From the NCBI GenBank assembly GCA_947502635.1, contig CANNAN010000007.1:186001-250000 (forward strand): a stretch of 64,000 nt of DNA, read 5' to 3'. Shown in pieces: positions 1-64,000 of this stretch. Each line of letters begins with the position of its first letter. Positions within the stretch are counted from its first letter, which is position 1. Under the pieces are notes generated by a model. That model saw only the letters and a list, made by a program, of their open reading frames with translations, searched no databases and had not been told where the DNA came from. The stretch is from an uncultured Flavobacteriaceae bacterium. Lineage in GTDB: Bacteria > Bacteroidota > Bacteroidia > Flavobacteriales > Flavobacteriaceae. Both the position numbers and the translations under genes were made by a program.

Positions 1-738
1 CGTTACTTGTTGTGCAGCATCACTCCATGCGTTTTCAGGATCGTAATGTGTTTCAATCATTAATCCGTCAAAATTTAAATCTAAAGCCGTTTGAGATACA
101 TCAAAAATCATATCTCGTTTACCAGTAATATGCGATGGATCGTTAATTAAAGGAATATCTGGAAATTTATTTTGAAACTCAATAGCTAATTGCCATTCTG
201 GAATGTTTCTATATTTGGTTTTTTGGTAAGTTGAAAAACCTCTATGAATAGCTCCAATATTTTTAACACCCGATTTATATATTCTTTCGATACCACCTAA
301 CCATAAAGATAAATCTGGATTTACTGGATTTTTTATCAATACAGGCTTATCTGTTCCTTGTAAAGCATCTGCAATTTCTTGCATGATGAATGGGCTTACT
401 GTAGAACGTGCTCCAATCCATAATAAATCTACATCATGCTCTAAAGCTAATTTTACATGAGCTGCATTTGCTACTTCTGTACAGATTTTCATTCCTGTTT
501 CTGCTTTTACTTTTTGTAACCATTTTAAACCCAATGCGCCAACACCTTCAAACATTCCTGGTCTTGTTCTTGGTTTCCAAATACCAGCTCTAAAATAGCT
601 AACATCTGTATCTTTTAGCTCATGAGCTATCTTTAATACTTGTTCTTCTGTTTCAGCACTGCAAGGTCCTGCAATAACCAAAGGATGATCTAAATTTAGT
701 GCATCCAACCAGTTTCTCATTTCTTTTTTATTTTCCAT
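1..738 (-). CDS. 3-deoxy-7-phosphoheptulonate synthase (probably fused to chorismate mutase), 3' end cut by window
   Basis: Catalyses condensation of phosphoenolpyruvate and erythrose 4-phosphate, the entry step of the shikimate pathway in the cytoplasm. The frame is open from an ATG at 738 to the window edge (246 codons). The translation shows VIAGPCSAE near residues 20-28, the KPRTRPG loop, and WIGAR, which mark the type I DAHP synthase / KDO8P synthase superfamily. Flavobacterial homologues of this subtype usually carry a C-terminal type II chorismate mutase domain; that part would lie left of the window, so the fusion is inference. It is the last visible gene of the pheA-aminotransferase-tyrA operon, 20 bases after tyrA, and should share the attenuator at 3752-3889. 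The function is secure; the C-terminal half is unseen. Confidence 0.93.
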   Translation of the reverse strand, partial: MENKKEMRNWLDALNLDHPLVIAGPCSAETEEQVLKIAHELKDTDVSYFRAGIWKPRTRPGMFEGVGALGLKWLQKVKAETGMKICTEVANAAHVKLALEHDVDLLWIGARSTVSPFIMQEIADALQGTDKPVLIKNPVNPDLSLWLGGIERIYKSGVKNIGAIHRGFSTYQKTKYRNIPEWQLAIEFQNKFPDIPLINDPSHITGKRDMIFDVSQTALDLNFDGLMIETHYDPENAWSDAAQQVT

Positions 739-758
739 ATTACTTAATATTTAGCTGA

Positions 759-1610
759 CTAAGCTATTCCGTTTAAAATTTGTTTTATATGATTCGTATT
801 TTTCATTTCGTTATAAACTGCTTCAAAATCATCTTTTTCCATGAGTTTTTTAAACTGATTCAGGTTATCGATGTATTCTTTTAAAGTTTCAATGACATTC
901 TCTTTATTTTGTTTAAATATAGGTGTCCACATTTCTGGTGAGCTTTTTGCCAAACGAACTGTAGAAGCAAACCCACTACCCGCCATATCAAAAATATCTC
1001 GTTCATTTTTTTCTTTTTCTATCACCGTTTTCCCCAACATAAATGAACTTATATGTGATAAATGCGACATGTACGCAATGTGCTTATCATGAGCCTCTGG
1101 ATTCATATAACGAATACGCATCCCTATATCCACAAAAAGTTTCAATGCTTTTTCTTGAAGTTTAAATGTTGTTTTTTCAACTTCACAAACAATATTTGTT
1201 TTACCTTTAAACAAACCAGAAATAGCAGCACTAGGCCCCGAGTGTTCGGTTCCAGCAATGGGGTGCATTGCTAAAAAATTTCTACGCTTAGGATGATTTT
1301 CGACAATTTTACAGATATCTACTTTGGTAGATCCAGCATCTACAACCAATCCCGAATCTGAGATCTTATCTAAAATAGTTGGTAACAACTTTACGGTAGC
1401 ATCTACTGGAATGGATATGATAACTAAATCGGCATTACCTATATCATCTAAAGTTGCTTTTTTATCAATTAAATTAAGAGATAAAGCTTCATCTAGTGTA
1501 CTTTGCTTTCTGCTAATACCATGAATAACCACTTCTGGGTCATTTTGCTTTATATCTATAGCAAGACTACCACCTATTAATCCAACGCCTATAATGTATA
1601 TATTTTTCAT
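759..1610 (-). CDS. tyrA: Prephenate dehydrogenase TyrA
   Basis: Oxidatively decarboxylates prephenate to 4-hydroxyphenylpyruvate in tyrosine synthesis. The N-terminus has the dinucleotide-binding loop GVGLIGG (residues 8-14). The motif HPIAGTEHSG (about 116-125) holds the conserved histidine of the prephenate site, and the C-terminal half is the helical dimerisation domain. At 283 residues it matches monofunctional TyrA without a chorismate mutase or ACT domain, so feedback control probably rests on the neighbouring enzymes and the operon leader. Third gene of the aromatic operon, about 110 bases after the aminotransferase, with small inverted repeats in that gap. Confidence 0.93.
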   Translation of the reverse strand: MKNIYIIGVGLIGGSLAIDIKQNDPEVVIHGISRKQSTLDEALSLNLIDKKATLDDIGNADLVIISIPVDATVKLLPTILDKISDSGLVVDAGSTKVDICKIVENHPKRRNFLAMHPIAGTEHSGPSAAISGLFKGKTNIVCEVEKTTFKLQEKALKLFVDIGMRIRYMNPEAHDKHIAYMSHLSHISSFMLGKTVIEKEKNERDIFDMAGSGFASTVRLAKSSPEMWTPIFKQNKENVIETLKEYIDNLNQFKKLMEKDDFEAVYNEMKNTNHIKQILNGIA

Positions 1611-1617
1611 TCCATCT

Positions 1618-1648
1618 GTCTCTTTGAGACATCTTCCCTAAGGGAAGA
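1618..1648. repeat. Two small tandem hairpins in the aminotransferase-tyrA gap
   Basis: A 5-bp stem with a TTT loop (GTCTC/GAGAC, 1618-1630) is followed at once by the palindrome TCTTCCC..GGGAAGA (1632-1648). Neither is followed by a T-run on the minus strand, so they do not look like a terminator. The purine-rich arm resembles the short intergenic palindromes at 24629-24781, so this may be a REP-like element or an mRNA-processing site. The role is inference. Confidence 0.35.
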
Positions 1649-1719
1649 ATTATTAATTACTATTTATATTTCACGGTCTATAATTACTATTTGCTGCTAA
1701 CTAACTGCAAACAGAATAT

Positions 1720-2865
1720 TTATTTTACTCTTGTTATGGCTTCCTCTAAAACATCATTCGATGCACATAAAGAAAATCGGATATAGCCTTCACCCTTACT
1801 CCCAAAAATAGTTCCTGGGGTAATGAATATATGATTGTTTTTAAGTACTAAATCTATAAATGCTTCAGCTTTTTCAGAGGCAGGCAATTTAGCCCAAACA
1901 AAAAGTCCTGTCGCATTTTTATCGTAAGTACAATTTAAAGCGTCTGCTAATTTCCAAACTAAATCGCGACGTTGTTTATAAACACTATTTAAAGTAACAA
2001 ACCACATACTTGAACACCTTAAAGCTTCAATAGCACCCTTTTGAATGCCATAAAACATTCCAGAATCCATGTTACTCTTCACCTTTAAAATATTGTTTAT
2101 ATGCTCACTATTACCAACAACCATTCCTACGCGCCACCCAGACATATTAAAAGTCTTACTCAGCGAATTAAGTTCTAAACAAACATCTTTGGCTCCTGCA
2201 ACACTTAATATGCTTTTTGGCGCATCATTTAATATAAAACTATATGGATTATCGTTAACGATCAAAATATTATGACGTTTAGCAAATGCCACTAATTCTT
2301 CAAACAAATGAGTGTTTGACTGTGCGCCTGTTGGCATATGTGGATAGTTTACCCACATCAATTTCACCCGACTCAAATCTAATCGCTCTAAAGCTTCAAA
2401 ATCTGGCAGCCAATTATTTGCAGCATCTAATTCATAAAAAACAGGTTTTGCGCCTACCAATTTTGTAACAGATTGATAGGTTGGATAGCCTGGATTTGGA
2501 ATTAACACTCCATCACCTTCATTTAAATAGGCCATCGAAATATGCATAATACCTTCTTTACTTCCCATAAGTGGTAAAACTTCTGTGGAAGCACTTAGCG
2601 AAACTGAAAAATGTGCTTTATAAAATTCTGTGATAGCTTCTCTCAATTCAGGTAATCCCTGGTAACTTTGATATTTGTGCGCATTAGGGTCTAACAATCC
2701 TTCCTTTATAGCATCAATAACTCGCTGTGGTGGCTGCAAATCTGGACTACCAATTCCCAAATTGATGATGGGTTTTCCACTGGCTATAAGAAAGTTTACT
2801 TCTCTTAATTTTTTTGAAAAGTAATATTCTTCTACCGTTTGTAATCTGTTAGCTGCTTCAATCAT
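1720..2865 (-). CDS. PLP-dependent class I aminotransferase of the aromatic operon
   Basis: Fold-type I aminotransferase, 381 residues. The PLP lysine is K237 in SLSKTFNMSGWR, with the cofactor-contacting NDNPYSF at 204-210 and NPGYP at 124-128. The closest familiar groups are LL-diaminopimelate aminotransferase-like and aspartate/prephenate aminotransferases. Its place between pheA and tyrA suggests it transaminates phenylpyruvate, 4-hydroxyphenylpyruvate or prephenate; the substrate cannot be read from the sequence. Its ATG overlaps the pheA stop as ATGA, which indicates translational coupling. It lies under the same attenuator as pheA. Confidence 0.88.
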   Translation of the reverse strand: MIEAANRLQTVEEYYFSKKLREVNFLIASGKPIINLGIGSPDLQPPQRVIDAIKEGLLDPNAHKYQSYQGLPELREAITEFYKAHFSVSLSASTEVLPLMGSKEGIMHISMAYLNEGDGVLIPNPGYPTYQSVTKLVGAKPVFYELDAANNWLPDFEALERLDLSRVKLMWVNYPHMPTGAQSNTHLFEELVAFAKRHNILIVNDNPYSFILNDAPKSILSVAGAKDVCLELNSLSKTFNMSGWRVGMVVGNSEHINNILKVKSNMDSGMFYGIQKGAIEALRCSSMWFVTLNSVYKQRRDLVWKLADALNCTYDKNATGLFVWAKLPASEKAEAFIDLVLKNNHIFITPGTIFGSKGEGYIRFSLCASNDVLEEAITRVK

Positions 2866-3689
2866 AATTTAGCATTTTTATATTCACCCAACACTTTAAA
2901 ACCTTCTCCCATAATATCAATTATAGATTTTGATTTTTTAAAATTCACATATTTTTCAAAAGTAACATCAACAAAAAAAGCATACTTCCAAGGTGTTTCA
3001 ATGATTGGTAAGGATTGTATTTTGGTTAAATTCAATTTACAATCGCTCATCACATTAAGAATTGCAGCTAAACTCCCTCGTTTATGGTCGCTTTCAAATT
3101 TAACAGATGCTTTGTTAATCTCGTTTTCAGACACTTCAGAATTTGTTCGTTTTACAATAACAAAACGCGTTTCATTGTGTTTTATAGTCTGAATACTCGT
3201 TGCCAAAACATCTAACTCAAATATATCTGCGGCCATAGTACTCGCAATAGCACCAACACCCTTAAGTTTTTTTTCATGTATTCGTTGAGCAACCTCTGCT
3301 GTATCTTTATCTTCTACCAGTTTAATATGTGGGTACTGCTTAAAAAACTCTTTACACTGCAGCAATGCCATCGGGTGCGAATATACTTCTTCTATATCCT
3401 CTATACGCTGACCTGGTAGCGCCATTAAATTATGCTGAATATCTAAATAATGTTCACCAACAATATGTAAATCATACTTATCAATTAAAGCATAGTTAGG
3501 GATAATCGATCCTACTATAGAGTTTTCTAAAGCCATGATAGCCGCATCACATTCTTTAGTAATTAAAGAGTCTACAACCCTATCGAATGTCAAACATTCA
3601 ATAACATCAACAGGTTTCTCAAAAAATTGCTGTGACACAATATGATGAAAAGATCCTTTTACTCCTTGTATGGCTACTGTTTTAATCAA
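2862..3689 (-). CDS. pheA: Prephenate dehydratase PheA (TTG start)
   Basis: Converts prephenate to phenylpyruvate. The catalytic domain covers about residues 1-180, with ENS at 55-57 and the conserved TRF at 174-176. A C-terminal ACT domain (about 190-275, with GSLAAILNVMSDCKLNLTKIQSLP) is the usual phenylalanine allosteric site. The start is TTG at 3689: an in-frame TGA lies two codons upstream (TGA-ATT-TTG), no ATG is available before the conserved VAIQGVKGSF, and the family normally begins at this point. First structural gene of the operon, 63 bases after the attenuator T-run, so expression should depend on read-through of the terminator at 3752-3780. Confidence 0.92.
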   Translation of the reverse strand: MIKTVAIQGVKGSFHHIVSQQFFEKPVDVIECLTFDRVVDSLITKECDAAIMALENSIVGSIIPNYALIDKYDLHIVGEHYLDIQHNLMALPGQRIEDIEEVYSHPMALLQCKEFFKQYPHIKLVEDKDTAEVAQRIHEKKLKGVGAIASTMAADIFELDVLATSIQTIKHNETRFVIVKRTNSEVSENEINKASVKFESDHKRGSLAAILNVMSDCKLNLTKIQSLPIIETPWKYAFFVDVTFEKYVNFKKSKSIIDIMGEGFKVLGEYKNAKL

Positions 3690-3751
3690 AATTCAGTTTT
3701 ATTTTATTAAGACCTCAATCTTCATTAAGGTTATTCAATTAAACGTTGAAC

Positions 3752-3780
3752 AAAAAAAAGTCCCGATTTTCATCGAGACT
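3752..3780 (-). terminator. Attenuator terminator hairpin of the aromatic amino acid operon
   Basis: On the minus strand AGTCTCGAT (3780-3772) pairs with ATCGGGACT (3767-3759) around a GAAA tetraloop: nine base pairs with one G-U. Seven T follow (3758-3752). It lies 26 bases after the stop of the aromatic leader ORF and before pheA. The segment CGAGAC inside the leader ORF (3824-3819) is complementary to GTCTCG of the first arm, so an alternative antiterminator pairing is available. This is the normal layout of a translation-coupled attenuator. Confidence 0.88.
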
Positions 3781-3805
3781 CATGTTTTAAATTTATATTT
3801 ATAAA

Positions 3806-3889
3806 TTATACATACAACGTCTCGTTCCTCTTGCTAAAAAAGAAATAAAACCAGTTGTTAAAATATGTATAATATACTGTTGTTGTCAT
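3806..3889 (-). CDS. Aromatic leader peptide (attenuator of pheA operon), 27 residues
   Basis: Short ORF from ATG at 3889 to TAA at 3808-3806. Of 27 residues, five are Tyr (6, 7, 9, 15, 26), five are Phe (10, 14, 16, 17, 18) and one is Trp (13), including the run WFYFFF at 13-18. Such enrichment directly upstream of a Phe/Tyr operon is the signature of a leader peptide whose translation senses charged tRNA-Phe and tRNA-Tyr. The antiterminator segment CGAGAC starts 11 bases after the last Phe codon. A ribosome stalled in the FFF run would leave it free, while a ribosome reaching the stop codon would cover it and let the terminator form. The peptide itself probably has no other function. Confidence 0.88.
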   Translation of the reverse strand: MTTTVYYTYFNNWFYFFFSKRNETLYV

Positions 3890-3899
3890 AATTACGCAG

Positions 3900-3928
3900 C
3901 TAAAGTAAATAATATTTTAAGAAATCAA
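3900..3928 (-). promoter_or_regulatory. Probable promoter of the aromatic leader/operon
   Basis: On the minus strand TTG (3928-3926) is followed after 18 bases by TACTTTAG (3907-3900), one mismatch from the Bacteroidota -7 box TANNTTTG at near-normal spacing. Transcription would begin about 3890-3893, only a few bases before the leader ATG at 3889, so the leader may be translated from an almost leaderless RNA. Confidence 0.55.
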
Positions 3929-4009
3929 AATTGTGCTATCAGTTTTTTTTTAATTTTTTAAAAATTTTAAAGATTATACAACAAAACTTCCATAGCATTA
4001 TATAATTAT

Positions 4010-4017
4010 TATTTTTG
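4010..4017 (+). promoter_or_regulatory. Probable -7 box of gldA promoter
   Basis: TATTTTTG matches the Bacteroidota -7 consensus TANNTTTG exactly. The -33 position (about 3988) reads TTC rather than TTG. The predicted start is about ten bases upstream of the gldA ATG. It lies back to back with the aromatic-operon promoter in the same intergenic region. Confidence 0.5.
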
Positions 4018-4034
4018 AATAAATAATTTTAATT

Positions 4035-4931
4035 ATGTCTATTGAAGTAATAGGAATTTCTAAACACTATGGTCAACAAAAAGCTTTAAATAATATTTCG
4101 TTTAAGGTTAACAAACCAGAAGTCGTTGGTTTTTTAGGTCCGAATGGTGCTGGAAAATCTACTATGATGAAAATATTAACCACTTATATTAATCCTAGTG
4201 AGGGTGCCGCCATGGTAAATGGACATGATATAAAAGAGCAAACACAGCGTGTTCAACAAAGTGTTGGGTATTTACCAGAACATAACCCACTATATTTAGA
4301 CATGTTTGTTAAAGAATATTTAAACTTTAACGCTAAAATCTACAAGGTGTCTAAACAACGTATTCATGATGTTATTGAACTTACTGGCTTAACACCCGAA
4401 GTTCATAAAAAAATAGGGCAACTTTCCAAAGGATATCGTCAGCGTGTTGGTTTAGCTAATGCTTTATTGCATGACCCCGATGTTTTGATATTAGATGAAC
4501 CAACTACTGGTTTAGATCCCAACCAATTAGTTGACATTAGAAACCTTATTAAAACAATTGGGGAAACCAAAACGGTATTTCTATCTACACATATTATGCA
4601 AGAAGTTGAAGCTATGTGTGATCGTGTGATTATAATTAATAAAGGAGAAATTGTTGCTGATAAAAAACTAAGCGAATTGCGTGAAGAAGAAGAACAAATC
4701 GTTATTGTAGAATTTGATTATCGCGTTGAAGATGCTTTTTTACTAAAACTTCCAAAAGTAAAAAACGTATCAAATACACACGGTTTTGTTTATGAAATTA
4801 CTTTTAAAACCTCAGAAGATATGCGATCTCATGTATTTGATTTTGCGCATGACAATCAATTAAAAATTTTACAGCTTAATCAAAAAAATGCCAGTTTGGA
4901 ATCTCTTTTTAGAGATTTAACATCAAAATAG
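4035..4931 (+). CDS. gldA: Gliding-motility ABC transporter ATPase GldA
   Basis: Cytoplasmic ATPase subunit of the GldA-GldFG ABC system associated with flavobacterial gliding. It has Walker A GPNGAGKST (35-43), ABC signature LSKGYRQ (130-136), Walker B LILDEP (151-156) and H-loop histidine 187 in STHIMQEVE. The length of 298 residues and the C-terminal extension after residue 230 fit the GldA group of the DrrA/NatA-like ATPases. The permease genes gldF and gldG are not adjacent; the next gene is pta. The single-gene context is normal for gldA in several flavobacteria. The assignment rests on close overall resemblance to GldA; a related NatA-type ATPase is the alternative. Confidence 0.87.
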   Translation: MSIEVIGISKHYGQQKALNNISFKVNKPEVVGFLGPNGAGKSTMMKILTTYINPSEGAAMVNGHDIKEQTQRVQQSVGYLPEHNPLYLDMFVKEYLNFNAKIYKVSKQRIHDVIELTGLTPEVHKKIGQLSKGYRQRVGLANALLHDPDVLILDEPTTGLDPNQLVDIRNLIKTIGETKTVFLSTHIMQEVEAMCDRVIIINKGEIVADKKLSELREEEEQIVIVEFDYRVEDAFLLKLPKVKNVSNTHGFVYEITFKTSEDMRSHVFDFAHDNQLKILQLNQKNASLESLFRDLTSK

Positions 4932-5004
4932 CCTCTCTTTTTATATTGATACGTTTTAAATGAAAAGTATGACAAATATCATCCTTATGATAATAAGTAG
5001 GTGG

Positions 5005-5012
5005 TAATTTTG
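5005..5012 (+). promoter_or_regulatory. Probable -7 box of the pta-ackA promoter
   Basis: TAATTTTG is an exact TANNTTTG match. The predicted transcription start is about 65 bases before the pta ATG. No clear TTG is present at the -33 position, so the support is the single box and its place in the gldA-pta gap. Confidence 0.4.
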
Positions 5013-5083
5013 CGGTAGAATATTTATAAATAAGTATAATTGTCTAGCTTAGAAGTAAGCTGTCTTATAATATATAGAACACT

Positions 5084-7174
5084 ATGAGTAAAGGAATTTA
5101 TGTAGCTACCATTGAGCCTAATAGCGGAAAATCTGTTGTTGTTCTTGGTTTAATGCGTATGCTTTTAGGAAAAACTGCCAAGGTTGGCTATTTTAGACCA
5201 ATCATTGAAGATCTTGAAGCAGGAGAAATGGATAATCATATCAATACAGTGATGTCTCATTTTGAGTTAGATATTAATTATAAGAAAACATTTGCATATA
5301 CAAGAAACCAAGTTCTGGACTTATACAACCAAGGGAAATCTGGTGAAGTTTTAGATGAAATTATTAAAAAATATAAAAATCTCGAAGAACTTTTTGATTT
5401 TGTTTTAGTAGAAGGCACCGACTTCTCTCATGAAAACTCAAGTTTAGAATTAGACATAAATATCTTAATATCTAAAAATCTTGGGCTTCCAGTTATTATA
5501 GTTTCTCAAGGCGACAAAAAAGAACTTAAAGAGATTGTAGATAGTGTTCAATTAGCACATGACACCTTTAAACAAGACGTTGATGTGCTTTCAATAATAA
5601 CAAACAAAGCAAACCCCGATGATCTTTCTACGCTTAAAGCACAATTAAAAGCACGTATAAGTAATGGTACAGATATTACGGTCATACCAAAAATTACTAA
5701 CCTAAGTAGTCCTACTGTAAAAGAAATTTCGAAAGCTTTGGGTGGAGAGGTTCTTTTTGGACAAGACATGCTAAATAATCTAACCGAGCATTTTAGTGTT
5801 GGCGCTATGCAATTACGTAATTATTTAATCCACCTAAAGGAAAATGCATTGGTTATCGCTCCTGGTGATAGAGCCGATATTATTTTAGGCGCTTTACAAG
5901 CTAACATTTCTAAAAATTATCCTAAAATTGCTGGGATTATTTTAACAGGTGGCCTTATTCCTGAAGAACCTATTTTAAAACTTATCGAAGGGCTTTCTAG
6001 TATTGTCCCTCTTATTAGTGTTAAAGGTGGCACCTATCATGTAACCAGTAGCATTGGTAATATTAAGTCTAGAATATATGCTGAAAACACTGAAAAAATA
6101 ACAACATCTATAGCTACTTTCGAAAAACATGTCGATACAGATAAGCTTGCTGAAAGACTCATTACTTTTGAATCTGATGTATTTACACCTAGAATGTTTC
6201 AGTACAATTTATTACAACGCGCTTTAAATAACAAAAAGCATATTGTTTTACCTGAAGGTTATGACGAACGTGTTTTGCGCGCTGCTGCAAAGTTAATTAA
6301 TGCACATGTTGTAGAATTAACATTATTGGGTGAGGAAGATAAAATTAAAGAACTTATTGAAAAATTAGATATTCCTTTAAATACGGATGAGATAAACATC
6401 GTATCTCCTACAAAATCACCTCACTTTGAAGATTACGTAAATACATTTTACGAACTTAGAAAACACAAAAATGTGACTTTACAAATGGCAAAAGACACGA
6501 TGTCTGATGTTTCTTATTTTGGCACCATGATGATTTACAAAGGTCATGCAGATGGCATGGTTTCAGGAGCCGTACATACAACTCAACATACATTACGACC
6601 TGCATTACAATTTATAAAAACAAAACCTGGGGTGAATTTGGTATCATCTATTTTCTTTATGTGTTTAGAAGACCGAATTTCTGTGTTTGGAGATTGTGCT
6701 ATCAATCCAAATCCTAATGCACAACAATTGGCTGAAATAGCTATCTCTTCGGCTAAGACTGCGAAAGAATTTGGTATAGAGCCTAAAATCGCCATGCTTT
6801 CTTATTCATCTGGCGCTTCTGGAAAAGGAGCCGATGTAGAAAAAGTTAGAGAAGCTACCGATATTGTAAAAACACAAACTTCAGATTTAAAAATCGAAGG
6901 TCCTATTCAATATGATGCTGCTGTAGATATGCGTATAGGAAAAACCAAACTACCAGATTCTGAAGTAGCGGGACACGCTAGTGTTTTAATTTTCCCAGAT
7001 TTAAACACGGGCAATAACACCTATAAAGCCGTACAGCGTGAAACAGGAGCATTAGCTATAGGTCCTGTTTTACAAGGGTTAAACAAACCAGTAAACGATC
7101 TTAGTAGAGGTTGTACTGTCGACGATATTTATAGCACTGTTATAATCACAGCTATTCAAGCCCAAAACCAATAA
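5084..7174 (+). CDS. pta: Phosphate acetyltransferase (long, three-domain form)
   Basis: Interconverts acetyl-CoA and acetyl phosphate. The 696 residues form three parts. The N-terminus is a P-loop-like AAA_26 domain starting YVATIEPNSGKS (6-17). A DRTGG domain lies in the middle (about 220-330). The catalytic PTA_PTB domain occupies about 365-690, with PEGYDERVLRAA and SYSSGASGKGADVEKV. This is the long Pta type, whose N-terminal regions usually mediate oligomerisation and metabolite control. ackA starts two bases after its stop, so the two form one operon for acetate production or use. Confidence 0.96.
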   Translation: MSKGIYVATIEPNSGKSVVVLGLMRMLLGKTAKVGYFRPIIEDLEAGEMDNHINTVMSHFELDINYKKTFAYTRNQVLDLYNQGKSGEVLDEIIKKYKNLEELFDFVLVEGTDFSHENSSLELDINILISKNLGLPVIIVSQGDKKELKEIVDSVQLAHDTFKQDVDVLSIITNKANPDDLSTLKAQLKARISNGTDITVIPKITNLSSPTVKEISKALGGEVLFGQDMLNNLTEHFSVGAMQLRNYLIHLKENALVIAPGDRADIILGALQANISKNYPKIAGIILTGGLIPEEPILKLIEGLSSIVPLISVKGGTYHVTSSIGNIKSRIYAENTEKITTSIATFEKHVDTDKLAERLITFESDVFTPRMFQYNLLQRALNNKKHIVLPEGYDERVLRAAAKLINAHVVELTLLGEEDKIKELIEKLDIPLNTDEINIVSPTKSPHFEDYVNTFYELRKHKNVTLQMAKDTMSDVSYFGTMMIYKGHADGMVSGAVHTTQHTLRPALQFIKTKPGVNLVSSIFFMCLEDRISVFGDCAINPNPNAQQLAEIAISSAKTAKEFGIEPKIAMLSYSSGASGKGADVEKVREATDIVKTQTSDLKIEGPIQYDAAVDMRIGKTKLPDSEVAGHASVLIFPDLNTGNNTYKAVQRETGALAIGPVLQGLNKPVNDLSRGCTVDDIYSTVIITAIQAQNQ

Positions 7175-7176
7175 AC

Positions 7177-8364
7177 ATGCAAGTATTAGTTTTAAACTCT
7201 GGGAGTTCCTCAATAAAATTTCAATTATTTTCTATGCCTAAAGAGCATATTTTATGTTCAGGGCAAATTGAACGCATTGGTTTTGATGATGCTATTTTTA
7301 AATTCAAAACTCAAAATAACACTATAGAATTTGAAAGTGCTATTTTAAACCATAAAGATGGATTAAAGTTATTATCAAAACAGCTTTTAGACGAAAACAC
7401 TGGAATTATAAAATCACCTGAAGATATTTCGATTGTTGGTCATAGAGTAGTTCATGGTGGTATTCATTTTAATGAAACTACCGAGATCACAGATGTTGTA
7501 AAAGAAAAAATTAAAGAATTATCATCATTAGCACCATTACACAACCCAGCTAATCTTGAAGGTATTGAAGTGGCAGAAGATATATTTTCAAATGCAAAGC
7601 AGGTCGCCGTTTTTGATACAGCTTTTCATCAATCAATACCTGAACATGCTTATAAATATGCTATTCCTAATAACTTTTTAGAGGACCATCATATTCGTTT
7701 ATATGGTTTTCATGGCACGAGTCATAAATATGTTTCAGAAAAAACTATCGACTATTTAGATAAAAAAGATTCTAAAATCATCACCATTCATTTGGGAAAT
7801 GGGTGTAGTATGACCGCTATTAAAAATGGTAAAAGCATGGATCATTCCTTAGGGTTTTCTCCTGTAAGCGGCTTAATAATGGGAACCCGTAGTGGAGACA
7901 TCGATCCTGCTATCATTTTTCATTTAGCAAACAAATTAGATTTCAGTCTAAACGAAATAAACATGCTCTTACAAAAAAAGAGTGGTATGCTAGGACTTAC
8001 GGGATTTAGTGATTTTAGAGACATTCAAGAACAAGCAGCTCAAGGGAATAAAGCATGTCAATTGGCTTTAGAAATGAATGTGTATCGTATAAAAAAATAT
8101 ATTGGTAGTTACGCTGCTATTTTAAACGGATTAGATGCCATAGTGTTCACTGCTGGTATTGGAGAAAACTCACAATTGATGCGGGCTCTTGTTTCTAAAG
8201 ATTTAGAGTTTTTGGGTATTCATTTAGATATTGAAAAAAACAAAATCAGATCTAAAGGAATACATGCTATTAATACAGATGATTCTAAAGTGAAAATTTT
8301 AGTAATTCCAACGAATGAAGAATTGGAAATAGCCAAACAAGCCGTTCTGTTATTCGAAAATTAA
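7177..8364 (+). CDS. ackA: Acetate kinase
   Basis: Transfers phosphate between acetyl phosphate and ADP, making ATP in overflow metabolism. The ASKHA-fold motifs are all present: LNSGSSSIKFQL at the N-terminus, HRVVHGG, GFHGTSHKYV, the adenosine loop HLGNGCSMTAI, and PVSGLIMGTRSGDIDPAI. At 395 residues it is full length. It is translated directly after pta. Its last 15 bases overlap the end of the convergent gene 8350-9096, and no terminator hairpin is visible in that overlap. Confidence 0.96.
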   Translation: MQVLVLNSGSSSIKFQLFSMPKEHILCSGQIERIGFDDAIFKFKTQNNTIEFESAILNHKDGLKLLSKQLLDENTGIIKSPEDISIVGHRVVHGGIHFNETTEITDVVKEKIKELSSLAPLHNPANLEGIEVAEDIFSNAKQVAVFDTAFHQSIPEHAYKYAIPNNFLEDHHIRLYGFHGTSHKYVSEKTIDYLDKKDSKIITIHLGNGCSMTAIKNGKSMDHSLGFSPVSGLIMGTRSGDIDPAIIFHLANKLDFSLNEINMLLQKKSGMLGLTGFSDFRDIQEQAAQGNKACQLALEMNVYRIKKYIGSYAAILNGLDAIVFTAGIGENSQLMRALVSKDLEFLGIHLDIEKNKIRSKGIHAINTDDSKVKILVIPTNEELEIAKQAVLLFEN

Positions 8365-9096
8365 ACGGCCTCTATACAATTCGCTAACCTCAATTATTGG
8401 TGGACGATTTACAGAAATCACATGACCCGTTCCTGAAATAGTTCCTTTTATTTCTTGTTGCGGGTTTACAATCATATCGTTTGATGCTCTGTTCCATAAT
8501 TGTACCTTTTGAGCGATTAGATTTCTACCTTCAAAACGCGAGATTCCTGCTGCAAAAGTAAGGCTCAAATTTTCTGTTTTGCCCGAAATAAAACAATTAG
8601 ATAAACCATTAAAGACTAATCGAAAAGTATTATTATCTATCTGCAATCTAAAATTGGCTGTTATAAAAGTATCTGGATCACCAAAATCTTCTGAGAGAAT
8701 CGTTAAATTCGGATAAGTTAAAACCCCATCAGAACTTATATCATACTGTGTCGAGCTTCTTATTTCTGTAATATTTGGAGAGGTCACATATATCTTGGTA
8801 ATACCATAATCACGCACATAATTACAATGATTACTATCGGTCAATATTAACTTGTTATCTAAAACAACAGCTTCCACGTCATTCATTAAGTTTTCGCCAG
8901 TTTCAACAACAACTTTTTGCTCTATGCCTTCTTTAATAATGAGTTCTATATTACGGTTCACCAATATTTTATCAAAAGGATCAAGAGCTATTTCCTGTTT
9001 AATTATATCGCCTGATTTTTGAAAACAATCGCCTGTATGCTCACTATCGCAAGCCATTATTAAAAACAAAACAAATATATAAGATATTCTTTTCAT
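8350..9096 (-). CDS. DUF2807-type (putative auto-transporter adhesin head GIN) lipoprotein
   Basis: A 248-residue protein with a lipoprotein signal ending in IMAC at about residue 16, so it should be exported and lipid-anchored. The body is a repetitive beta-strand sequence. The start PFDKILVNRNIELIIKEG and later Ile/Val/Asn-rich strands are the pattern of the head GIN domain (DUF2807), which forms a beta-helix and is common in Bacteroidota. Its molecular role is unknown. It stands alone between convergent ackA and the next minus-strand gene. Confidence 0.75.
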   Translation of the reverse strand: MKRISYIFVLFLIMACDSEHTGDCFQKSGDIIKQEIALDPFDKILVNRNIELIIKEGIEQKVVVETGENLMNDVEAVVLDNKLILTDSNHCNYVRDYGITKIYVTSPNITEIRSSTQYDISSDGVLTYPNLTILSEDFGDPDTFITANFRLQIDNNTFRLVFNGLSNCFISGKTENLSLTFAAGISRFEGRNLIAQKVQLWNRASNDMIVNPQQEIKGTISGTGHVISVNRPPIIEVSELYRGRLIFE

Positions 9097-9202
9097 ATGA
9101 TTCTATTCCTGCTTTTCGTCTTCATTCAAGATAAACTACGACAGAAATCTATTTTAAGTTTTAACTCTTAAGATTCGCACCTTCTCGGAAACGACAATTT
9201 GA

Positions 9203-10303
9203 TTATAATCTGACACCAATCCCAAATTCTACCGCTTCTGCTTTCGCACCATGCGATTTTAGTGTTAACGCTCCAAACCATTTATCACTAAAATAACGTT
9301 TTAAACCTATTCTGAAATACGTACGCCCTTCAAAATCAAATGGGTAATAAACATAATACCCTAACTGCGTCACAAGTGATGTTTTATTAATGAATAACTC
9401 ATGCCCAGCAAAAACACCTACTCTTTTATAATCTTCATTTCCAGAAACGTTTTCTTCAGGAAACGAAACACTTTGATAATAAATAAGTTCTTTTAAAAAT
9501 TTTGAAAAGAAAACATCAGTTCCAAACTGCAAGGCACTTTTTACATTAATACGCTTATCTGCATAGGCAGAAAAAATGTAAAAAGGAAATTGCCCGCTAC
9601 CAACAACATCACTTTCATTAATACCACTTCTAAAAGCAATATTATATTTTATGGGTTCTGTAAACTTTTCTTTCTCAGCATTCTCAAGTGTTGTTATATA
9701 TTCTGGCTCTACGTCATCTAAATTATAAGTCACCCCTACATTTAATACCATAGCATTTATACTTGTATTAGGCGCTTTTACATTAGCATTAGAATAATGA
9801 ATAAATGACAACCCTGCTTGTAAACCAAACCTCTCTATAATACGCTCCTTTTTATAATTAAACATTAAATAAGTACTACTCATTATTTTAGAACCAAAGG
9901 CAACGTTTCTAAAGTTTTTTTCTTTATCAAAAGGATTGGTTGTTAAGCTTAAACCTTGTCCTATTCGCAACATCAAGCTACGCCTTAAAAAATAGAAATT
10001 GTAATGCGCATATAACGAATAATTATTTCCTAAAATATCATTTTTTAGATTTTGATAGGCAAATGATACTCCGTAATCGGGATAATTATAACGTTGTTCC
10101 CAATCCTTAAATCCATAAGTCTTTTTATTCCAACTTAAAATAACACCTTCGGGATGCCCTTTAATTAAATGCAGAATATCATTATTGTGTAACGCTATAT
10201 TACCTTTAAAATAATTAACATCAACATAGGATGTATGTTCCTTTTCTTGTGAGAAAGAAAAGCCGAAAACTGCACAAAAAATACAGACTAGAAATAATTT
10301 CAT
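9203..10303 (-). CDS. PagL-like lipid A deacylase / acyloxyacyl hydrolase family outer-membrane protein
   Basis: Predicted outer-membrane beta-barrel that may remove a 3-O-linked acyl chain from lipid A. The ATG at 10303 is chosen because a clean signal peptide (MKLFLVCIFCAVFGFSFSQ) begins there; a longer frame would overlap metF. The motif FIHYSNANV places H169-x-S171 as in the PagL catalytic HxS-N signature, and the sequence alternates aromatic beta-strands to a C-terminal barrel strand (FGIGVRL). At 366 residues it is much longer than classical PagL (about 150-190), with an extra barrel-like half, so the substrate is uncertain. It lies 38 bases after metF, but the function does not obviously connect. 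Confidence 0.62.
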   Translation of the reverse strand: MKLFLVCIFCAVFGFSFSQEKEHTSYVDVNYFKGNIALHNNDILHLIKGHPEGVILSWNKKTYGFKDWEQRYNYPDYGVSFAYQNLKNDILGNNYSLYAHYNFYFLRRSLMLRIGQGLSLTTNPFDKEKNFRNVAFGSKIMSSTYLMFNYKKERIIERFGLQAGLSFIHYSNANVKAPNTSINAMVLNVGVTYNLDDVEPEYITTLENAEKEKFTEPIKYNIAFRSGINESDVVGSGQFPFYIFSAYADKRINVKSALQFGTDVFFSKFLKELIYYQSVSFPEENVSGNEDYKRVGVFAGHELFINKTSLVTQLGYYVYYPFDFEGRTYFRIGLKRYFSDKWFGALTLKSHGAKAEAVEFGIGVRL

Positions 10304-10340
10304 TAATAGATTTGCTTGAAAGGCAAAAATAACAGAATTA

Positions 10341-11297
10341 TCAAAACATTTGCGATGCAATGGCTTTTATATTATCACTTTTACCCATAGAGTAATAATG
10401 AAGCACGGGAACCCCTGCTTTTTTGAGTTCTTGAGATTGCTTTATAGCCCATTCAATCCCCACTTGTCTCACCTGCTTATTATCTTTGCATTTCTCTACT
10501 TCATTAACTAAAGTTTCTGGCAAATCTATTTTAAACACCTGTGGCAGCACCTGTAAATGACGCTTTACAGCTATAGGTTTTATTCCAGGAATAATAGGAA
10601 CATGAATCCCTGCTTCTTTAGCTTTAGCTACAAATTCGAAGTACTTTTCATTATCAAAAAACATTTGTGTAACTACGTAGTCTGCTCCAGCTTCTACTTT
10701 TTCTTTAAGACGCCTTAAATCCGCTTGCAAAGAAGGGGCTTCCATATGTTTTTCTGGATAACCAGCTACACCAATACAAAAATCAGATTTGTGGTCTGAG
10801 TCTATAACCTCATGTAAATACTTTCCACAATTTATATTTTGAATTTGAGCCACTAAATCTGTTGCATAGTGATTCCCTCCTTTTGAAGGTTCAAAGTATT
10901 TTTGATGACTCATAGCATCACCTCGTAGTGCCATGACATTATCGATACCCAAATAATGACAGTCTACCAATAAGTATTCGGTCTCTTCTTTTGTAAATCC
11001 ACCACATAAAACATGCGGAACCGTATCCACATTATATTTATGCTTTATAGCTGCACAAATACCAACAGTACCAGGACGCATACGCGTTATTTTTCTATCT
11101 AATAAACCATCACCTTTATCAATGTATATATACTGTTCCCTAGAGGTGGTTACATCAATAAATGGCGGATTAAATTCCATTAACGGATCTATATTGCTAT
11201 ATAATTCCTGAATACTTCTCCCTTTTTGTGGCGGAATAATTTCAAACGAAAACAATGTTTTTCCGTTAGCTTTTTTTATGTGGTCTGTTACTTTCAT
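10341..11297 (-). CDS. metF: 5,10-methylenetetrahydrofolate reductase MetF
   Basis: Flavin enzyme making 5-methyltetrahydrofolate, the methyl donor for MetH. FSFEIIPPQ at 16-24 contains the catalytic glutamate (E19). The folate/FAD barrel motifs VTTSREQYIYIDKG, PHVLCGG, NVMALRGDAM and DYVVTQMFFDNEKYF follow. The ATG at 11297 starts the conserved MKVTDHI; an upstream TTG is less likely. 318 residues, as expected for bacterial MetF. It is the last methionine-cycle gene downstream of the metH operon, 90 bases after the MetF-like gene, and may be co-transcribed from the SAM-riboswitch-controlled promoter. Confidence 0.95.
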   Translation of the reverse strand: MKVTDHIKKANGKTLFSFEIIPPQKGRSIQELYSNIDPLMEFNPPFIDVTTSREQYIYIDKGDGLLDRKITRMRPGTVGICAAIKHKYNVDTVPHVLCGGFTKEETEYLLVDCHYLGIDNVMALRGDAMSHQKYFEPSKGGNHYATDLVAQIQNINCGKYLHEVIDSDHKSDFCIGVAGYPEKHMEAPSLQADLRRLKEKVEAGADYVVTQMFFDNEKYFEFVAKAKEAGIHVPIIPGIKPIAVKRHLQVLPQVFKIDLPETLVNEVEKCKDNKQVRQVGIEWAIKQSQELKKAGVPVLHYYSMGKSDNIKAIASQMF

Positions 11298-11387
11298 ATG
11301 CCTCCCCAACCCCTCAAAATATAGGCTTTAAATGGGTGTATTTAATTTGTTTCAGTATCAATTTGCTTTTTTAACGCTATCGCAAAC

Positions 11388-12341
11388 TTAACACTCTAAT
11401 TCGAATGCTACTGTTGAATATTCATATTTATTCATCAATAATTTTACATCTTTCAGCAATTCAATCGAAGCTTCAATTTCGGCTTTTCTTATTGAAACGC
11501 TTTCTATATTAAATCCAATAGGGATTTTTTTATCTTCACAATAATCCAATAACTCTACAGCTATATCTTTACAAACTTCTACAGACTTTGATAATATATC
11601 TTTCGAGTTTTTTAAATCGTTTTTCAACCATTTCGGAATATCAATCCCTAACCACTCCATAAATTCCATTGTTTTTATAGAACCACAAGGCGTTAATGTA
11701 AATATAATTGGAAGTAATTCTCTATGGTTCTCAACTGAACTATAGTAATAATCCGAAAGGAAATTTTTTGTATTATTTATATTATATACGCATTGCGAAA
11801 TAAAAAAACGGCACCCTTTATCTACCTTTTTAAAAAGACGGGTGTGTTCATCATTTTTTTTATGGTGACGCTCTGGAATGGTAACACCTCCTAATTGAAT
11901 TGAAGTATCTGAATTCTGATTTATTCGATATGCATCATTTAAAGAAAGCATGGTTTTTTGCTTATTTGACGGGGTACCAACAAAAACGGAATAATCTATA
12001 TGCTTTGAATTTTGATTAATCCACGTACTTAGTTCATCAACCGAATACTTACCAACACTCTTATAGATGATTTTTGGTAGATTTAAGTCTTTTAAATAAA
12101 CCTCATTGTAAACATCTGGGCTTAGAGTTTCCATAAAAGGAAATGGTCTAACCGAATCATTTCTAGAAGACTCATCTTGAATATCATACAAGACTAAACC
12201 ATCAATTTCCAATTCACTAATACGTGCTATTTGTTTATTGGCAATCGCTTCTATTTTACTCGCATCTGTATGCAATTTGGGTGGCGTTATTCCATAAAGT
12301 AAAACACCAGATTTTTTATTATTAATCTTATCTTCTAACAT
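11388..12341 (-). CDS. Divergent methylenetetrahydrofolate-reductase-like protein
   Basis: A 317-residue protein that follows the MetF barrel pattern from start to end: LLYGITPPK at 14-22, LGGVTIPERHH, KKVDKGCRFFISQCVYN, and a C-terminal ITPCGSIKTMEFMEWLGIDIP. The glutamate that protonates N5 in MetF (E19 in the neighbouring canonical enzyme) is replaced here by glycine (Y16-G17). It sits four bases after a small ORF and 90 bases before metF, in the metH transcript. The fold is well supported, but normal MetF chemistry is doubtful. A folate-binding partner or a reductase with another proton donor is possible. It should not be read as redundant MetF. Confidence 0.7.
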   Translation of the reverse strand: MLEDKINNKKSGVLLYGITPPKLHTDASKIEAIANKQIARISELEIDGLVLYDIQDESSRNDSVRPFPFMETLSPDVYNEVYLKDLNLPKIIYKSVGKYSVDELSTWINQNSKHIDYSVFVGTPSNKQKTMLSLNDAYRINQNSDTSIQLGGVTIPERHHKKNDEHTRLFKKVDKGCRFFISQCVYNINNTKNFLSDYYYSSVENHRELLPIIFTLTPCGSIKTMEFMEWLGIDIPKWLKNDLKNSKDILSKSVEVCKDIAVELLDYCEDKKIPIGFNIESVSIRKAEIEASIELLKDVKLLMNKYEYSTVAFELEC

Positions 12342-12345
12342 TTTA

Positions 12346-12579
12346 CTACACTAAAATTTTCTTTAAGTCTTCAAAACCTTCTTGATACTCCCAATAGATC
12401 CATCTGCCATCCAAATAATCTGTTAATACATATTTTTCACTAACTGATTTAATTCGAGATATGGCTACTATTTTTTTAGAAAAATCATTCACAGTTACAT
12501 TTTCTAATATTTCCTTGTTATTAGTATCATACCCATGAGATATCATATGACTTCCTAATGTTAATTCTATAAATTTCAT
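12346..12579 (-). CDS. Small hypothetical protein in the metH operon
   Basis: A 77-residue ORF with no recognised family. It is soluble, rich in Lys, Glu and Ile, and has no signal peptide or membrane segment. It begins three bases after the metH (large part) stop and ends four bases before the MetF-like gene, so it is almost certainly in the operon and translated. The N-terminus (KFIELTLGSHMISHG) and the alternating charged/hydrophobic strands (ENVTVNDFSKKIVAISRIKSV, then KYVLTDYLDGRWIYW) resemble a small beta-sheet protein of unknown role. The tight packing is the main evidence that it is a gene. Confidence 0.6.
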   Translation of the reverse strand: MKFIELTLGSHMISHGYDTNNKEILENVTVNDFSKKIVAISRIKSVSEKYVLTDYLDGRWIYWEYQEGFEDLKKILV

Positions 12580-12581
12580 AT

Positions 12582-15257
12582 TTATTGATCGGCAAGATTA
12601 GGATGCAACCACTTTCGGGCTTTATCTTTTTCAATACCTTTTCTGGTAGCATAATCAGTTACCTGATCATCCGTAATTTTACCTAAACCAAAATACTTCG
12701 CTTCTGGGTTTCCAAAATAATATCCAGAAACTGCAGCTGCTGGCCACATGGCTAAACTTTCAGTAAGGGTAACACCTATTAACTTTTCTACATCTAACAA
12801 TCCCCAAATCGTTTCTTTTTCTAAATGATCTGGACATGCTGGATATCCTGGTGCTGGACGAATGCCTTTATACGTTTCTTTTATCAATTCTTGATTAGAT
12901 AGATCTTCATTTGCAGCATACCCCCAATGCTTTGTTCTTACTTGCTTATGTAAATATTCTGCAAACGCTTCTGCAAATCTATCTGCAATGGCTTGTGCCA
13001 TTATCGAGTTATAATCGTCTTCTTTTTCCTTGTAAAAAGTAGCTAATTCTTGTGCTCCAAAAATAGCGACGCAAAAGGCTCCCATGTAATCCGTTTTACC
13101 TGTTTCCTTAGGCGCAACAAAATCTGACAAAGCAATATTTGGAATACCCTCTCTTTTCTTTAATTGTTGACGCAAAGTTCTAAATACCGCAATCTCATTT
13201 CCTTTCTTTTGAATAGAAATATCATCTTCATTAATTGTATTGGCTTCAAATAAACCAAAGACCGCTTTTGGTTTCAACAACTGTTTTGCAACAATTTGCT
13301 TGATCATAGCTTGGGCATCCTCATACAGTTGTGTTGCTTGCTCTCCTACAACTTCATCTGTTAGTATCTCTGGAAATTTACCATGTAAATCCCACGAAAT
13401 AAAGAAAGGTTTCCAATCTATATAAGGTAATAATTCTTTTAAACTTAGTTGTTTTAATATTTGGACTCCTAATTCATTAGGTTTTACAATTTCAGATGTT
13501 TCCCAATTTATAGAGTATTTTTTACGACGTGCTTCTGCAATCGAAATATATGATTTCTCTTTGCCGCGTTTTAAAAATTTCTCGCGAAATTCATCGTAAT
13601 CCTTTTTAAGTTTTGCCACATACGCATTAGACGTTTTCTTATTTAATAAATCTCCAACAACTGTTACTGCTCTGGAAGCATCATTTACATGCACTACAGC
13701 ATTTTTATACTGAGGATCTATCTTCACGGCCGTATGCGCTTTCGATGTTGTGGCTCCACCAATAAGTAAGGGTACAGTAAAATTTTGACGTTCCATTTCT
13801 TTGGCTAAATACACCATTTCGTCTAAAGACGGCGTAATTAAACCTGATAACCCAATGGCATCTACATTATGTTCCTTAGCTTCAGAAATAATTTTTTCTG
13901 GAGGTACCATAACTCCCAAGTCCACTATTTCATAATTATTACAGGCCAATACCACACTCACAATATTTTTACCAATATCATGCACATCTCCTTTTACAGT
14001 TGCCATTAAAACTTTACCTACTGCCTGTTGGAATTCACCTTTTTCGGCCTCAATAAACGGATTTAAATAACCCACGGCCTTTTTCATGACCCTTGCCGAT
14101 TTAACCACTTGAGGTAAAAACATTTTTCCCGCACCAAACAAATCACCTACCACGTTCATTCCAATCATTAAATGACCTTCTATAACATCTATTGGTTTTT
14201 TTGCTTCTTGCCTTGCTTGTTCAACATCTTCAATAATAAATGCATCAATTCCTTTTACTAAAGCATGTGTAATACGCTCTTGGACAGGATTTTCTCGCCA
14301 TGACAAATCCAACCCTTTTTCAACTTTGGAACCTTTTACGGTTTCAGCAAAATCCAATAAACGCTCGGTTGCATCGTCTCTTCTATCTAAAATAACATCT
14401 TCAACATGTTCTAATAAATCTGTAGGAATATCATCATACACCTCTAAAAGTGCAGGATTTACAATTCCCATATTCATACCTGCTTGAATGGCATAGTATA
14501 GAAATACTGAATGCATCGCTTCACGTACTCCGTCATTTCCTCTAAATGAAAACGACACATTACTCACACCACCACTAACGCTTGCATTTGGTAAGTTTTC
14601 ACGTACCCAACGTGTGGCTTCAATAAAATCGATCGCATTTCTACGATGTTCTTCCATTCCTGTTGCCACAGGAAATATATTTAAATCGAAAATTATATCT
14701 TCTGATGGAAATCCTACTTTATTTACCAATACATCATAAGAACGTTTTGATATTTCAATACGCCTTTCGTAATTATCGGCTTGTCCAACCTCATCGAAAG
14801 CCATGACAATAACAGCTGCTCCATAACGTTTAATCTGTTTGGCTTCCCAAATAAATTTCTCTTCACCTTCTTTTAAAGAAATGGAGTTTACAACACATTT
14901 TCCTTGTACAACTTGAAGTCCTGCTTCAATAATTTCCCATTTAGAACTATCTATCATGATAGGCACACGGCAAATATCTGGTTCTGCAGCAATTAAATTT
15001 AAAAAACGAACCATCGATTCTTTTCCATCAATAAGACCATCGTCCATATTAATGTCTATAATTTGTGCGCCTCCATCCACCTGATGACGAGCAATATCTA
15101 ACGCCTCATCAAACTTCTCTTCTTTTATTAATCTTAAAAACTTACGCGACCCAGCTACATTAGTACGTTCACCAACATTAATAAAGTTACTGTTCTCATT
15201 AAGGATTAGTGGTTCTAATCCTGAAAGTTTCATATATTTCCTTTGAATCTTGCTCAT
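12582..15257 (-). CDS. metH: Methionine synthase MetH, cobalamin/folate/activation part of a split enzyme
   Basis: B12-dependent methyl transfer from methyltetrahydrofolate to homocysteine. This 891-residue chain carries the pterin-binding barrel (about 20-290, [14 protein letters not shown]), the helical cap and B12-binding domain with DVHDIG (H426, the lower cobalt ligand) at about 310-560, and the SAM-dependent activation domain (about 640-891, [12 protein letters not shown]). The homocysteine domain is absent and is encoded separately at 15546-16568. The split form is usual in Bacteroidota. A small ABM-type gene lies between the two parts; its stop overlaps the ATG here by one base. The transcript starts behind the SAM riboswitch at 16622-16728. 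Confidence 0.96.
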
Positions 15258-15538
15258 TACTTATAATGTTCTACTGTTGGAAATGGTTCATAAAAATGGT
15301 GCAATAATGTTTTCCATTTTTGATATTCATCCGATTTCCTAAATCCAATTTCATGATCTTCAATCGTTTCCCAATTCACTAATAATATATATTTATTATC
15401 TTGCTCTACACATTTCTTCATTTCATGAGAAATATAGCCTTTCATTAACGAAATTATGTTTTTAGCTTCGTGAAAAGCTTTTTCAAATTCTTCGGAAAGT
15501 CCTTTCTTAATATTTAATACCGCTACTTCTAGTATCAT
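15257..15538 (-). CDS. Antibiotic-biosynthesis-monooxygenase (ABM) fold protein between the metH halves
   Basis: A 93-residue protein starting at ATG 15538 with [13 protein letters not shown], followed by [47 protein letters not shown] and a C-terminal [13 protein letters not shown]. This is the ferredoxin-like ABM/Dabb dimer pattern, in which [10 protein letters not shown] is the typical strand-helix junction. ABM proteins include monooxygenases, isomerases and non-enzymes, so no reaction can be given. It is translationally packed between the homocysteine part (seven bases upstream) and the cobalamin part (one-base overlap) of methionine synthase. A longer TTG-initiated version would overlap the upstream gene and is less likely. 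Confidence 0.8.
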
Positions 15539-15545
15539 AATAGTG

Positions 15546-16568
15546 CTATTTAAGTGTCCCTTCAACAGTACTCAAGGCATCAGCTTGTCTTGGTTTATAT
15601 TTAGCAGCTATATCTGCAATCACTTTAATATGCTCTGGACTTGTACCACAGCAGCCTCCAATAATATTTATCAAATTCTTTTTTAAGTATTCTTCTATTT
15701 GATCCCCCATTTCTTCGGGTGTTTCATCATATTCACCAAAAGCATTTGGTAACCCAGCATTAGGATGTGCAGAAATTGCAAAATCTGTTTTAGAAGCAAT
15801 GGCCTCTAAATGTGGTTGTAATAAATTAGCCCCCAAAGCACAATTAAAACCAACAGATAATAGCGGAATATGTGATACAGAAATTAAAAACGCTTCTGCA
15901 GTTTGACCAGAAAGTGTTCTTCCTGATGCATCCGTAATGGTACCGCTAAGCATAACGGAAATATCTATATCGCGTTCGTCTTTAACTTCCTCTATAGCAA
16001 ATAAAGCTGCTTTAGCATTTAACGTATCGAAAACAGTTTCTACCAATAATAAATCGGCACCACCATCAATTAAAGCTTCTACTTGCTGTTTGTAAGCTAC
16101 ACGCAACTCATCAAAAGTAACAGCTCTATAACCTGGATCATTAACATCTGGAGACATACTAGCTGTACGATTTGTAGGCCCGATAGATCCTGCTACGAAA
16201 CGCGGTTTGTGTGGTTCTTTTGCTGTAAAGGCATCGGCAACTTCCTTAGCGATCTTTGCAGACTCGTAATTAAGTTCATATACCAAATCTTCCATTTGAT
16301 AATCTGCCATGGCAATCGTAGTTCCAGAAAATGTATTAGTTTCTACGATATCTGCACCTACTTCAAAATATTTAGCATGTATCTCTTTAATTGCTTCTGG
16401 CTGTGTAATAGAAAGTAAATCATTATTACCTTGTAACGGCGTTGGATAATCCTTAAAACGATCCCCTCTAAAATCTTCTTCGGTGAATTTATAAGCCTGT
16501 AACATAGTACCCATAGCACCGTCCAGCACTAGAATACGTTCTTGTAAAGCTTGTTGTATGTTCGACAT
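15546..16568 (-). CDS. metH: Methionine synthase MetH, homocysteine S-methyltransferase part
   Basis: Homocysteine-binding barrel of the split cobalamin-dependent methionine synthase, 340 residues. The zinc ligands are visible as the Cys in GFNCALGA and the pair in GGCCGTSPEH near the C-terminus. The N-terminus LDGAMGTMLQAYKFTEEDFRG is characteristic of MetH rather than BHMT-type enzymes. First gene after the minus-strand SAM-I riboswitch (54 bases downstream of its P1 stem), so it should be switched off when S-adenosylmethionine is abundant. Confidence 0.95.
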   Translation of the reverse strand: MSNIQQALQERILVLDGAMGTMLQAYKFTEEDFRGDRFKDYPTPLQGNNDLLSITQPEAIKEIHAKYFEVGADIVETNTFSGTTIAMADYQMEDLVYELNYESAKIAKEVADAFTAKEPHKPRFVAGSIGPTNRTASMSPDVNDPGYRAVTFDELRVAYKQQVEALIDGGADLLLVETVFDTLNAKAALFAIEEVKDERDIDISVMLSGTITDASGRTLSGQTAEAFLISVSHIPLLSVGFNCALGANLLQPHLEAIASKTDFAISAHPNAGLPNAFGEYDETPEEMGDQIEEYLKKNLINIIGGCCGTSPEHIKVIADIAAKYKPRQADALSTVEGTLK

Positions 16569-16621
16569 TTTGATGTTTTTTTATCTATATGTCATCAAGA
16601 AAAGTAAAAGAAACACTTTTC

Positions 16622-16728
16622 GTTATCTTTCTAATATTTTTAGGTATTAGTAGAATTTAGCACCTTCTTTAAAGTTAAAGGGTTGCCAAGGCTTCAACGG
16701 GTCTATTCCCTCTACCTTTCTTGATAAC
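16622..16728 (-). ncRNA. SAM-I (S-box) riboswitch upstream of metH operon
   Basis: Read on the minus strand, GTTATCAAGAAAGG (from 16728) opens P1 and the kink-turn strand. GAGGGAATAGACCC and TTGAAGCC form P2 with its pseudoknot loop. GGCAACC and the GGTGCTAAATTC arm form P3. CTAATA/TATTAG forms P4, and GATAAC at 16627-16622 closes P1. All conserved S-box blocks are in order at the usual spacing. A GAAAAGT/ACTTTTC stem follows (16599-16621) with no strong T-run before the metH start, so control may be translational or by a weak terminator. Confidence 0.93.
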
Positions 16729-16754
16729 ACATTAGTACGATTATGAACTGAGGA

Positions 16755-16762
16755 CAAAAATA
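16755..16762 (-). promoter_or_regulatory. Probable -7 box for the metH riboswitch transcript
   Basis: TATTTTTG on the minus strand is an exact TANNTTTG box, 27 bases before the P1 stem of the SAM riboswitch. No TTG is found at the expected -33 position. Confidence 0.45.
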
Positions 16763-16805
16763 ACAACTATATTTTTCTTATCCTTATAATTTATTAAAAA
16801 ATGCA

Positions 16806-17696
16806 TTATTCGAATAAGGGTGATGATAAATATCTATCGCCTCTATCACAAATAATAGCAACTATAACGCCTTTTTCAATAGTTTTTGCTATTTCTAGAG
16901 CACAATATACGGCTCCTCCACTACTCATGCCTGCAAAAACACCCTCTTCTTTTGCTAAACGCTGAGTTGTTTCTTTAGCATCTTCTTCATTTACATCTAC
17001 TACGATATCTACTTTAGAGCGATCAAAAAACTTAGGAATATAATCTGGTGACCATTTTCTAATACCAGGTATTCTAGCACCATCTGCTGGTTGCGCTCCT
17101 ACAATAGTTATATTTTTATTTTTTTCTTTTAGAAAAGTCGACGTTCCCATAATGGTTCCAGTTGTTCCCATCGCAGATACAAAATGTGTAACTTCTCCTT
17201 CTGTATCACGCCAAATTTCTGGACCTGTTGTTTTATAATGTGCTTTCCAATTATCGTTATTTTCAAACTGATTTAAAAGCGTATATCCTTTTTCGTCTCT
17301 CAATTTAAAAGCCAAATCTCTAGAACCTTCAATACCTACATCTGCAGGCGTTAAAATAACCTCAGCACCATAAGCTCGCATTGTTTTAACACGTTCTTCG
17401 GTAGAATTCTCTGGCATTATTAACACCATATTCAACCCTAATAACTGAGCAATAAAGGCTAAAGCTATACCTGTATTCCCGCTAGTAGCTTCAACCAAGG
17501 TTCCTCCCTTTTCAATATCACCTCGTTTTAATGCTTCATTAATCATATTAAAAGCAGCACGATCTTTTACACTTCCTCCAGGATTATTCCCTTCAAGTTT
17601 AAAAAACAATCGAACATTTTTATTTTCAATAATATGACTTGCTTCTACAATTGGTGTATTTCCAATTTGATCAAGGATGCTTTTACCGTATGCCAT
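16806..17696 (-). CDS. cysM: Cysteine synthase (CysM-type O-acetylserine sulfhydrylase)
   Basis: PLP enzyme forming cysteine from O-acetylserine and sulfide. The PLP lysine lies in GGSVKDRAAFNMI (about residues 37-49), the phosphate-binding loop is SGNTGIA, and the substrate loop is TSGNT. The 296-residue length and N-terminus ILDQIGNTPIVEA fit the CysM group. It overlaps the end of the serine acetyltransferase gene by 14 bases, so the two consecutive steps of cysteine synthesis are translationally coupled. No clear terminator hairpin is visible between it and the metH promoter. Confidence 0.93.
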   Translation of the reverse strand: MAYGKSILDQIGNTPIVEASHIIENKNVRLFFKLEGNNPGGSVKDRAAFNMINEALKRGDIEKGGTLVEATSGNTGIALAFIAQLLGLNMVLIMPENSTEERVKTMRAYGAEVILTPADVGIEGSRDLAFKLRDEKGYTLLNQFENNDNWKAHYKTTGPEIWRDTEGEVTHFVSAMGTTGTIMGTSTFLKEKNKNITIVGAQPADGARIPGIRKWSPDYIPKFFDRSKVDIVVDVNEEDAKETTQRLAKEEGVFAGMSSGGAVYCALEIAKTIEKGVIVAIICDRGDRYLSSPLFE

Positions 17697-18423
17697 TCTT
17701 TTTGGGTCTGATTTTAATTTCGGTTTGGTAGGTTACCAACGAGTTTTCTGGCACCGACTGGGTAATCCAAACGTTAGCGCCTATAATACTATTTGCTCCT
17801 ATAATAATGTCACCTCCTAAAATGGTCGCATTAGCATAAATAGTTACATTTTCATCTATTGTAGGATGCCTTTTAACTTGGGCTAAGTCTTTTCTAACTT
17901 GTATACCTCCTAAAGTAACACCTTGATAAATTTTAACGTTCTTTCTTATTATTGCTGTTTCTCCTATTACAATTCCTGTTCCGTGATCTATATAAAACGA
18001 TTCACTTATTGTGGCTCCTGGATGAATATCGATCCCAGTAATACCATGAATGTATTCACTCATCATTCTAGGTAAGATATATACGCCTAAGTTATACAGT
18101 GCATGACTTAATCTATAAATAGAAATTGCATGAAACCCAGGGTAAGCCAAATATATTTCGTCCAAACAATGTGAAGCTGGATCATTACGTTCAAAGGCAA
18201 TAGCATCTAGATCTAATGTTTTTCTAATTTCAGGAAGTTCAGATTTAAAGCTTTCCCATAGCTTTTCGCCATTTCCTATCTCTAATGACGACAGTATTTT
18301 AAGGAATGTCTTCTCTAAATAATCGCCATGAGCTTCTTCTTGTTCGCAATCAAACAGTGAATAAAACAATCTTTTTGTGAATGTTTTTACTGTATCTTTT
18401 AAGCAAACGTTATAGCTTTTCAT
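17683..18423 (-). CDS. cysE: Serine O-acetyltransferase (CysE/EpsC type)
   Basis: Acetylates serine with acetyl-CoA to give O-acetylserine. The N-terminal helical part (about 1-110) leads into left-handed beta-helix hexapeptide repeats: GIDIHPGATISESFYIDHGTG at about 130-150 (the catalytic His-Asp region), then VIGETAIIRKNVKIYQGVTLGG and ATILGGDIIIGANSIIGANVWI. At 246 residues it is the short SAT form. It is directly followed by cysM with overlap. The C-terminal tail (RPKKNGIR) is short and lacks the classic terminal Ile of enterobacterial CysE used for complex formation, so complex regulation may differ. Confidence 0.92.
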   Translation of the reverse strand: MKSYNVCLKDTVKTFTKRLFYSLFDCEQEEAHGDYLEKTFLKILSSLEIGNGEKLWESFKSELPEIRKTLDLDAIAFERNDPASHCLDEIYLAYPGFHAISIYRLSHALYNLGVYILPRMMSEYIHGITGIDIHPGATISESFYIDHGTGIVIGETAIIRKNVKIYQGVTLGGIQVRKDLAQVKRHPTIDENVTIYANATILGGDIIIGANSIIGANVWITQSVPENSLVTYQTEIKIRPKKNGIR

Positions 18424-18539
18424 GTCTTATATCTATTTTTAACTGTAACATGCAACATCCTCATAATTATCACGTATTGTGATTCTCATTTTAGTCATGG
18501 AGGTTTTTCATGTAATAAATCTAAATTTTTACTTAAAGG

Positions 18540-18838
18540 TTAAACGCCTTCAACAATTATCATTCTTGTTTTGGCTGCCTTATTTCTATATATACTTACT
18601 TCTTTATACATTTCTAAATCATACCAAGCTTTTGCTGTACAAATGATGGAAATTGTATAATTATCAATCTTTCTGGGTTCCAATTGCCTTCTAAAGCTAT
18701 TTTTTGTCCTCCACGAACAATTAGTTTTCCATTAAAAGCTTTAATGATATCTGGAGCTAGTTTTTTATATTCCTCAAGAATTTTTTGATTAAAAACTTCG
18801 AGTTCTATAATTACAAATCCAAATATAAGAAGCTTTAA
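18540..18838 (-). pseudogene. Frameshifted remnant of a DUF1330 gene
   Basis: Three minus-strand frames together give one recognisable DUF1330 chain. It begins KASYIWI right after the FNR stop, continues in another frame as VIIELEVFNQKILEEYKKLA, FNGKLIVRGGQK, LEGNWNPERLIIIQFPSF, then shifts again to KAWYDLEMYKEVSIYRNKAA and RMIIVEG before a TAA at 18542-18540. At least two frameshifts and the lack of an ATG before the first block indicate a decayed gene. It fills most of the 411-base gap between the reductase at 18835-19887 and cysE. A sequencing error could explain one shift but not the missing start. Confidence 0.75.
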
Positions 18839-19887
18839 TTAATGGCTTGAACAACTGCTTTAGGTGCTTCTTTACGAGTCCCATCAAAACCATCAATACC
18901 ACTAACAGTTGTATATTTTAACACATACTTTTTACCTGGATTAATAATTCTATAAGCAGCTTGACACATTAAAGTCGCTTCATGGAAACCACAAAGAATT
19001 AATTTTAATTTTTCTGGATATGTATTAACGTCGCCTATAGCAAAAATACCAGGAATATTCGTTTGATAATTTAGAGAATTATCAACTTTTATAGCATTCT
19101 TTTCTATATCTAACCCCCAATTTCCAATAGGTCCTAATTTAGGAGACAAACCAAATAAAGGAATAAAGTGATCGGTTTCAATTTTAGTAGTTTCCCCATC
19201 TTTTAATACGGAAACTGCTTCTATTTTATCATCACCATGAAGTTCTTTAACCTCAGCAGGTGTTATTAATTTTATTTTATTTAAAAGGGTTAACTCTCTA
19301 ACTTTTTCAACAGAATCTAAAGCACCTCTAAATTCGTTTCTTCGGTGAATTAAAGTGACTTCTGAAGCAACATCTGTTAAAAAGATACTCCAATCTAAAG
19401 CAGAGTCTCCTCCACCAGAAATAACTACTTTTTTATCTCTATAAAATTCAGGATCTTTAATGATGTATTCTACACCTTTATCTTCGTAATCGGCAATCCC
19501 TTCAATAGCTGGTTTTCTAGGTTCAAAAGACCCTAAACCACCTGCAATGGCTACTATAGGCGCATGGTGCTGTGTTCCTTTATTAGTCGTAACAACAAAA
19601 GAACCATCTTCTTGTTTTTCTATAGTTTCTGCACGTTCCCCTAGTGTAAATCCAGGCTCGAATTGCTTTCCTTGTTCTAAAAGGTTTTTAGTTAAATCAC
19701 CTGCTAAAATTTCTGGAAATCCAGGAATATCATATATAGGTTTTTTAGGGTAAATTTCCGAACATTGTCCTCCTGCTTGCGGTAATGCATCAATTAAATG
19801 ACACTTAAGTTTTAATAAACCTGCTTCAAAAACCGTAAATAATCCAGTTGGCCCTGCACCTATTATAAGTATATCTGTTTTAATCAT
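18835..19887 (-). CDS. Ferredoxin/flavodoxin-NADP+ reductase, thioredoxin-reductase-like type
   Basis: FAD enzyme moving electrons between NADPH and ferredoxin or flavodoxin. The FAD loop GAGPTGLF is at 9-16, the NADP-site loop GGGDSALDW in the middle, and the second FAD motif GIFAIGDVNTYPEKL near the C-terminus. The redox CxxC of thioredoxin reductase is absent, as in the TrxR-like FNR family, and the C-terminal extension (GIDGFDGTRKEAP) is typical. It starts one base after the siroheme-synthase stop; an upstream TTG is rejected. In this operon it probably supplies reduced ferredoxin to the sulfite reductase at 21256-23364. Confidence 0.88.
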   Translation of the reverse strand: MIKTDILIIGAGPTGLFTVFEAGLLKLKCHLIDALPQAGGQCSEIYPKKPIYDIPGFPEILAGDLTKNLLEQGKQFEPGFTLGERAETIEKQEDGSFVVTTNKGTQHHAPIVAIAGGLGSFEPRKPAIEGIADYEDKGVEYIIKDPEFYRDKKVVISGGGDSALDWSIFLTDVASEVTLIHRRNEFRGALDSVEKVRELTLLNKIKLITPAEVKELHGDDKIEAVSVLKDGETTKIETDHFIPLFGLSPKLGPIGNWGLDIEKNAIKVDNSLNYQTNIPGIFAIGDVNTYPEKLKLILCGFHEATLMCQAAYRIINPGKKYVLKYTTVSGIDGFDGTRKEAPKAVVQAIN

Positions 19888-19888
19888 C

Positions 19889-20473
19889 TTATGATTCTTT
19901 TTTTTCAATTAATCCTTTGGTAAATTCATTAAGCGTTTCTACTTTTTGCTCGAAATTACCTTTTATTGTTTTTCTATATTCATTTAAATTCTTAACCAAA
20001 TCGTCTACATTTTCTGGAATGACATCCTCAAAAAACTGACGTAATCTTTTGGCTGTTGTTGGCGATTTTCCATTTGTAGAAATCGCTACTTTTACATGGC
20101 CTTTTGTTACGATACCTCCCATATAAAAATCACAATATGGTGGGTTATCAGCAACGTTAACTAATTTAGCCTCTGCTCTACAATCTTTCCAAACCTCTAC
20201 ATTCACTTCAGGAACATCAGTCGTAGCTACAACAATATGCTTTCCTTTTAAATAACTTTTATTATATGTATCCTCAACCAATGCAACATCCCCTTTCTTT
20301 GCAAGCATTATAGTGCCTTCTCTAAACATAGGCGACACCATAGTAACCTTTGCATCTGGGCTCGATTTAAGTAAGAAAGTTAATTTTTCTTCAGCAACAA
20401 AACCACCACCTACAATGAGTATGTTTAAGTTTTTAGCTTTTAAAAAAATAGGGTATAAATTATTCCTTTCCAT
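19889..20473 (-). CDS. Precorrin-2 dehydrogenase / sirohydrochlorin ferrochelatase (CysG N-terminal type)
   Basis: Last steps of siroheme synthesis: NAD-dependent oxidation of precorrin-2, probably with iron insertion. The N-terminal Rossmann loop VGGGFVAEEK lies at about 21-30. Later blocks VNVADNPPYCDFYMGGIVTKGHVKVAISTNGKSPTTAKRLR carry the Met8p/CysG-A active-site aspartate and the conserved Ser of STNGKSPT. At 194 residues it is the stand-alone N-terminal half; the methyltransferase half is the upstream cobA gene. Its product is the cofactor of the sulfite reductase two genes upstream. Confidence 0.92.
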   Translation of the reverse strand: MERNNLYPIFLKAKNLNILIVGGGFVAEEKLTFLLKSSPDAKVTMVSPMFREGTIMLAKKGDVALVEDTYNKSYLKGKHIVVATTDVPEVNVEVWKDCRAEAKLVNVADNPPYCDFYMGGIVTKGHVKVAISTNGKSPTTAKRLRQFFEDVIPENVDDLVKNLNEYRKTIKGNFEQKVETLNEFTKGLIEKKES

Positions 20474-20483
20474 ACCTAATCAA

Positions 20484-21245
20484 TTATATTGTATTAACCT
20501 CTTTACAAATAGATGTCAATACAGCACGTTCTTCAACGACATCCCCAATAACAATAATGGCAGGATTTGCTAACTCTTTTTCTGTTACAATGTCTACAAT
20601 TGTCTCTATAGTTCCAATACCTACATTTTCATCTTCTCTAGTACCATTTTGGATAATCGCTATAGGTGTGTCTTGTTTATTTTCTTCTGAAAAAATACGA
20701 ACAATTTCACTCAACTTACTCATTCCCATCAAAATCACCACTGTTGCTGTTGATTTAGCTGCCAAAATTACATCTGATGATAACTGATGCTTTTTGGTTG
20801 TACCAGTAATCACCCAAAAGCTTTCCGAAGCATTTCGTTTGGTTAATGGAATACCTTGATATGCTGGTACAGCAAGAGCCGATGATATTCCAGGTACTAC
20901 AAAGGTTTCTAAACCAAATTGTCTTACATAATCAATCTCTTCTGCGCCTCTTCCAAATATAAATGGATCCCCTCCTTTTAAACGTACTACATGACCAGAA
21001 CTTTTTGCTTTACTAACTATGAGTTCATTGATTTGTTCTTGCTGAAACGCATAACATCCCTTACGTTTACCCACAAAAATAAGTTCTGCTTCGCTTGATG
21101 CGTATTTAAGCAAATCCTCGTTTATAAGAGCATCATATAGAATAACGTCTGCAGATTCAATAGCTTTAATCGCTTTTAGCGTTATTAAATCTACATCGCC
21201 TGGTCCAGCTCCTACGACAGTTAATTTTGGGGGTTTTAAACTCAT
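20484..21245 (-). CDS. cobA: Uroporphyrinogen-III C-methyltransferase
   Basis: SAM-dependent double methylation of uroporphyrinogen III to precorrin-2, the first step towards siroheme. It has VVGAGPGDVDLITLKA at about 10-25, DALIN, VRLKGGDPFIFGRGAEE and VVPGISSALAVPAYQGIPLTKR, all hallmarks of SUMT. 253 residues, full length for the single-domain enzyme. It lies between the sulfite reductase (11 bases upstream) and the siroheme synthase (10 bases downstream), which ties its product to siroheme. Confidence 0.95.
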   Translation of the reverse strand: MSLKPPKLTVVGAGPGDVDLITLKAIKAIESADVILYDALINEDLLKYASSEAELIFVGKRKGCYAFQQEQINELIVSKAKSSGHVVRLKGGDPFIFGRGAEEIDYVRQFGLETFVVPGISSALAVPAYQGIPLTKRNASESFWVITGTTKKHQLSSDVILAAKSTATVVILMGMSKLSEIVRIFSEENKQDTPIAIIQNGTREDENVGIGTIETIVDIVTEKELANPAIIVIGDVVEERAVLTSICKEVNTI

Positions 21246-21255
21246 TAATTAATTT

Positions 21256-23364
21256 TTAAACAGCTTTTTTCTCAAGTTTGTTCGTTTGAGCTTCTCTGAA
21301 TGTTCTTACTTTTTCTAAAAATAAATTGGCATTGTTAATATACTTTGATGCAAATTCTTTAGTTGGAGCAAATTTATTAATTTGATATATTAATTCTGAG
21401 AAAGATGTCCCTAAATCTATATGTCCGCTTGTAATAAATAATTCGTCAAACTGACTTACTATGCCTGCGTGAGTATTTGTTTTCTTATTTTCAGCTAATA
21501 ATAGCGCTTTTGCGGAATTAACTAAAGAACTGTAAGCATGATAAATGGCACTTGAATATACTTTATCATCAAAAGATTTTTTAGCATTTTCAATCTTTTC
21601 TTCGCTTTCTAAAAACAACGTAGCGATTAAATCGATAACAACACCTGCACATTCTCCAATACCAATTTCTTTAACATATTTCTCTTCCTCACCCCAATCG
21701 ATAAAATCTTCTTGTGTTAAATTAGTAACATCTTGGAGGTCGTTTAAGAAATCGTAGAAATACTTTTCTCCTTTTTCTTTGTAATATTCTACAAATTGTT
21801 TTCCATTAGCATTTGCTTCAAAATCATTTAAAATTCTTCGCAATGCCTCTGGCCCTCTTTTACTTGGCACTTTAACTACCTTATCTGCAAACGCACCATT
21901 GCCATCTCCTAAATTACCGCCACCTAATAGCACTTGTAATGCTGGTGCTACTAATTTATCTGGCGTACGAACAGACATTCCTTGGAAACCAATATTTGCC
22001 ATATTGTGTTGTCCACAGGCATTCATACAACCACTAATTTTAATAACTAAATCTTCATTACTTAGATACTGTGGGTATTCCGATTTAATAACACGCTCTA
22101 ATTCATCTGCAATTCCTGTACTACTTGCAATTCCTAAATTACAAGTATCTGTTCCTGGACATGCTGTAATATCTACCGCTTTGTTATAACCCGCTTCTAC
22201 AAATCCTAGTTTTTCTAATTCGTTATAGAAAAATGGTACTAATTCTTCTTTTACAAAAGGAATTAGTATGTTTTGACGAAGCGTTAACCTCACTTCACCA
22301 GCTGCATATTTTTCAACTAAATCAGCTAATAATCTTGCTTTATCTGTATAGAAATCTCCTAATAGTACTTTAATACCAATAGCAGTATATCCACCTTGTT
22401 TTTGAGGAATGAGGTTCGTTGATTTCCAAATTTCAAAAGCTTTTTGATCTTTTATTTCAACTTGTGGAATCTCATTTATTTCCACTGGTGTTGAAATTTT
22501 ATATGCATCTGCATCAATAGCAACCGATTTAAACTCAATCGCGTTTTGTTCTTCTTCAACCAAAGCCTTAAAAGCTTCTAAACCGATGTCCTTTATTAAA
22601 AATTTCATACGTGCTTTGGCGCGACTTTTACGCTCACCATGACGATCAAAAATTCTTAAAACACCTTCTGTTAAAGGAATAATTTTATCTGTTTCTAAAA
22701 AATCATATAATACATCTGCATGACGTGGTTGTGATCCTAAACCACCACCAAGCAACACTTTAAATCCACGTACACCATTTTCGATCTTTGCGATGAAACC
22801 GATATCATGCATGTATGATAAACCTGTATCTTCATCTGAAGAAGAAAAAGAAATCTTAAACTTACGTCCCATTTCCTGAGAAATAGGGTTTCTTAAACAA
22901 AAACGAAACAAAGCATCTGCATAAGGAGATACATCAAATGGTTCGTTAACATCAATTCCAGCAGTTTCTGAAGCAGTTACATTTCTAACCGTGTTACCAC
23001 AGGCTTCTCTAAGGGTTACATCATCACGTTCTAATTCGGCCCAAAGCTCTGGTGTTCTGTTTAAATCAACATAGTGAATTTGAATATCCTGACGTGTTGT
23101 AATGTGTAAACGTCCACGAGAATACTCATCAGACACTTCCGAAATTCTTCGTAATTGATTGCTCTTTACTTTTCCGTAAGGCAATTTAATACGAATCATT
23201 TGCACGCCTTCTTGACGTTGTCCGTAAACACCACGTGCTAAACGAAGGCTTCTAAATTTTTCTTCGTCTATTTTACCGTTATGAAAAAGCTCAATTTTAT
23301 TAGCTAATTCTATAATGTCATTCTCGACAATTGGATTTTCTATTTCTGTTCTAAAACTTTGCAT
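21256..23364 (-). CDS. Ferredoxin-type nitrite/sulfite reductase with C-terminal HEPN domain
   Basis: Six-electron reductase; sulfite to sulfide is the likely reaction given the cys operon. The two NIR/SIR ferredoxin-like repeats and haem domains cover about residues 1-560. The four cysteines that bind the [4Fe-4S]-sirohaem unit are C402 and C408 (ACPGTDTCNLG) and C446 and C450 (GCMNACGQH). Residues about 590-690 form an extra helical region (YSSAIYHAYSSLVNSAKALLL ... NANLFLEKVRTFRE) resembling a HEPN domain, absent from ordinary NirA/Sir. The same fusion occurs in other flavobacteria, so it is not an annotation error. Electrons probably come from ferredoxin through the FNR in the same operon. 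The role of the HEPN tail is unknown. Confidence 0.9.
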   Translation of the reverse strand: MQSFRTEIENPIVENDIIELANKIELFHNGKIDEEKFRSLRLARGVYGQRQEGVQMIRIKLPYGKVKSNQLRRISEVSDEYSRGRLHITTRQDIQIHYVDLNRTPELWAELERDDVTLREACGNTVRNVTASETAGIDVNEPFDVSPYADALFRFCLRNPISQEMGRKFKISFSSSDEDTGLSYMHDIGFIAKIENGVRGFKVLLGGGLGSQPRHADVLYDFLETDKIIPLTEGVLRIFDRHGERKSRAKARMKFLIKDIGLEAFKALVEEEQNAIEFKSVAIDADAYKISTPVEINEIPQVEIKDQKAFEIWKSTNLIPQKQGGYTAIGIKVLLGDFYTDKARLLADLVEKYAAGEVRLTLRQNILIPFVKEELVPFFYNELEKLGFVEAGYNKAVDITACPGTDTCNLGIASSTGIADELERVIKSEYPQYLSNEDLVIKISGCMNACGQHNMANIGFQGMSVRTPDKLVAPALQVLLGGGNLGDGNGAFADKVVKVPSKRGPEALRRILNDFEANANGKQFVEYYKEKGEKYFYDFLNDLQDVTNLTQEDFIDWGEEEKYVKEIGIGECAGVVIDLIATLFLESEEKIENAKKSFDDKVYSSAIYHAYSSLVNSAKALLLAENKKTNTHAGIVSQFDELFITSGHIDLGTSFSELIYQINKFAPTKEFASKYINNANLFLEKVRTFREAQTNKLEKKAV

Positions 23365-23375
23365 TTTTCTTTTTT

Positions 23376-24623
23376 TTATTGAATGAAACCAGCTCCAACG
23401 GTATTATTATTTTGTGTATCAATTAAGATAAACGACCCATTAGTTCTATGATTTCTAAATTGATCATAGAAAATTGGCTTATTTAATTTGAAAGTTACTG
23501 AAGCAATATCATTAACATTTAAACCTGTAACATTCTCTTCTATTCCAGAATAATCTGGATTAATTTTATGATTAATTCTATCAACCTTAGCTAAGACTTT
23601 ATTCACACCATGTTGTACCACATATTTACCTCCCAGTGTTAATTGGTTTGAATCCATCCAACATACATTGGCAGTAAATTGCTTATCGATAGTTGGTAAA
23701 TCATTTTCTTTCACAATCATATCGCCTCGACTCACATTAATATCATTCTCTAAGGTGATCGTTACTGATGAACGCCTTGAAGCCGTTTCATACTTTTCAT
23801 CATAGAAATAAATATCTTTTATTTTAGATTTTGTTTGCGATGGTAACACAACAATATTATCTCCAACACTTAAATTACCTCCATATACTTTACCTGCATA
23901 ACCTCTAAAATCATGAAAATCTTCTGTTTTTGGACGTACTACATATTGTACTGGAAATCTTGGAGTCCCGACATTAAAAATATCCGATTTGTCTATTTCT
24001 TCTAAATGCTCTAATAAAGACTGACCTTTGTACCAAGACATCTTATCCGTTTTATTTACAACATTATCTCCTTTTAAAGCACTTACAGGAATAAATGTTA
24101 TTTTTTGATCCTGATAATCTCTTTTACTCATCAATTCTGAAAAATCTGCTTTAATTTTATCGTAGATTTCTTCTGAATAGTCAACCAAATCCATTTTGTT
24201 AATAGCAACAACAATATCTTTAACTCTCAATAAATTATTGATAAAAAAGTGACGATTTGTTTGCTCGATAACTCCTTTTCTAGCATCAATTAAAATGATG
24301 GAAGCCTGAGATGTTGAAGCCCCTGTTACCATGTTACGTGTATATTCCACGTGGCCAGGTGTATCTGCTATAATGTAACTTTTCTTAGCTGTTGAAAAGT
24401 AAATATGAGCCACATCTATTGTGATTCCCTGCTCTCTTTCGGCAACCAAACCATCTGTTGCTAAAGAAAAATCTAAATAATCGTAACCACGTTGTTTACT
24501 TGTTTTTTCAATAGCTTCTAACTTATCTGTAGTTAATGATTTTGTATCATATAGAATACGTCCTATCAATGTACTTTTCCCATCATCTACACTTCCTGCT
24601 GTTGCAATTTTTAATACTTCCAT
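23376..24623 (-). CDS. cysN: Sulfate adenylyltransferase subunit 1 (GTPase CysN)
   Basis: GTPase subunit that drives ATP sulfurylase. Translation-factor-like motifs are G1 GSVDDGKSTLIG (about 10-21), REQGITID, G3 DTPGH and G4 NKMD. EF-Tu-like beta-barrels fill the C-terminal half. At 415 residues it lacks the APS kinase (CysC) domain fused in some bacteria. It follows cysD after a 158-base gap with inverted repeats. It acts with CysD to make APS from sulfate and ATP. Confidence 0.95.
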   Translation of the reverse strand: MEVLKIATAGSVDDGKSTLIGRILYDTKSLTTDKLEAIEKTSKQRGYDYLDFSLATDGLVAEREQGITIDVAHIYFSTAKKSYIIADTPGHVEYTRNMVTGASTSQASIILIDARKGVIEQTNRHFFINNLLRVKDIVVAINKMDLVDYSEEIYDKIKADFSELMSKRDYQDQKITFIPVSALKGDNVVNKTDKMSWYKGQSLLEHLEEIDKSDIFNVGTPRFPVQYVVRPKTEDFHDFRGYAGKVYGGNLSVGDNIVVLPSQTKSKIKDIYFYDEKYETASRRSSVTITLENDINVSRGDMIVKENDLPTIDKQFTANVCWMDSNQLTLGGKYVVQHGVNKVLAKVDRINHKINPDYSGIEENVTGLNVNDIASVTFKLNKPIFYDQFRNHRTNGSFILIDTQNNNTVGAGFIQ

Positions 24624-24628
24624 TTTTC

Positions 24629-24781
24629 CCCTCCTAACCTCCCCAAAAGGGAGGAATGTTTACGGAGCCATTTTATTTTATTAATACTTCAAATATTTTA
24701 TTTTTCATACCTATCTAAGTTTTTAAAACCTAGCAGGATTATATTAGCAATCTTGCTAATTCCCCTTTTGGGGTTAGAGCT
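24629..24781. repeat. Inverted GC-rich repeat pair in the cysD-cysN gap
   Basis: CTCCTAACCTCCCCAAAAGG near 24629-24651 is mirrored at 24760-24780 by TTCCCCTTTTGGGGTTAG, with about 110 A/T-rich bases between, so the gap RNA could fold back on itself. A similar purine-rich string (GAGGGGTTGGGGAGG on the minus strand, about 11299-11315) lies before metF. The recurrence suggests a family of short palindromic intergenic elements rather than a gene. No ORF is visible here. Confidence 0.5.
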
Positions 24782-25687
24782 CTAAAAATACCCTTGTTGT
24801 TTACGTTTCTCCATAGCTGCCTCAGAACGTTTATCATCAATACGTGCGCCACGCTCTGAAATAGTACTTTCTCTAATTTCTTGCACTACTTTAGAAATAG
24901 AGACTGCATCAGACAATACAGCTGCTGTACAACTCATATCTCCAACAGTTCTAAAACGCACAAGTTCTTCTATAACTTCTTCGTTTTCATCTCTATAAAC
25001 AACACCATCTTCTGCAGACCATATCATACCATCTCTTAAGAACACTTTACGTTTGTGTGCAAAATAAATTGAAGGAATCTCAATATTTTCTCTTTCTATG
25101 TAAGACCATACATCTAATTCTGTCCAGTTTGAAATTGGGAATACACGAACGTTTTGTCCATGCTCAATATCTCCATTCAACATATCAAATAATTCTGGAC
25201 GCTGGTTTTTTTCATCCCATTGTCCAAAATCATCACGTACAGAAAAGATACGTTCTTTAGCTCTTGCTTTTTCTTCATCACGACGTGCTCCTCCAATACA
25301 AGCATCAAATTTAAATTCTTCAATAGCATCTAAAAGCGTGGTTGTTTGCAACATATTTCTACTTGCATAACGCCCAGATTCTTCTTTCACTTTTCCTTGA
25401 TCGATAGAATCTTGTACATTTCTTACTATGAGTTCTAATCCTAATTCTTTAACCAATCGGTCTCTAAATTCAATTGTTTCAGGAAAATTATGACCTGTAT
25501 CAATATGCATTAAAGGAAACGGAACTTTAGCTGGATAAAACGCTTTTACAGCAAGCCTTACCAAAGTGATAGAATCTTTTCCTCCTGAAAACAACAACAC
25601 TGGTTTTTCAAATTGCGCTGCTACTTCTCTCATGATATATATCGCTTCGTTTTCTAAAGAATTGATATGTGATGTATCTTTATTCAT
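24782..25687 (-). CDS. cysD: Sulfate adenylyltransferase subunit 2 (CysD)
   Basis: Catalytic adenylyl-transfer subunit of ATP sulfurylase, forming APS. The PP-loop ATP site is LLFSGGKDSITLVRLA (about 31-46), followed by HIDTGHNFPETIEFRD and the CIGGARRDEEKARAKERIFS block typical of CysD. The C-terminus GRY-type tail ends in MEKRKQQGYF. 301 residues, full length. It is co-directional with cysH (88 bases upstream) and cysN. Confidence 0.96.
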   Translation of the reverse strand: MNKDTSHINSLENEAIYIMREVAAQFEKPVLLFSGGKDSITLVRLAVKAFYPAKVPFPLMHIDTGHNFPETIEFRDRLVKELGLELIVRNVQDSIDQGKVKEESGRYASRNMLQTTTLLDAIEEFKFDACIGGARRDEEKARAKERIFSVRDDFGQWDEKNQRPELFDMLNGDIEHGQNVRVFPISNWTELDVWSYIERENIEIPSIYFAHKRKVFLRDGMIWSAEDGVVYRDENEEVIEELVRFRTVGDMSCTAAVLSDAVSISKVVQEIRESTISERGARIDDKRSEAAMEKRKQQGYF

Positions 25688-25775
25688 AATTTTATATTGC
25701 TATTTATACTAATGCACAAATATTTTTTATTTAATTCTAATAACTGTTTACTGCAACCGTCAATTACATACTGTT

Positions 25776-26396
25776 CTAGGCGTGTAAACCACACTCTCTA
25801 TTTTCTAATGCTTTGGTGGGATCGAAATATTTAAATTCGTTTGGTAAATTATTTTCCTCTAAATAAGCATCTAAATCTTCATCAGACCAATAATAAAAAG
25901 GACTTACTTTTAAAACACCATCTTTACTCAAACTAAAAATACCAATGCTATCTCTAAATGCTGTTTGTCCTTGACGTAAATTAGTAAACCATACTTTTGG
26001 TTTATGCTCCTCCATTGCTCTTTTAAAAGGCTCTAATTTCACTTGCTCTGTAAACAAAGCATGTTCTGGAGCATCCACACTCGGAATCCCCATAACAACA
26101 TCTCTATGAGACGATGTTTGTTTTGGCACATACAAAAACACATTCAAATCTAAATCTTTGATAACCTGTTCTGCATGTTTATATGTTTGCGGTGTGTTAT
26201 AACCTGTATCACACCAAACTACTGGAATATTTGACTCAACCGAATTTACAGCATGCAAAATAGTTGCTTCGTAAGGTCTAAAATTGGTTGTCACTACCGC
26301 TTTATTATTAAGCTCAAAAGCCTTTTGAATAATCTCAACGGGCTTCGCTTCTTTTAAAAGTGTATTTAATTCGTTTATTTGATCTTGTGTTATCAT
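25776..26396 (-). CDS. cysH: Phosphoadenosine/adenosine phosphosulfate reductase (CysH family)
   Basis: Reduces activated sulfate to sulfite with thioredoxin. The family signature is seen in VVWCDTGYNTPQTYKHAEQV, RQGQTAFRDSIGIF and the redox-active C-terminal ENRECGLHA. Only that single catalytic Cys is present: the CC...CxxC cluster ligands of APS reductases are absent, which points by family rule to PAPS as substrate. However, no APS kinase gene (cysC) occurs in the window and CysN carries no kinase domain. The PP-loop is also divergent (TTNFRPYEATILH instead of SxSxGxED). Substrate use is therefore open; the family assignment is firm. First enzyme gene after DUF2061. Confidence 0.88.
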   Translation of the reverse strand: MITQDQINELNTLLKEAKPVEIIQKAFELNNKAVVTTNFRPYEATILHAVNSVESNIPVVWCDTGYNTPQTYKHAEQVIKDLDLNVFLYVPKQTSSHRDVVMGIPSVDAPEHALFTEQVKLEPFKRAMEEHKPKVWFTNLRQGQTAFRDSIGIFSLSKDGVLKVSPFYYWSDEDLDAYLEENNLPNEFKYFDPTKALENRECGLHA

Positions 26397-26422
26397 TTTC
26401 TTTAATCTCTTAACTATAAATA

Positions 26423-26680
26423 TTATTTACCCCATTTAATGGTATTCCATATACGTTCATGAAAAAAGTATAACACCATTTTTGTAATTAACTCAATACC
26501 TCCTATTGAAAACGCTAAGTCTAGTTTCCCTGTTATTAGCCATGAAATCAATATAGTATCTAAAGTACCTATCGTTCTCCAACTCAAAGATTTCACCACA
26601 CTCCTAATAGGCTTTTCTTTAACACTATCGGCCTTATATGTAGACTTTTCTTTATCTTTTAATAACATTTGTCCAATCAT
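26423..26680 (-). CDS. DUF2061 small membrane protein leading the sulfate-assimilation operon
   Basis: An 85-residue protein. After a charged N-terminal stretch it has KSLSWRTIGTLDTILISWLITGKL and FSIGGIELITKMVLYFFHERIWN, the conserved DUF2061 pattern with two hydrophobic helices joined by a short loop; the C-terminus is HERIWNTIKWG. It is 26 bases ahead of cysH and behind the strong predicted promoter at 26723-26751. The function is unknown. The position suggests a role tied to sulfate assimilation, perhaps in the membrane, but this is only context. Confidence 0.85.
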   Translation of the reverse strand: MIGQMLLKDKEKSTYKADSVKEKPIRSVVKSLSWRTIGTLDTILISWLITGKLDLAFSIGGIELITKMVLYFFHERIWNTIKWGK

Positions 26681-26696
26681 TTTACTGGTATTACAT

Positions 26697-26751
26697 TAAT
26701 CCTATCGATTTAATAGGGATTACAAAAATAATACTTTTTGGAACATGACAA
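26697..26751 (-). promoter_or_regulatory. Promoter and dyad operator of the sulfate-assimilation operon
   Basis: On the minus strand TTG (26751-26749), an 18-base spacer and TATTTTTG (26730-26723) give a full Bacteroidota promoter. Immediately downstream, covering the expected start site, lies the imperfect dyad TAATCCCTAT-N7-ATAGGATTA (26722-26697). An Rrf2-type regulator gene stands directly upstream in the same orientation, so this dyad is the best candidate for its binding site. The regulator-site link is inference. Confidence 0.6.
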
Positions 26752-26847
26752 AAATTATTAACAACTTATTTAGAATAATGGAATAATTTGAGGTTAAACA
26801 ACCTAAATTAAAGAGAAAAACGATTTATTTTATGAAATTTTCATCAT

Positions 26848-27261
26848 TTAAGATCCAGACAGATCTTCTAAAGTGTTATTTCTTAGTACTTTTAAGGTAT
26901 TATCACGTACTTGAATCATAAGTTTATGAACACTACACTCATGCTCATCTGGACAGTCGTCACATTTCTCATAAAAATTTAAACTAACACAAGGCACCAT
27001 AGCAATAGGTCCTTCTAAAACACGCATAACATCCGCCATTTTTATCTGGGCTGGTTCTTTTATAAGATAATACCCCCCATGCTTTCCTTTTTTAGAACCT
27101 AAGAATCCAGATTTTCTAAGCGTAAGCATAATGCTTTCCAAAAACTTCTGCGGAATATTTTCGCTCTTTGAAATCTCACTTATTTGCACAGGATTATCCC
27201 CTTCACTTTTGGCTATATAGGTTAGTGCCTTTAAGCCATATTTTGTCTTTTTAGATAGCAT
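26848..27261 (-). CDS. Rrf2-family transcriptional regulator (candidate cys operon regulator)
   Basis: A 137-residue DNA-binding protein. The winged helix-turn-helix covers about 1-65 (YGLKALTYIAKS ... QISEISKSENIPQKFLESIMLTLRKSGFLGSKKGKHGGYYL), the standard Rrf2 layout. It has four cysteines C91, C100, C103 and C109 in the effector region, more than the three of IscR, which could bind an Fe-S cluster or sense thiols. It lies just upstream of the DUF2061-cysHDN operon. By position it is the likely sulfur-starvation regulator (CysR/CymR-like); an IscR-type role is the alternative. The gap to DUF2061 (168 bases) holds the promoter and dyad at 26697-26751. Confidence 0.85.
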   Translation of the reverse strand: MLSKKTKYGLKALTYIAKSEGDNPVQISEISKSENIPQKFLESIMLTLRKSGFLGSKKGKHGGYYLIKEPAQIKMADVMRVLEGPIAMVPCVSLNFYEKCDDCPDEHECSVHKLMIQVRDNTLKVLRNNTLEDLSGS

Positions 27262-27334
27262 GCTGCTAATATACTTAATTTAGAACTTGTTGTCAATGTT
27301 GGATAAAAAAGCATCCAAAAAATAATTAAAATAG

Positions 27335-27361
27335 AAAAACGCATTATAAAAATGCGTTTTT
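27335..27361 (-). terminator. Terminator downstream of leuB
   Basis: AAAAACGCATT and AATGCGTTTTT form an 11-bp perfect stem with a five-base loop. The stem ends in T-runs on both strands, so it can act in both directions. It lies 43 bases past the leuB stop and before the Rrf2 promoter region. Confidence 0.85.
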
Positions 27362-27403
27362 CATGAATCCCAACAATTTTAATTTGGCGACTAACTCAAA
27401 TAA

Positions 27404-28522
27404 TTAAATGATTGTGGACTGTCCCAGATGTATGTTTGTAAAATTCAAATTAGTTTCTTCTGGATTGTTTATAAAATCTTCTATAAAATCACCAACTTTA
27501 GTAGTCGTTATGTGATTGTATTTTGTATTTAAATCTGGTGTTGTGATATGAAGCTTTAACGATTTATCGACACCTTCTCTTATAAGGTCTGCTTCTTCAT
27601 GCAATTCAAAATGATCTAATAGCATAGCCGCAGATAAAATAGATGCAATTGGATTTGCAATACCTTTATTCGCTATTTCGGTGTAAGCACCATGTATGGG
27701 TTCGAACATAGCATGTTTGTCGCCTAAAGACGCTGATGCTAACAATCCTATGGAACCTACTATAACACTCGCTTCTTCAGATAGAATATCACCGAACATG
27801 TTTTCGGTTAAAATAACATCAAACTGCCTTGGATTAATGATAAGTTCCATTGCAGCATTATCTATGTATAGAAAATCCAGTTTTACATCAGAATACTGTG
27901 ATGCTAGTTCCTGAACTACTTTACGCCATAAACGAGAACTTGCTAAAACATTAGCTTTATCTACCAATGTTAATTTGCATTTCCTAGATTGAGCTGCTTT
28001 AAACGCTAAATGCGCAATACGTTCTATTTCAAAACGCGTGTATTCACAAACATCGGATGCGGTATTCCCATCTTCACTTAGGCTTTTTTCACCAAAATAA
28101 ATACCACCTGTAAGCTCGCGATAAATAAGAATATCGGTATCCTTAATTTGTTTTTGCTTCAATGACGATTTGTTTAATAAATCTTCATAAGCTATAACAG
28201 GTCTTATATTAGTATATAAATCCAGTACCTTGCGAAGCCCTAAAAGACCTTGTTCTGGTCGTATTGTAGCACTAGGATCGATATCATATTTCGTGTCACC
28301 AATAGCTCCAAATAAAATAGCATCAGCATTTTCGCAAATGCTTATGGTTTCTTCTGGCAAAGGATCTCCTGTTTTGTCTATGGATGCAGCACCCACTAAT
28401 CCTGTTTCGAAAGTAAATATATGGTTAAACTCCATAGCGATAGCTTTCAAAACCTTGACGGCTTGCTCTATAACTTCTGGACCTATACCATCGCCTGGTA
28501 AAACGGCAATATTTAGTTTCAT
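27404..28522 (-). CDS. leuB: 3-isopropylmalate dehydrogenase
   Basis: Oxidises and decarboxylates 3-isopropylmalate to 2-ketoisocaproate in leucine synthesis. Family features are LPGDGIGPEVI at the N-terminus, GAIGDTKYD, RELTGGIYFGE, the substrate-binding YIDNAAMELI and the metal-site NMFGDILSDE-like NMFGDILSEEAS, plus HGAYTEIANKGIANPIA. 372 residues. It is 84 bases after leuA in the same direction; leuC and leuD are not in the window, so the isomerase step must be encoded elsewhere. Confidence 0.94.
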   Translation of the reverse strand: MKLNIAVLPGDGIGPEVIEQAVKVLKAIAMEFNHIFTFETGLVGAASIDKTGDPLPEETISICENADAILFGAIGDTKYDIDPSATIRPEQGLLGLRKVLDLYTNIRPVIAYEDLLNKSSLKQKQIKDTDILIYRELTGGIYFGEKSLSEDGNTASDVCEYTRFEIERIAHLAFKAAQSRKCKLTLVDKANVLASSRLWRKVVQELASQYSDVKLDFLYIDNAAMELIINPRQFDVILTENMFGDILSEEASVIVGSIGLLASASLGDKHAMFEPIHGAYTEIANKGIANPIASILSAAMLLDHFELHEEADLIREGVDKSLKLHITTPDLNTKYNHITTTKVGDFIEDFINNPEETNLNFTNIHLGQSTII

Positions 28523-28536
28523 TTTTTTATTTTTAG

Positions 28537-28596
28537 TTTCCCGCTTTCACGAAAATGACAATTTCAATAGAAAGCCCGAGGCAATGCCTTTCGGAA
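28537..28596. repeat. Degenerate intergenic palindromic element between leuA and leuB
   Basis: TTCCCGCTTTCACGAAAATG and the adjoining GAGGCAATGCCTTTCGG with an internal GGCAATGCC palindrome look like the short, degenerate repeats scattered through flavobacterial intergenic regions. A related string (CCTGCTTTTCGTC) appears at about 9108-9120. No ORF or terminator is evident. Confidence 0.35.
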
Positions 28597-28606
28597 TTCT
28601 TTTTAA

Positions 28607-29782
28607 TTAAGCTGAAATAATTTCGTTATATACTTTACTATTTTCTATAATTTGATGGATATCACTATCATTAACCTCTTTCTTTTTGTCGGCAAAATTC
28701 AAAAAGTTTACATAAATTTCGTCTAATTGAAGCTTGGTTAATTCGTATCCAATATTTTTCGCTCTATATGCTAAGGCTGCTCTTCCACTTCTAGCCGTTA
28801 ATACAATAGCAGATTCTGTCACACCAACATCTTTAGGATCTATAATTTCGTAAGTTTCACGGTTTTTAATAACACCATCTTGATGGATTCCAGAACTATG
28901 CGCAAAGGCATTTGCTCCAACTATCGCTTTGTTTGGTTGCGTGTAAATACCCATACTATCTGAAACCAATTGACTAATACCATAAAGCATTTCAGTTTGT
29001 ATTCTGGTATCTAGATCCAAATATGGATGCTGTTTTAAAATCATAACAACTTCCTCTAAAGCAGTATTTCCAGCACGCTCTCCAATACCATTAATAGTAC
29101 ATTCAATTTGCCTTGCTCCGTTAATAACCCCTTCAATAGAATTAGCAGTTGCTAAACCAAGGTCGTTATGACAATGACAAGACAAAATAGCTTTATCAAT
29201 ACCTTTTACATTCTCTTTTAAGTATTTAATTTTAGCACCATACTCATGAGGCAAACAGTACCCTGTAGTATCTGGAATGTTTAAAACCGTTGCGCCTGCT
29301 TTTATAACAGCTTCACAAACACGTGCTAAATATTCGTTATCTGTCCTACCCGCATCTTCAGCATAAAATTCTACATCTTCAACAAAAGATTTTGAATAAC
29401 TAACCGCTTTAACAGCACGCTCTATAATAGCTTCCTGTGTTGATTTAAACTTGAATTTTATATGAGAATCAGAAGTTCCAATACCCGTATGAATTCTTGG
29501 CATCTTAGCATGCTTTAATGCCTCGGCAGCTACTTTTATATCATTTTCAACAGATCGTGTTAAACCACAAACAGTCGCATTTTTTACAATTTTAGAAATA
29601 GCCTCAACCGATTTAAAATCGCCAGGACTTGATACAGGAAAACCAGCTTCAATAATATCAACTCCTAAATTGTCTAACTGTTCAGCAATAATTAATTTTT
29701 GTTCAGTATTTAATTTACAACCTGGGACCTGCTCTCCATCTCGAAGCGTAGTATCAAAAATTTGGACGTTATTATTAGACAT
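28607..29782 (-). CDS. leuA: 2-isopropylmalate synthase, short form lacking the leucine-regulatory domain
   Basis: Condenses acetyl-CoA with 2-ketoisovalerate, the committed step of leucine synthesis. The HMGL-like barrel begins [16 protein letters not shown] (metal/substrate motif DTTLRDGEQ). [13 protein letters not shown] supplies the metal histidines, and the [14 protein letters not shown] block is typical of LeuA. At 391 residues it ends soon after the linker domain and lacks the approximately 130-residue C-terminal allosteric domain. Leucine feedback must therefore work differently, possibly through the Leu-rich leader at 29809-29880. Citramalate or homocitrate synthase are less likely, given leuB next door. 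Confidence 0.9.
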
Positions 29783-29808
29783 TTCTTTAAATATATTTTC
29801 TTATTGTA

Positions 29809-29880
29809 TTACGAATTTATATTTTGGTTTGCTAAAAGGAGTGTTAAAGCTTTCGTTTTTACGATGTTTAACTCACGCAT
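29809..29880 (-). CDS. Possible leucine leader peptide upstream of leuA
   Basis: A 23-codon ORF from ATG 29880 to TAA 29811-29809, ending 26 bases before the leuA ATG. It encodes Leu at residues 4, 12, 14, 15 and 16 (the run LTLLLA at 12-17), with Ile and Val nearby. Enrichment of the end-product residue just before leuA suggests regulatory translation. No terminator hairpin lies between it and leuA, so the mechanism would have to be translational coupling or mRNA folding. Leu is a common residue and this could be chance; confidence is modest. Confidence 0.4.
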   Translation of the reverse strand: MRELNIVKTKALTLLLANQNINS

Positions 29881-29930
29881 ATCCTAATCAAATAACTGAT
29901 AATCAATATGTTGATATTGATTTTACAACT

Positions 29931-31481
29931 ATGACAAGAGAGCAAAAAGATAATTTGTTTGTATTAATAAAGTCACTGTCTAAATCTGAAAAAAGACAAT
30001 TCAAGCTTTATGTAGGACGTTTAGGTGTAAATGAAGACTCTAAATTTTTGACGCTTTTTAATATTCTTGATAAGCTTTCTGTTTACGATGAAGCTGTTAT
30101 TCTTAAAAGAGGCATTGTAAAAAAGCAACAACTTTCCAATTTAAAGGCACATTTATATAAGCAGATTTTAATTAGTTTAAGATTAAATCCTTCACATCAA
30201 AATGTTAGAATTCAAATTCGTGAGCAATTAGATTTTGCAACCATTTTATATCATAAAGGACTTTATAAGCAAAGTTTAAAAATACTAGACAAAGCCAAAA
30301 GTTTGGCTATTGCCAACGAAGAAAAGAATATCGCTTATGAAATTGTAGAGTTAGAAAAAATAATTGAATCTCAATACATTACAAGAAGTCTTAACAATAG
30401 AGCAGATGAGCTATCTGTTCAAGCAAAAGAACTAAGCCAGCAAAACGTTATAGCTAGTAAATTATCTAATTTATCACTTCAGCTATACGGTTTATTTTTA
30501 AAGACTGGTTATATAAAAAACGATAAAGAAAATCAGAGAGTCACTAATTACTTTAATGACAGGTTACCTAAATACGATATAAACAAATTAGGCTTTAGAG
30601 AAAAACTCTGGCTATATAAAGCTTATTTATGGTACAGCTTTTTAACTTCAGATTTTTTGGCAAGCTATAAATATGCTTCTAAATGGGTAGGATTATTTAA
30701 TAACAATAAAGATCAGATTATCTTGAATCCTGTCTTTTTTTTAAAAGGAAATCATTATTTACTTGAAGCATTATTTTACTTAAGACAATATGATAAATTT
30801 AAAGAAACACTCTTTAGTTTAGAAGCTGTAACTAAAGAAAAATGGTTCCCAATAGATGATAATGTAGATGGATTGGCTTTTTTATATATTTATAATAATA
30901 AGTTTAATCTGCATTTTATTAATGGTAGTTTTAAAGAAGGCCTGCCTTTAATTGAAGAAGTATTAGAACGCTTAAAAAATTATAAAGATCGTATTGATGA
31001 GCACCACATTATGGTATTCTACTATAAGATCGCGAGCATGTATTTTGGTGCAGGAGAGAATAAAAAGTGTATCTACTTTTTGGAAAAAATAATAAGTAAC
31101 AAGTCTTTACAAATGCGTGAAGATTTATTATGCTTTTCAAGAATTTTAAACCTAGTCGCTCATTATGAAGCTGGTCTGGATTACAACCTGGATGTCTTAA
31201 TTAAAAGTACTTATAAGTTTTTAATTAAAATGGAAGACTTGTATGAAGTGCAAAAAGATTTTATTAAATTCTTAAGAGGTTTAGGAGATATTTACCCAAA
31301 TGAAGTAAAAAGAGAGTTTATTAAACTTCATAAGAAGTTAAAACAATATGAAGACGACCCTTACCAAAGTCGTGCTTTCTTGTATTTGGATATTATTTCG
31401 TGGCTAGAATCTAAAATTCAAAATAAGCCGATTGACTTGGTTATTAGAGATAAGTTTCATGAAACAAAACGAGGCGTCTAA
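29931..31481 (+). CDS. Unrecognised helical-repeat (TPR-like) protein
   Basis: A 516-residue soluble protein with no signal peptide and no catalytic motif. The sequence is alpha-helical throughout, with paired helices such as LYKQSLKILDKAKSLAIANEEKNIAYEIVELEKIIE and FYYKIASMYFGAGENKKCIYFLEKII, which look like divergent tetratricopeptide repeats. The N-terminus MTREQKDNLFVLIKSLSKSEKRQFKLYVGRLG is a conserved flavobacterial opening for such hypothetical proteins. The ATG at 29931 is chosen because the frame upstream runs antisense through leuA. It is transcribed divergently from leuA. A scaffold or protein-interaction role is a guess. Confidence 0.75.
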   Translation: MTREQKDNLFVLIKSLSKSEKRQFKLYVGRLGVNEDSKFLTLFNILDKLSVYDEAVILKRGIVKKQQLSNLKAHLYKQILISLRLNPSHQNVRIQIREQLDFATILYHKGLYKQSLKILDKAKSLAIANEEKNIAYEIVELEKIIESQYITRSLNNRADELSVQAKELSQQNVIASKLSNLSLQLYGLFLKTGYIKNDKENQRVTNYFNDRLPKYDINKLGFREKLWLYKAYLWYSFLTSDFLASYKYASKWVGLFNNNKDQIILNPVFFLKGNHYLLEALFYLRQYDKFKETLFSLEAVTKEKWFPIDDNVDGLAFLYIYNNKFNLHFINGSFKEGLPLIEEVLERLKNYKDRIDEHHIMVFYYKIASMYFGAGENKKCIYFLEKIISNKSLQMREDLLCFSRILNLVAHYEAGLDYNLDVLIKSTYKFLIKMEDLYEVQKDFIKFLRGLGDIYPNEVKREFIKLHKKLKQYEDDPYQSRAFLYLDIISWLESKIQNKPIDLVIRDKFHETKRGV

Positions 31482-31591
31482 CTTTATAAATCATTTAATA
31501 AAAGGGCCTATTATCGCACTATTATTTATTTATAAAAAAAGTTTTTATAAAATTTTATAAAAAAAATTAGGATATTAAACTTTTCTGAACG

Positions 31592-31599
31592 AATATTTG
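31592..31599 (+). promoter_or_regulatory. Probable -7 box for the metY riboswitch transcript
   Basis: AATATTTG has one mismatch to TANNTTTG. It sits 31 bases before the P1 stem of the plus-strand SAM riboswitch, at the right distance for its promoter. The -33 element is not evident. Confidence 0.35.
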
Positions 31600-31629
31600 C
31601 ATTCACAAAGTTCAATCACTTATTGAAAT

Positions 31630-31748
31630 GTTATCAAGAAAGGCAGAGGGATTAGACCCATTGAAGCCTTAGCAACCCTTTATTCGTAAAGAAGGTGCTA
31701 AATTCTACCCCGTCCTGGACATATTTTCAGGATTCACGGATAGATAAC
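31630..31748 (+). ncRNA. SAM-I (S-box) riboswitch upstream of metY operon
   Basis: GTTATC (31630-31635) and GATAAC (31743-31748) close P1. Between them are CAAGAAAGGCAGAGGGA, TTAGACCC, TTGAAGCC, TTAGCAACC with GGTGCTAAATTC (P3), and CCTGGAC...CAGG (P4), in the S-box order. Downstream, AAATTAC/GTAATTT with a TTTCG loop (31755-31773) precedes TAAATTTTCTTTTT, a weak terminator suitable as expression platform. It should repress metY and the genes behind it when SAM is high. Confidence 0.94.
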
Positions 31749-31858
31749 CAAACGAAATTACTTTCGGTAATTTTAAATTTTCTTTTTAACATTTTTCTAT
31801 ATAAGTACGCTATTCGTAGCATATTTGGCTTAATTTATTAATTCAAAAAATTAGAAAA

Positions 31859-33133
31859 ATGAGTACACAAAAATTAGCAACAAACGCATTACATGCTGGT
31901 CACGATGTAACAACAAATGGAGGTACGAGAGCTGTGCCTATTTATCAAACGACATCGTATGTCTTTAATAATTCAGATCATGCAGCAAACCTATTTTCAT
32001 TAAAAGAATTAGGATTTATATATACCAGACTTAATAACCCAACCAATCAAATTCTTCAAGAGCGTTTAGCTGCTGTAGAAGGGGGTATTGGAGCCGTTGT
32101 ATTTGCTTCGGGAACTGCAGCTATTTCAACAGGGCTATTAACGATTTTAAAAGCAGGTGATCATATTGTAGCTTCTAGTAGTTTATATGGGGGAACTTAT
32201 AACTTATTAAACGTAACCCTGCCTAGATTAGGTATAACAACAACATTTGTAGACGCTTCAAACCCCGATAATTTTAAGACTGCTGTAAAGGATAATACAA
32301 AAGCATTTTTTGTAGAATCTTTAGGAAACCCCAAATTAGATGTTTTAGATTTAGAAGCTATTGCTGTACATTCTAAAGCGGCAGGTGTACCGTTTATTGT
32401 TGATAATACGGTAGCAACACCAGCATTATTGAATCCATTAAAACATGGAGCTAATATTGTAATTCACTCGCTTACTAAATACATTGGCGGACAAGGAACC
32501 TCTTTGGGTGGTGCTATTGTTGATGGAGGCACTTTTGATTGGGCTAATGGAAAATTTCCTGAATTTACAGAGCCTTCTGCTGGCTACCATGGTTTAGTTT
32601 ATAGCGAAGCTTTAGGTGCTGCTGCTTATACTTTTAAATTAATTTTAGAAGGACTAAGAGATTTTGGTGGTGCTTTAAGTCCAACAAATGCATTCAATAT
32701 TATTCAAGGCTTAGAAACACTAACAGTAAGAATAAAGCAACATAGTAAAAATGCTTTAGAGCTTGCAAAATGGTTAGAAGAACAAGACGAGGTTGCTTGG
32801 GTAAATTATCCAGGTTTAGAAAGTAGTAAATACAAAGCTTTAGCAGATAAATATTTACCTAAAGGGCAAAGTGGTATAGTTACTTTTGGAGCAAAAGGAG
32901 GGTATGATGCTGCTAAAACGGTAGCAGACAAAACAAAACTATTTTCATTATTAGCAAATATAGGAGACACCAAATCACTAATTATTCATCCAGCAAGTAC
33001 AACACATCAACAATTAAGTGATGAAGAACAAATATCAGCAGGCGCTACCAAAGATTTAATTAGATTATCTGTTGGTATCGAAGATATAGAAGATTTAAAA
33101 GCCGATTTAAAAGCTGCTTTTAGCGAAATTTAA
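31859..33133 (+). CDS. metY: O-acetylhomoserine sulfhydrylase (aminocarboxypropyltransferase)
   Basis: PLP enzyme making homocysteine from O-acetylhomoserine and sulfide. The Cys/Met metabolism PLP domain is full length (424 residues). The phosphate-binding FASGTAAISTGL, the PLP aspartate region FIVDNTVATP, and the lysine in HSLTKYIGGQGTSLGG are visible. The long insert after the lysine (GGTFDWANGKFPEFTEPSAGYHG) distinguishes MetY from MetB/MetZ. First gene behind the SAM-I riboswitch. Its substrate is made by the MetX domain of the next gene, ten bases downstream. Confidence 0.95.
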   Translation: MSTQKLATNALHAGHDVTTNGGTRAVPIYQTTSYVFNNSDHAANLFSLKELGFIYTRLNNPTNQILQERLAAVEGGIGAVVFASGTAAISTGLLTILKAGDHIVASSSLYGGTYNLLNVTLPRLGITTTFVDASNPDNFKTAVKDNTKAFFVESLGNPKLDVLDLEAIAVHSKAAGVPFIVDNTVATPALLNPLKHGANIVIHSLTKYIGGQGTSLGGAIVDGGTFDWANGKFPEFTEPSAGYHGLVYSEALGAAAYTFKLILEGLRDFGGALSPTNAFNIIQGLETLTVRIKQHSKNALELAKWLEEQDEVAWVNYPGLESSKYKALADKYLPKGQSGIVTFGAKGGYDAAKTVADKTKLFSLLANIGDTKSLIIHPASTTHQQLSDEEQISAGATKDLIRLSVGIEDIEDLKADLKAAFSEI

Positions 33134-33143
33134 ATAATTACGA

Positions 33144-36100
33144 ATGAAAGACACGTTGTCATATATTACTATTCCAAACTACACGACCGAAAGTGGTGTT
33201 TTAGTCTCAGAGATCAAACTGAGTTATCAGCTTTTTGGTAAAACTTTGGGGACAGCCCCAATTATTTTGGTAAATCATGCTTTAACTGGTAATAGTGATG
33301 TTGCTGGAGATGATGGTTGGTGGAAAGATTTAGTTGGCAACGACAAAGTAATAGACACTAATTTATATACTGTTTTAGCTTTTAATATTCCTGGAAATAG
33401 TTTTGATGGTTTTATAATCGATAACTATAAAGATTTTATTGCCAGAGATGTTGCTAGGTTGTTTTTAACAGGACTTAAAGAATTGAATATCGATAGGCTT
33501 TTTGCTATGATAGGAGGTTCTTTAGGTGGTGGTATTGCTTGGGAAATGGCTGCTATAAAACCAGATGTTACCGAACATTTAATACCCGTAGCAACCGATT
33601 GGAAATCGACCGATTGGTTAATTGCTAATTGCCAAATACAAGAACAGTTTCTGTTAAACTCAAGAAACCCAGTACACGATGCCAGAATGCATGCTATGTT
33701 ATGTTATCGTACTCCCGAATCATTCAAAGAACGTTTTCATCGCTCTAAAAATGAAGATCTAGAGATTTTTAATGTAGAAAGTTGGCTACTACATCACGGC
33801 AAAAAATTGCAGGAACGTTTTCAATTGTCAGCTTATAAATTAATGAATCAATTATTAAAAACAATTGATGTTACTAAAAACAGAGCCAACGATTTTAATG
33901 TTTTAGAGCGCATAGATGCCAATATTCATATTGTAGGTGTAGATTCTGATTTGTTTTTCACGGCAGAAGAAAACAGGCAAACCCACAAACAATTAGCATT
34001 AACCCACCCGAATGTGACTTACAATGAGATCCATTCCGTTCATGGACACGATGCTTTTTTAATGGAATATGAACAGTTAGAAAAAATTATTGAAGGCATT
34101 TTTGTGCCAGATTCTAAAAAAAGAAGAATGAAAGTATTAAAGTTTGGAGGTAAATCTTTAGCAAACGGTGATGGCTTAAATAAAGTCATTTCCATTATTG
34201 AAAATAAAGTTAATAATGGTGAGCGAATTACTGCTGTTGTTTCGGCTAGAGGCCATGCTACAGACGAATTAGAACGTATTTTAAACAAAGCTTTAAAAGG
34301 AGATGCTTTTCATGACGAATTAGATGCTTTTAAAGCCTACCAAAAAGAACCATTAAAAACGATAGATTTTTCTGAGCAGTTTTTAATTCTTGGTAAACTT
34401 TTTGAAGGTGTTAGCTTATTACGCGATTGTAGTCAAAAAACGAAAGACGAAATTTTAGCCCAAGGGGAATTATTATCTGTTAAATTGGTTTCAGAATTAC
34501 TGAATCTGCGAAGTATCAAAGCAAAAGCAACCGATGCCAGACAACTAATTAAAACAGATGATGCCTTTGGTAATGCGCAGCCTATTTCGCAATTAACTAA
34601 AGATAATGTTAGAAATTATTTTAAACAAAATAATGGCGATACGGTTAATATTGTGACAGGATTTATAGCCTCTAATTCGAAAAATGAAACGACTACCTTA
34701 GGTAGAAATGGAAGTAATTATACAGCCGCTTTATTAGCCAACTATTTAGATGCTGAAGAATTGCAAAACTACACGCATGTCAATGGTATTTATACGGCAA
34801 ATCCAGACCTCGTAGCAGATGCACAAAAAATCAGGGAATTATCGTTTAGCGAAGCAAACGAACTCGCTAATTTTGGAACAAATGTTTTACATGCCAAAAC
34901 CATTATTCCTTTAGTAGAAAAGAATATTAATCTTCGTATTTTAAACACTTTTAATGCCGATGATGAAGGGACTTTAATTACAGCAAAGCCAAGTTCTAAA
35001 GAAGTTACATCCTTATCGGTTTTAGATGATGTCGCTCTGTTAAATTTAGAAGGACGTGGTTTATTAGGTAAAATTGGAGTGGATGCCAGAATTTTTAAAG
35101 CATTAAGCATTCATAATATTAGTGTGAGTATTATTTCTCAGGGTTCTTCAGAAAGAGGGATTGGGTTAATTATAAATGCAGAACAAGCCACTCAGGCAGT
35201 TATTGCATTAGAGCGTGAATTTGAAAATGATTTTTACTCACAAGACGTTAATAAAATTGAAATCGTTGATGATGTCTCTGTAATCTCAATTATAGGTATT
35301 GAATTAAGCTCTTTCCACAAACCATTTAATGCCTTGATTAAAAATCAGATTACGCCTTTATTGTTCAATAATACAGTTACAGGTAGAAATGTAAGTTTGG
35401 TGGTTAAAAAAGAGCAATTGCATAAAGCCATGAATGTAATTCACGGTGAGGTTTTCGGAATTTCAAAAAAGATAAACATTGCCATTTTCGGACATGGTTT
35501 AGTTGGAGCTGCTTTAATTAACCAGATTTTAAAGTCTAAAGGTGATATTGAAAAAAGAAAAGGTGTTAATCTTAATGTATTTGCGATTGCTAATTCTAAA
35601 AAACTTCTTTTAAATAAAAATGGAGTTGAAAGTAATTGGCAAAAAGCTATAAAATCGACATCGCAAGAAAGCGCCATTCAAGATATTATTGCTTTTGCTA
35701 AAACCCATCATTTAGAGAATTTAATTGCGGTAGATAATACATCGAGTTCAGATTTCCACACGAACTATATCCCGTTGGTTGAAGCTGGTTTCGATTTGGT
35801 CTCATCAAACAAAATAGCCAATACTATTTCACATAAGTTTTATACCGAATTGCGTTCGCAATTAGAAGAACATAACAAGCAATATTTATACGAAACTACA
35901 GTTGGCGCAGGTTTACCATTAATTGACACGATTAAGCTACTACATGAATCTGGAGAGAATATTACCAGAATACGGGGTGTTTTCTCAGGAACTTTAAGCT
36001 ATTTATTTAATAACTTTTCGGTTCAAGATAAGCCGTTTAGTGTGATCGTTCAAGAAACTATCGATAAAGGTTTTACAGAACCCGATCCAAGAGAAGATTT

Positions 36101-36545
36101 TTCTGGAAATGATGTGGCCAGAAAGCTATTGATTTTAGCAAGAGAGTTAGATTTACATAATGAATTTGAAGATGTGGCCGTTCAAAATTTAATTCCTGAA
36201 GCCTATCAGAATATTTCTGTTCAGGAATTTTTACAACAGTTGGATGTTTTAGATGAAGCTTTCCAAAAGATAAAAGACGAGCAAAAAGAAGGGCATGTAT
36301 TGAGATATATTGGTGATTTATCAGGAGATTTGTCTCAAGACAAAGGGAATCTTGATGTGAAATTGGTTTCAATTCCAGAAGATAGCACTTTGGGTCATAT
36401 AAAAGGATCGGACGCTATTTTTGAAATTTTCACCGAATCTTATGGAGAACAGCCTATCGTTATTCAAGGAGCTGGAGCTGGTGCAGAGGTAACAGCAAGA
36501 GGTGTTTTTGGAGATATTTTAAGATTGTCTAAACATATAAATTAA
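33144..36545 (+). CDS. Trifunctional fusion: MetX-like homoserine acyltransferase + aspartate kinase + homoserine dehydrogenase
   Basis: One uninterrupted 1133-residue frame. Residues 1-328 are a MetX-type alpha/beta hydrolase with nucleophile S126 in GGSLGG, D269 in VDSDLFF and H302 in GHDAFL, the acyltransferase triad. Residues 329-760 are aspartate kinase, beginning MKVLKFGGKSLANGDG at Met329, followed by ACT-like regulatory repeats. Residues about 775-1133 are homoserine dehydrogenase with the NAD loop IFGHGLVG and the later GVFSGTLSYLFN and FTEPDPREDFSGNDVARK. The order covers aspartate phosphorylation, homoserine formation and homoserine acylation, omitting only aspartate semialdehyde dehydrogenase. 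It lies between metY and metZ under a SAM riboswitch. An internal start at 34128 could also release a separate AK-HSD protein. Confidence 0.9.
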   Translation: MKDTLSYITIPNYTTESGVLVSEIKLSYQLFGKTLGTAPIILVNHALTGNSDVAGDDGWWKDLVGNDKVIDTNLYTVLAFNIPGNSFDGFIIDNYKDFIARDVARLFLTGLKELNIDRLFAMIGGSLGGGIAWEMAAIKPDVTEHLIPVATDWKSTDWLIANCQIQEQFLLNSRNPVHDARMHAMLCYRTPESFKERFHRSKNEDLEIFNVESWLLHHGKKLQERFQLSAYKLMNQLLKTIDVTKNRANDFNVLERIDANIHIVGVDSDLFFTAEENRQTHKQLALTHPNVTYNEIHSVHGHDAFLMEYEQLEKIIEGIFVPDSKKRRMKVLKFGGKSLANGDGLNKVISIIENKVNNGERITAVVSARGHATDELERILNKALKGDAFHDELDAFKAYQKEPLKTIDFSEQFLILGKLFEGVSLLRDCSQKTKDEILAQGELLSVKLVSELLNLRSIKAKATDARQLIKTDDAFGNAQPISQLTKDNVRNYFKQNNGDTVNIVTGFIASNSKNETTTLGRNGSNYTAALLANYLDAEELQNYTHVNGIYTANPDLVADAQKIRELSFSEANELANFGTNVLHAKTIIPLVEKNINLRILNTFNADDEGTLITAKPSSKEVTSLSVLDDVALLNLEGRGLLGKIGVDARIFKALSIHNISVSIISQGSSERGIGLIINAEQATQAVIALEREFENDFYSQDVNKIEIVDDVSVISIIGIELSSFHKPFNALIKNQITPLLFNNTVTGRNVSLVVKKEQLHKAMNVIHGEVFGISKKINIAIFGHGLVGAALINQILKSKGDIEKRKGVNLNVFAIANSKKLLLNKNGVESNWQKAIKSTSQESAIQDIIAFAKTHHLENLIAVDNTSSSDFHTNYIPLVEAGFDLVSSNKIANTISHKFYTELRSQLEEHNKQYLYETTVGAGLPLIDTIKLLHESGENITRIRGVFSGTLSYLFNNFSVQDKPFSVIVQETIDKGFTEPDPREDFSGNDVARKLLILARELDLHNEFEDVAVQNLIPEAYQNISVQEFLQQLDVLDEAFQKIKDEQKEGHVLRYIGDLSGDLSQDKGNLDVKLVSIPEDSTLGHIKGSDAIFEIFTESYGEQPIVIQGAGAGAEVTARGVFGDILRLSKHIN

Positions 36546-36665
36546 AAAAATTGGAATTAAGAATCTAGACTATTAAAAATGCATGAAGTTGGTTCGAAAT
36601 AAGTCTTAGTTCTAGAAACATAGCAGTCTAGCATCTTGATGCTATATTTAAGGAATATAAAAAAC

Positions 36666-37838
36666 ATGAGTAAAGAGAAACAAAAATTTGAAACAGAAGC
36701 TATTCGTACACAATTAGAACGTACCGAATTTTTAGAGCATACAAGTCCGTTATACTTAACATCAAGTTTTGTATTTGAAGATGCCGAAGATATGCGTGCC
36801 TCGTTCACAGAAGAAAAAGAACGTAATATATACAGTCGTTTTACAAACCCTAACACCTCAGAGTTTGTAGAGAAAGTATGCAAAATGGAAGGCGCAGAAG
36901 CAGGTTATGCTTTTGCTACAGGAATGGCCGCAATATTTTCAACCTTTGCTGCATTGTTAGATAGCGGTGACCATATTGTATCTGCACGTTCTGTTTTTGG
37001 TTCCACACATACCTTGTTTACAAAATATCTACCCAAATGGCAGATTGAAACAACGTATTTCGATATCAACAAACCTGAGACTATTGAAAGCTGCATCACA
37101 CCAAAAACGAAAATTCTATATGCAGAGTCACCAACAAACCCAGCCATTGATATTATTGATTTGGAGCTATTAGGTGATATTGCTAAAAAACACAACCTTA
37201 TTTTAATTATTGATAACTGTTTTGCTACGCCTTACATTCAACAACCCATAAAATATGGCGCCCATTTGGTTGTTCATTCGGCAACAAAATTAATGGACGG
37301 TCAAGGACGTGTTTTAGGAGGTGTAACTGTTGGTGATGCCGATTTAATTAGAGAGATTTATTTATTTGCAAGAAATACAGGACCTGCCTTATCACCTTTC
37401 AATGCATGGACATTATCAAAAAGTTTAGAAACCCTTTCAGTAAGAGTAGATAAGCATTGTGAAAATGCCTTAAAAGTAGCAGAGTTTTTAGAAGACCATG
37501 ACCAAGTTAATTGGGTGAGATATCCGTTTTTAAAATCACATCCGCAATACGAGGTGGCTAAAAAACAAATGAAGCTAGGTGGGAATATTGTCGCTTTTGA
37601 AGTTAAAGGTGGCATTGAAGGAGGCCGTAAATTTTTAAATACTATAAAAATGTGTTCATTGTCTGCCAATTTAGGAGACACCAGAACGATTGTAACGCAT
37701 CCAGCATCAACAACACATAGTAAATTAGCCGAAGCGGATAGACTCGAAGTAAGTATTACCGATGGTTTGGTAAGAGTGTCTGTTGGTTTAGAGCATGTAG
37801 ATGATATTATTGGAGACTTGAAGCAGGCTTTGAGTTAA
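36666..37838 (+). CDS. metZ: O-succinylhomoserine sulfhydrylase-like trans-sulfuration enzyme
   Basis: Cys/Met metabolism PLP enzyme of 390 residues. Motifs are YLTSSFVFEDAEDMRA, ATGMAAIFSTF, LIIDNCFATPY and the PLP lysine in HSATKLMDGQGRVLGG. This form, with DGQGRVLGG, is that of MetZ sulfhydrylases, which use an acylated homoserine plus sulfide; cystathionine gamma-synthase is the alternative. The ATG at 36666 is preferred to an upstream TTG. It is 120 bases after the fusion gene; the gap contains a TAGCATC/GATGCTA palindrome (36627-36642). It duplicates the MetY reaction in the same riboswitch-controlled cluster. Confidence 0.86.
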   Translation: MSKEKQKFETEAIRTQLERTEFLEHTSPLYLTSSFVFEDAEDMRASFTEEKERNIYSRFTNPNTSEFVEKVCKMEGAEAGYAFATGMAAIFSTFAALLDSGDHIVSARSVFGSTHTLFTKYLPKWQIETTYFDINKPETIESCITPKTKILYAESPTNPAIDIIDLELLGDIAKKHNLILIIDNCFATPYIQQPIKYGAHLVVHSATKLMDGQGRVLGGVTVGDADLIREIYLFARNTGPALSPFNAWTLSKSLETLSVRVDKHCENALKVAEFLEDHDQVNWVRYPFLKSHPQYEVAKKQMKLGGNIVAFEVKGGIEGGRKFLNTIKMCSLSANLGDTRTIVTHPASTTHSKLAEADRLEVSITDGLVRVSVGLEHVDDIIGDLKQALS

Positions 37839-37875
37839 TTGTTTTTATGAAGTACACATTCAATAATAATTATAA

Positions 37876-37904
37876 AAAAGGCCGTCTCTAGAGACGGCCT
37901 TTCA
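37876..37904. terminator. Bidirectional terminator between metZ and the T9SS cargo gene
   Basis: The perfect palindrome GGCCGTCTCTAGAGACGGCC (37880-37899) is flanked by A-runs on the left and T on the right. It lies in the short gap between convergent metZ and the gene at 37926-40481, so it can stop transcripts from both sides. Confidence 0.9.
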
Positions 37905-37925
37905 TAATTAATATGAAACTATTAT

Positions 37926-40481
37926 TTATTGTTTGATAAATCTTTTGGTGGTAGCCAACCTTTTAGAAACAAATCGGACAAAATACATACCTGACATAAA
38001 TTGGGACACATCAATGGTATGAGTCCCTTTACTAGGACTTACCTTTTTAACGATCGCTCCCGTGGATGCTAATATTGTAATTTCATCAAAATCACCCTCC
38101 AAAATATCAATGGTTAACCTTGAATTTGTTGGAGAAGGATATATGTTGATGTTTTTGTTTGATGCTTCTGTGAATGCCCTCAATGCTTTTACATTCGCAT
38201 TAACAGAACTCCCACTTCCAAGGTTAATAGTATAGTCTTCCACTTCACCATAAGTGAAAGCTTCACAAGAGGTTGGGATTCCATTATACTTCAATGAAAC
38301 TCTCATTCTAACCGAAGTTTTCGCAGTTCCATCAGGGACTGTAAAAGATCCACTATTTGAAGTATCAGTTGAAGCAGCTTTAGACCAAACTAATTCACCT
38401 ATATCATCAAAATCCCCATTATTATTGTAGTCTATCCAAACCGCGTAACCTTCAGAATATGTCGTCCCTGTCCAGGTTGGGACAACCGTGACAGTATATG
38501 TTTCACCTTCGTTTAAATCTGTAGAGATTGATGTAAAATCTGAATAAAATTGTGCGTTAGAACTATTGTTGATTGTATTTAACTCAACATTGCTAATAAA
38601 TTCGTCATTTACATTTGAACTCGCTGATTCACAGTAATTAATATCGTTAGCAATAGTAGTAAACGAAACCGTTATATTTCCTGAAACATTTCCCGCAGCA
38701 TCTTGAGCGGTTACAGAAGCAACATATGTGGTTAAAGAAGAAAGCCCTGTAACGTTAAAAGTAGTCGTTGTAGAAGTTCCAACAGCATTACCGTCTATAG
38801 AAATATTATAGATGGCTATACCTACATTATCTGTGGATGCGGTCCAGCCAACTGTTGATCCACTAGATGTAATACTACTGGCAACCAAATTAGTTGGACT
38901 TGTGGGTGCTTCAGTATCCGGAGTGCCAGCTTCAATTTGAAATTTGCCCACAACACCTTTTCTACTACCATTAATATATTCGGTAATAAACCAAAACGAA
39001 GAATCATCTGATGGATCTACATCAATCTTACTATAATCCCCATATCGATTACCACTAATATTTCCACTTCCATTTGCGATAAGTTGTTCTGCACTTGTCA
39101 TTGTTCCTAATGGGTCAGAACTCAATCTACCAGTAAAATAGGAACTAACTCTAACCGTCGTTGAAGTTGTAGGTCCAGACATAGAGGTATATCCCATACC
39201 TATATTGCCCTGTCCATCCATGGCCAGACTCGCATTCCAGGCATGCTTTCCATCTGGTGAGGTATACGTTCCTTCTTGATGTAAAGACCAAGGCTGATTA
39301 TCTCCACTCTGCCGAAACTCATACCAACGTATTCCTGCCAGTTCACCTGAACTGGCATCTGTGTCAACCACAAAATTAAATAGCGCTGAATTATATGTTG
39401 CAAATTTTCTAAATTGAGCTTGATTCATAATAGTTGCCTGCAATGCATCAATAGAAGTGCCTCCTCCAGGTTGACTTAAATTAGAAAAACTTCCACTATC
39501 AAAAACACTAATAAAAGGTGTTGTATTAATTTCTAAAGGGTTTGAAACTGTTGAACTTCCTGGACTACTCCAATCCATGTTAGCCGTCCAAACTTTAATA
39601 TGATCCTGAGATACCCCGTTCCAAGCATCGTCCTGTAAATAAACTATGGTAGCACCTCCTGGAGCTGGTAAATTACCATCAGTCACATTTAATACTTGTG
39701 GACTAAAAAAGCCACTGGTTACAATACCTGGCAAGTTAAATCCAAGAATTTGAGCCCCAGAACCTCCTGTCAGCATAACATCTCTTTCTAATACCCAGAG
39801 TTTATTAGAACTTCCAGTATTATCGGTAATATAATACCCATCACTCCAGATAGATAATTTTTGGTAATCGTCTATGGCTGCGATATTGTATACATACCAT
39901 CCCGCCGTAAGTGGGTCGGGGCCATCTGAAACTGCTATCTGAGCTCCAGCTCCCAGAAACGAAAGAACCCATCTGTCTGCTGCATTATCATAGGACGCTG
40001 TAAGATCGCAACATCCTCCCGAAGGGAAAATAGCTGGATTAGGAGATGTCTCACCTAACAATTGATTCCCAGATTTATCATAAATCATAAACCCTGTATT
40101 ATAAACCACCATTACATGATTAGGGCCTATGGCTAAAGACGGATCTGTAGGGCTAGAATTTGATGTGTAAGTGTCAAAAACAAGGCTGGCAGGAGCCCTT
40201 TGTATACTTTGTTCACTTTCATGCTTATTTCTTATGTAATAATCATTTTCCGTTTGAGGATCTTTACCTGAAACAACTTGATTTCCTAATGATCTTTTAT
40301 CTTTTGCCTCTCTAACTGAATTGTCTGGAGGGATAAGATCATTAGGTCTTAACGCCATAGAAGAAACATGTTCTACAGATGATATTTTTCCATGATAAAA
40401 AGCTTTGTTTTGATTTTCTTGTGTGTACGCCATAAAAGAAATGACGAATAATAACGGTAATAGTAGGTGTTTTTGTTTCAT
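37926..40481 (-). CDS. Secreted T9SS cargo protein with FN3 and GEVED domains
   Basis: An 851-residue exported protein. It has a Sec signal peptide (MKQKHLLLPLLFVISFMAYTQ). A large N-terminal beta-rich region (about 90-515), whose repeated strands suggest a propeller-like fold, has no family I can name. A fibronectin type III domain follows (about 525-610, APTSPTNLVASSI ... GWTASTDNVGI), then a GEVED domain (about 614-753, YAVWIDYNNNGDFDD and TYGEVEDYTI) and a type A C-terminal sorting signal (about 778-851, NIYPSPTNSRLTID ... RFIKQ). Such proteins are exported by the type IX system and attached to or released from the surface. Substrate and role are unknown. Confidence 0.85.
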   Translation of the reverse strand: MKQKHLLLPLLFVISFMAYTQENQNKAFYHGKISSVEHVSSMALRPNDLIPPDNSVREAKDKRSLGNQVVSGKDPQTENDYYIRNKHESEQSIQRAPASLVFDTYTSNSSPTDPSLAIGPNHVMVVYNTGFMIYDKSGNQLLGETSPNPAIFPSGGCCDLTASYDNAADRWVLSFLGAGAQIAVSDGPDPLTAGWYVYNIAAIDDYQKLSIWSDGYYITDNTGSSNKLWVLERDVMLTGGSGAQILGFNLPGIVTSGFFSPQVLNVTDGNLPAPGGATIVYLQDDAWNGVSQDHIKVWTANMDWSSPGSSTVSNPLEINTTPFISVFDSGSFSNLSQPGGGTSIDALQATIMNQAQFRKFATYNSALFNFVVDTDASSGELAGIRWYEFRQSGDNQPWSLHQEGTYTSPDGKHAWNASLAMDGQGNIGMGYTSMSGPTTSTTVRVSSYFTGRLSSDPLGTMTSAEQLIANGSGNISGNRYGDYSKIDVDPSDDSSFWFITEYINGSRKGVVGKFQIEAGTPDTEAPTSPTNLVASSITSSGSTVGWTASTDNVGIAIYNISIDGNAVGTSTTTTFNVTGLSSLTTYVASVTAQDAAGNVSGNITVSFTTIANDINYCESASSNVNDEFISNVELNTINNSSNAQFYSDFTSISTDLNEGETYTVTVVPTWTGTTYSEGYAVWIDYNNNGDFDDIGELVWSKAASTDTSNSGSFTVPDGTAKTSVRMRVSLKYNGIPTSCEAFTYGEVEDYTINLGSGSSVNANVKALRAFTEASNKNINIYPSPTNSRLTIDILEGDFDEITILASTGAIVKKVSPSKGTHTIDVSQFMSGMYFVRFVSKRLATTKRFIKQ

Positions 40482-40493
40482 TTTTTGGTTGTT

Positions 40494-40710
40494 TTAATTT
40501 TTAATAAATGGCAGGCCATATTTTTCAATATGCGCAAACCTTTTCCTTACCAATTTCTTAAAAGAAATGGCATTCAGCTCCCACAGTGTTAGTGTACATG
40601 CTTTTTACATAATCAATCTTTTTTGGATCATCGAAGAGCAGATAATCATGATTGATTAGCATCTTTAAAATTAAACCAATTTCATTTTTGTCTCTTAACC
40701 AGTAGAACGG
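40494..40710 (-). pseudogene. Possible frameshifted gene remnant of unknown family
   Basis: The 638-base gap upstream of the T9SS gene contains, on the minus strand, a coherent protein-like stretch split between two frames: FYWLRDKNEIGLILKMLI, then DYLLFDDPKKIDYVKSMY, and after a +1 shift LWELNAISFKKLVRKRFAHI and EKYGLPFIKN before TAA at 40496-40494. Composition is like real protein, but no start codon precedes it, and an in-frame stop lies directly upstream. I do not recognise the family. It may be the decayed 3' end of a lost gene. The rest of the gap (to 40990) is A/T-rich with no gene seen. Confidence 0.35.
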
Positions 40711-40995
40711 CTATAACACTTTATTATAAGCCTGGTTAACCTAAGTTTGGTTAGTTGTTTAGGTATAATTTAGCAGTAAAAAGGTAGATCTTTAATAAAT
40801 TTAAATCCTAATGATCTATTATTATTAATCTAATTTAAAATTACAAAAATATTTTGTATTATTTGCGTTTTTTTGTAAAAAAATATATACAAAATCAAAT
40901 TAGGTTAATATATTGAATGAATTATTATTTTAAGAAATATAGACACTATTTTAGAATAACATATGGGCTTTATGAAGTTTTATCCGTCATATATA

Positions 40996-41043
40996 AAAGC
41001 ACAAAAGCCGCATTATAGAAACATAATGCGGCTTTTGTGCTTT
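40996..41043. terminator. Strong terminator hairpin
   Basis: A 21-bp perfect stem (40996-41016 with 41023-41043, core AGCACAAAAGCCGCATTAT) closes a six-base AGAAAC loop; the arms end in A and T tracts. It lies 77 bases beyond the stop of the minus-strand lipoprotein gene at 41120 and should end its transcript. Confidence 0.88.
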
Positions 41044-41119
41044 AAGTTGAAAACTGACCTAAACTAAGGAATACCTTGGATTTGGTCCATGTTTACAAGA
41101 AGAATTTTATTTTTTAGAA

Positions 41120-41641
41120 CTAGTTAGATACTTTATTATAAGTAAACTTAACTTTACTATTAATAATTTTTCCTTTTACATCTGTAAAGCTGAAATTATC
41201 TTCAATAAAAAATGACGTAGTTTCTGTATTAATTTCAATATTAATAATTCTCATATTACAGAAACCTACTAAAGTCAAGGTGTTTCCATCTAATTTCCAG
41301 GTACCTACAGAGGTTTGTTTATTCTTACAATCTGATGAGACTTGTCCTTGCTTAAAGGCATACTTTCTATCATTTTTAAACTCATAACTAGCATCTCTTT
41401 CACATTCCGAGTATTGATTATACAAATCAGTGCTAGGGTTATCTTCGTTGTCGTCAGTTAAATCCATTTCCTTTTCTGAAACGATTTCTGCCAAAACCCA
41501 TGTATGCGAAAATGACGTTTCTTCACTACTCAGTTCTCCTGTAATGTCTTCAATACAATTAGAACTATCATCATTATTACAGCCAACGGTTAAGAGCACA
41601 ACCAACATTAAAATACTCATTAGGGCATTCATTTTTTTCAT
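41120..41641 (-). CDS. Lipocalin-like domain lipoprotein
   Basis: A 173-residue lipoprotein. The signal peptide ends in LLTVGC (Cys about 21) followed by NNDDSSNC, the Asn/Asp-rich spacer usual for surface-exposed Bacteroidota lipoproteins. The body runs HTWVLAEIVSEKEMD, YEFKNDRKYAFKQG, GTWKLDGNTLTLVG, FFIEDNFSF and INSKVKFTYNKV: eight or so strands in the order of the small lipocalin-like domains (GxWxLxGNxLTL). The ligand is unknown. It is a single gene with its own terminator. Confidence 0.72.
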   Translation of the reverse strand: MKKMNALMSILMLVVLLTVGCNNDDSSNCIEDITGELSSEETSFSHTWVLAEIVSEKEMDLTDDNEDNPSTDLYNQYSECERDASYEFKNDRKYAFKQGQVSSDCKNKQTSVGTWKLDGNTLTLVGFCNMRIINIEINTETTSFFIEDNFSFTDVKGKIINSKVKFTYNKVSN

Positions 41642-41770
41642 ATTTAATAAATTTAAGGTTTAATATAATAGATGCAAAATCTTAGAATAGTTGCGTGAAA
41701 CCTCAGGTATTTTTGAAAAAAAAATTTAAACATGAGCCTTTAAGCCTGAGTAGAAAAAAAGGTTTAAAAA

Positions 41771-41857
41771 CGTCATTCTGAATACTATGAAGAATCTCTT
41801 AAAAATAGGATGCATTTATTTATAAAACATAAGATTCTTCGCTCTGATCCGAATAAC
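41771..41857. repeat. Pair of inverted GTCATTCTGAA-type repeat arms
   Basis: GTCATTCTGAATACTATGA followed by AGAATCTC (41772-41798) is mirrored by AAGATTCTTCGCTCTGATCC and GAATAAC (41831-41857), with about 30 bases between. This has the shape of the GTCATTCTGA...GAAGAATCT palindromic repeats abundant in flavobacterial intergenic DNA, here degenerate. It lies between the NagB gene and the lipoprotein gene; no ORF overlaps it. Confidence 0.55.
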
Positions 41858-41917
41858 AAAATATATTACTTTTTAAACCTATCTCTGTTTTGGTTTACCT
41901 CGTAAAAACATTAATTA

Positions 41918-43855
41918 TCACATAAAAACGTACCTCTTAAAAGCTTCCATAGCCTCATAATCTGCCATACCTAAGCGTCTATATTTTAAAGCGGTTTCCT
42001 TATTCCGTTCTTCGGCTCTAACCCAAAATTCGCGTGAGTCATCACCTTGAAACATCACACCATCTTTTTGAGATTGATGAAAAAATATCGCTTTTCTTTT
42101 TCTTAAAACTTGATCTGGGCTCATAGGAATGGCCATATCTATTTCATGAATTCCCCATTCATGCCATGCACCTCTGTAAAGCCAAACCCAACAATCTTTC
42201 ATAAATGGTTGATTTTTGATCTTTTGAATCGCTGTAAGAATACTATCCAAAGCCACTTTATGTGTGCCATGAGGATCTGCAAGATCACCAGCAGCATATA
42301 TTTGGTGGGGCTTAATTGAAAGAATTAACTTTTCTACAATGTTTATATCTTCTTCCCCAAGCGATTTTTTTTTGATACTTCCTGTTTCATAAAACGGTAA
42401 ATTCAAAAAATGAACCTGTGTATCATCTATCCCAATATACCTTGCTGCACCTAATGCTTCTTTCTGACGAATAAAACCTTTAACCTTTAATAGTTCGGGT
42501 GTATTAAATTCGTCTTCTGGCTTTGCCTTAACTTGCTCAATAATTTTTTTAAAAATGGTGTTTTCTGGGTTCATTTCTAAACCTACTTCTGCAAATTTTA
42601 AGGCTTCATGATTTGATACCGCTATGTTTCCTGATGTTTGAAAGACAACATGCACCTTATGACCTTGATTAACTAATCTATCAAAAGTACCTCCCATAGA
42701 AATAACATCGTCATCGGGGTGTGGGCTGAAAATAACAATGCGTTTTTTTTCTGGAACAGCTCTTTCGGGTCTATTAGTATCATCTGAATTAGGTTTACCA
42801 CCTGGCCACCCTGTAATAGTATGTTGAAGGATATTAAACATTTTAATGTTTAAGTCGTAAGCACTGCCTTCTTCTGCTAAAAGGCTCTCCATACCATGAT
42901 CATTATAGTCCTTATCTGTTAATTTTAAAATGGATTTTGAAGTTAAATGGCACAACCAAATAGTAGCTCTTCTAATTAAACTTTCTGTCCATTCGCAATT
43001 ACCAACCAACCAAGGGGTATGGTATTGTGTGAGCATGGATGCCGAGCCTTCATCCAATATAAAGGTTGTGTTTTTATGGTCTTGAAGATACGTTGCTGGA
43101 ACTTGAGATGTAATGGTGCTTTCTATCGTTTCTTTTACTATAGATGCTTTATTATCTCCCCATGCTAATAATACAATTCTTTTAGCTTCTTTAACGGTTC
43201 CTATTCCCATAGTAATAGCACGCTTGGGAACCTTTTCCAATCCTAAGAAATCTGATGCAGCATCTGTTCGCGTTAAGTAATCTAGTGTTATTAAACGCGT
43301 ACGAGAATTGTTATGAGATCCAGGTTCATTGAATCCGATATGACCCGTTCTACCAATGCCTAATAATTGAAAATCTAATCCGCCATATCCTTTTATCTTT
43401 TTCTCATAATCAATACAAAAATCTAAAATCTCATCAGGTTTTAAATCGCCTCTTGGAATATGAATATTTTCTGGTAAAATATCTATATGATTAAATAAAT
43501 GATGATGCATAAAGTGATGGTAGCTCTGTTCGTTTTCCTTTTCCATAGGATAGTATTCATCCAAATTAAAAGTAATAACGTTTTTAAAACTTAAATACGC
43601 TTCTTTATGCAACCGTACTAACTCCTCATAGACTCGAATAGGAGAAGAACCTGTAGCTAAACCTAATATGCAGTTTTCATTTTTGGATTGTTTATCCTTG
43701 ATTAAATCTGCTATTTCTCGAGCAACTATTTTTGAAGCTTCATTAGAGTCATTAAAAATGATATTGTGAATTTTTTCAAAGCGCGTATTCTCAAATATTC
43801 CTGCTTCTCTGTAACTTATGTCATTTAAATTTCTGAAGCGTACTTCTGCTACCAT
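41918..43855 (-). CDS. nagB: Glucosamine-6-phosphate deaminase fused to a PIG-L deacetylase-like domain
   Basis: A 645-residue fusion. Residues about 20-290 are NagB/GlcN6P isomerase: GLATGSSPIRVYEEL, TFNLDEYYP and GIGRTGHIGFNEPGS. Residues about 370-600 form a PIG-L/LmbE-type zinc deacetylase with IFSPHPDDDVISMGG near 375-389 and DLADPHGTHKVAL. The NagB part deaminates glucosamine-6-phosphate to fructose-6-phosphate; the second domain could remove an acetyl group, perhaps from GlcNAc-6-phosphate, but that is inference. Such two-domain proteins are common in Bacteroidota. No signal peptide, so cytoplasmic. It is near the N-glycan locus and would process released GlcNAc. Confidence 0.9.
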   Translation of the reverse strand: MVAEVRFRNLNDISYREAGIFENTRFEKIHNIIFNDSNEASKIVAREIADLIKDKQSKNENCILGLATGSSPIRVYEELVRLHKEAYLSFKNVITFNLDEYYPMEKENEQSYHHFMHHHLFNHIDILPENIHIPRGDLKPDEILDFCIDYEKKIKGYGGLDFQLLGIGRTGHIGFNEPGSHNNSRTRLITLDYLTRTDAASDFLGLEKVPKRAITMGIGTVKEAKRIVLLAWGDNKASIVKETIESTITSQVPATYLQDHKNTTFILDEGSASMLTQYHTPWLVGNCEWTESLIRRATIWLCHLTSKSILKLTDKDYNDHGMESLLAEEGSAYDLNIKMFNILQHTITGWPGGKPNSDDTNRPERAVPEKKRIVIFSPHPDDDVISMGGTFDRLVNQGHKVHVVFQTSGNIAVSNHEALKFAEVGLEMNPENTIFKKIIEQVKAKPEDEFNTPELLKVKGFIRQKEALGAARYIGIDDTQVHFLNLPFYETGSIKKKSLGEEDINIVEKLILSIKPHQIYAAGDLADPHGTHKVALDSILTAIQKIKNQPFMKDCWVWLYRGAWHEWGIHEIDMAIPMSPDQVLRKRKAIFFHQSQKDGVMFQGDDSREFWVRAEERNKETALKYRRLGMADYEAMEAFKRYVFM

Positions 43856-43984
43856 AATAATAAAACCTTTTGAATGAGCTATAAAATTAAAGTTGCATAA
43901 CCTAACTTAATAAGTATTTCGACAAACAACGCATTTGCGCAAATAAAAAAACCTATGGAAGAACATTCGTGAATTAATATCACT

Positions 43985-44018
43985 AAAAAAAGAAGAACTA
44001 AATTATTATTCTAGTTCT
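43985..44018 (-). terminator. Probable terminator downstream of the haloperoxidase-fusion gene
   Basis: AGAACTA (43994-44000) pairs with TAGTTCT (44012-44018). Read on the minus strand the stem is followed by TTCTTTTTTT. It is about 240 bases past the stop at 44258. The remainder of the 43856-44257 gap is A/T-rich and shows no gene. Confidence 0.6.
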
Positions 44019-44257
44019 CCCTTTAAACTAATTACTCTAAAGACATCTTTTTCAAGATGAATTAAAAAACTAAACTAAACTCAATTTTAAATAACCAATT
44101 CAAAATCATCTTAAAAATAAACGCATGTATAAATAATAAGTAATTATTTCGACCAGCAACAGCTACAAGAAGCTAAAGGAAAGATTATTAAAAACTTATT
44201 CGTTACATTAAATTATAATATCGAATAAGGGGTACAACTTTAACTTCTATAAGAAGT

Positions 44258-47200
44258 CTAATAAAATTCAACTATAATTTTTTTAGTCTCACTATTGTTT
44301 ATTTTGAGTAAATATAAGCCACTTGAAAGCCTATTTGATAATTTCAACCTTGTAGATTTCTTATTATCATTAAATTGCACATTTTCAATTTCCATTTGAC
44401 TTCCTTTAAGATCAAATAAACTAAAAGTGTCTGTGTTTTTAGTGTTTAACACGTAAACAATACCAGAAGGATTTGGGTTTGGATAAATCATATTATCCGT
44501 ATTTATGTCTTGATATTGATTGTTTTCAAAATAAGAAGAAGCGAAATTAAATGCGTCTATTCCTATTTGTTCTCCAATTAGTCTTCCTGGTATATCATCT
44601 GCAGGTGGGTGAATACCTCCCCATAAACGAGATAAACTGCATTGATCTGATGCATCTCTATAAGTAGCCCATTGCAATTTAACATCTACAGAAGGGCCGT
44701 CTTCAAATACTAAAAACTCATTTCTTTTAGCTACAAACTCTCCCATACCATCTGGAAAATAAGCACTCCCAGTCAATAGTGTCATGACTTCGGCAGCAGC
44801 ACGTGAATAAGTTGAATGTCCTGATATATATCCCGCAAAGGGAGGTGTTACAAAACTTGGCCGTTGATAAGGCCACCAATCTTCTGCAAGGATCCAACCA
44901 ACACCTGCCGAATCACTCTCGGTATCGTTAATATATCTGTGCCCTTTCCATGCATACAGTTTTATCTTACCTACATTTTCATTTTCTCTTCCTGCTAAAG
45001 GGTCTTCTTCATCTACGATTTCAATATAACCTTCAATCAATGGAATTCCAACTTCACTATAATTGGCTAAGTTAGAACTTGTACTTTGTCCATTGTCAGC
45101 CATATACCTAATAGCCGAAATTGGTCTTATATAGTCATACCATCCTTTAATACTCCAAGCAGAGATAGCGGCATCATGCATGGCACCTCCCAATACATAA
45201 TACGATTTTATATCCCACTCTAGTGGGGCTAATATGGAACCTTTTCCATTATAGCGTTTTTCTAAGGAAGGATGGTCACTTACATAGTTTAAAATAGTAA
45301 ACCAATGTCCTGGAGGTGTTTCAGAATCTGGTCCATCTGCCCAAAACTCTGCTAAAACCCTTGTATAATCACCTCTTGGAACCATTTGAGTTTGATAACT
45401 ACTCCCTGTTATTGGATTGACCGTATAACCCTCTCCAATATCTCCACCATCCAAAAGTTTATAAAAACTTGGATAATCGTTATAATGTATTGGAAAATTT
45501 TCAATTTCTATATTGCCTATCTTCTTTGGAGATATGTCCCACATAACGCCATCATTAGGATCTAAATGTGAACTCCAGATAGAAACTAGTGAAAATCCCC
45601 ATTTATATGCTTCGGTTGATTCTGGGTTGCCAGCACCTAAATACGGAGGTGGTGTTGGGTCTTTATATACTTTATAATCATTACCATCGCGGTTATAAGT
45701 TGTTACAGAGGTATCATTCATAGCAAAAGGACTCACATGCCCCCACTCAGGACTAAGAAAATCAATAGACGAACCCTCAATTAGGTTTCCACTTTGGTCT
45801 ATGTAAGTATCTAGACTTAAAGATTGCCAACGATTGGGATCGGTTATGTTTGGGTTTCCAGGTAGCACAGGTGCCAAAGGGTTATTTACTGGATGATAAT
45901 AAGTATTCTGATAGCTTGTTTGTTCGCGAGAACCATCCATAAACCCATATTGAATATAGGTTTCGGCAATAAAATTACCTAAAGCTACAGGATCACCATT
46001 TTGGTAATTTGTACTAACAATACTTGTATCAAACCCCAATTGATTCATCAATAAATCAAATTTTTTCAAGGTTTCATCCTTGTTTGGTGAATTTTTGAAA
46101 CGATGCGATAAAATTCGATAAGCTGCATAACTGATAGCTTTTCTTAAATCATCATCGAAATTTTCCTGATTTACTGTAAATCCTGAAAATTGACTACTAA
46201 ACCCATTTATTTCGTTACCAATCAGGTATGGTTTAACAGTATGATATACGGCCCAAACATCATACATTAAAGCACTTACATGAAATAAGTTACGTGCATG
46301 AACTGTAGGTCTTGCATAATCGCCTCGAATGGCTTCTAATAAAGCTTCATTCCAAATTCTAGCAATGGATTTATCTGTGGGTACTTCGTTGACACTTAAA
46401 TTTACAATAAAATTGATTTCTTTAGAAGCACAAAGAGTATTTCTGACTACAGCAGATAATTTCCCTGTACTTTCAAACCCCCATTTTACCGTTATAGTCT
46501 CTGAATTTTGACCCGAAAGTATTTCTCCACCTTCAATTTTCCAGGTAACCGTTTGACTAGGTTGTAGTATCAAAGAATAAGTTTCAATCTTAAAATTCCC
46601 TGTATTATTAGTGCCTTCAATAACATTTGAAAAAGAAAGATACTCGCACGAGCCATCATCTACGAGCGCATTTTGGTTGTAATTACAAGAATTAGGATCT
46701 GTACAACCGTAAATTCTTGTTGAAGGCTGGTTATCTAATAACTCAAGTTTTTCATTTTCAGTGATTTTGACATGGGTATTTGGATTAATATTCATGTGTT
46801 CTTCCTCAATCCCTGAGGGCCACAAAACTTTTAAAGAGTTTATTATTTCTCCCTCTTTCAATCCAAAATGTATGGGTTTTAGACTCTGCCCCAAAAACCC
46901 TATTCCTGTATAATATCTTTTAAGTTTGTTTCCGTTGGTAGTAAGTTCGAGTATAGCACCAATAGCATCTCTATTAGAAACTGTTCCTTGTAAAGAGACT
47001 TTTAACCATTGAAGATTAGAATCTTCATTATCAATAGTTTTGTTTTCATACAACCGCGAGCCTTTATCTGAATTTGTAACAAGTAAATCCAAATCGCCAT
47101 CATTGTCATAATCAAAATCAACAGTTCCAACACTAATAGCAAAATCTTCGAGACCAGATGATTCTTGAAGCGCAAATTCATTCTGCCCATTAGCGTACCG

Positions 47201-48286
47201 ATTTTCATAGTAAACATTGGTATCGGCTCCCCATGTTCCAAATTCATAGCCATTAGTTATAAATAAATCTTCATCTCCATCAAGATCAAAATCGGCAAAT
47301 GTAGTTCCCCAAGCCCAACCTGTTTGAAGAACACCATGTTCGAATGCTTTATCTGTAAACGTGTTGTCTCCGTTATTTGTTAGTAAAACATTCTGTTGTA
47401 TTGCTGTAATAAATATGTCAAAATGCCCATCATTATTATAATCTGAAATAGCAATACCCATATCATCCACCTTAGTATCAACACCATAAGATGCGGCATC
47501 TTCTTCGAATGCATCGCCCGCTTTATTAATAAAAAGTTGATTGGCTTTTCTTAAATCATTCGCGAGGTATAAATCCAGATATCCATCATTATTAAAATCA
47601 AATGGATAAGGATTAAAACCTGGAAGGTTATTATTAGCTCCTATGTTGATAAGTTCTGAAGTATTGGTAAAAGTACCGTCGCCATTATTTTTGTACAAAA
47701 AATTAAAACTACAGCTTTTCCATGTTGGAATAAAAATATCTAAGAAACCATCATTATTATAATCAAACCATATTGCAGAAGTGTTTTCACATTCGTTTTC
47801 AGATTGTAAACCTAATTGATTGGTTTCCTCAACGAATGACCCATCACCTTGGTTACGAAATAATTGAAATTTTTTTCTGTGCGTAAATAAAATATCTGGA
47901 TGCCCATCATTATCATAATCACCCCAGAAAGCACCGTATTTAAAACCCTCAAGGGCTCTAAACTCATCTAACTCTTCTATAGTCCCATCTGAAGGCAATA
48001 AGTTAATTAACCCAGATTCGTTAGTCACATCCGTGAAAGTTCCATCATTATTGTTTCGATATAACCTACTATAGGTTAAAGGATCATTTTCCACATCTTT
48101 ATCAACGGCAACAACAAAAAAATCAAGGTAGCCATCTCCATTATAATCAGCAACTGAAACACCATTGTTTTTTGAAAAATATGATAATCCAGCTATACTC
48201 TCAACAGCTTTAAATATTTGTGTATAAGCACAATTAAAGGTTAAAAATAAACTTGCCAATAATATGCCTCTAAAATTCTTCATCAT
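44258..48286 (-). CDS. Giant T9SS cargo: FG-GAP/VCBS repeats + UnbV + vanadium-dependent haloperoxidase-like domain
   Basis: 1342 residues. There is a Sec signal peptide (about 1-22). Many FG-GAP/VCBS-type calcium loops (VADYNGDGYLDFF, WGDYDNDGHPDI, FDYNNDGFLDIF, FADFDLDGDEDLF) fill about 30-430, followed by an ASPIC/UnbV domain (about 440-520) and a CTDPNSCNYNQ Cys-rich linker. Residues about 640-1245 form a vanadium-haloperoxidase/PAP2 domain with the complete vanadate site: K1047-x6-R1054-P, S1155-G-H1157 and R1220-x5-H1226. A type A sorting domain (about 1265-1342) ends the chain. It should be exported by the type IX system. Halogenating or phosphatase activity is possible; the intact K/R/SGH/R/H set favours a vanadate enzyme. 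ATGs at 48286 and 48283 are both possible starts. Confidence 0.85.
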   Translation of the reverse strand: MMKNFRGILLASLFLTFNCAYTQIFKAVESIAGLSYFSKNNGVSVADYNGDGYLDFFVVAVDKDVENDPLTYSRLYRNNNDGTFTDVTNESGLINLLPSDGTIEELDEFRALEGFKYGAFWGDYDNDGHPDILFTHRKKFQLFRNQGDGSFVEETNQLGLQSENECENTSAIWFDYNNDGFLDIFIPTWKSCSFNFLYKNNGDGTFTNTSELINIGANNNLPGFNPYPFDFNNDGYLDLYLANDLRKANQLFINKAGDAFEEDAASYGVDTKVDDMGIAISDYNNDGHFDIFITAIQQNVLLTNNGDNTFTDKAFEHGVLQTGWAWGTTFADFDLDGDEDLFITNGYEFGTWGADTNVYYENRYANGQNEFALQESSGLEDFAISVGTVDFDYDNDGDLDLLVTNSDKGSRLYENKTIDNEDSNLQWLKVSLQGTVSNRDAIGAILELTTNGNKLKRYYTGIGFLGQSLKPIHFGLKEGEIINSLKVLWPSGIEEEHMNINPNTHVKITENEKLELLDNQPSTRIYGCTDPNSCNYNQNALVDDGSCEYLSFSNVIEGTNNTGNFKIETYSLILQPSQTVTWKIEGGEILSGQNSETITVKWGFESTGKLSAVVRNTLCASKEINFIVNLSVNEVPTDKSIARIWNEALLEAIRGDYARPTVHARNLFHVSALMYDVWAVYHTVKPYLIGNEINGFSSQFSGFTVNQENFDDDLRKAISYAAYRILSHRFKNSPNKDETLKKFDLLMNQLGFDTSIVSTNYQNGDPVALGNFIAETYIQYGFMDGSREQTSYQNTYYHPVNNPLAPVLPGNPNITDPNRWQSLSLDTYIDQSGNLIEGSSIDFLSPEWGHVSPFAMNDTSVTTYNRDGNDYKVYKDPTPPPYLGAGNPESTEAYKWGFSLVSIWSSHLDPNDGVMWDISPKKIGNIEIENFPIHYNDYPSFYKLLDGGDIGEGYTVNPITGSSYQTQMVPRGDYTRVLAEFWADGPDSETPPGHWFTILNYVSDHPSLEKRYNGKGSILAPLEWDIKSYYVLGGAMHDAAISAWSIKGWYDYIRPISAIRYMADNGQSTSSNLANYSEVGIPLIEGYIEIVDEEDPLAGRENENVGKIKLYAWKGHRYINDTESDSAGVGWILAEDWWPYQRPSFVTPPFAGYISGHSTYSRAAAEVMTLLTGSAYFPDGMGEFVAKRNEFLVFEDGPSVDVKLQWATYRDASDQCSLSRLWGGIHPPADDIPGRLIGEQIGIDAFNFASSYFENNQYQDINTDNMIYPNPNPSGIVYVLNTKNTDTFSLFDLKGSQMEIENVQFNDNKKSTRLKLSNRLSSGLYLLKINNSETKKIIVEFY

Positions 48287-48553
48287 AATAAATTATAAAA
48301 TTCAGAAGTGCTTTTTGTATTTACTAGTTGTTATACTGATTTATGTATACCTATTAATACAACAACACTATAATACTAATAGAAAAAAGCAAGTATATCC
48401 AATTGTTCTTATTTACATATGAATAAAGATAATATACTTGCCGCAACCATATTATACCAAATATAATTCAAATTTATAATCCGTTATTTTGAAATTCATT
48501 TGGTATTATTAAATCCAAAACTCACAAGCTGTGTAAATCTTTTAAATAAGAAA

Positions 48554-48576
48554 AAAGGCGGAAAATTTCCGCCTTT
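48554..48576. terminator. Terminator of the SusC/D operon
   Basis: AAAGGCGGAAA and TTTCCGCCTTT form an 11-bp stem with A and T tracts outside. It lies 31 bases after the stop of the LamG lipoprotein gene, closing the minus-strand operon. The rest of the 48287-48606 gap shows nothing else. Confidence 0.85.
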
Positions 48577-48606
48577 AATATTAATAAGACACTTAAGTTT
48601 AAAATA

Positions 48607-50484
48607 TTAATCTTTATTCCAAAATACGCCTCCTTTAAGAGTACCAGTATAGACTCCTGTTTCATCCAAAACTTGAATACCAGCCACACGGTCTAGGGGG
48701 AAATACATTCTCAAACCTGTTTCTGTTCCTGCAATATCTGCATCTAACTCACCAACACTTCTAACAGTATCCCAATAACGAATATCTTTAACAGACCCAA
48801 GCAAATCTCCACCTCTAAAGAAATCAATTTCTGGTGCCGCCCATCCACTTGGTAATCCAAAGCCTGATTGTTGTGCAACCATTACTTTATTTACATATAC
48901 TGTAGCAACATCTGCTGTGGCATCATAAACCAAAGCAATGTGATACCAATCTTGTGAAGGCACAACAGCCACTGGATCTGAATTAGCAGATTGCCAGCCA
49001 AGGGTATCGCCTGCATAAGATTGAGCCTTTAGTTGTCCTGACATAAAGAAACTATCTTCAGAGCTTGGGTCTTCGACACCAGTGACAAGCATTTTATAAT
49101 GATTGTTATTGTATATCTCGGTCTCACCAAACCCGAGGAACGATCCAAACTGCATTTCAAACTCGATTGTATAATCACCTGATGGTGTATAAGCTGGTGT
49201 TATTCTGAAAAAATCTTCTTCAGGAGTATCTTCAGGTTTTGTTACACCGTTTGTGTCAGCTACCAAGTTATTATTTAAATAATCAATAGTACTTAGCAAA
49301 TTTGCAGCTGTATCATCTATCGTAGCTTGTGAAGGGTCAGAACTAAGTAGTTCTTCGGCCTCTGTTAATAGATTATTAATGAAATCTAAAGTTCCAACTG
49401 GATGGTCCCCATCTTGTGTTCCTTCTGAAACAACATTGTCTCTGTAGTCTTTCATTGAAGCAATTGCTTCCTCCAAAGCTGTATATACTTTCACAATTAT
49501 TGGAGGTTCTGTAACCCAATCAATCTTACCTTGTAATGTAGCAGTATAATCTCCTGTTACATCACTAAAACTAGACCCTAAATCTGATCCAAATGGAAAA
49601 TAACACTCTAAGCCAGGTTCTGTACCTTCAAAGGTAGTGCCTATATTTGATTGAATTGTTGCTTGATCTAAGACACTATTCCAAACTTTGAATTCTTTAA
49701 CAACAGCACTACATACTCTATCTGTCCATGTAGGGCTATTACCAATAACAAATGAAACGTCTGCAGCCAATAAATGGTTATGTTGTTGTTCCACCACTAA
49801 ATCACCATTAATGTATAATTTTTGTTCAGAGCCAGTATTGGTAAATGCAATATCAACCCATTCACCACCTTTTATTGCTCCTGCGCCAGCAGATGTGTCT
49901 TTCCAGCCACTTCCATCCCCAACAACAACTTGTATGTTCCCATCTCCAAAATAACGAACCCCAAAACCACTATCAGGTCCAGGTTGTTCTGCTGAAAATA
50001 AGTTATTTGAATACCCTTTTTGGTTTAATTCAACGGCGTATACTTGTGTTTCAATTGTAAAAGCGCCATTTAATATTGGTTTAATATTATCAGATAACAT
50101 GATGTATGTATCATTCTCTTGTTGAATCCAAGGGTTAGCAACAGCAACAATACTAGCTAAAAAAGCATCTATTCCTGCGTTTAACTTAACAACGGCATCA
50201 TCTATATTTGCTTGAGATTTGGAAGTATCTATACGCTTATATATCCAATTTACAATGGCTTGTAAAGCATCTTTTGATCCTGGCTGATAATCGCCCGCAC
50301 TTATTCCTTCTACAGCTGTTGCAATTAAATTTTCAGCTTCTACTATTCTTGCTTCTAATTGAGCAATATCAAAATTCCCTCCTGTAGCGTCATCGTCATT
50401 ACCACATGAAACTATAAAAAGCATCAACACTAGTGGTAGCAATGTAACTACAGCTAATTTTTTTATGTTATTAATTGTTTTCAT
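48607..50484 (-). CDS. LamG-domain surface lipoprotein of the PUL (candidate glycan-binding protein)
   Basis: A 625-residue lipoprotein: the signal ends in FIVSC (Cys about 27), with GNDDDATGG after it. Helical FIVAR-like regions (about 40-115 and 335-415, AQLEARIVEAENLIATAVEGI and FINNLLTEAEELL) alternate with two LamG/concanavalin-like beta-sandwiches (about 130-330 and 420-620; GEWVDIAFTNTGSEQKLYINGDLV and QDWYHIALVYDATADVATVYVN). It follows susD by nine bases. In SusC/D operons the third gene usually encodes a surface glycan-binding protein, so binding of N-glycan or glycoprotein is likely. Enzymatic residues are not evident. Confidence 0.8.
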   Translation of the reverse strand: MKTINNIKKLAVVTLLPLVLMLFIVSCGNDDDATGGNFDIAQLEARIVEAENLIATAVEGISAGDYQPGSKDALQAIVNWIYKRIDTSKSQANIDDAVVKLNAGIDAFLASIVAVANPWIQQENDTYIMLSDNIKPILNGAFTIETQVYAVELNQKGYSNNLFSAEQPGPDSGFGVRYFGDGNIQVVVGDGSGWKDTSAGAGAIKGGEWVDIAFTNTGSEQKLYINGDLVVEQQHNHLLAADVSFVIGNSPTWTDRVCSAVVKEFKVWNSVLDQATIQSNIGTTFEGTEPGLECYFPFGSDLGSSFSDVTGDYTATLQGKIDWVTEPPIIVKVYTALEEAIASMKDYRDNVVSEGTQDGDHPVGTLDFINNLLTEAEELLSSDPSQATIDDTAANLLSTIDYLNNNLVADTNGVTKPEDTPEEDFFRITPAYTPSGDYTIEFEMQFGSFLGFGETEIYNNNHYKMLVTGVEDPSSEDSFFMSGQLKAQSYAGDTLGWQSANSDPVAVVPSQDWYHIALVYDATADVATVYVNKVMVAQQSGFGLPSGWAAPEIDFFRGGDLLGSVKDIRYWDTVRSVGELDADIAGTETGLRMYFPLDRVAGIQVLDETGVYTGTLKGGVFWNKD

Positions 50485-50493
50485 ATATATATT

Positions 50494-52029
50494 TTAAAAA
50501 TTGCTATTCATTAAACCACCAGATTTAGCTTTAGAATCAGTAGTATCAAACCATAATTTAATATCCATTCTATCTGTTTCTATAGTGTTTTGAGATGCAG
50601 GCATAAAGCTAGAGTCGAATATATGAGCATTATCTGGGTATCTAATACGCTTAACCCAAGTACCTGAAGCCACAGAAGAATTACTACTTACCCCATCTAC
50701 TGGCAATGTAATATCTGGGTAATCTGTACGTCTAAAATCCGCCCATGCTTCTACCCCGTTAGGGAAGTTTGCTATATATTTTTGAGTAATCAATTGCTTT
50801 AATTGCGCTTCATTAGACCCTGAAAGTGCGGTTAAGCCATTAATATAATCTGTTGCTGCTGTTGCATCTACACCTACAAAATTCATAGAAGCTTCTATAC
50901 CTTCCATATATAAGGCATTCGCATCTCCTGCTGCCCATCCTCTTAAAGCAGCTTCTGCTCTTAAAAATAATACTTCACTATAGAACATAATAGGTAAATA
51001 ATGAGAAGTATCTCCTCCATTGCCAACAAAACCAACATAACCTCCATCTAAATTGATAGTTGCAAAATCGTTTGTATCTGCTGGTAACACATCATATCCA
51101 TTTACGACTCCAACTAGATCTGAATTTCCAGCTAATGGAGAGCTTGGTTTATATGCGAGCCATCTGTGGGCTCTTGGGTCTTCTCCTATTGAAGATTGAT
51201 TGTATAATAAATCTGTAAAGGTTTTTGAGGCTCTTACATTATCCCAAGCAAAAGCCATTTGGTGTAAATAATCATACCAACCGCTTGACCATAATGGAAT
51301 TTGGGCAACATCTGCATTACTTAACATAGCTCCATCTGAAATTGCTGCAGCTGCCTCAGTTTGTGCTTTAGTTGGATCTACATTAGATAAGCGCATTGCT
51401 AAACGTAAACGCATTGAATTTCCAAAACGCTTCCATTTTTCTAAATCTCCTTTAAATATAAGGTCTTGATCAACATCAAAAGCATATTGGGATGAATCGC
51501 TTGCGTCTATAGCATTCGTTGCTGCTGCTAACCTAACAAATAAATCGTAATAAATTTCTTGTTGCGCATTATAAGGAACACTATCTCCCATACCAGCTCC
51601 AAAATATGGCATATCTCCATAATTTTGTAGCATACGTGCCCATTCAGTACATATCCAAATTTCTAATTGAGCCATCGAATTTCGGTATACAGGATCCTCA
51701 CCATACCAAGTTAATAACTGGTTTGCTTCGGCCAATGTTTGTGTAAAAAATTCATTCCATTGATTTCCAATCCATCCATCAACATACTCATATCTTGGCG
51801 ACTCAAAGCCAGACACTGTATTTGCCCAATATTGTGAAAACAAGTCTGGATATAAGTTTATATTACGTTGATAATTTCTTGTAGGGTTTTGTAAAAGTGG
51901 GTTGAACATAATTCCTGGTTCAACTTGAACAACAGCATCCTTTTGTGTATTAATTTCTTCAAAATCATCTGTACAACCAACTGTAAAAGCTAATAGTACA
52001 ATTCCTAAAAATAAAATTCTTTTTTTCAT
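50494..52029 (-). CDS. SusD/RagB-family nutrient-binding lipoprotein (SusD-like_2)
   Basis: 511 residues. The lipoprotein signal ends in FTVGC (Cys about 19), then TDDFEEINTQKDAVVQVEPG. The N-terminal NINLYPDLFSQYWANTVSGFES ... NQWNEFF and later helical TPR units fit the SusD-like_2 subgroup. The C-terminus has QLITQKYIANFPNGVEAWADFRRTDYPDI, the usual SusD block. It sits on the TonB transporter encoded 13 bases upstream and should bind the glycan at the cell surface. It is co-transcribed with susC and the LamG gene. Confidence 0.93.
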   Translation of the reverse strand: MKKRILFLGIVLLAFTVGCTDDFEEINTQKDAVVQVEPGIMFNPLLQNPTRNYQRNINLYPDLFSQYWANTVSGFESPRYEYVDGWIGNQWNEFFTQTLAEANQLLTWYGEDPVYRNSMAQLEIWICTEWARMLQNYGDMPYFGAGMGDSVPYNAQQEIYYDLFVRLAAATNAIDASDSSQYAFDVDQDLIFKGDLEKWKRFGNSMRLRLAMRLSNVDPTKAQTEAAAAISDGAMLSNADVAQIPLWSSGWYDYLHQMAFAWDNVRASKTFTDLLYNQSSIGEDPRAHRWLAYKPSSPLAGNSDLVGVVNGYDVLPADTNDFATINLDGGYVGFVGNGGDTSHYLPIMFYSEVLFLRAEAALRGWAAGDANALYMEGIEASMNFVGVDATAATDYINGLTALSGSNEAQLKQLITQKYIANFPNGVEAWADFRRTDYPDITLPVDGVSSNSSVASGTWVKRIRYPDNAHIFDSSFMPASQNTIETDRMDIKLWFDTTDSKAKSGGLMNSNF

Positions 52030-52042
52030 GTCTTTTTAACTT

Positions 52043-55000
52043 TTAAAAATTAAGGTTAAGCGAAAATCCATACGATCTCGTTACGGGCACAGGAGAAAAA
52101 TCAAAAGCTTGAGCTCCAAACGACGTATTATAAACACCAGAATCGGGTACTGTTCCAGGCGTATTTCTATAAAGGTAAAACAGGTTCCTACCAATTAAGG
52201 ACAATCTAGCATTGCTAATAACTCCATTTCCTAATTTGCTTAATATATTTTTTGGAATGGTATATCCAATTGATAATTCGGTTAACTTCATAAAAGAAGC
52301 ATCATACATAAACTCTTCTGAAATTCCTGATACTCTACCCCAATATGCTTGTGGTGACACTATCGTAACATTAGCACTTCCATCAGCCTGATTACCTTCA
52401 ACAAAAAATGGCTCTCTACCAAAGCTCAATGTTTTTGCAGCGTTACCACTTGCTGTAGCACCAGCTTCAGTTAATGAGTAAATGTCTCCACCTTGTTGCA
52501 TACCAAATAAGGCATTTAGGGATACATTTTTATAATTAATGTTCAAACCAATTGATCCTGTAAAATCTGCTTGAATATTACCTAGTTTCTCCTTCTCTTC
52601 AGTTCTTAAAGGCAAACCATCTGCTCCAATAACAAAGTCTCCATTCGCATCTCTTTGATAGGCAAAACCATAAATATCGCCCAACTTCTCACCTTCAATA
52701 GCTCTTACTTCTTGTGATATTGTGTTGCTATTAAAGAAAAAATAAGGAGGTACTTCACCGTTTTCCAATCTATAAAATTCTTCTAATACACCTTCATTTT
52801 TCGCAAAATTAAGTGTTACACCCAAATCAAAATCTTCAGTTTTTACGGGTATGGCATTAACAATAATTTCTATTCCCTTATTACTAACCAACCCTAAATT
52901 AGTTACTCTACTTGGGAATCCTGTACTTCTGGAGATATCAATAGGTACTATTTGATTTTCAGTTTGTTCGTTATAGTAAGTAAAATCAATACCTAATCTG
53001 TTTTTAAATGCCCTTAACTCTAAACCAAATTCTGTACTAGATGATATTTCTGGTTTTAGATCTCTATTTACTAACCTATCAGGAACACTACTTGTTAATA
53101 AATTAAAATTCCACGTTGAGAATTCAAAAACAGGATTAGTTTGATACGGCGTTGTATCCTTTCCTAATTGAGCCCATGATCCTCTTATTTTAAAATAATT
53201 AATCCAATCTGGCATTTGTGTCATTTCAGAAATTAGAACACTTAGACCTACAGATGGGTAGAAATAAGAATTATTGGCTACTGGCAAAGCTGAAGACCAA
53301 TCATTTCTAGCTGTAGCTGTTAAAAAAAGATAATCTTTGTAGGATACATCAAGTAAACCATAAACCGATTGTATTTCTCTTTCTGAAAAAGTTTCTTTTG
53401 TTGATAAAGCTGTACCTGCATTAAGGAAAAAATCTCTTTCTGATGCTAATTTTCCTGAAGTACTTCTTAACGTTTCAGATTGTCTATTCATTTTATTACC
53501 TCCAATACTCAAACCAAAGTCAATATCTTCATTTATTTCCTTATTATAACTCAATAAAAACTCCATATTCTCTTCAGTAAAAAACTTCTCAGAGGTATTG
53601 TAATTTGGCCTTTGGTCACTTGCATTATCAGGAAACCTATAACCATCTATTGATTCATATCTATACGTATCAAGACCATACTTAAGTCTAAGTTTTAAAT
53701 CGCTTGTAAACTTTATTGTAGTTGCTAAATACCCAAAAAACCTATTACGTTCATCACTATTAACTATTGATCTTTGAATAAAGTACGGATTTCTTGCATT
53801 TGCATTAGGATTTTCTGTCAATACCGAATTAGCCCCATATAAGTATTCTCTTGTTTCTCCGTTTAAGGTTACAAACCCTGGTGCTAAATCTTGCGATCGA
53901 ATGTTAGCTGGCATTGAATTGAAAAAAGAAACATAACTATAATTTCCTACTTCTGGTCTTTGCTGACCTTCATTTTTAATATATGATATTTTTGAATCAA
54001 CATTTAACCAAGAGTTTATATCGAAAGCCCCTTTAAAATCGACATTAAGCTTATCAATTTGGTTATTATCAAAAACGCCCTCAGCTTTATCTTTAGCAAT
54101 AGAAACACGATAATTCCCTTCATCTGTTGCCTTAGAAAAGGCTAACGAATGTCTTACATTTATAGCTGTACGTGTAAAATCTTCTAGTTGATTTGAAGCA
54201 ACTTCGTATGGCAGTTGCACTCCCGTCCACGATAATCTTTCAACGCCATCAAAACGTGGACCCCAAGAAGCTCCAGAAGTTTCATCATAAACGCCTCCAA
54301 TTCCTTGTCCGTATTCTTTTTGAAGATCTAAAAAGTAAGCCGCTTCAGAAAACACGGTAGAACCAGAGTAACTTATACCAAGACCATCAGACTTTTTACC
54401 ACTTTTAGTAGTTATAAGAACAACCCCATTTGCACCACGAGACCCATATAAAGCAGCTGCTTGACCACCTTTTAAAACGGAAACACTTTCTATGTCATCA
54501 GGATTAATATCTAAAAGTCCTCCACCATTTGAAATACCTCCAAATAAATCCTCAGGATCACTTGTATCATCGGCTGCAAATGGCACCCCATCAATTACCC
54601 ACAATACTTTATCATCGCCAATTAAAGAACTTGTTCCACGTAAATCAAGTCTGGCATTTCCTCCTATTCCTCCAGTGGTTGTTATATTTACACCTGCCAC
54701 CTTGCCTTGTAAAGCAGTATTAATGTTTCCATTAGCAGCAACGGTTAAATCTTCAGCATCAACTTCTTGAACGGCATATCCTAATGCTTTTTTCTCTCTT
54801 TTAATACCTAAAGCGGTTACTACAATTTCATCTAACGCCTCTAAACTTGACAATAATATTACATTAATAGTTTTTTGTCCTATAGATGAAATTTTCTGAT
54901 TTTGAAAACCCAACATAGAGAAAACCAAGGTTCCATCATTTGATAAATCAATAGTATATTTCCCATCAAAATCTGAAGAAACACCTATGTTAGTGCCTTC

Positions 55001-55138
55001 TAAAATCACGCTAGCCCCTGGTAATGGCACACCACTTTCGTCTGTTATAGTTCCAGAAACCGTTTTGCTTTGCGCCAATATTGTTCCTCCGGACAATAAA
55101 AAGACAAAGACTAAAAAATTTAGTAATTTTTTACACAT
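52043..55138 (-). CDS. SusC/RagA-family TonB-linked outer-membrane transporter
   Basis: 1031 residues. The signal peptide is about 1-22 (LVFVFLLSGGTILAQ). A carboxypeptidase-regulatory-like domain (about 27-100, SGTITDESGVPLPGASVILE) is followed by the plug with VDAEDLTV..NINTALQGKVAGVNI and RGTSSLIGDDKVLWVIDGVP, and a 22-strand barrel ending in FSLNLNF. It imports oligosaccharides with TonB energy, here probably N-glycan fragments, in complex with the SusD protein. There is no N-terminal STN domain, so it is not anti-sigma-coupled. A 10-base phased repeat lies in its leader (55151-55180). Confidence 0.95.
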   Translation of the reverse strand: MCKKLLNFLVFVFLLSGGTILAQSKTVSGTITDESGVPLPGASVILEGTNIGVSSDFDGKYTIDLSNDGTLVFSMLGFQNQKISSIGQKTINVILLSSLEALDEIVVTALGIKREKKALGYAVQEVDAEDLTVAANGNINTALQGKVAGVNITTTGGIGGNARLDLRGTSSLIGDDKVLWVIDGVPFAADDTSDPEDLFGGISNGGGLLDINPDDIESVSVLKGGQAAALYGSRGANGVVLITTKSGKKSDGLGISYSGSTVFSEAAYFLDLQKEYGQGIGGVYDETSGASWGPRFDGVERLSWTGVQLPYEVASNQLEDFTRTAINVRHSLAFSKATDEGNYRVSIAKDKAEGVFDNNQIDKLNVDFKGAFDINSWLNVDSKISYIKNEGQQRPEVGNYSYVSFFNSMPANIRSQDLAPGFVTLNGETREYLYGANSVLTENPNANARNPYFIQRSIVNSDERNRFFGYLATTIKFTSDLKLRLKYGLDTYRYESIDGYRFPDNASDQRPNYNTSEKFFTEENMEFLLSYNKEINEDIDFGLSIGGNKMNRQSETLRSTSGKLASERDFFLNAGTALSTKETFSEREIQSVYGLLDVSYKDYLFLTATARNDWSSALPVANNSYFYPSVGLSVLISEMTQMPDWINYFKIRGSWAQLGKDTTPYQTNPVFEFSTWNFNLLTSSVPDRLVNRDLKPEISSSTEFGLELRAFKNRLGIDFTYYNEQTENQIVPIDISRSTGFPSRVTNLGLVSNKGIEIIVNAIPVKTEDFDLGVTLNFAKNEGVLEEFYRLENGEVPPYFFFNSNTISQEVRAIEGEKLGDIYGFAYQRDANGDFVIGADGLPLRTEEKEKLGNIQADFTGSIGLNINYKNVSLNALFGMQQGGDIYSLTEAGATASGNAAKTLSFGREPFFVEGNQADGSANVTIVSPQAYWGRVSGISEEFMYDASFMKLTELSIGYTIPKNILSKLGNGVISNARLSLIGRNLFYLYRNTPGTVPDSGVYNTSFGAQAFDFSPVPVTRSYGFSLNLNF

Positions 55139-55150
55139 ACGTTATTGTTT

Positions 55151-55180
55151 AAGTTAATTTAAGTTGAATTAAGTTTTGAG
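55151..55180. repeat. Three 10-base phased repeats in the susC leader
   Basis: AAGTTAATTT, AAGTTGAATT and AAGTTTTGAG follow each other with a period of ten bases, starting 13 bases upstream of the susC ATG on the opposite strand. The 165-base gap between the GH92 gene and susC otherwise shows no gene. It could be an A/T-rich leader feature or a regulator or sRNA contact site; chance in A/T-rich DNA cannot be excluded. Confidence 0.3.
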
Positions 55181-55303
55181 TTAAAAACTTATAGTAAATG
55201 TTATAATAATGTTAAGTTTTTTGAAAGTTTTTCGACCAATGACAATGCTGAAAAGCTAAAAGACTCGATTATTAAAGTGTATTTCTATACTACTGAATAA
55301 TAC

Positions 55304-57541
55304 TTATTTAAGTATTATTGTTAATCTACTTGCTTTTGTTAGTTTGTCATGGCTTATAAAATAACCTGAAGTCTCTTTTTTTCCTATAATAATTGAATCA
55401 ATTATAGTATCCTCCTTATTTCCATATGAATGACATAAAATTTCCAATTTAGAATTAGAATAATAAGTTTCATTTAAATGAATGGTAACTTTATCAAACC
55501 TAGGTTTGGTAATAGTGTATATAGGTTCTGCTGGTGTTACTGGGTATATACCCATCATAGAAAAAACGGCCCATGCAGACATGGTGCCTGTATCATCATT
55601 CCCAGGTAAACCATCTGGTTTGTTTTTAAAGTAGGTATCTAGCAATTCATCAACCATTTTTTGAGTCCGCCATTCTTCACTCTTTACATAGTTAAACAAA
55701 TATGGATATGTTATATCTGGCTCGTTTGCCATATCAAACTGTTTATTATCAAAAACTTTTTGCAACTGATTTATAAATGTTTTATTTCCACCCATTAAAT
55801 CAATAAGCCCTTTTATATCATGACTAACCATAAAAGTATATTGCCATGCATTGCCTTCTATGAAACCCAGATTTTTTTGAAAGTTAGTCCCAAGCTCAGG
55901 GTTATAAGGTGTTAACCAGCTCCCATTATCATTTTTTGGTCGCAATAAATTGAATTTTTTATCAAATAAATTCCGATAAGAAATGGAACGCTTCAAGAAT
56001 GTTTTGTAATCTTCTTGCTTTCCTAATGTTTTAGCTAATTGCGCTATTGCAAAATCAGAGATATTATATTCTTGGGTGGTAGATACAGATCCGCTGTTAG
56101 TCGTTTTTGTGGTTAAATAGCCTTTACTTAAATAATCTTTAATGCCTGGCCTAAGTGGGTTATTTTCTAATTGATTGGCGCTTTTAAGCATGGCTTTATA
56201 TGCTTTTTCAATATCAAAATCTGTGATACCTTTTAAATACGTATCGGCAATGATAATTCCTGCTGGATCACCAACCATAGTTGTTGTCTCTGTGGCATTA
56301 AGTTCCCATTTGGGCAACCAACCAGATTCATCATAAATTTGCAGCATACTCTTTACCATGTCAGATTGCTGTTCAGGATATACTAAACTCATCAATTGAT
56401 GTAAGTTTCTATAGGTATCCCAAAGAGAAAATGTTGTGTATCGTGTTCCTGTTGTATGAAGTGTTTCTCTTGTTTTCATTTTAGGATACTCCCCATTAAA
56501 ATCATTTAAAGTATTTGGATGAATTAATGTATGATACAATGCTGTATAGAAAATCGTTTTATCTTCTTCTGTTCCTCCTTCAACTTCAATTCTAGATAAA
56601 TGGCTATTCCATTCTTTTTTCGAAGCTTCTAAAATTTGATTAAATGTTTTATCTGATGTTTCCTTTTCTAGATTGTCTCGCGCATTTTCAATACTCACAT
56701 AAGAAACACCAATCTTCATTTCTATTTCTGTTGGTTTTTCAAAATTATATTGCATAAAAGCACCTATACTATCACCTACAACTTCTTTTGTATACCCTTT
56801 TTTTATTCTCGTTTTTCCATTTTTTAAAAACCATTCGGCTTCTACACCTGTATATTTTCTAGGTTTTTTCCAAACGCCAAACTCATAAGCTGGTTTTGAA
56901 AAACGAGCTACAAAATATACGGGATATGCTTCTTCTGGCTTGTAATAACAAAAAGAACCTACCGAACGTACACCTTCAATTTCGGTAGGAGAGACCATTT
57001 TCACCATAGCCCCTTCTTCATTTGTAAGCCCTAATCCTAAATTTAAAAGAATGTTAGCTTTCCCTGCGGGGAAGTGGTATTTACTAATGCCAACTCTTGT
57101 TGTTGCAGTCGCTTCAACTTTTACATCATATTTATCAATTTTATTGGTATAATAGCCAACAGTTGCTTTCTCTTCTGAGTATGTTGAACCATATTTTAAA
57201 TGATTGGTTTCCAATTCCCCTGTGGTAGGCATAGCGAGAATAACACCGAGTTCAGGACAACCTACACCACTTAAGTTGACATGACTAAATCCTGTTAAAA
57301 ATGTATTCTCTTGAACATAGGGGGTTGATAACCAACGACTGTCTTTTTCTAAAGGACCGTTTTGAGATCCTGCCACATTAAAAGGCGATATACTTACCAT
57401 ACCCCGAACAGCAATAGGTCCTGGATTTGTTGTTCCAAAATTAGAGGTTCCTATAAATGGATTTACGTAATCTACGGGTTGGCTTTGAGATAAAACAACC
57501 GAGGTTGTCAAAAAAAATAATAGTGCTAGCTTATTTTGCAT
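55304..57541 (-). CDS. GH92 alpha-mannosidase, secreted (1)
   Basis: 745 residues from the ATG at 57541; a TTG 33 bases upstream is rejected because the signal peptide MQNKLALLFFLTTSVVLSQ starts at the ATG. The N-terminal beta-sandwich (VDYVNPFIGTSNFG) and the alpha6/alpha6 barrel with EGNAWQYTFMVSHD, MANEPDITYPYLFNY and PGNDDTGTMSAWAVFSMMGIYPV define GH92, calcium-dependent exo-alpha-mannosidases. It lacks a lipobox, so it is probably periplasmic. First GH92 after susC in the locus; the active-site neighbour motif NEPDIT differs from the other two paralogues, which suggests another linkage preference. Confidence 0.93.
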   Translation of the reverse strand: MQNKLALLFFLTTSVVLSQSQPVDYVNPFIGTSNFGTTNPGPIAVRGMVSISPFNVAGSQNGPLEKDSRWLSTPYVQENTFLTGFSHVNLSGVGCPELGVILAMPTTGELETNHLKYGSTYSEEKATVGYYTNKIDKYDVKVEATATTRVGISKYHFPAGKANILLNLGLGLTNEEGAMVKMVSPTEIEGVRSVGSFCYYKPEEAYPVYFVARFSKPAYEFGVWKKPRKYTGVEAEWFLKNGKTRIKKGYTKEVVGDSIGAFMQYNFEKPTEIEMKIGVSYVSIENARDNLEKETSDKTFNQILEASKKEWNSHLSRIEVEGGTEEDKTIFYTALYHTLIHPNTLNDFNGEYPKMKTRETLHTTGTRYTTFSLWDTYRNLHQLMSLVYPEQQSDMVKSMLQIYDESGWLPKWELNATETTTMVGDPAGIIIADTYLKGITDFDIEKAYKAMLKSANQLENNPLRPGIKDYLSKGYLTTKTTNSGSVSTTQEYNISDFAIAQLAKTLGKQEDYKTFLKRSISYRNLFDKKFNLLRPKNDNGSWLTPYNPELGTNFQKNLGFIEGNAWQYTFMVSHDIKGLIDLMGGNKTFINQLQKVFDNKQFDMANEPDITYPYLFNYVKSEEWRTQKMVDELLDTYFKNKPDGLPGNDDTGTMSAWAVFSMMGIYPVTPAEPIYTITKPRFDKVTIHLNETYYSNSKLEILCHSYGNKEDTIIDSIIIGKKETSGYFISHDKLTKASRLTIILK

Positions 57542-57598
57542 TTGATTATTTTTCAAGTATTTTTTTAGCTTCAAAGATACTTCAATTTACATATTTTA

Positions 57599-58810
57599 CT
57601 ATTCCTTATAAGTTATATATGCCGATACCAGCCAATGATTATACTGCTCTTTCTTATTTGCAGTTCCTGGAATTTCAACTTGGAGTTTATGATTTCCTTC
57701 TTTTATATCTCCTAAACCAACATGATACGGAGCAACTTTAGAACCAGGACACCAATTAGATCTCGACATATCGGATGAGGCCAAACGCTCTTCTATTTCT
57801 TTAAATTCTTTTTTAAAGTTTTCATTATACGCATAAGCCGAATCCTTTTTTGTCCATACACCAGAAGATGGGTTAAACCTTCTGAAGGAGGCACAATCAT
57901 CGCGCCAAGGAATTTCGTTAATAACTAATTTTGAATCAAAAAACACTTCATTTCTTAATTTAATAAATTCATCTCCGCCACTATGGCCTCCGTGACCTGT
58001 TGTTGTATAATATAATTGAACGTCTTTTAAATTTTTATCTACTGAAAAATCCAAACCTAAGGCTGTTTGTGAAAACAAATCTGGTATTTTCTGCCCCTCC
58101 ACATAATAAACCGTATTCATTAACGGCATAACTTTTAATTTGGGTCTTTGCCTTCCTGAATATTGCAAAGAAACATCTACAACATAACCTTCGGGTGTCC
58201 AGGTATCAATCCAAATACCAATATAAAATTCTCCAGTTACTAAAGATTCTAGTTCGGAAATATCGCTTTCCCATACCACTTCTTTTTCCCATTTAGGGAC
58301 ATAGACAGGTCTGTAATATTTCATTTTTGGATACTTTTCTTCATCACTATAATGCCCGACTCCAAAAGGAGACATAAATCGCATCAATTCTATTGCTGGG
58401 GTATAATTTTCAGTTTTCAAAATGCCTTGAAAATCACCAAGTACATTCGAGCTTTTTGGAAACTTTTCTTTTCCTAAAGCAACGTCGATAATATCTATTT
58501 GCTCCCTATTGGGAACTACAAAACACGATCCCGATTTGTCCCATTTATCTCCATTAGATCTTAGTGTGACTTTAATGGAGACATCTGTTCCTTTTTTATA
58601 AACAGGTGCCACTACTTTTTTAAATACGACCCGTCCGTTTTGAAGCCTCTTTACAGTTGTGGTATCTCCTGCTTCACCTCCAAAGTTTATAAGGCGATTT
58701 TTAAAAACCTCTATTTTTAAGGGTTCATTATTATTTTGGCTATTAATCTGAGACCAAAACATAGCAACAAAAAGGTAACTGGTATATTTTATATAAAAAG
58801 ATAGCTTCAT
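57599..58810 (-). CDS. PNGase F-like peptide-N-glycosidase
   Basis: Hydrolyses the amide link between GlcNAc and Asn, releasing whole N-glycans. 403 residues with a signal peptide (about 1-24, ending INSQ). The two-domain PNGase F pattern is visible: LRSNGDKWDKSGSC in the N-terminal half, the catalytic region TTTGHGGHSGGDEFIKLRNEVFFD, WRDDCASFRRFNPSSGVW, and the C-terminal SRSNWCPGSKVAPYHV with the conserved Trp-Cys pair. The family is known from Elizabethkingia PNGase F. Its place between two GH92 genes strongly supports an N-glycan role. I could not align the acidic catalytic residues with certainty. Confidence 0.85.
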   Translation of the reverse strand: MKLSFYIKYTSYLFVAMFWSQINSQNNNEPLKIEVFKNRLINFGGEAGDTTTVKRLQNGRVVFKKVVAPVYKKGTDVSIKVTLRSNGDKWDKSGSCFVVPNREQIDIIDVALGKEKFPKSSNVLGDFQGILKTENYTPAIELMRFMSPFGVGHYSDEEKYPKMKYYRPVYVPKWEKEVVWESDISELESLVTGEFYIGIWIDTWTPEGYVVDVSLQYSGRQRPKLKVMPLMNTVYYVEGQKIPDLFSQTALGLDFSVDKNLKDVQLYYTTTGHGGHSGGDEFIKLRNEVFFDSKLVINEIPWRDDCASFRRFNPSSGVWTKKDSAYAYNENFKKEFKEIEERLASSDMSRSNWCPGSKVAPYHVGLGDIKEGNHKLQVEIPGTANKKEQYNHWLVSAYITYKE

Positions 58811-58819
58811 AATCCTTCT

Positions 58820-61126
58820 TTATTTTTTATTACTCAATGAATAAGGCGCAGCTTCTTTTGAAATTCCCCAGTTCATATTTGGTTGCTCTCCCATATTTAA
58901 TTTTAAACGCCCTCCATTTTGAATGGTTTGTGCGGTAATCCAGGTTTGATTAAAGTCCTTACCATTCAAATTAGCACTTTGAACAAAATGGTGGTTCTTT
59001 TTATTGCCTTTGGCTGAAATTGTGAATGTATTTCCGTTTTGCAAATGCAATTTTACCTCATCAAAAAGAGGACTTCCCATAACATATTGATTGGTTGCTG
59101 GTGCAACAGGGTAAAACCCTAAAGCACTAAAAACATACCAGGCAGATGTTTGCCCGTTATCTTCATCACCACAATATCCATCTGGAGTGGGCAGATATAA
59201 TTTATTCATAATATCGCGAACCTTAGCTTGTGTTTTCCATGGTTGTTTAGCGTAATTATACAAATACACCATATGTTGTATGGGTTGGTTCCCATGTGCA
59301 TAGTTACCCATATTTACGATCTGCATTTCACGAATTTCATGAATTGTAAATCCATAATAAGACGCATCAAAATCTGGAGGCATGTTAAAAACATGATCTA
59401 AAGCATTTACAAACTTTTCGTCTCCTCCCATTAAGTTAATCAACCCCTGCACATCATGAAAAACACTCCACGTATAGTGCAAGCTATTGCCTTCTGTAAA
59501 TGCGTCTCCCCATTTTAGTGGGTTAAATGGTGATTGAAAACTCCCATCTTTATTTTTTCCACGCATTAAATTATTTGATGGATCAAAAAGATTTTTATAA
59601 TTCAATGATTTCGTATAATATTTTTCAGCTATACCGTTTTTACCAAGCGACTTTGCCATTTGGGCAATTGTAAAATCTGCATAAGCATATTCCAAAGTTC
59701 TAGCAGCATTCTCATTAATACCAACATCGTACGGCACATACCCTAGCTCATTATAATAATCAATCCCCACACGCCCCACACTGTTTACGGGACGACCATC
59801 GCCTACAGTTGCATTTTTTATGATGGCTTCCAATAATAATTCTTTATCAAAACCTTCAACACCTGTTAAATGAGCATCTGCAATGATTGGTGCCGAATTT
59901 GAACCAATCATACAATCTCTATGGCCAGGACTCGCCCATTCGGGGAGCCAACCCGATTCCTTATAAGTGTTTGCTAAACCTTCCATGATTTGACCATTAA
60001 GTTCTGGGTACATCATATTAAAAAATGGAAATACGGCTCTAAACGTATCCCAAAATCCATTATCTGTAAACATATAACCTGATAATGTCTTTCCGTTATA
60101 AGGGCTATAATGTACAACTTCATTATTCGCATTAAATTCATAGAATTTTCTGGGAAATAGAAGCACTCTATACAGGCAGGAATAGAATGTTTTTAACTGT
60201 TCTTTATTTGAAGAGAGCACTTCAATTCTTCCTAGTTCTTTTTCCCAAACCTTCGTGGCTTCTGCTTTTACTTGATTAAACGTTTTATCGCCTATTTCTC
60301 TGTCCAGATTCAGTTGCGCTTGCTCTGGACTAATAAAAGAAGATGCTACTTTTACATGAACTTGTTCACCTCGTTTGGTTTTAAAACCAATGATTGCGCC
60401 AACATGCTCGCCTTCACTACTTGTACTGTTTTCTATTAATTTCCAATCATCACCCCAGGTATGATTTAACTCAAAGTCCTTATCAAATTCTGCTACAAAA
60501 TAATTATGAAAATTATCGGGAACACCACCAGTGTTATTTCTACAATACCCAATAATTTTTCGTTCTTCAGGGATAATTTTCACCATGGAACCCTTAAAAA
60601 AGGCATCCAGTATAATATAGGCGTTATCGGTCTCAGGAAATGTAAATTGGAATTGAGCAGCACGTTCTGTTGGAGTGACCTCAGCAACCACATCATAATC
60701 TGCTAAATACACACTATAATAATCTGGGCGAACAGTTTCTGCTTTATGAGAAAAATAGGATGCTCGCTCATCTTCTTGAAACTTTAAATCGCCTGTAATA
60801 GCCATAAGAGAAAAGGCCGCATAATCATTTATCCATGGACTGGGCTGATGTGTTTGCTTGATCCCTCTTATTTTTTTATCTCGGTATTTATAGGTCCATC
60901 CATCACCCATTTTAGATGTCATGGGGGTCCAAAAATTCATTCCCCAAGGTGTCGCTATTGCAGGATATGTATTTCCGTTAGAAAGACTAAAATCAGAATC
61001 GGTTCCCATAAGCGGATTCACATAATCTATTACATCGACCTGAGTTAACGCTTCATTTGGTTTTTTAATGTCATTACATGAAAGCATAAAAAAACAAGTT
61101 ATTATAACCCCTATATATATTTTCAT
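58820..61126 (-). CDS. GH92 alpha-mannosidase lipoprotein (2)
   Basis: 768 residues from the ATG at 61126, chosen because the lipoprotein signal MKIYIGVIITCFFMLSC begins there; a longer start would overlap the previous gene. The GH92 pattern is complete: VIDYVNPLMGTDSDF, EGNSLHYTWSVFHD, YAHGNQPIQHMVYLYNY and GDEDNGQTSAWYVFSALGFYPV. It has NQP in place of the NEP of its sister enzymes, hinting at a distinct specificity. Lipid anchoring suggests the outer membrane surface or the periplasmic leaflet. Confidence 0.92.
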   Translation of the reverse strand: MKIYIGVIITCFFMLSCNDIKKPNEALTQVDVIDYVNPLMGTDSDFSLSNGNTYPAIATPWGMNFWTPMTSKMGDGWTYKYRDKKIRGIKQTHQPSPWINDYAAFSLMAITGDLKFQEDERASYFSHKAETVRPDYYSVYLADYDVVAEVTPTERAAQFQFTFPETDNAYIILDAFFKGSMVKIIPEERKIIGYCRNNTGGVPDNFHNYFVAEFDKDFELNHTWGDDWKLIENSTSSEGEHVGAIIGFKTKRGEQVHVKVASSFISPEQAQLNLDREIGDKTFNQVKAEATKVWEKELGRIEVLSSNKEQLKTFYSCLYRVLLFPRKFYEFNANNEVVHYSPYNGKTLSGYMFTDNGFWDTFRAVFPFFNMMYPELNGQIMEGLANTYKESGWLPEWASPGHRDCMIGSNSAPIIADAHLTGVEGFDKELLLEAIIKNATVGDGRPVNSVGRVGIDYYNELGYVPYDVGINENAARTLEYAYADFTIAQMAKSLGKNGIAEKYYTKSLNYKNLFDPSNNLMRGKNKDGSFQSPFNPLKWGDAFTEGNSLHYTWSVFHDVQGLINLMGGDEKFVNALDHVFNMPPDFDASYYGFTIHEIREMQIVNMGNYAHGNQPIQHMVYLYNYAKQPWKTQAKVRDIMNKLYLPTPDGYCGDEDNGQTSAWYVFSALGFYPVAPATNQYVMGSPLFDEVKLHLQNGNTFTISAKGNKKNHHFVQSANLNGKDFNQTWITAQTIQNGGRLKLNMGEQPNMNWGISKEAAPYSLSNKK

Positions 61127-61136
61127 TCGTTTGTTC

Positions 61137-62117
61137 TTATTGTATTTTAAAATCAGCATTGATCAATTTATTTTTAACTGTATTGGTTTGAACGGCATAG
61201 TTAAAACCAGGACGTAAACAATAAGATCCGTATTCTCCTTGTTTATTTAATGCTATAAAACCCACTTGTAACCATTCTAAATCTGGATCACCTTTATAAA
61301 TCTTATAAATACGTTCTACAACTTCTTTACATGCTTCGTAAGGTGATTTTCCATGACGCATTAATTCAACCACCATAGCACTACCAGCTGTTTTCATCAT
61401 GGCTTCTCCCATTCCTGTAGCAGCAGCGGCTCCAACTTCATTATCCAAAAATAATCCTGCCCCGATAATAGGTGAATCTCCAACACGTCCATGCATTTTC
61501 CATGAAGCACCACTTGTTGTACAGGCGCCAGAAAGATTACCTTCTTCATCTAAAGCCAGCATGCTTATAGTATCATGGTTTTCTATATTTATTACAGGTT
61601 TGTAGTCTGATTTCTCCAACCACGATTCGTAAGCTTGCTTTGATTTTTCAGTTAGTAAATTTTCCTTCTGAAATCCTTGTGTTAATGCAAATTTCAAAGC
61701 GCCTTCTCCTACTAGCATCACATGTGGCGTTTCTTCCATCACTTTTCTTGCTACAGAGATAGGGTGTTTTATATGTTGTAAAAATGCTACCGAACCACAA
61801 TTGTTATAGTGATCCATAATACAGGCATCTAATGTGACATGACCTTCTCTATCAGGAAAACCGCCTAATCCAACAGTTTGAACATCTGGATTTGCTTCGG
61901 CTGTTCTTACGCCTTGCTCAACAGCATCCAACGCATCTCCTCCTTTCACTAAGATTTTCCAAGCTTCATCATTAGCTGCTAGCCCATGATTCCAGGTAGA
62001 AATCACAATAGGTTTAATAATTTGCTTTTTAGTTAAATCAGCAGATTTCTTTTGGTCATTGCAACCAATTAAAAGCATCGCTATCAATGTTATTAGGCTT
62101 GCTAGTATTTTTTTCAT
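61137..62117 (-). CDS. Glycosylasparaginase (N4-(beta-N-acetylglucosaminyl)-L-asparaginase)
   Basis: Ntn-hydrolase that cleaves the GlcNAc-Asn bond of glycoasparagines. The precursor should cut itself before T183 in NHDTISMLALDEEGNLSGACTTSGASWKMHGRVGDS, the typical autocleavage block and substrate loop. 326 residues. The lipoprotein signal ends in LLIGC (Cys about 19), so it works outside the cytoplasm. It overlaps the downstream end of the third GH92 gene by one base (TAATG). With PNGase F and GH92 it forms a coherent N-glycan set; it would act on Asn-GlcNAc stubs left on digested peptides. Confidence 0.92.
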   Translation of the reverse strand: MKKILASLITLIAMLLIGCNDQKKSADLTKKQIIKPIVISTWNHGLAANDEAWKILVKGGDALDAVEQGVRTAEANPDVQTVGLGGFPDREGHVTLDACIMDHYNNCGSVAFLQHIKHPISVARKVMEETPHVMLVGEGALKFALTQGFQKENLLTEKSKQAYESWLEKSDYKPVINIENHDTISMLALDEEGNLSGACTTSGASWKMHGRVGDSPIIGAGLFLDNEVGAAAATGMGEAMMKTAGSAMVVELMRHGKSPYEACKEVVERIYKIYKGDPDLEWLQVGFIALNKQGEYGSYCLRPGFNYAVQTNTVKNKLINADFKIQ

Positions 62118-64000
62118 TAATGATATACTTTATTGGGTTTAGGCATTTCTACTTCCTTCAAATAGTTTTCATTGGCAGTGTTTGTCATAACAAATTCTAA
62201 AACGCCTCCGTTAACAATTTCTTTATGGGTAATATAAATTCTTTGAAGCGGTTTACCGTTTAATAAAACCTGCTTAACATGGTTGTTTTCTTTAGAGAAA
62301 TTTGAAGCGTTTATCTTAAAAATATTTCCATTTAATACTTGAATTGTAGCTTCTTCAAACAAAGGTATTCCAATATGATAAATACCTTGAGCAGGGTTTA
62401 CTGGATAAAATCCTAATGAACTGAATATATACCAAGAAGACATTTGCCCACAATCTTCATTACCACAATGTCCGTTAGGTTCATTTTTATATTGGTTTTC
62501 TAAGATTTGACGTATCATTTTTTGTGCTTTTGAAGGACGATTTAAATAATTATATAGGTATGCTACATGATGACTTGGTTCATTTCCATGTGCATATTGT
62601 CCTATCATACCTGTACTAAAAAGAGGGAGTTTATCTTCTGGCTTGGGGAAATAACTGAACATAGAATCCAGTTTTTGCTCAAAACGTTCTTTACCTCCTG
62701 TTTTGCTAATCAACGCATCAATATTATGAGGAACAAACCAATAATATTGCCAGGCATTACTTTCACAGAAATAGGACGTATATTCTTTAGGAATAAAAGG
62801 TTTTATAAATGCGCCTTTAGCGTCTTTGGGTTGAATCCATGATGTTTTTTCGTTGTATAGATTCGTCCAATTTTCAGACCGTTTTAAAAAATAGTCGTAG
62901 TCATCAAGTTTACCTAAATCTTTAGCAAAGACAGCAATACACCAATCATCGAAAGCATATTCCATCGTTTTAGAAACAGACCAATTTTCATGTTGATCAT
63001 CTACTGGAATGTAACCTTTCTCCATGTAGACATTAATTTGCCTGTCTTGAACCATGGCACTCTCTTTACAGGCCTTGTACGCTAGTTCTGAATCGAAATC
63101 GAATCCCTTAAAATAAGCATCTACAATAACAGGAACTGCATGGTACCCAATCATCATATTGGTTTCACTTGCATGTAAAGACCAAACTGGAAGCTCGTCG
63201 GTTTCCTTATAATGAGCTAAAAGCGATTTTATCATATCTGGTACCCGCTCTGGTTGTGTAATGGTGTACAGAGGATGTGCTGCTCTAAAGGTATCCCATA
63301 ACGAAAAAGTGTCATATCTATTAAATCCACTGGCAATAGCCAGCGTGTCTTTGCCTGTTTTATATAAACCATGCTCATCATTAGCCGCTTTATAACGACC
63401 ATCTGTATCACTCAATAATGTTGGTGCTAACATAGATTGATATAACATGGTATAAAAGACACTTTTCTTGTCTTTATTTGTAGACGTAATTTTAATTTTT
63501 TGAAGTTCTTTTTCCCAAACTAACATGGCTTTTTCTCGATAAAAATCAAAATCAAATCCTGAAGTTTCTATTTTTATAGCTTGCGCTGCAGCTTGACAAC
63601 TTGTGCTGGACAAACCTGTTTTCAATACTATTTGTTCATCACCTTCGGTACTATAATTTAATATAATTTTAGAGTTAATGCCGTTAAATGGTAAACCATC
63701 TCTTTTTTTATCATCAATAATCTTATAAGACTTAAATGGCTTCGAAAACTGCATCTGAAAATACACTTTTTGGTTCCTAGCCCAACCTGTTGACATACGA
63801 TACCCTTGAATGATGGAATCATTCACCTTCTCGATATAGGTACTGGTTGGTTTATCCCAATTTAGTGAGTACCCTAAATCGACATGTATTTCGGTATTTT
63901 CATCTTTTGGAAATGTATAGCGATGTATCCCCACTCTTTCTGTTGCGGTTAATTCGGCTTTTATTCCATAATCTAATAAATCGACTGTGTAATAACCTGG
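62117..64000 (-). CDS. GH92 alpha-mannosidase (3), 5' end cut by window
   Basis: Open frame from the window edge to TAA at 62117 (628 codons). The translation continues upstream without a start (PGYYTVDLLDYGIKAELTAT), so the ATG lies beyond 64000; the internal Met at 63934 is not the start. GH92 motifs are ESNAWQYYWFVPHN, YAHGNEPSHHVAYLYNY and GNEDCGQMSSWYIFSSLGFYPV. The GNEPSHH sequence is unlike the other two GH92 enzymes of the locus. First visible gene of the minus-strand PUL segment; more PUL genes may lie to the right. Confidence 0.92.
   Translation of the reverse strand, partial: PGYYTVDLLDYGIKAELTATERVGIHRYTFPKDENTEIHVDLGYSLNWDKPTSTYIEKVNDSIIQGYRMSTGWARNQKVYFQMQFSKPFKSYKIIDDKKRDGLPFNGINSKIILNYSTEGDEQIVLKTGLSSTSCQAAAQAIKIETSGFDFDFYREKAMLVWEKELQKIKITSTNKDKKSVFYTMLYQSMLAPTLLSDTDGRYKAANDEHGLYKTGKDTLAIASGFNRYDTFSLWDTFRAAHPLYTITQPERVPDMIKSLLAHYKETDELPVWSLHASETNMMIGYHAVPVIVDAYFKGFDFDSELAYKACKESAMVQDRQINVYMEKGYIPVDDQHENWSVSKTMEYAFDDWCIAVFAKDLGKLDDYDYFLKRSENWTNLYNEKTSWIQPKDAKGAFIKPFIPKEYTSYFCESNAWQYYWFVPHNIDALISKTGGKERFEQKLDSMFSYFPKPEDKLPLFSTGMIGQYAHGNEPSHHVAYLYNYLNRPSKAQKMIRQILENQYKNEPNGHCGNEDCGQMSSWYIFSSLGFYPVNPAQGIYHIGIPLFEEATIQVLNGNIFKINASNFSKENNHVKQVLLNGKPLQRIYITHKEIVNGGVLEFVMTNTANENYLKEVEMPKPNKVYH

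Follow-up and report, generated by a model that had tools for sequence, protein, structure and literature searches.

The pheL-pheA attenuator of E. coli comprises a Phe-rich leader ORF, an intrinsic terminator and an antiterminator pairing in front of the gene for prephenate dehydratase. Although the underlying attenuation principle is textbook knowledge, it is hardly studied in Bacteroidota. The phylum is represented in Rfam by the family RF01692 (Bacteroid-trp), the Bacteroidete tryptophan peptide leader RNA, which is listed in Table 1 of PMC2864571. For B. thetaiotaomicron, a putative attenuator based on Merino's predictions is given in Table 7 of PMC1173090 (2005) before the gene set pheA > hisHb > aroAIbeta-aroQ > tyrA. 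In F. psychrophilum, pheA carries a structured 5' element which also occurs in other Flavobacteriaceae genera and is without Rfam match (PMC9723704, 2021), and, according to the same paragraph of that paper, amino-acid operons show strong clues of attenuation by leader peptides.

We analysed a stretch of 64,000 nucleotides from an uncultured marine Flavobacteriaceae bacterium, presumably a Flavivirga (positions 186,001 to 250,000 of contig CANNAN010000007.1), referred to below as the window, in which the element preceding the pheA operon on the minus strand is, judged from its sequence and that of its relatives, very probably a ribosome-mediated transcription attenuator. It shares with the E. 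coli pheL-pheA system the leader ORF, the terminator and the antiterminator before prephenate dehydratase, but differs from it by Tyr and Trp codons mixed with those for Phe, by a predicted 5' UTR of some 6 nt in which no Shine-Dalgarno sequence can be made out by eye, by tyrA and DAHP synthase genes following on the same strand and, as also from the textbook model, by a protector hairpin that is not conserved in the family. With Bacteroid-trp it has the phylum and the leader-peptide class in common, and the trpE leader of the window genome is itself a match to RF01692 (57.3 bits, cut-off 49); the pheA leader, however, stays below the gathering score and is rich in Phe and Tyr codons. The attenuator of B. 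thetaiotaomicron precedes nearly the same gene set in the same phylum, but concerns one species, originates from an automatic prediction and is of a type unstated in the relevant passages of PMC1173090. The 5' element of F. psychrophilum pheA is probably the same as the one described here; the section of PMC9723704 devoted to it is without anatomy, leader sequence or distribution. These two reports imply that the kind of element, and probably the element itself, had been noticed before, so that the novelty considered possible in a preceding reading of the DNA letters (the sequence-only reading) is restricted to the anatomy, the comparative support and the distribution of the pheA leader, which are new here. 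Among the open-access papers searched, we found no description of a pheA leader peptide, its arms or its spread, and the words pheA and Bacteroidetes are absent from the main text of PMC2965389.

Anatomy of the leader and the genes behind it

The leader ORF extends on the minus strand from 3889 to 3806 and consists of 27 codons plus stop, specifying MTTTVYYTYFNNWFYFFFSKRNETLYV from an ATG start. Aromatic residues (Phe, Tyr, Trp) occupy 11 of the 27 codons, including an FFF run at codons 16–18 (3844–3836), and codons 6–18 (Y Y T Y F N N W F Y F F F; 3836..3874, minus strand) constitute the control codons. Eleven bases past the FFF run starts the motif CGAGAC (region 2; 3824–3819, minus strand), which forms the 5' arm of the antiterminator within the ORF and pairs in a partner-specific manner with its exact complement GTCTCG (region 3; 3779–3774, minus strand). 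Region 3 is common to the antiterminator and the terminator, in whose 5' arm it lies. The terminator hairpin (regions 3:4; 3780–3759, minus strand) is built up by AGTCTCGAT-GAAA-ATCGGGACT with a GAAA loop and a stem of nine pairs, one of them G-U, and is followed by a tract of seven unpaired T (3758–3752, minus strand). A possible protector hairpin (regions 1:2; 3814..3858, minus strand) spanning control codons and region 2 is predicted by folding. The locus thus combines a small ORF enriched in codons for the pathway's end products, an intrinsic terminator, recognized by sequence, between this ORF and the first structural gene, and a mutually exclusive antiterminator formed from a segment within the ORF, as found in leader-peptide attenuators.

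Upstream of the ORF, a promoter of the flavobacterial sigma-A type can be read in the sequence. It is composed of a TTG element at −33 (3928–3926, minus strand), an 18-nt spacer and the −7 box TACTTTAG (3907–3900, minus strand), which ends ten bases before the leader ATG and corresponds to the consensus TAnnTTTG reported at positions −12 to −5 (PMC9723704). Based on this placement of the box, the transcription start is predicted at 3895 on the minus strand, which would leave the leader a 5' UTR of only about 6 nt. A TTG element combined with a −7 box retaining at least 5/6 consensus bases precedes the leader in 72 of the 97 relatives described below, compared with 6.3 per set of mononucleotide shuffles, the real set being free to use any in-frame ATG and the shuffles one. 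The gap between box and ATG amounts to 10 bases in 13/72 and to 16–18 bases in 31/72 cases, which would mean 5' UTRs of about 6 or 12–14 nt. These values are short by comparison with the median of 24 nt given in PMC9723704 and the average of 33 nt given for F. johnsoniae in PMC6847099. All base-level features pointed out in the sequence-only reading, i.e. the 27-codon ORF with 11 aromatic residues and FFF at 16–18, the 9-bp GAAA-loop terminator with seven T (3780–3752), the complementarity of CGAGAC and GTCTCG and the −7/−33 promoter almost on the leader ATG, were recovered base for base on the minus strand of the window.

The leader is followed on the same strand by four genes, which presumably are co-transcribed. 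The first, pheA (2862..3689), is assigned to prephenate dehydratase by PF00800 (E 6.4e-56), and its product also matches the NCBIfam prephenate dehydratase models, although below their cut-offs. A class I/II aminotransferase gene (1720..2865; PF00155, E 5.3e-61) overlaps the end of pheA and precedes tyrA for prephenate dehydrogenase (759..1610; NF006307 above cut-off, PF02153 and PF20463). The last gene, for DAHP synthase (1..738; PF00793, E 2e-37 for window positions 1–750), runs past the window with a frame that stays open to about 344 bases outside it; judged by eye, its tail reads like a chorismate mutase-like segment. Translation of pheA apparently starts at an in-frame TTG at 3689 in the window, and at a TTG in several close genera; other genera have an ATG at a distance of a few bases from the T tract of the terminator.

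Chance alone would rarely generate such a leader. In dinucleotide shuffles of the 330 nt upstream of pheA, an ORF of 15–35 aa with at least 11 aromatic residues at a share of at least 30% occurred 2 times in 2000, and one with at least 8 aromatics 31 times in 2000. The fold of 3749–3900 has a z of −3.69, with 0/200 shuffles as good. A terminator scan of window positions 1–10000 detected four candidates where 4.5 are expected in shuffles, so the terminator taken alone is no evidence; that of the pheA leader is the sole one on the minus strand. As the upstream gene gldA (4035–4931) is located on the opposite strand, the terminator ends no other gene seen.

Distribution and co-variation among relatives

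A search of 120 Flavobacteriaceae genomes yielded 102 with PheA, and the upstream DNA of all 102 was taken. The scan, which picks the most aromatic ORF-terminator pair per genome and has a terminator stem as a requirement, detected an aromatic leader ORF and a terminator in 97/102 of these genomes, nearly all from different genera. Leader and terminator were seen by eye in two further genomes missed by the scan, of which G058 is cut at a contig edge with the start codon outside, while in G041 the stem had probably been extended into the T tract. By scan and by eye, the leader is absent in the remaining three of the 102 (G024, G033 and G045). The genomes of two of these leaderless loci, G033 (L165) and G045 (L193), also gave no hisG match, and G033 in addition no trpE match; loss of the attenuator in these two may go along with reduced amino-acid synthesis.

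The enrichment of aromatic codons is specific to pheA. With a common filter (ORF of 15–35 aa, 30% aromatic, within 420 nt before the gene), ORFs with at least 8 aromatics were obtained in 95/102 pheA but 0/60 hisG/trpE upstream regions, and with at least 7 aromatics in 97/102 versus 1/60. Within 330 nt, the threshold of at least 7 was reached in 96/97 scan-positive regions compared with 20/970 shuffles. A second set of pheA loci, consisting partly of the same species as the 102 genomes, contained a leader with at least 7 aromatics and a terminator in 80/80 cases, including four (L067, L094, L105 and L120) which lacked a terminator under earlier scan criteria and pass under the final ones.

Outside the family, 30 of 39 matching genomes of Bacteroidia were taken and provided 26 loci, three family members and the window's own being left out. 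Judged by reading, 13 of them possess leader and terminator (G131 weakly), four a leader-like ORF but no terminator good enough for the scan (G188 weakly) and nine neither. For the other classes of the phylum, the 29 loci with the best PF00800 scores were taken from 172 matching genomes, a biased and mostly not AT-rich sample; aromatic ORF and terminator occurred together in 0/29 of them, and a weak aromatic ORF alone in 2/29 (G360 and G410). From this pattern we infer that the pheA leader is old in Bacteroidia.

The core of the terminator arm varies among the scan-positive leaders, with GTCTC in 54, GTCCC in 20, GTCCT in 11, ATCCC in four, AACCC in three, GTTCC in two and three further classes in one leader each, and among genera the arm within the ORF changes along with it. 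At base 4 of region 3, for instance, the 82 leaders with a GTC or GCC anchor display an A-T pair in 53, a G-C pair in 28 and a G-U pair in one case. As the helices were picked for their complementarity, the real test of the 2:3 pairing is a permutation of partners, in which real and permuted pairs underwent the same maximisation and whose statistics ignore phylogeny. The best-helix score was 17.88 with the own partner and 14.78 with permuted ones (sd 0.25; maximum of 200 permutations 15.47); when the arm classes were weighted equally, the corresponding values were 18.67 and 14.91 (sd 0.63; maximum of 1000 permutations 16.96). In 93/97 leaders the own arm scored above the mean of foreign arms with a different core. 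The sequence-only reading had named conserved aromatic codons and compensatory changes in both alternative stems as support for its proposal. The former are borne out by the counts given above and the latter by the antiterminator arms; the terminator stem was preset by the scan and, hence, the antiterminator pairing constitutes the only independent test.

Modelled ribosome position, amino acids probably sensed and rival readings

For 93 leaders, a ribosome was positioned at every codon in turn and the RNA 3' of it was folded as far as region 4, which itself was excluded, the footprint edge being assumed 12 nt past the start of the A-site codon and the folds reflecting equilibrium rather than kinetics. 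Four of the 97 leaders (G047, G014, G062 and G127), in which either the best helix was located within the aromatic run or the frame had been picked wrongly, were left out of the stall profile, the no-ribosome fold, the control-region Trp count and the stop-codon coverage, but were kept in the permutation tests. The mean P(2:3) is 0.93–0.97 for stalls 15 to 4 codons before region 2 (0.96–0.97 at 6 to 4), and falls to 0.88 at three, 0.32 at two and 0.04 at one codon before it. Phe and Tyr together occupy position −6 in 93/93, −5 in 93/93 and −4 in 91/93 leaders (277/279 in total), followed by 39/93 at −3, 5/93 at −2 and 1/93 at −1. In these models the end of the aromatic run, therefore, coincides with the last codon at which a stall keeps the antiterminator free, a match that depends on the assumed footprint insofar as shifting its edge by 3 nt shifts the step in P(2:3) by one codon. 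P(2:3) is still high at −17 to −15 (0.87 at −17), where aromatics are few, and the geometry thus fixes the downstream but not the upstream end of the run. A terminating ribosome, whose A site holds the stop codon and which is assumed to protect 18 nt back and 12 nt forward, covers half of region 2 or more in 90/93 leaders. The control codons are, in silico and for this footprint, placed such that a stall would free the arm and a terminating ribosome would cover it, and the stalling geometry suggested for the window by the sequence-only reading is accordingly supported across the 93 leaders.

In the window, P(2:3) is 0.99 at codons 8–18, 0.83 at codon 19 and 0 from codon 20 on. The low values at codons 1–3 (0.02–0.27) are due to the 1:2 hairpin, which has a P of 0.63 there. 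A protector hairpin conserved throughout the family was expected but is not predicted, its P exceeding 0.5 in only 21/93 leaders. When folded with no ribosome, the 93 leaders show a mean P(1:2) of 0.24 and a mean P(2:3) of 0.66, versus 0.63 and 0.08 in the window, and therefore the untranslated state may differ among species; according to these models the leader may, without translation, remain in the off state in Flavivirga, whereas in most relatives it may not.

A stall of the ribosome could also be brought about by the peptide itself, sensing from within the exit tunnel the free amino acids Phe or Tyr. TnaC is such an arrest peptide, which senses Trp and halts the ribosome, and fixed peptide residues are needed for its arrest. 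The second half of the leader peptide, NWFYFFFSKRNETLYV, is indeed little changed among close relatives. Across the family, however, the residues that follow the run are replaced completely (SKRNETLYV, KRGTGLL, TERSGIVM) along with the changes of region 2, F and Y substitute for each other inside the run, and what is constant is the aromatic nature of the residues and their place with respect to region 2. The leader does not qualify as a TnaC-type arrest peptide, given the unconserved residues after the run and the F/Y exchange, and an arrest-peptide switch appears very improbable.

For attenuation by codon-dependent stalling, the composition of the run indicates which amino acids are read. 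In its last four codons the first base is almost invariant (entropy 0–0.26 bits) and the changes, at bases 2 and 3, are F/Y exchanges and synonymous ones. Other amino acids whose codons are a single step from those of Phe, such as Leu, Ser or Cys, do not occur between −6 and −4, where the two residues deviating from F and Y are an I and a Q. The share of Phe is highest close to region 2 (80% at −5); Tyr makes up 48% of position −7 and 35% of −12, and Trp 30% of −9. A Trp codon is present in 68/97 leaders and falls within the control region (−16 to −3) in 65/93. Judged by these codons, the leader most likely senses Phe and Tyr, as the sequence-only reading had supposed, and probably, as a refinement of it, Trp too, unless the UGG codon plays a structural role, as it may. 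A mixture of Phe, Tyr and Trp codons fits a gene set containing tyrA and DAHP synthase.

Further leaders specify other amino acids. In the window genome, hisG is preceded by the HHH leader MNFIQLHHHFHICSQAN (L225, G000:C4 near 266805) and trpE by the WWW leader MNTILNNTWWWSFRNLHS (L226 2040–2163, minus strand), each followed by a terminator seen by eye. In the family, counting leader ORFs at 30 loci each from 49 hisG and 56 trpE genomes, leaders with at least three His were found before hisG in 29/30 and leaders with at least two Trp before trpE in 28/30 cases. The hisG leader L225 gave no Rfam match, and the pheA leaders of the window and 12 relatives reached the gathering score of no Rfam 15 family, RF01692 included; the models without match there presumably comprise Phe-leader and T-box. 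Elsewhere in the window two SAM riboswitches (RF00162) score above the gathering threshold, at 16620–16730 (minus strand) and 31628–31750 (plus strand).

These observations also bear on the view that a riboswitch, a T-box or an RNA-binding protein governs the terminator and the ORF is incidental. A terminator with an alternative pairing would be expected for any attenuator, including these. Yet the lack of a family at gathering score, the residue-specific ORFs (F/Y before pheA, H before hisG and W before trpE) and the end of the aromatic codons where a stalled ribosome would cover region 2 render this view very improbable too. Equally slight is the probability that the ORF encodes a small functional peptide with a terminator ending its own transcript and pheA has a separate promoter, for which the 62 bases between T tract and pheA start in the window would suffice: in many relatives hardly more than a few bases separate the T tract from the start codon of pheA (in G017 the tract is followed by ATATATG), so that a promoter could not be accommodated behind the terminator, and the complementarity of region 2 to the terminator would be left unexplained.

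Proposed mechanism and its implications

Taken together, the conserved leaders, the joint change of the arms, the stall geometry and the His and Trp leaders argue for ribosome-mediated transcription attenuation, for which we propose the following scenario. RNA polymerase would initiate at a point some 6 nt ahead of the leader ATG, and translation of the leader by a ribosome would set in almost immediately. When the aromatic tRNAs (Phe, Tyr and probably Trp) are charged, the ribosome would get to the stop codon and cover region 2, whereupon region 3 could pair with region 4, the terminator would form and transcription would end near 3752. When aromatic tRNA is short, the ribosome would stall in the aromatic run and leave region 2 free to pair with region 3 while region 4 is still to be transcribed; terminator formation would then be blocked and pheA, the aminotransferase gene, tyrA and the DAHP synthase gene would be transcribed. 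More tentatively, and with slightly more doubt than belief, we suggest that the leader operates as a pan-aromatic (Phe, Tyr and Trp) sensor for a gene set including the entry enzyme of the pathway, that in most species it is a minimal two-state device without protector hairpin and that a start without Shine-Dalgarno sequence a few bases from the 5' end allows ribosome loading at a rate sufficient to follow RNA polymerase.

Bacteroidota mRNAs lack Shine-Dalgarno sequences (PMC6847099). Leader-peptide attenuation requires a ribosome that keeps pace with RNA polymerase, and whether this is the case in Bacteroidota is a question which the pheA leader makes directly testable. The comparative set offers natural variants with different arms and aromatic codons, for which the His and Trp leaders can serve as specificity controls. 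An Rfam family and a regulatory annotation for the pheA operons of Bacteroidia would be justified. If the more tentative reading given above is true, the Phe, His and Trp leaders would imply close coupling of transcription and translation as a working principle across Flavobacteriaceae which, for the pheA leader, would extend across much of Bacteroidia.
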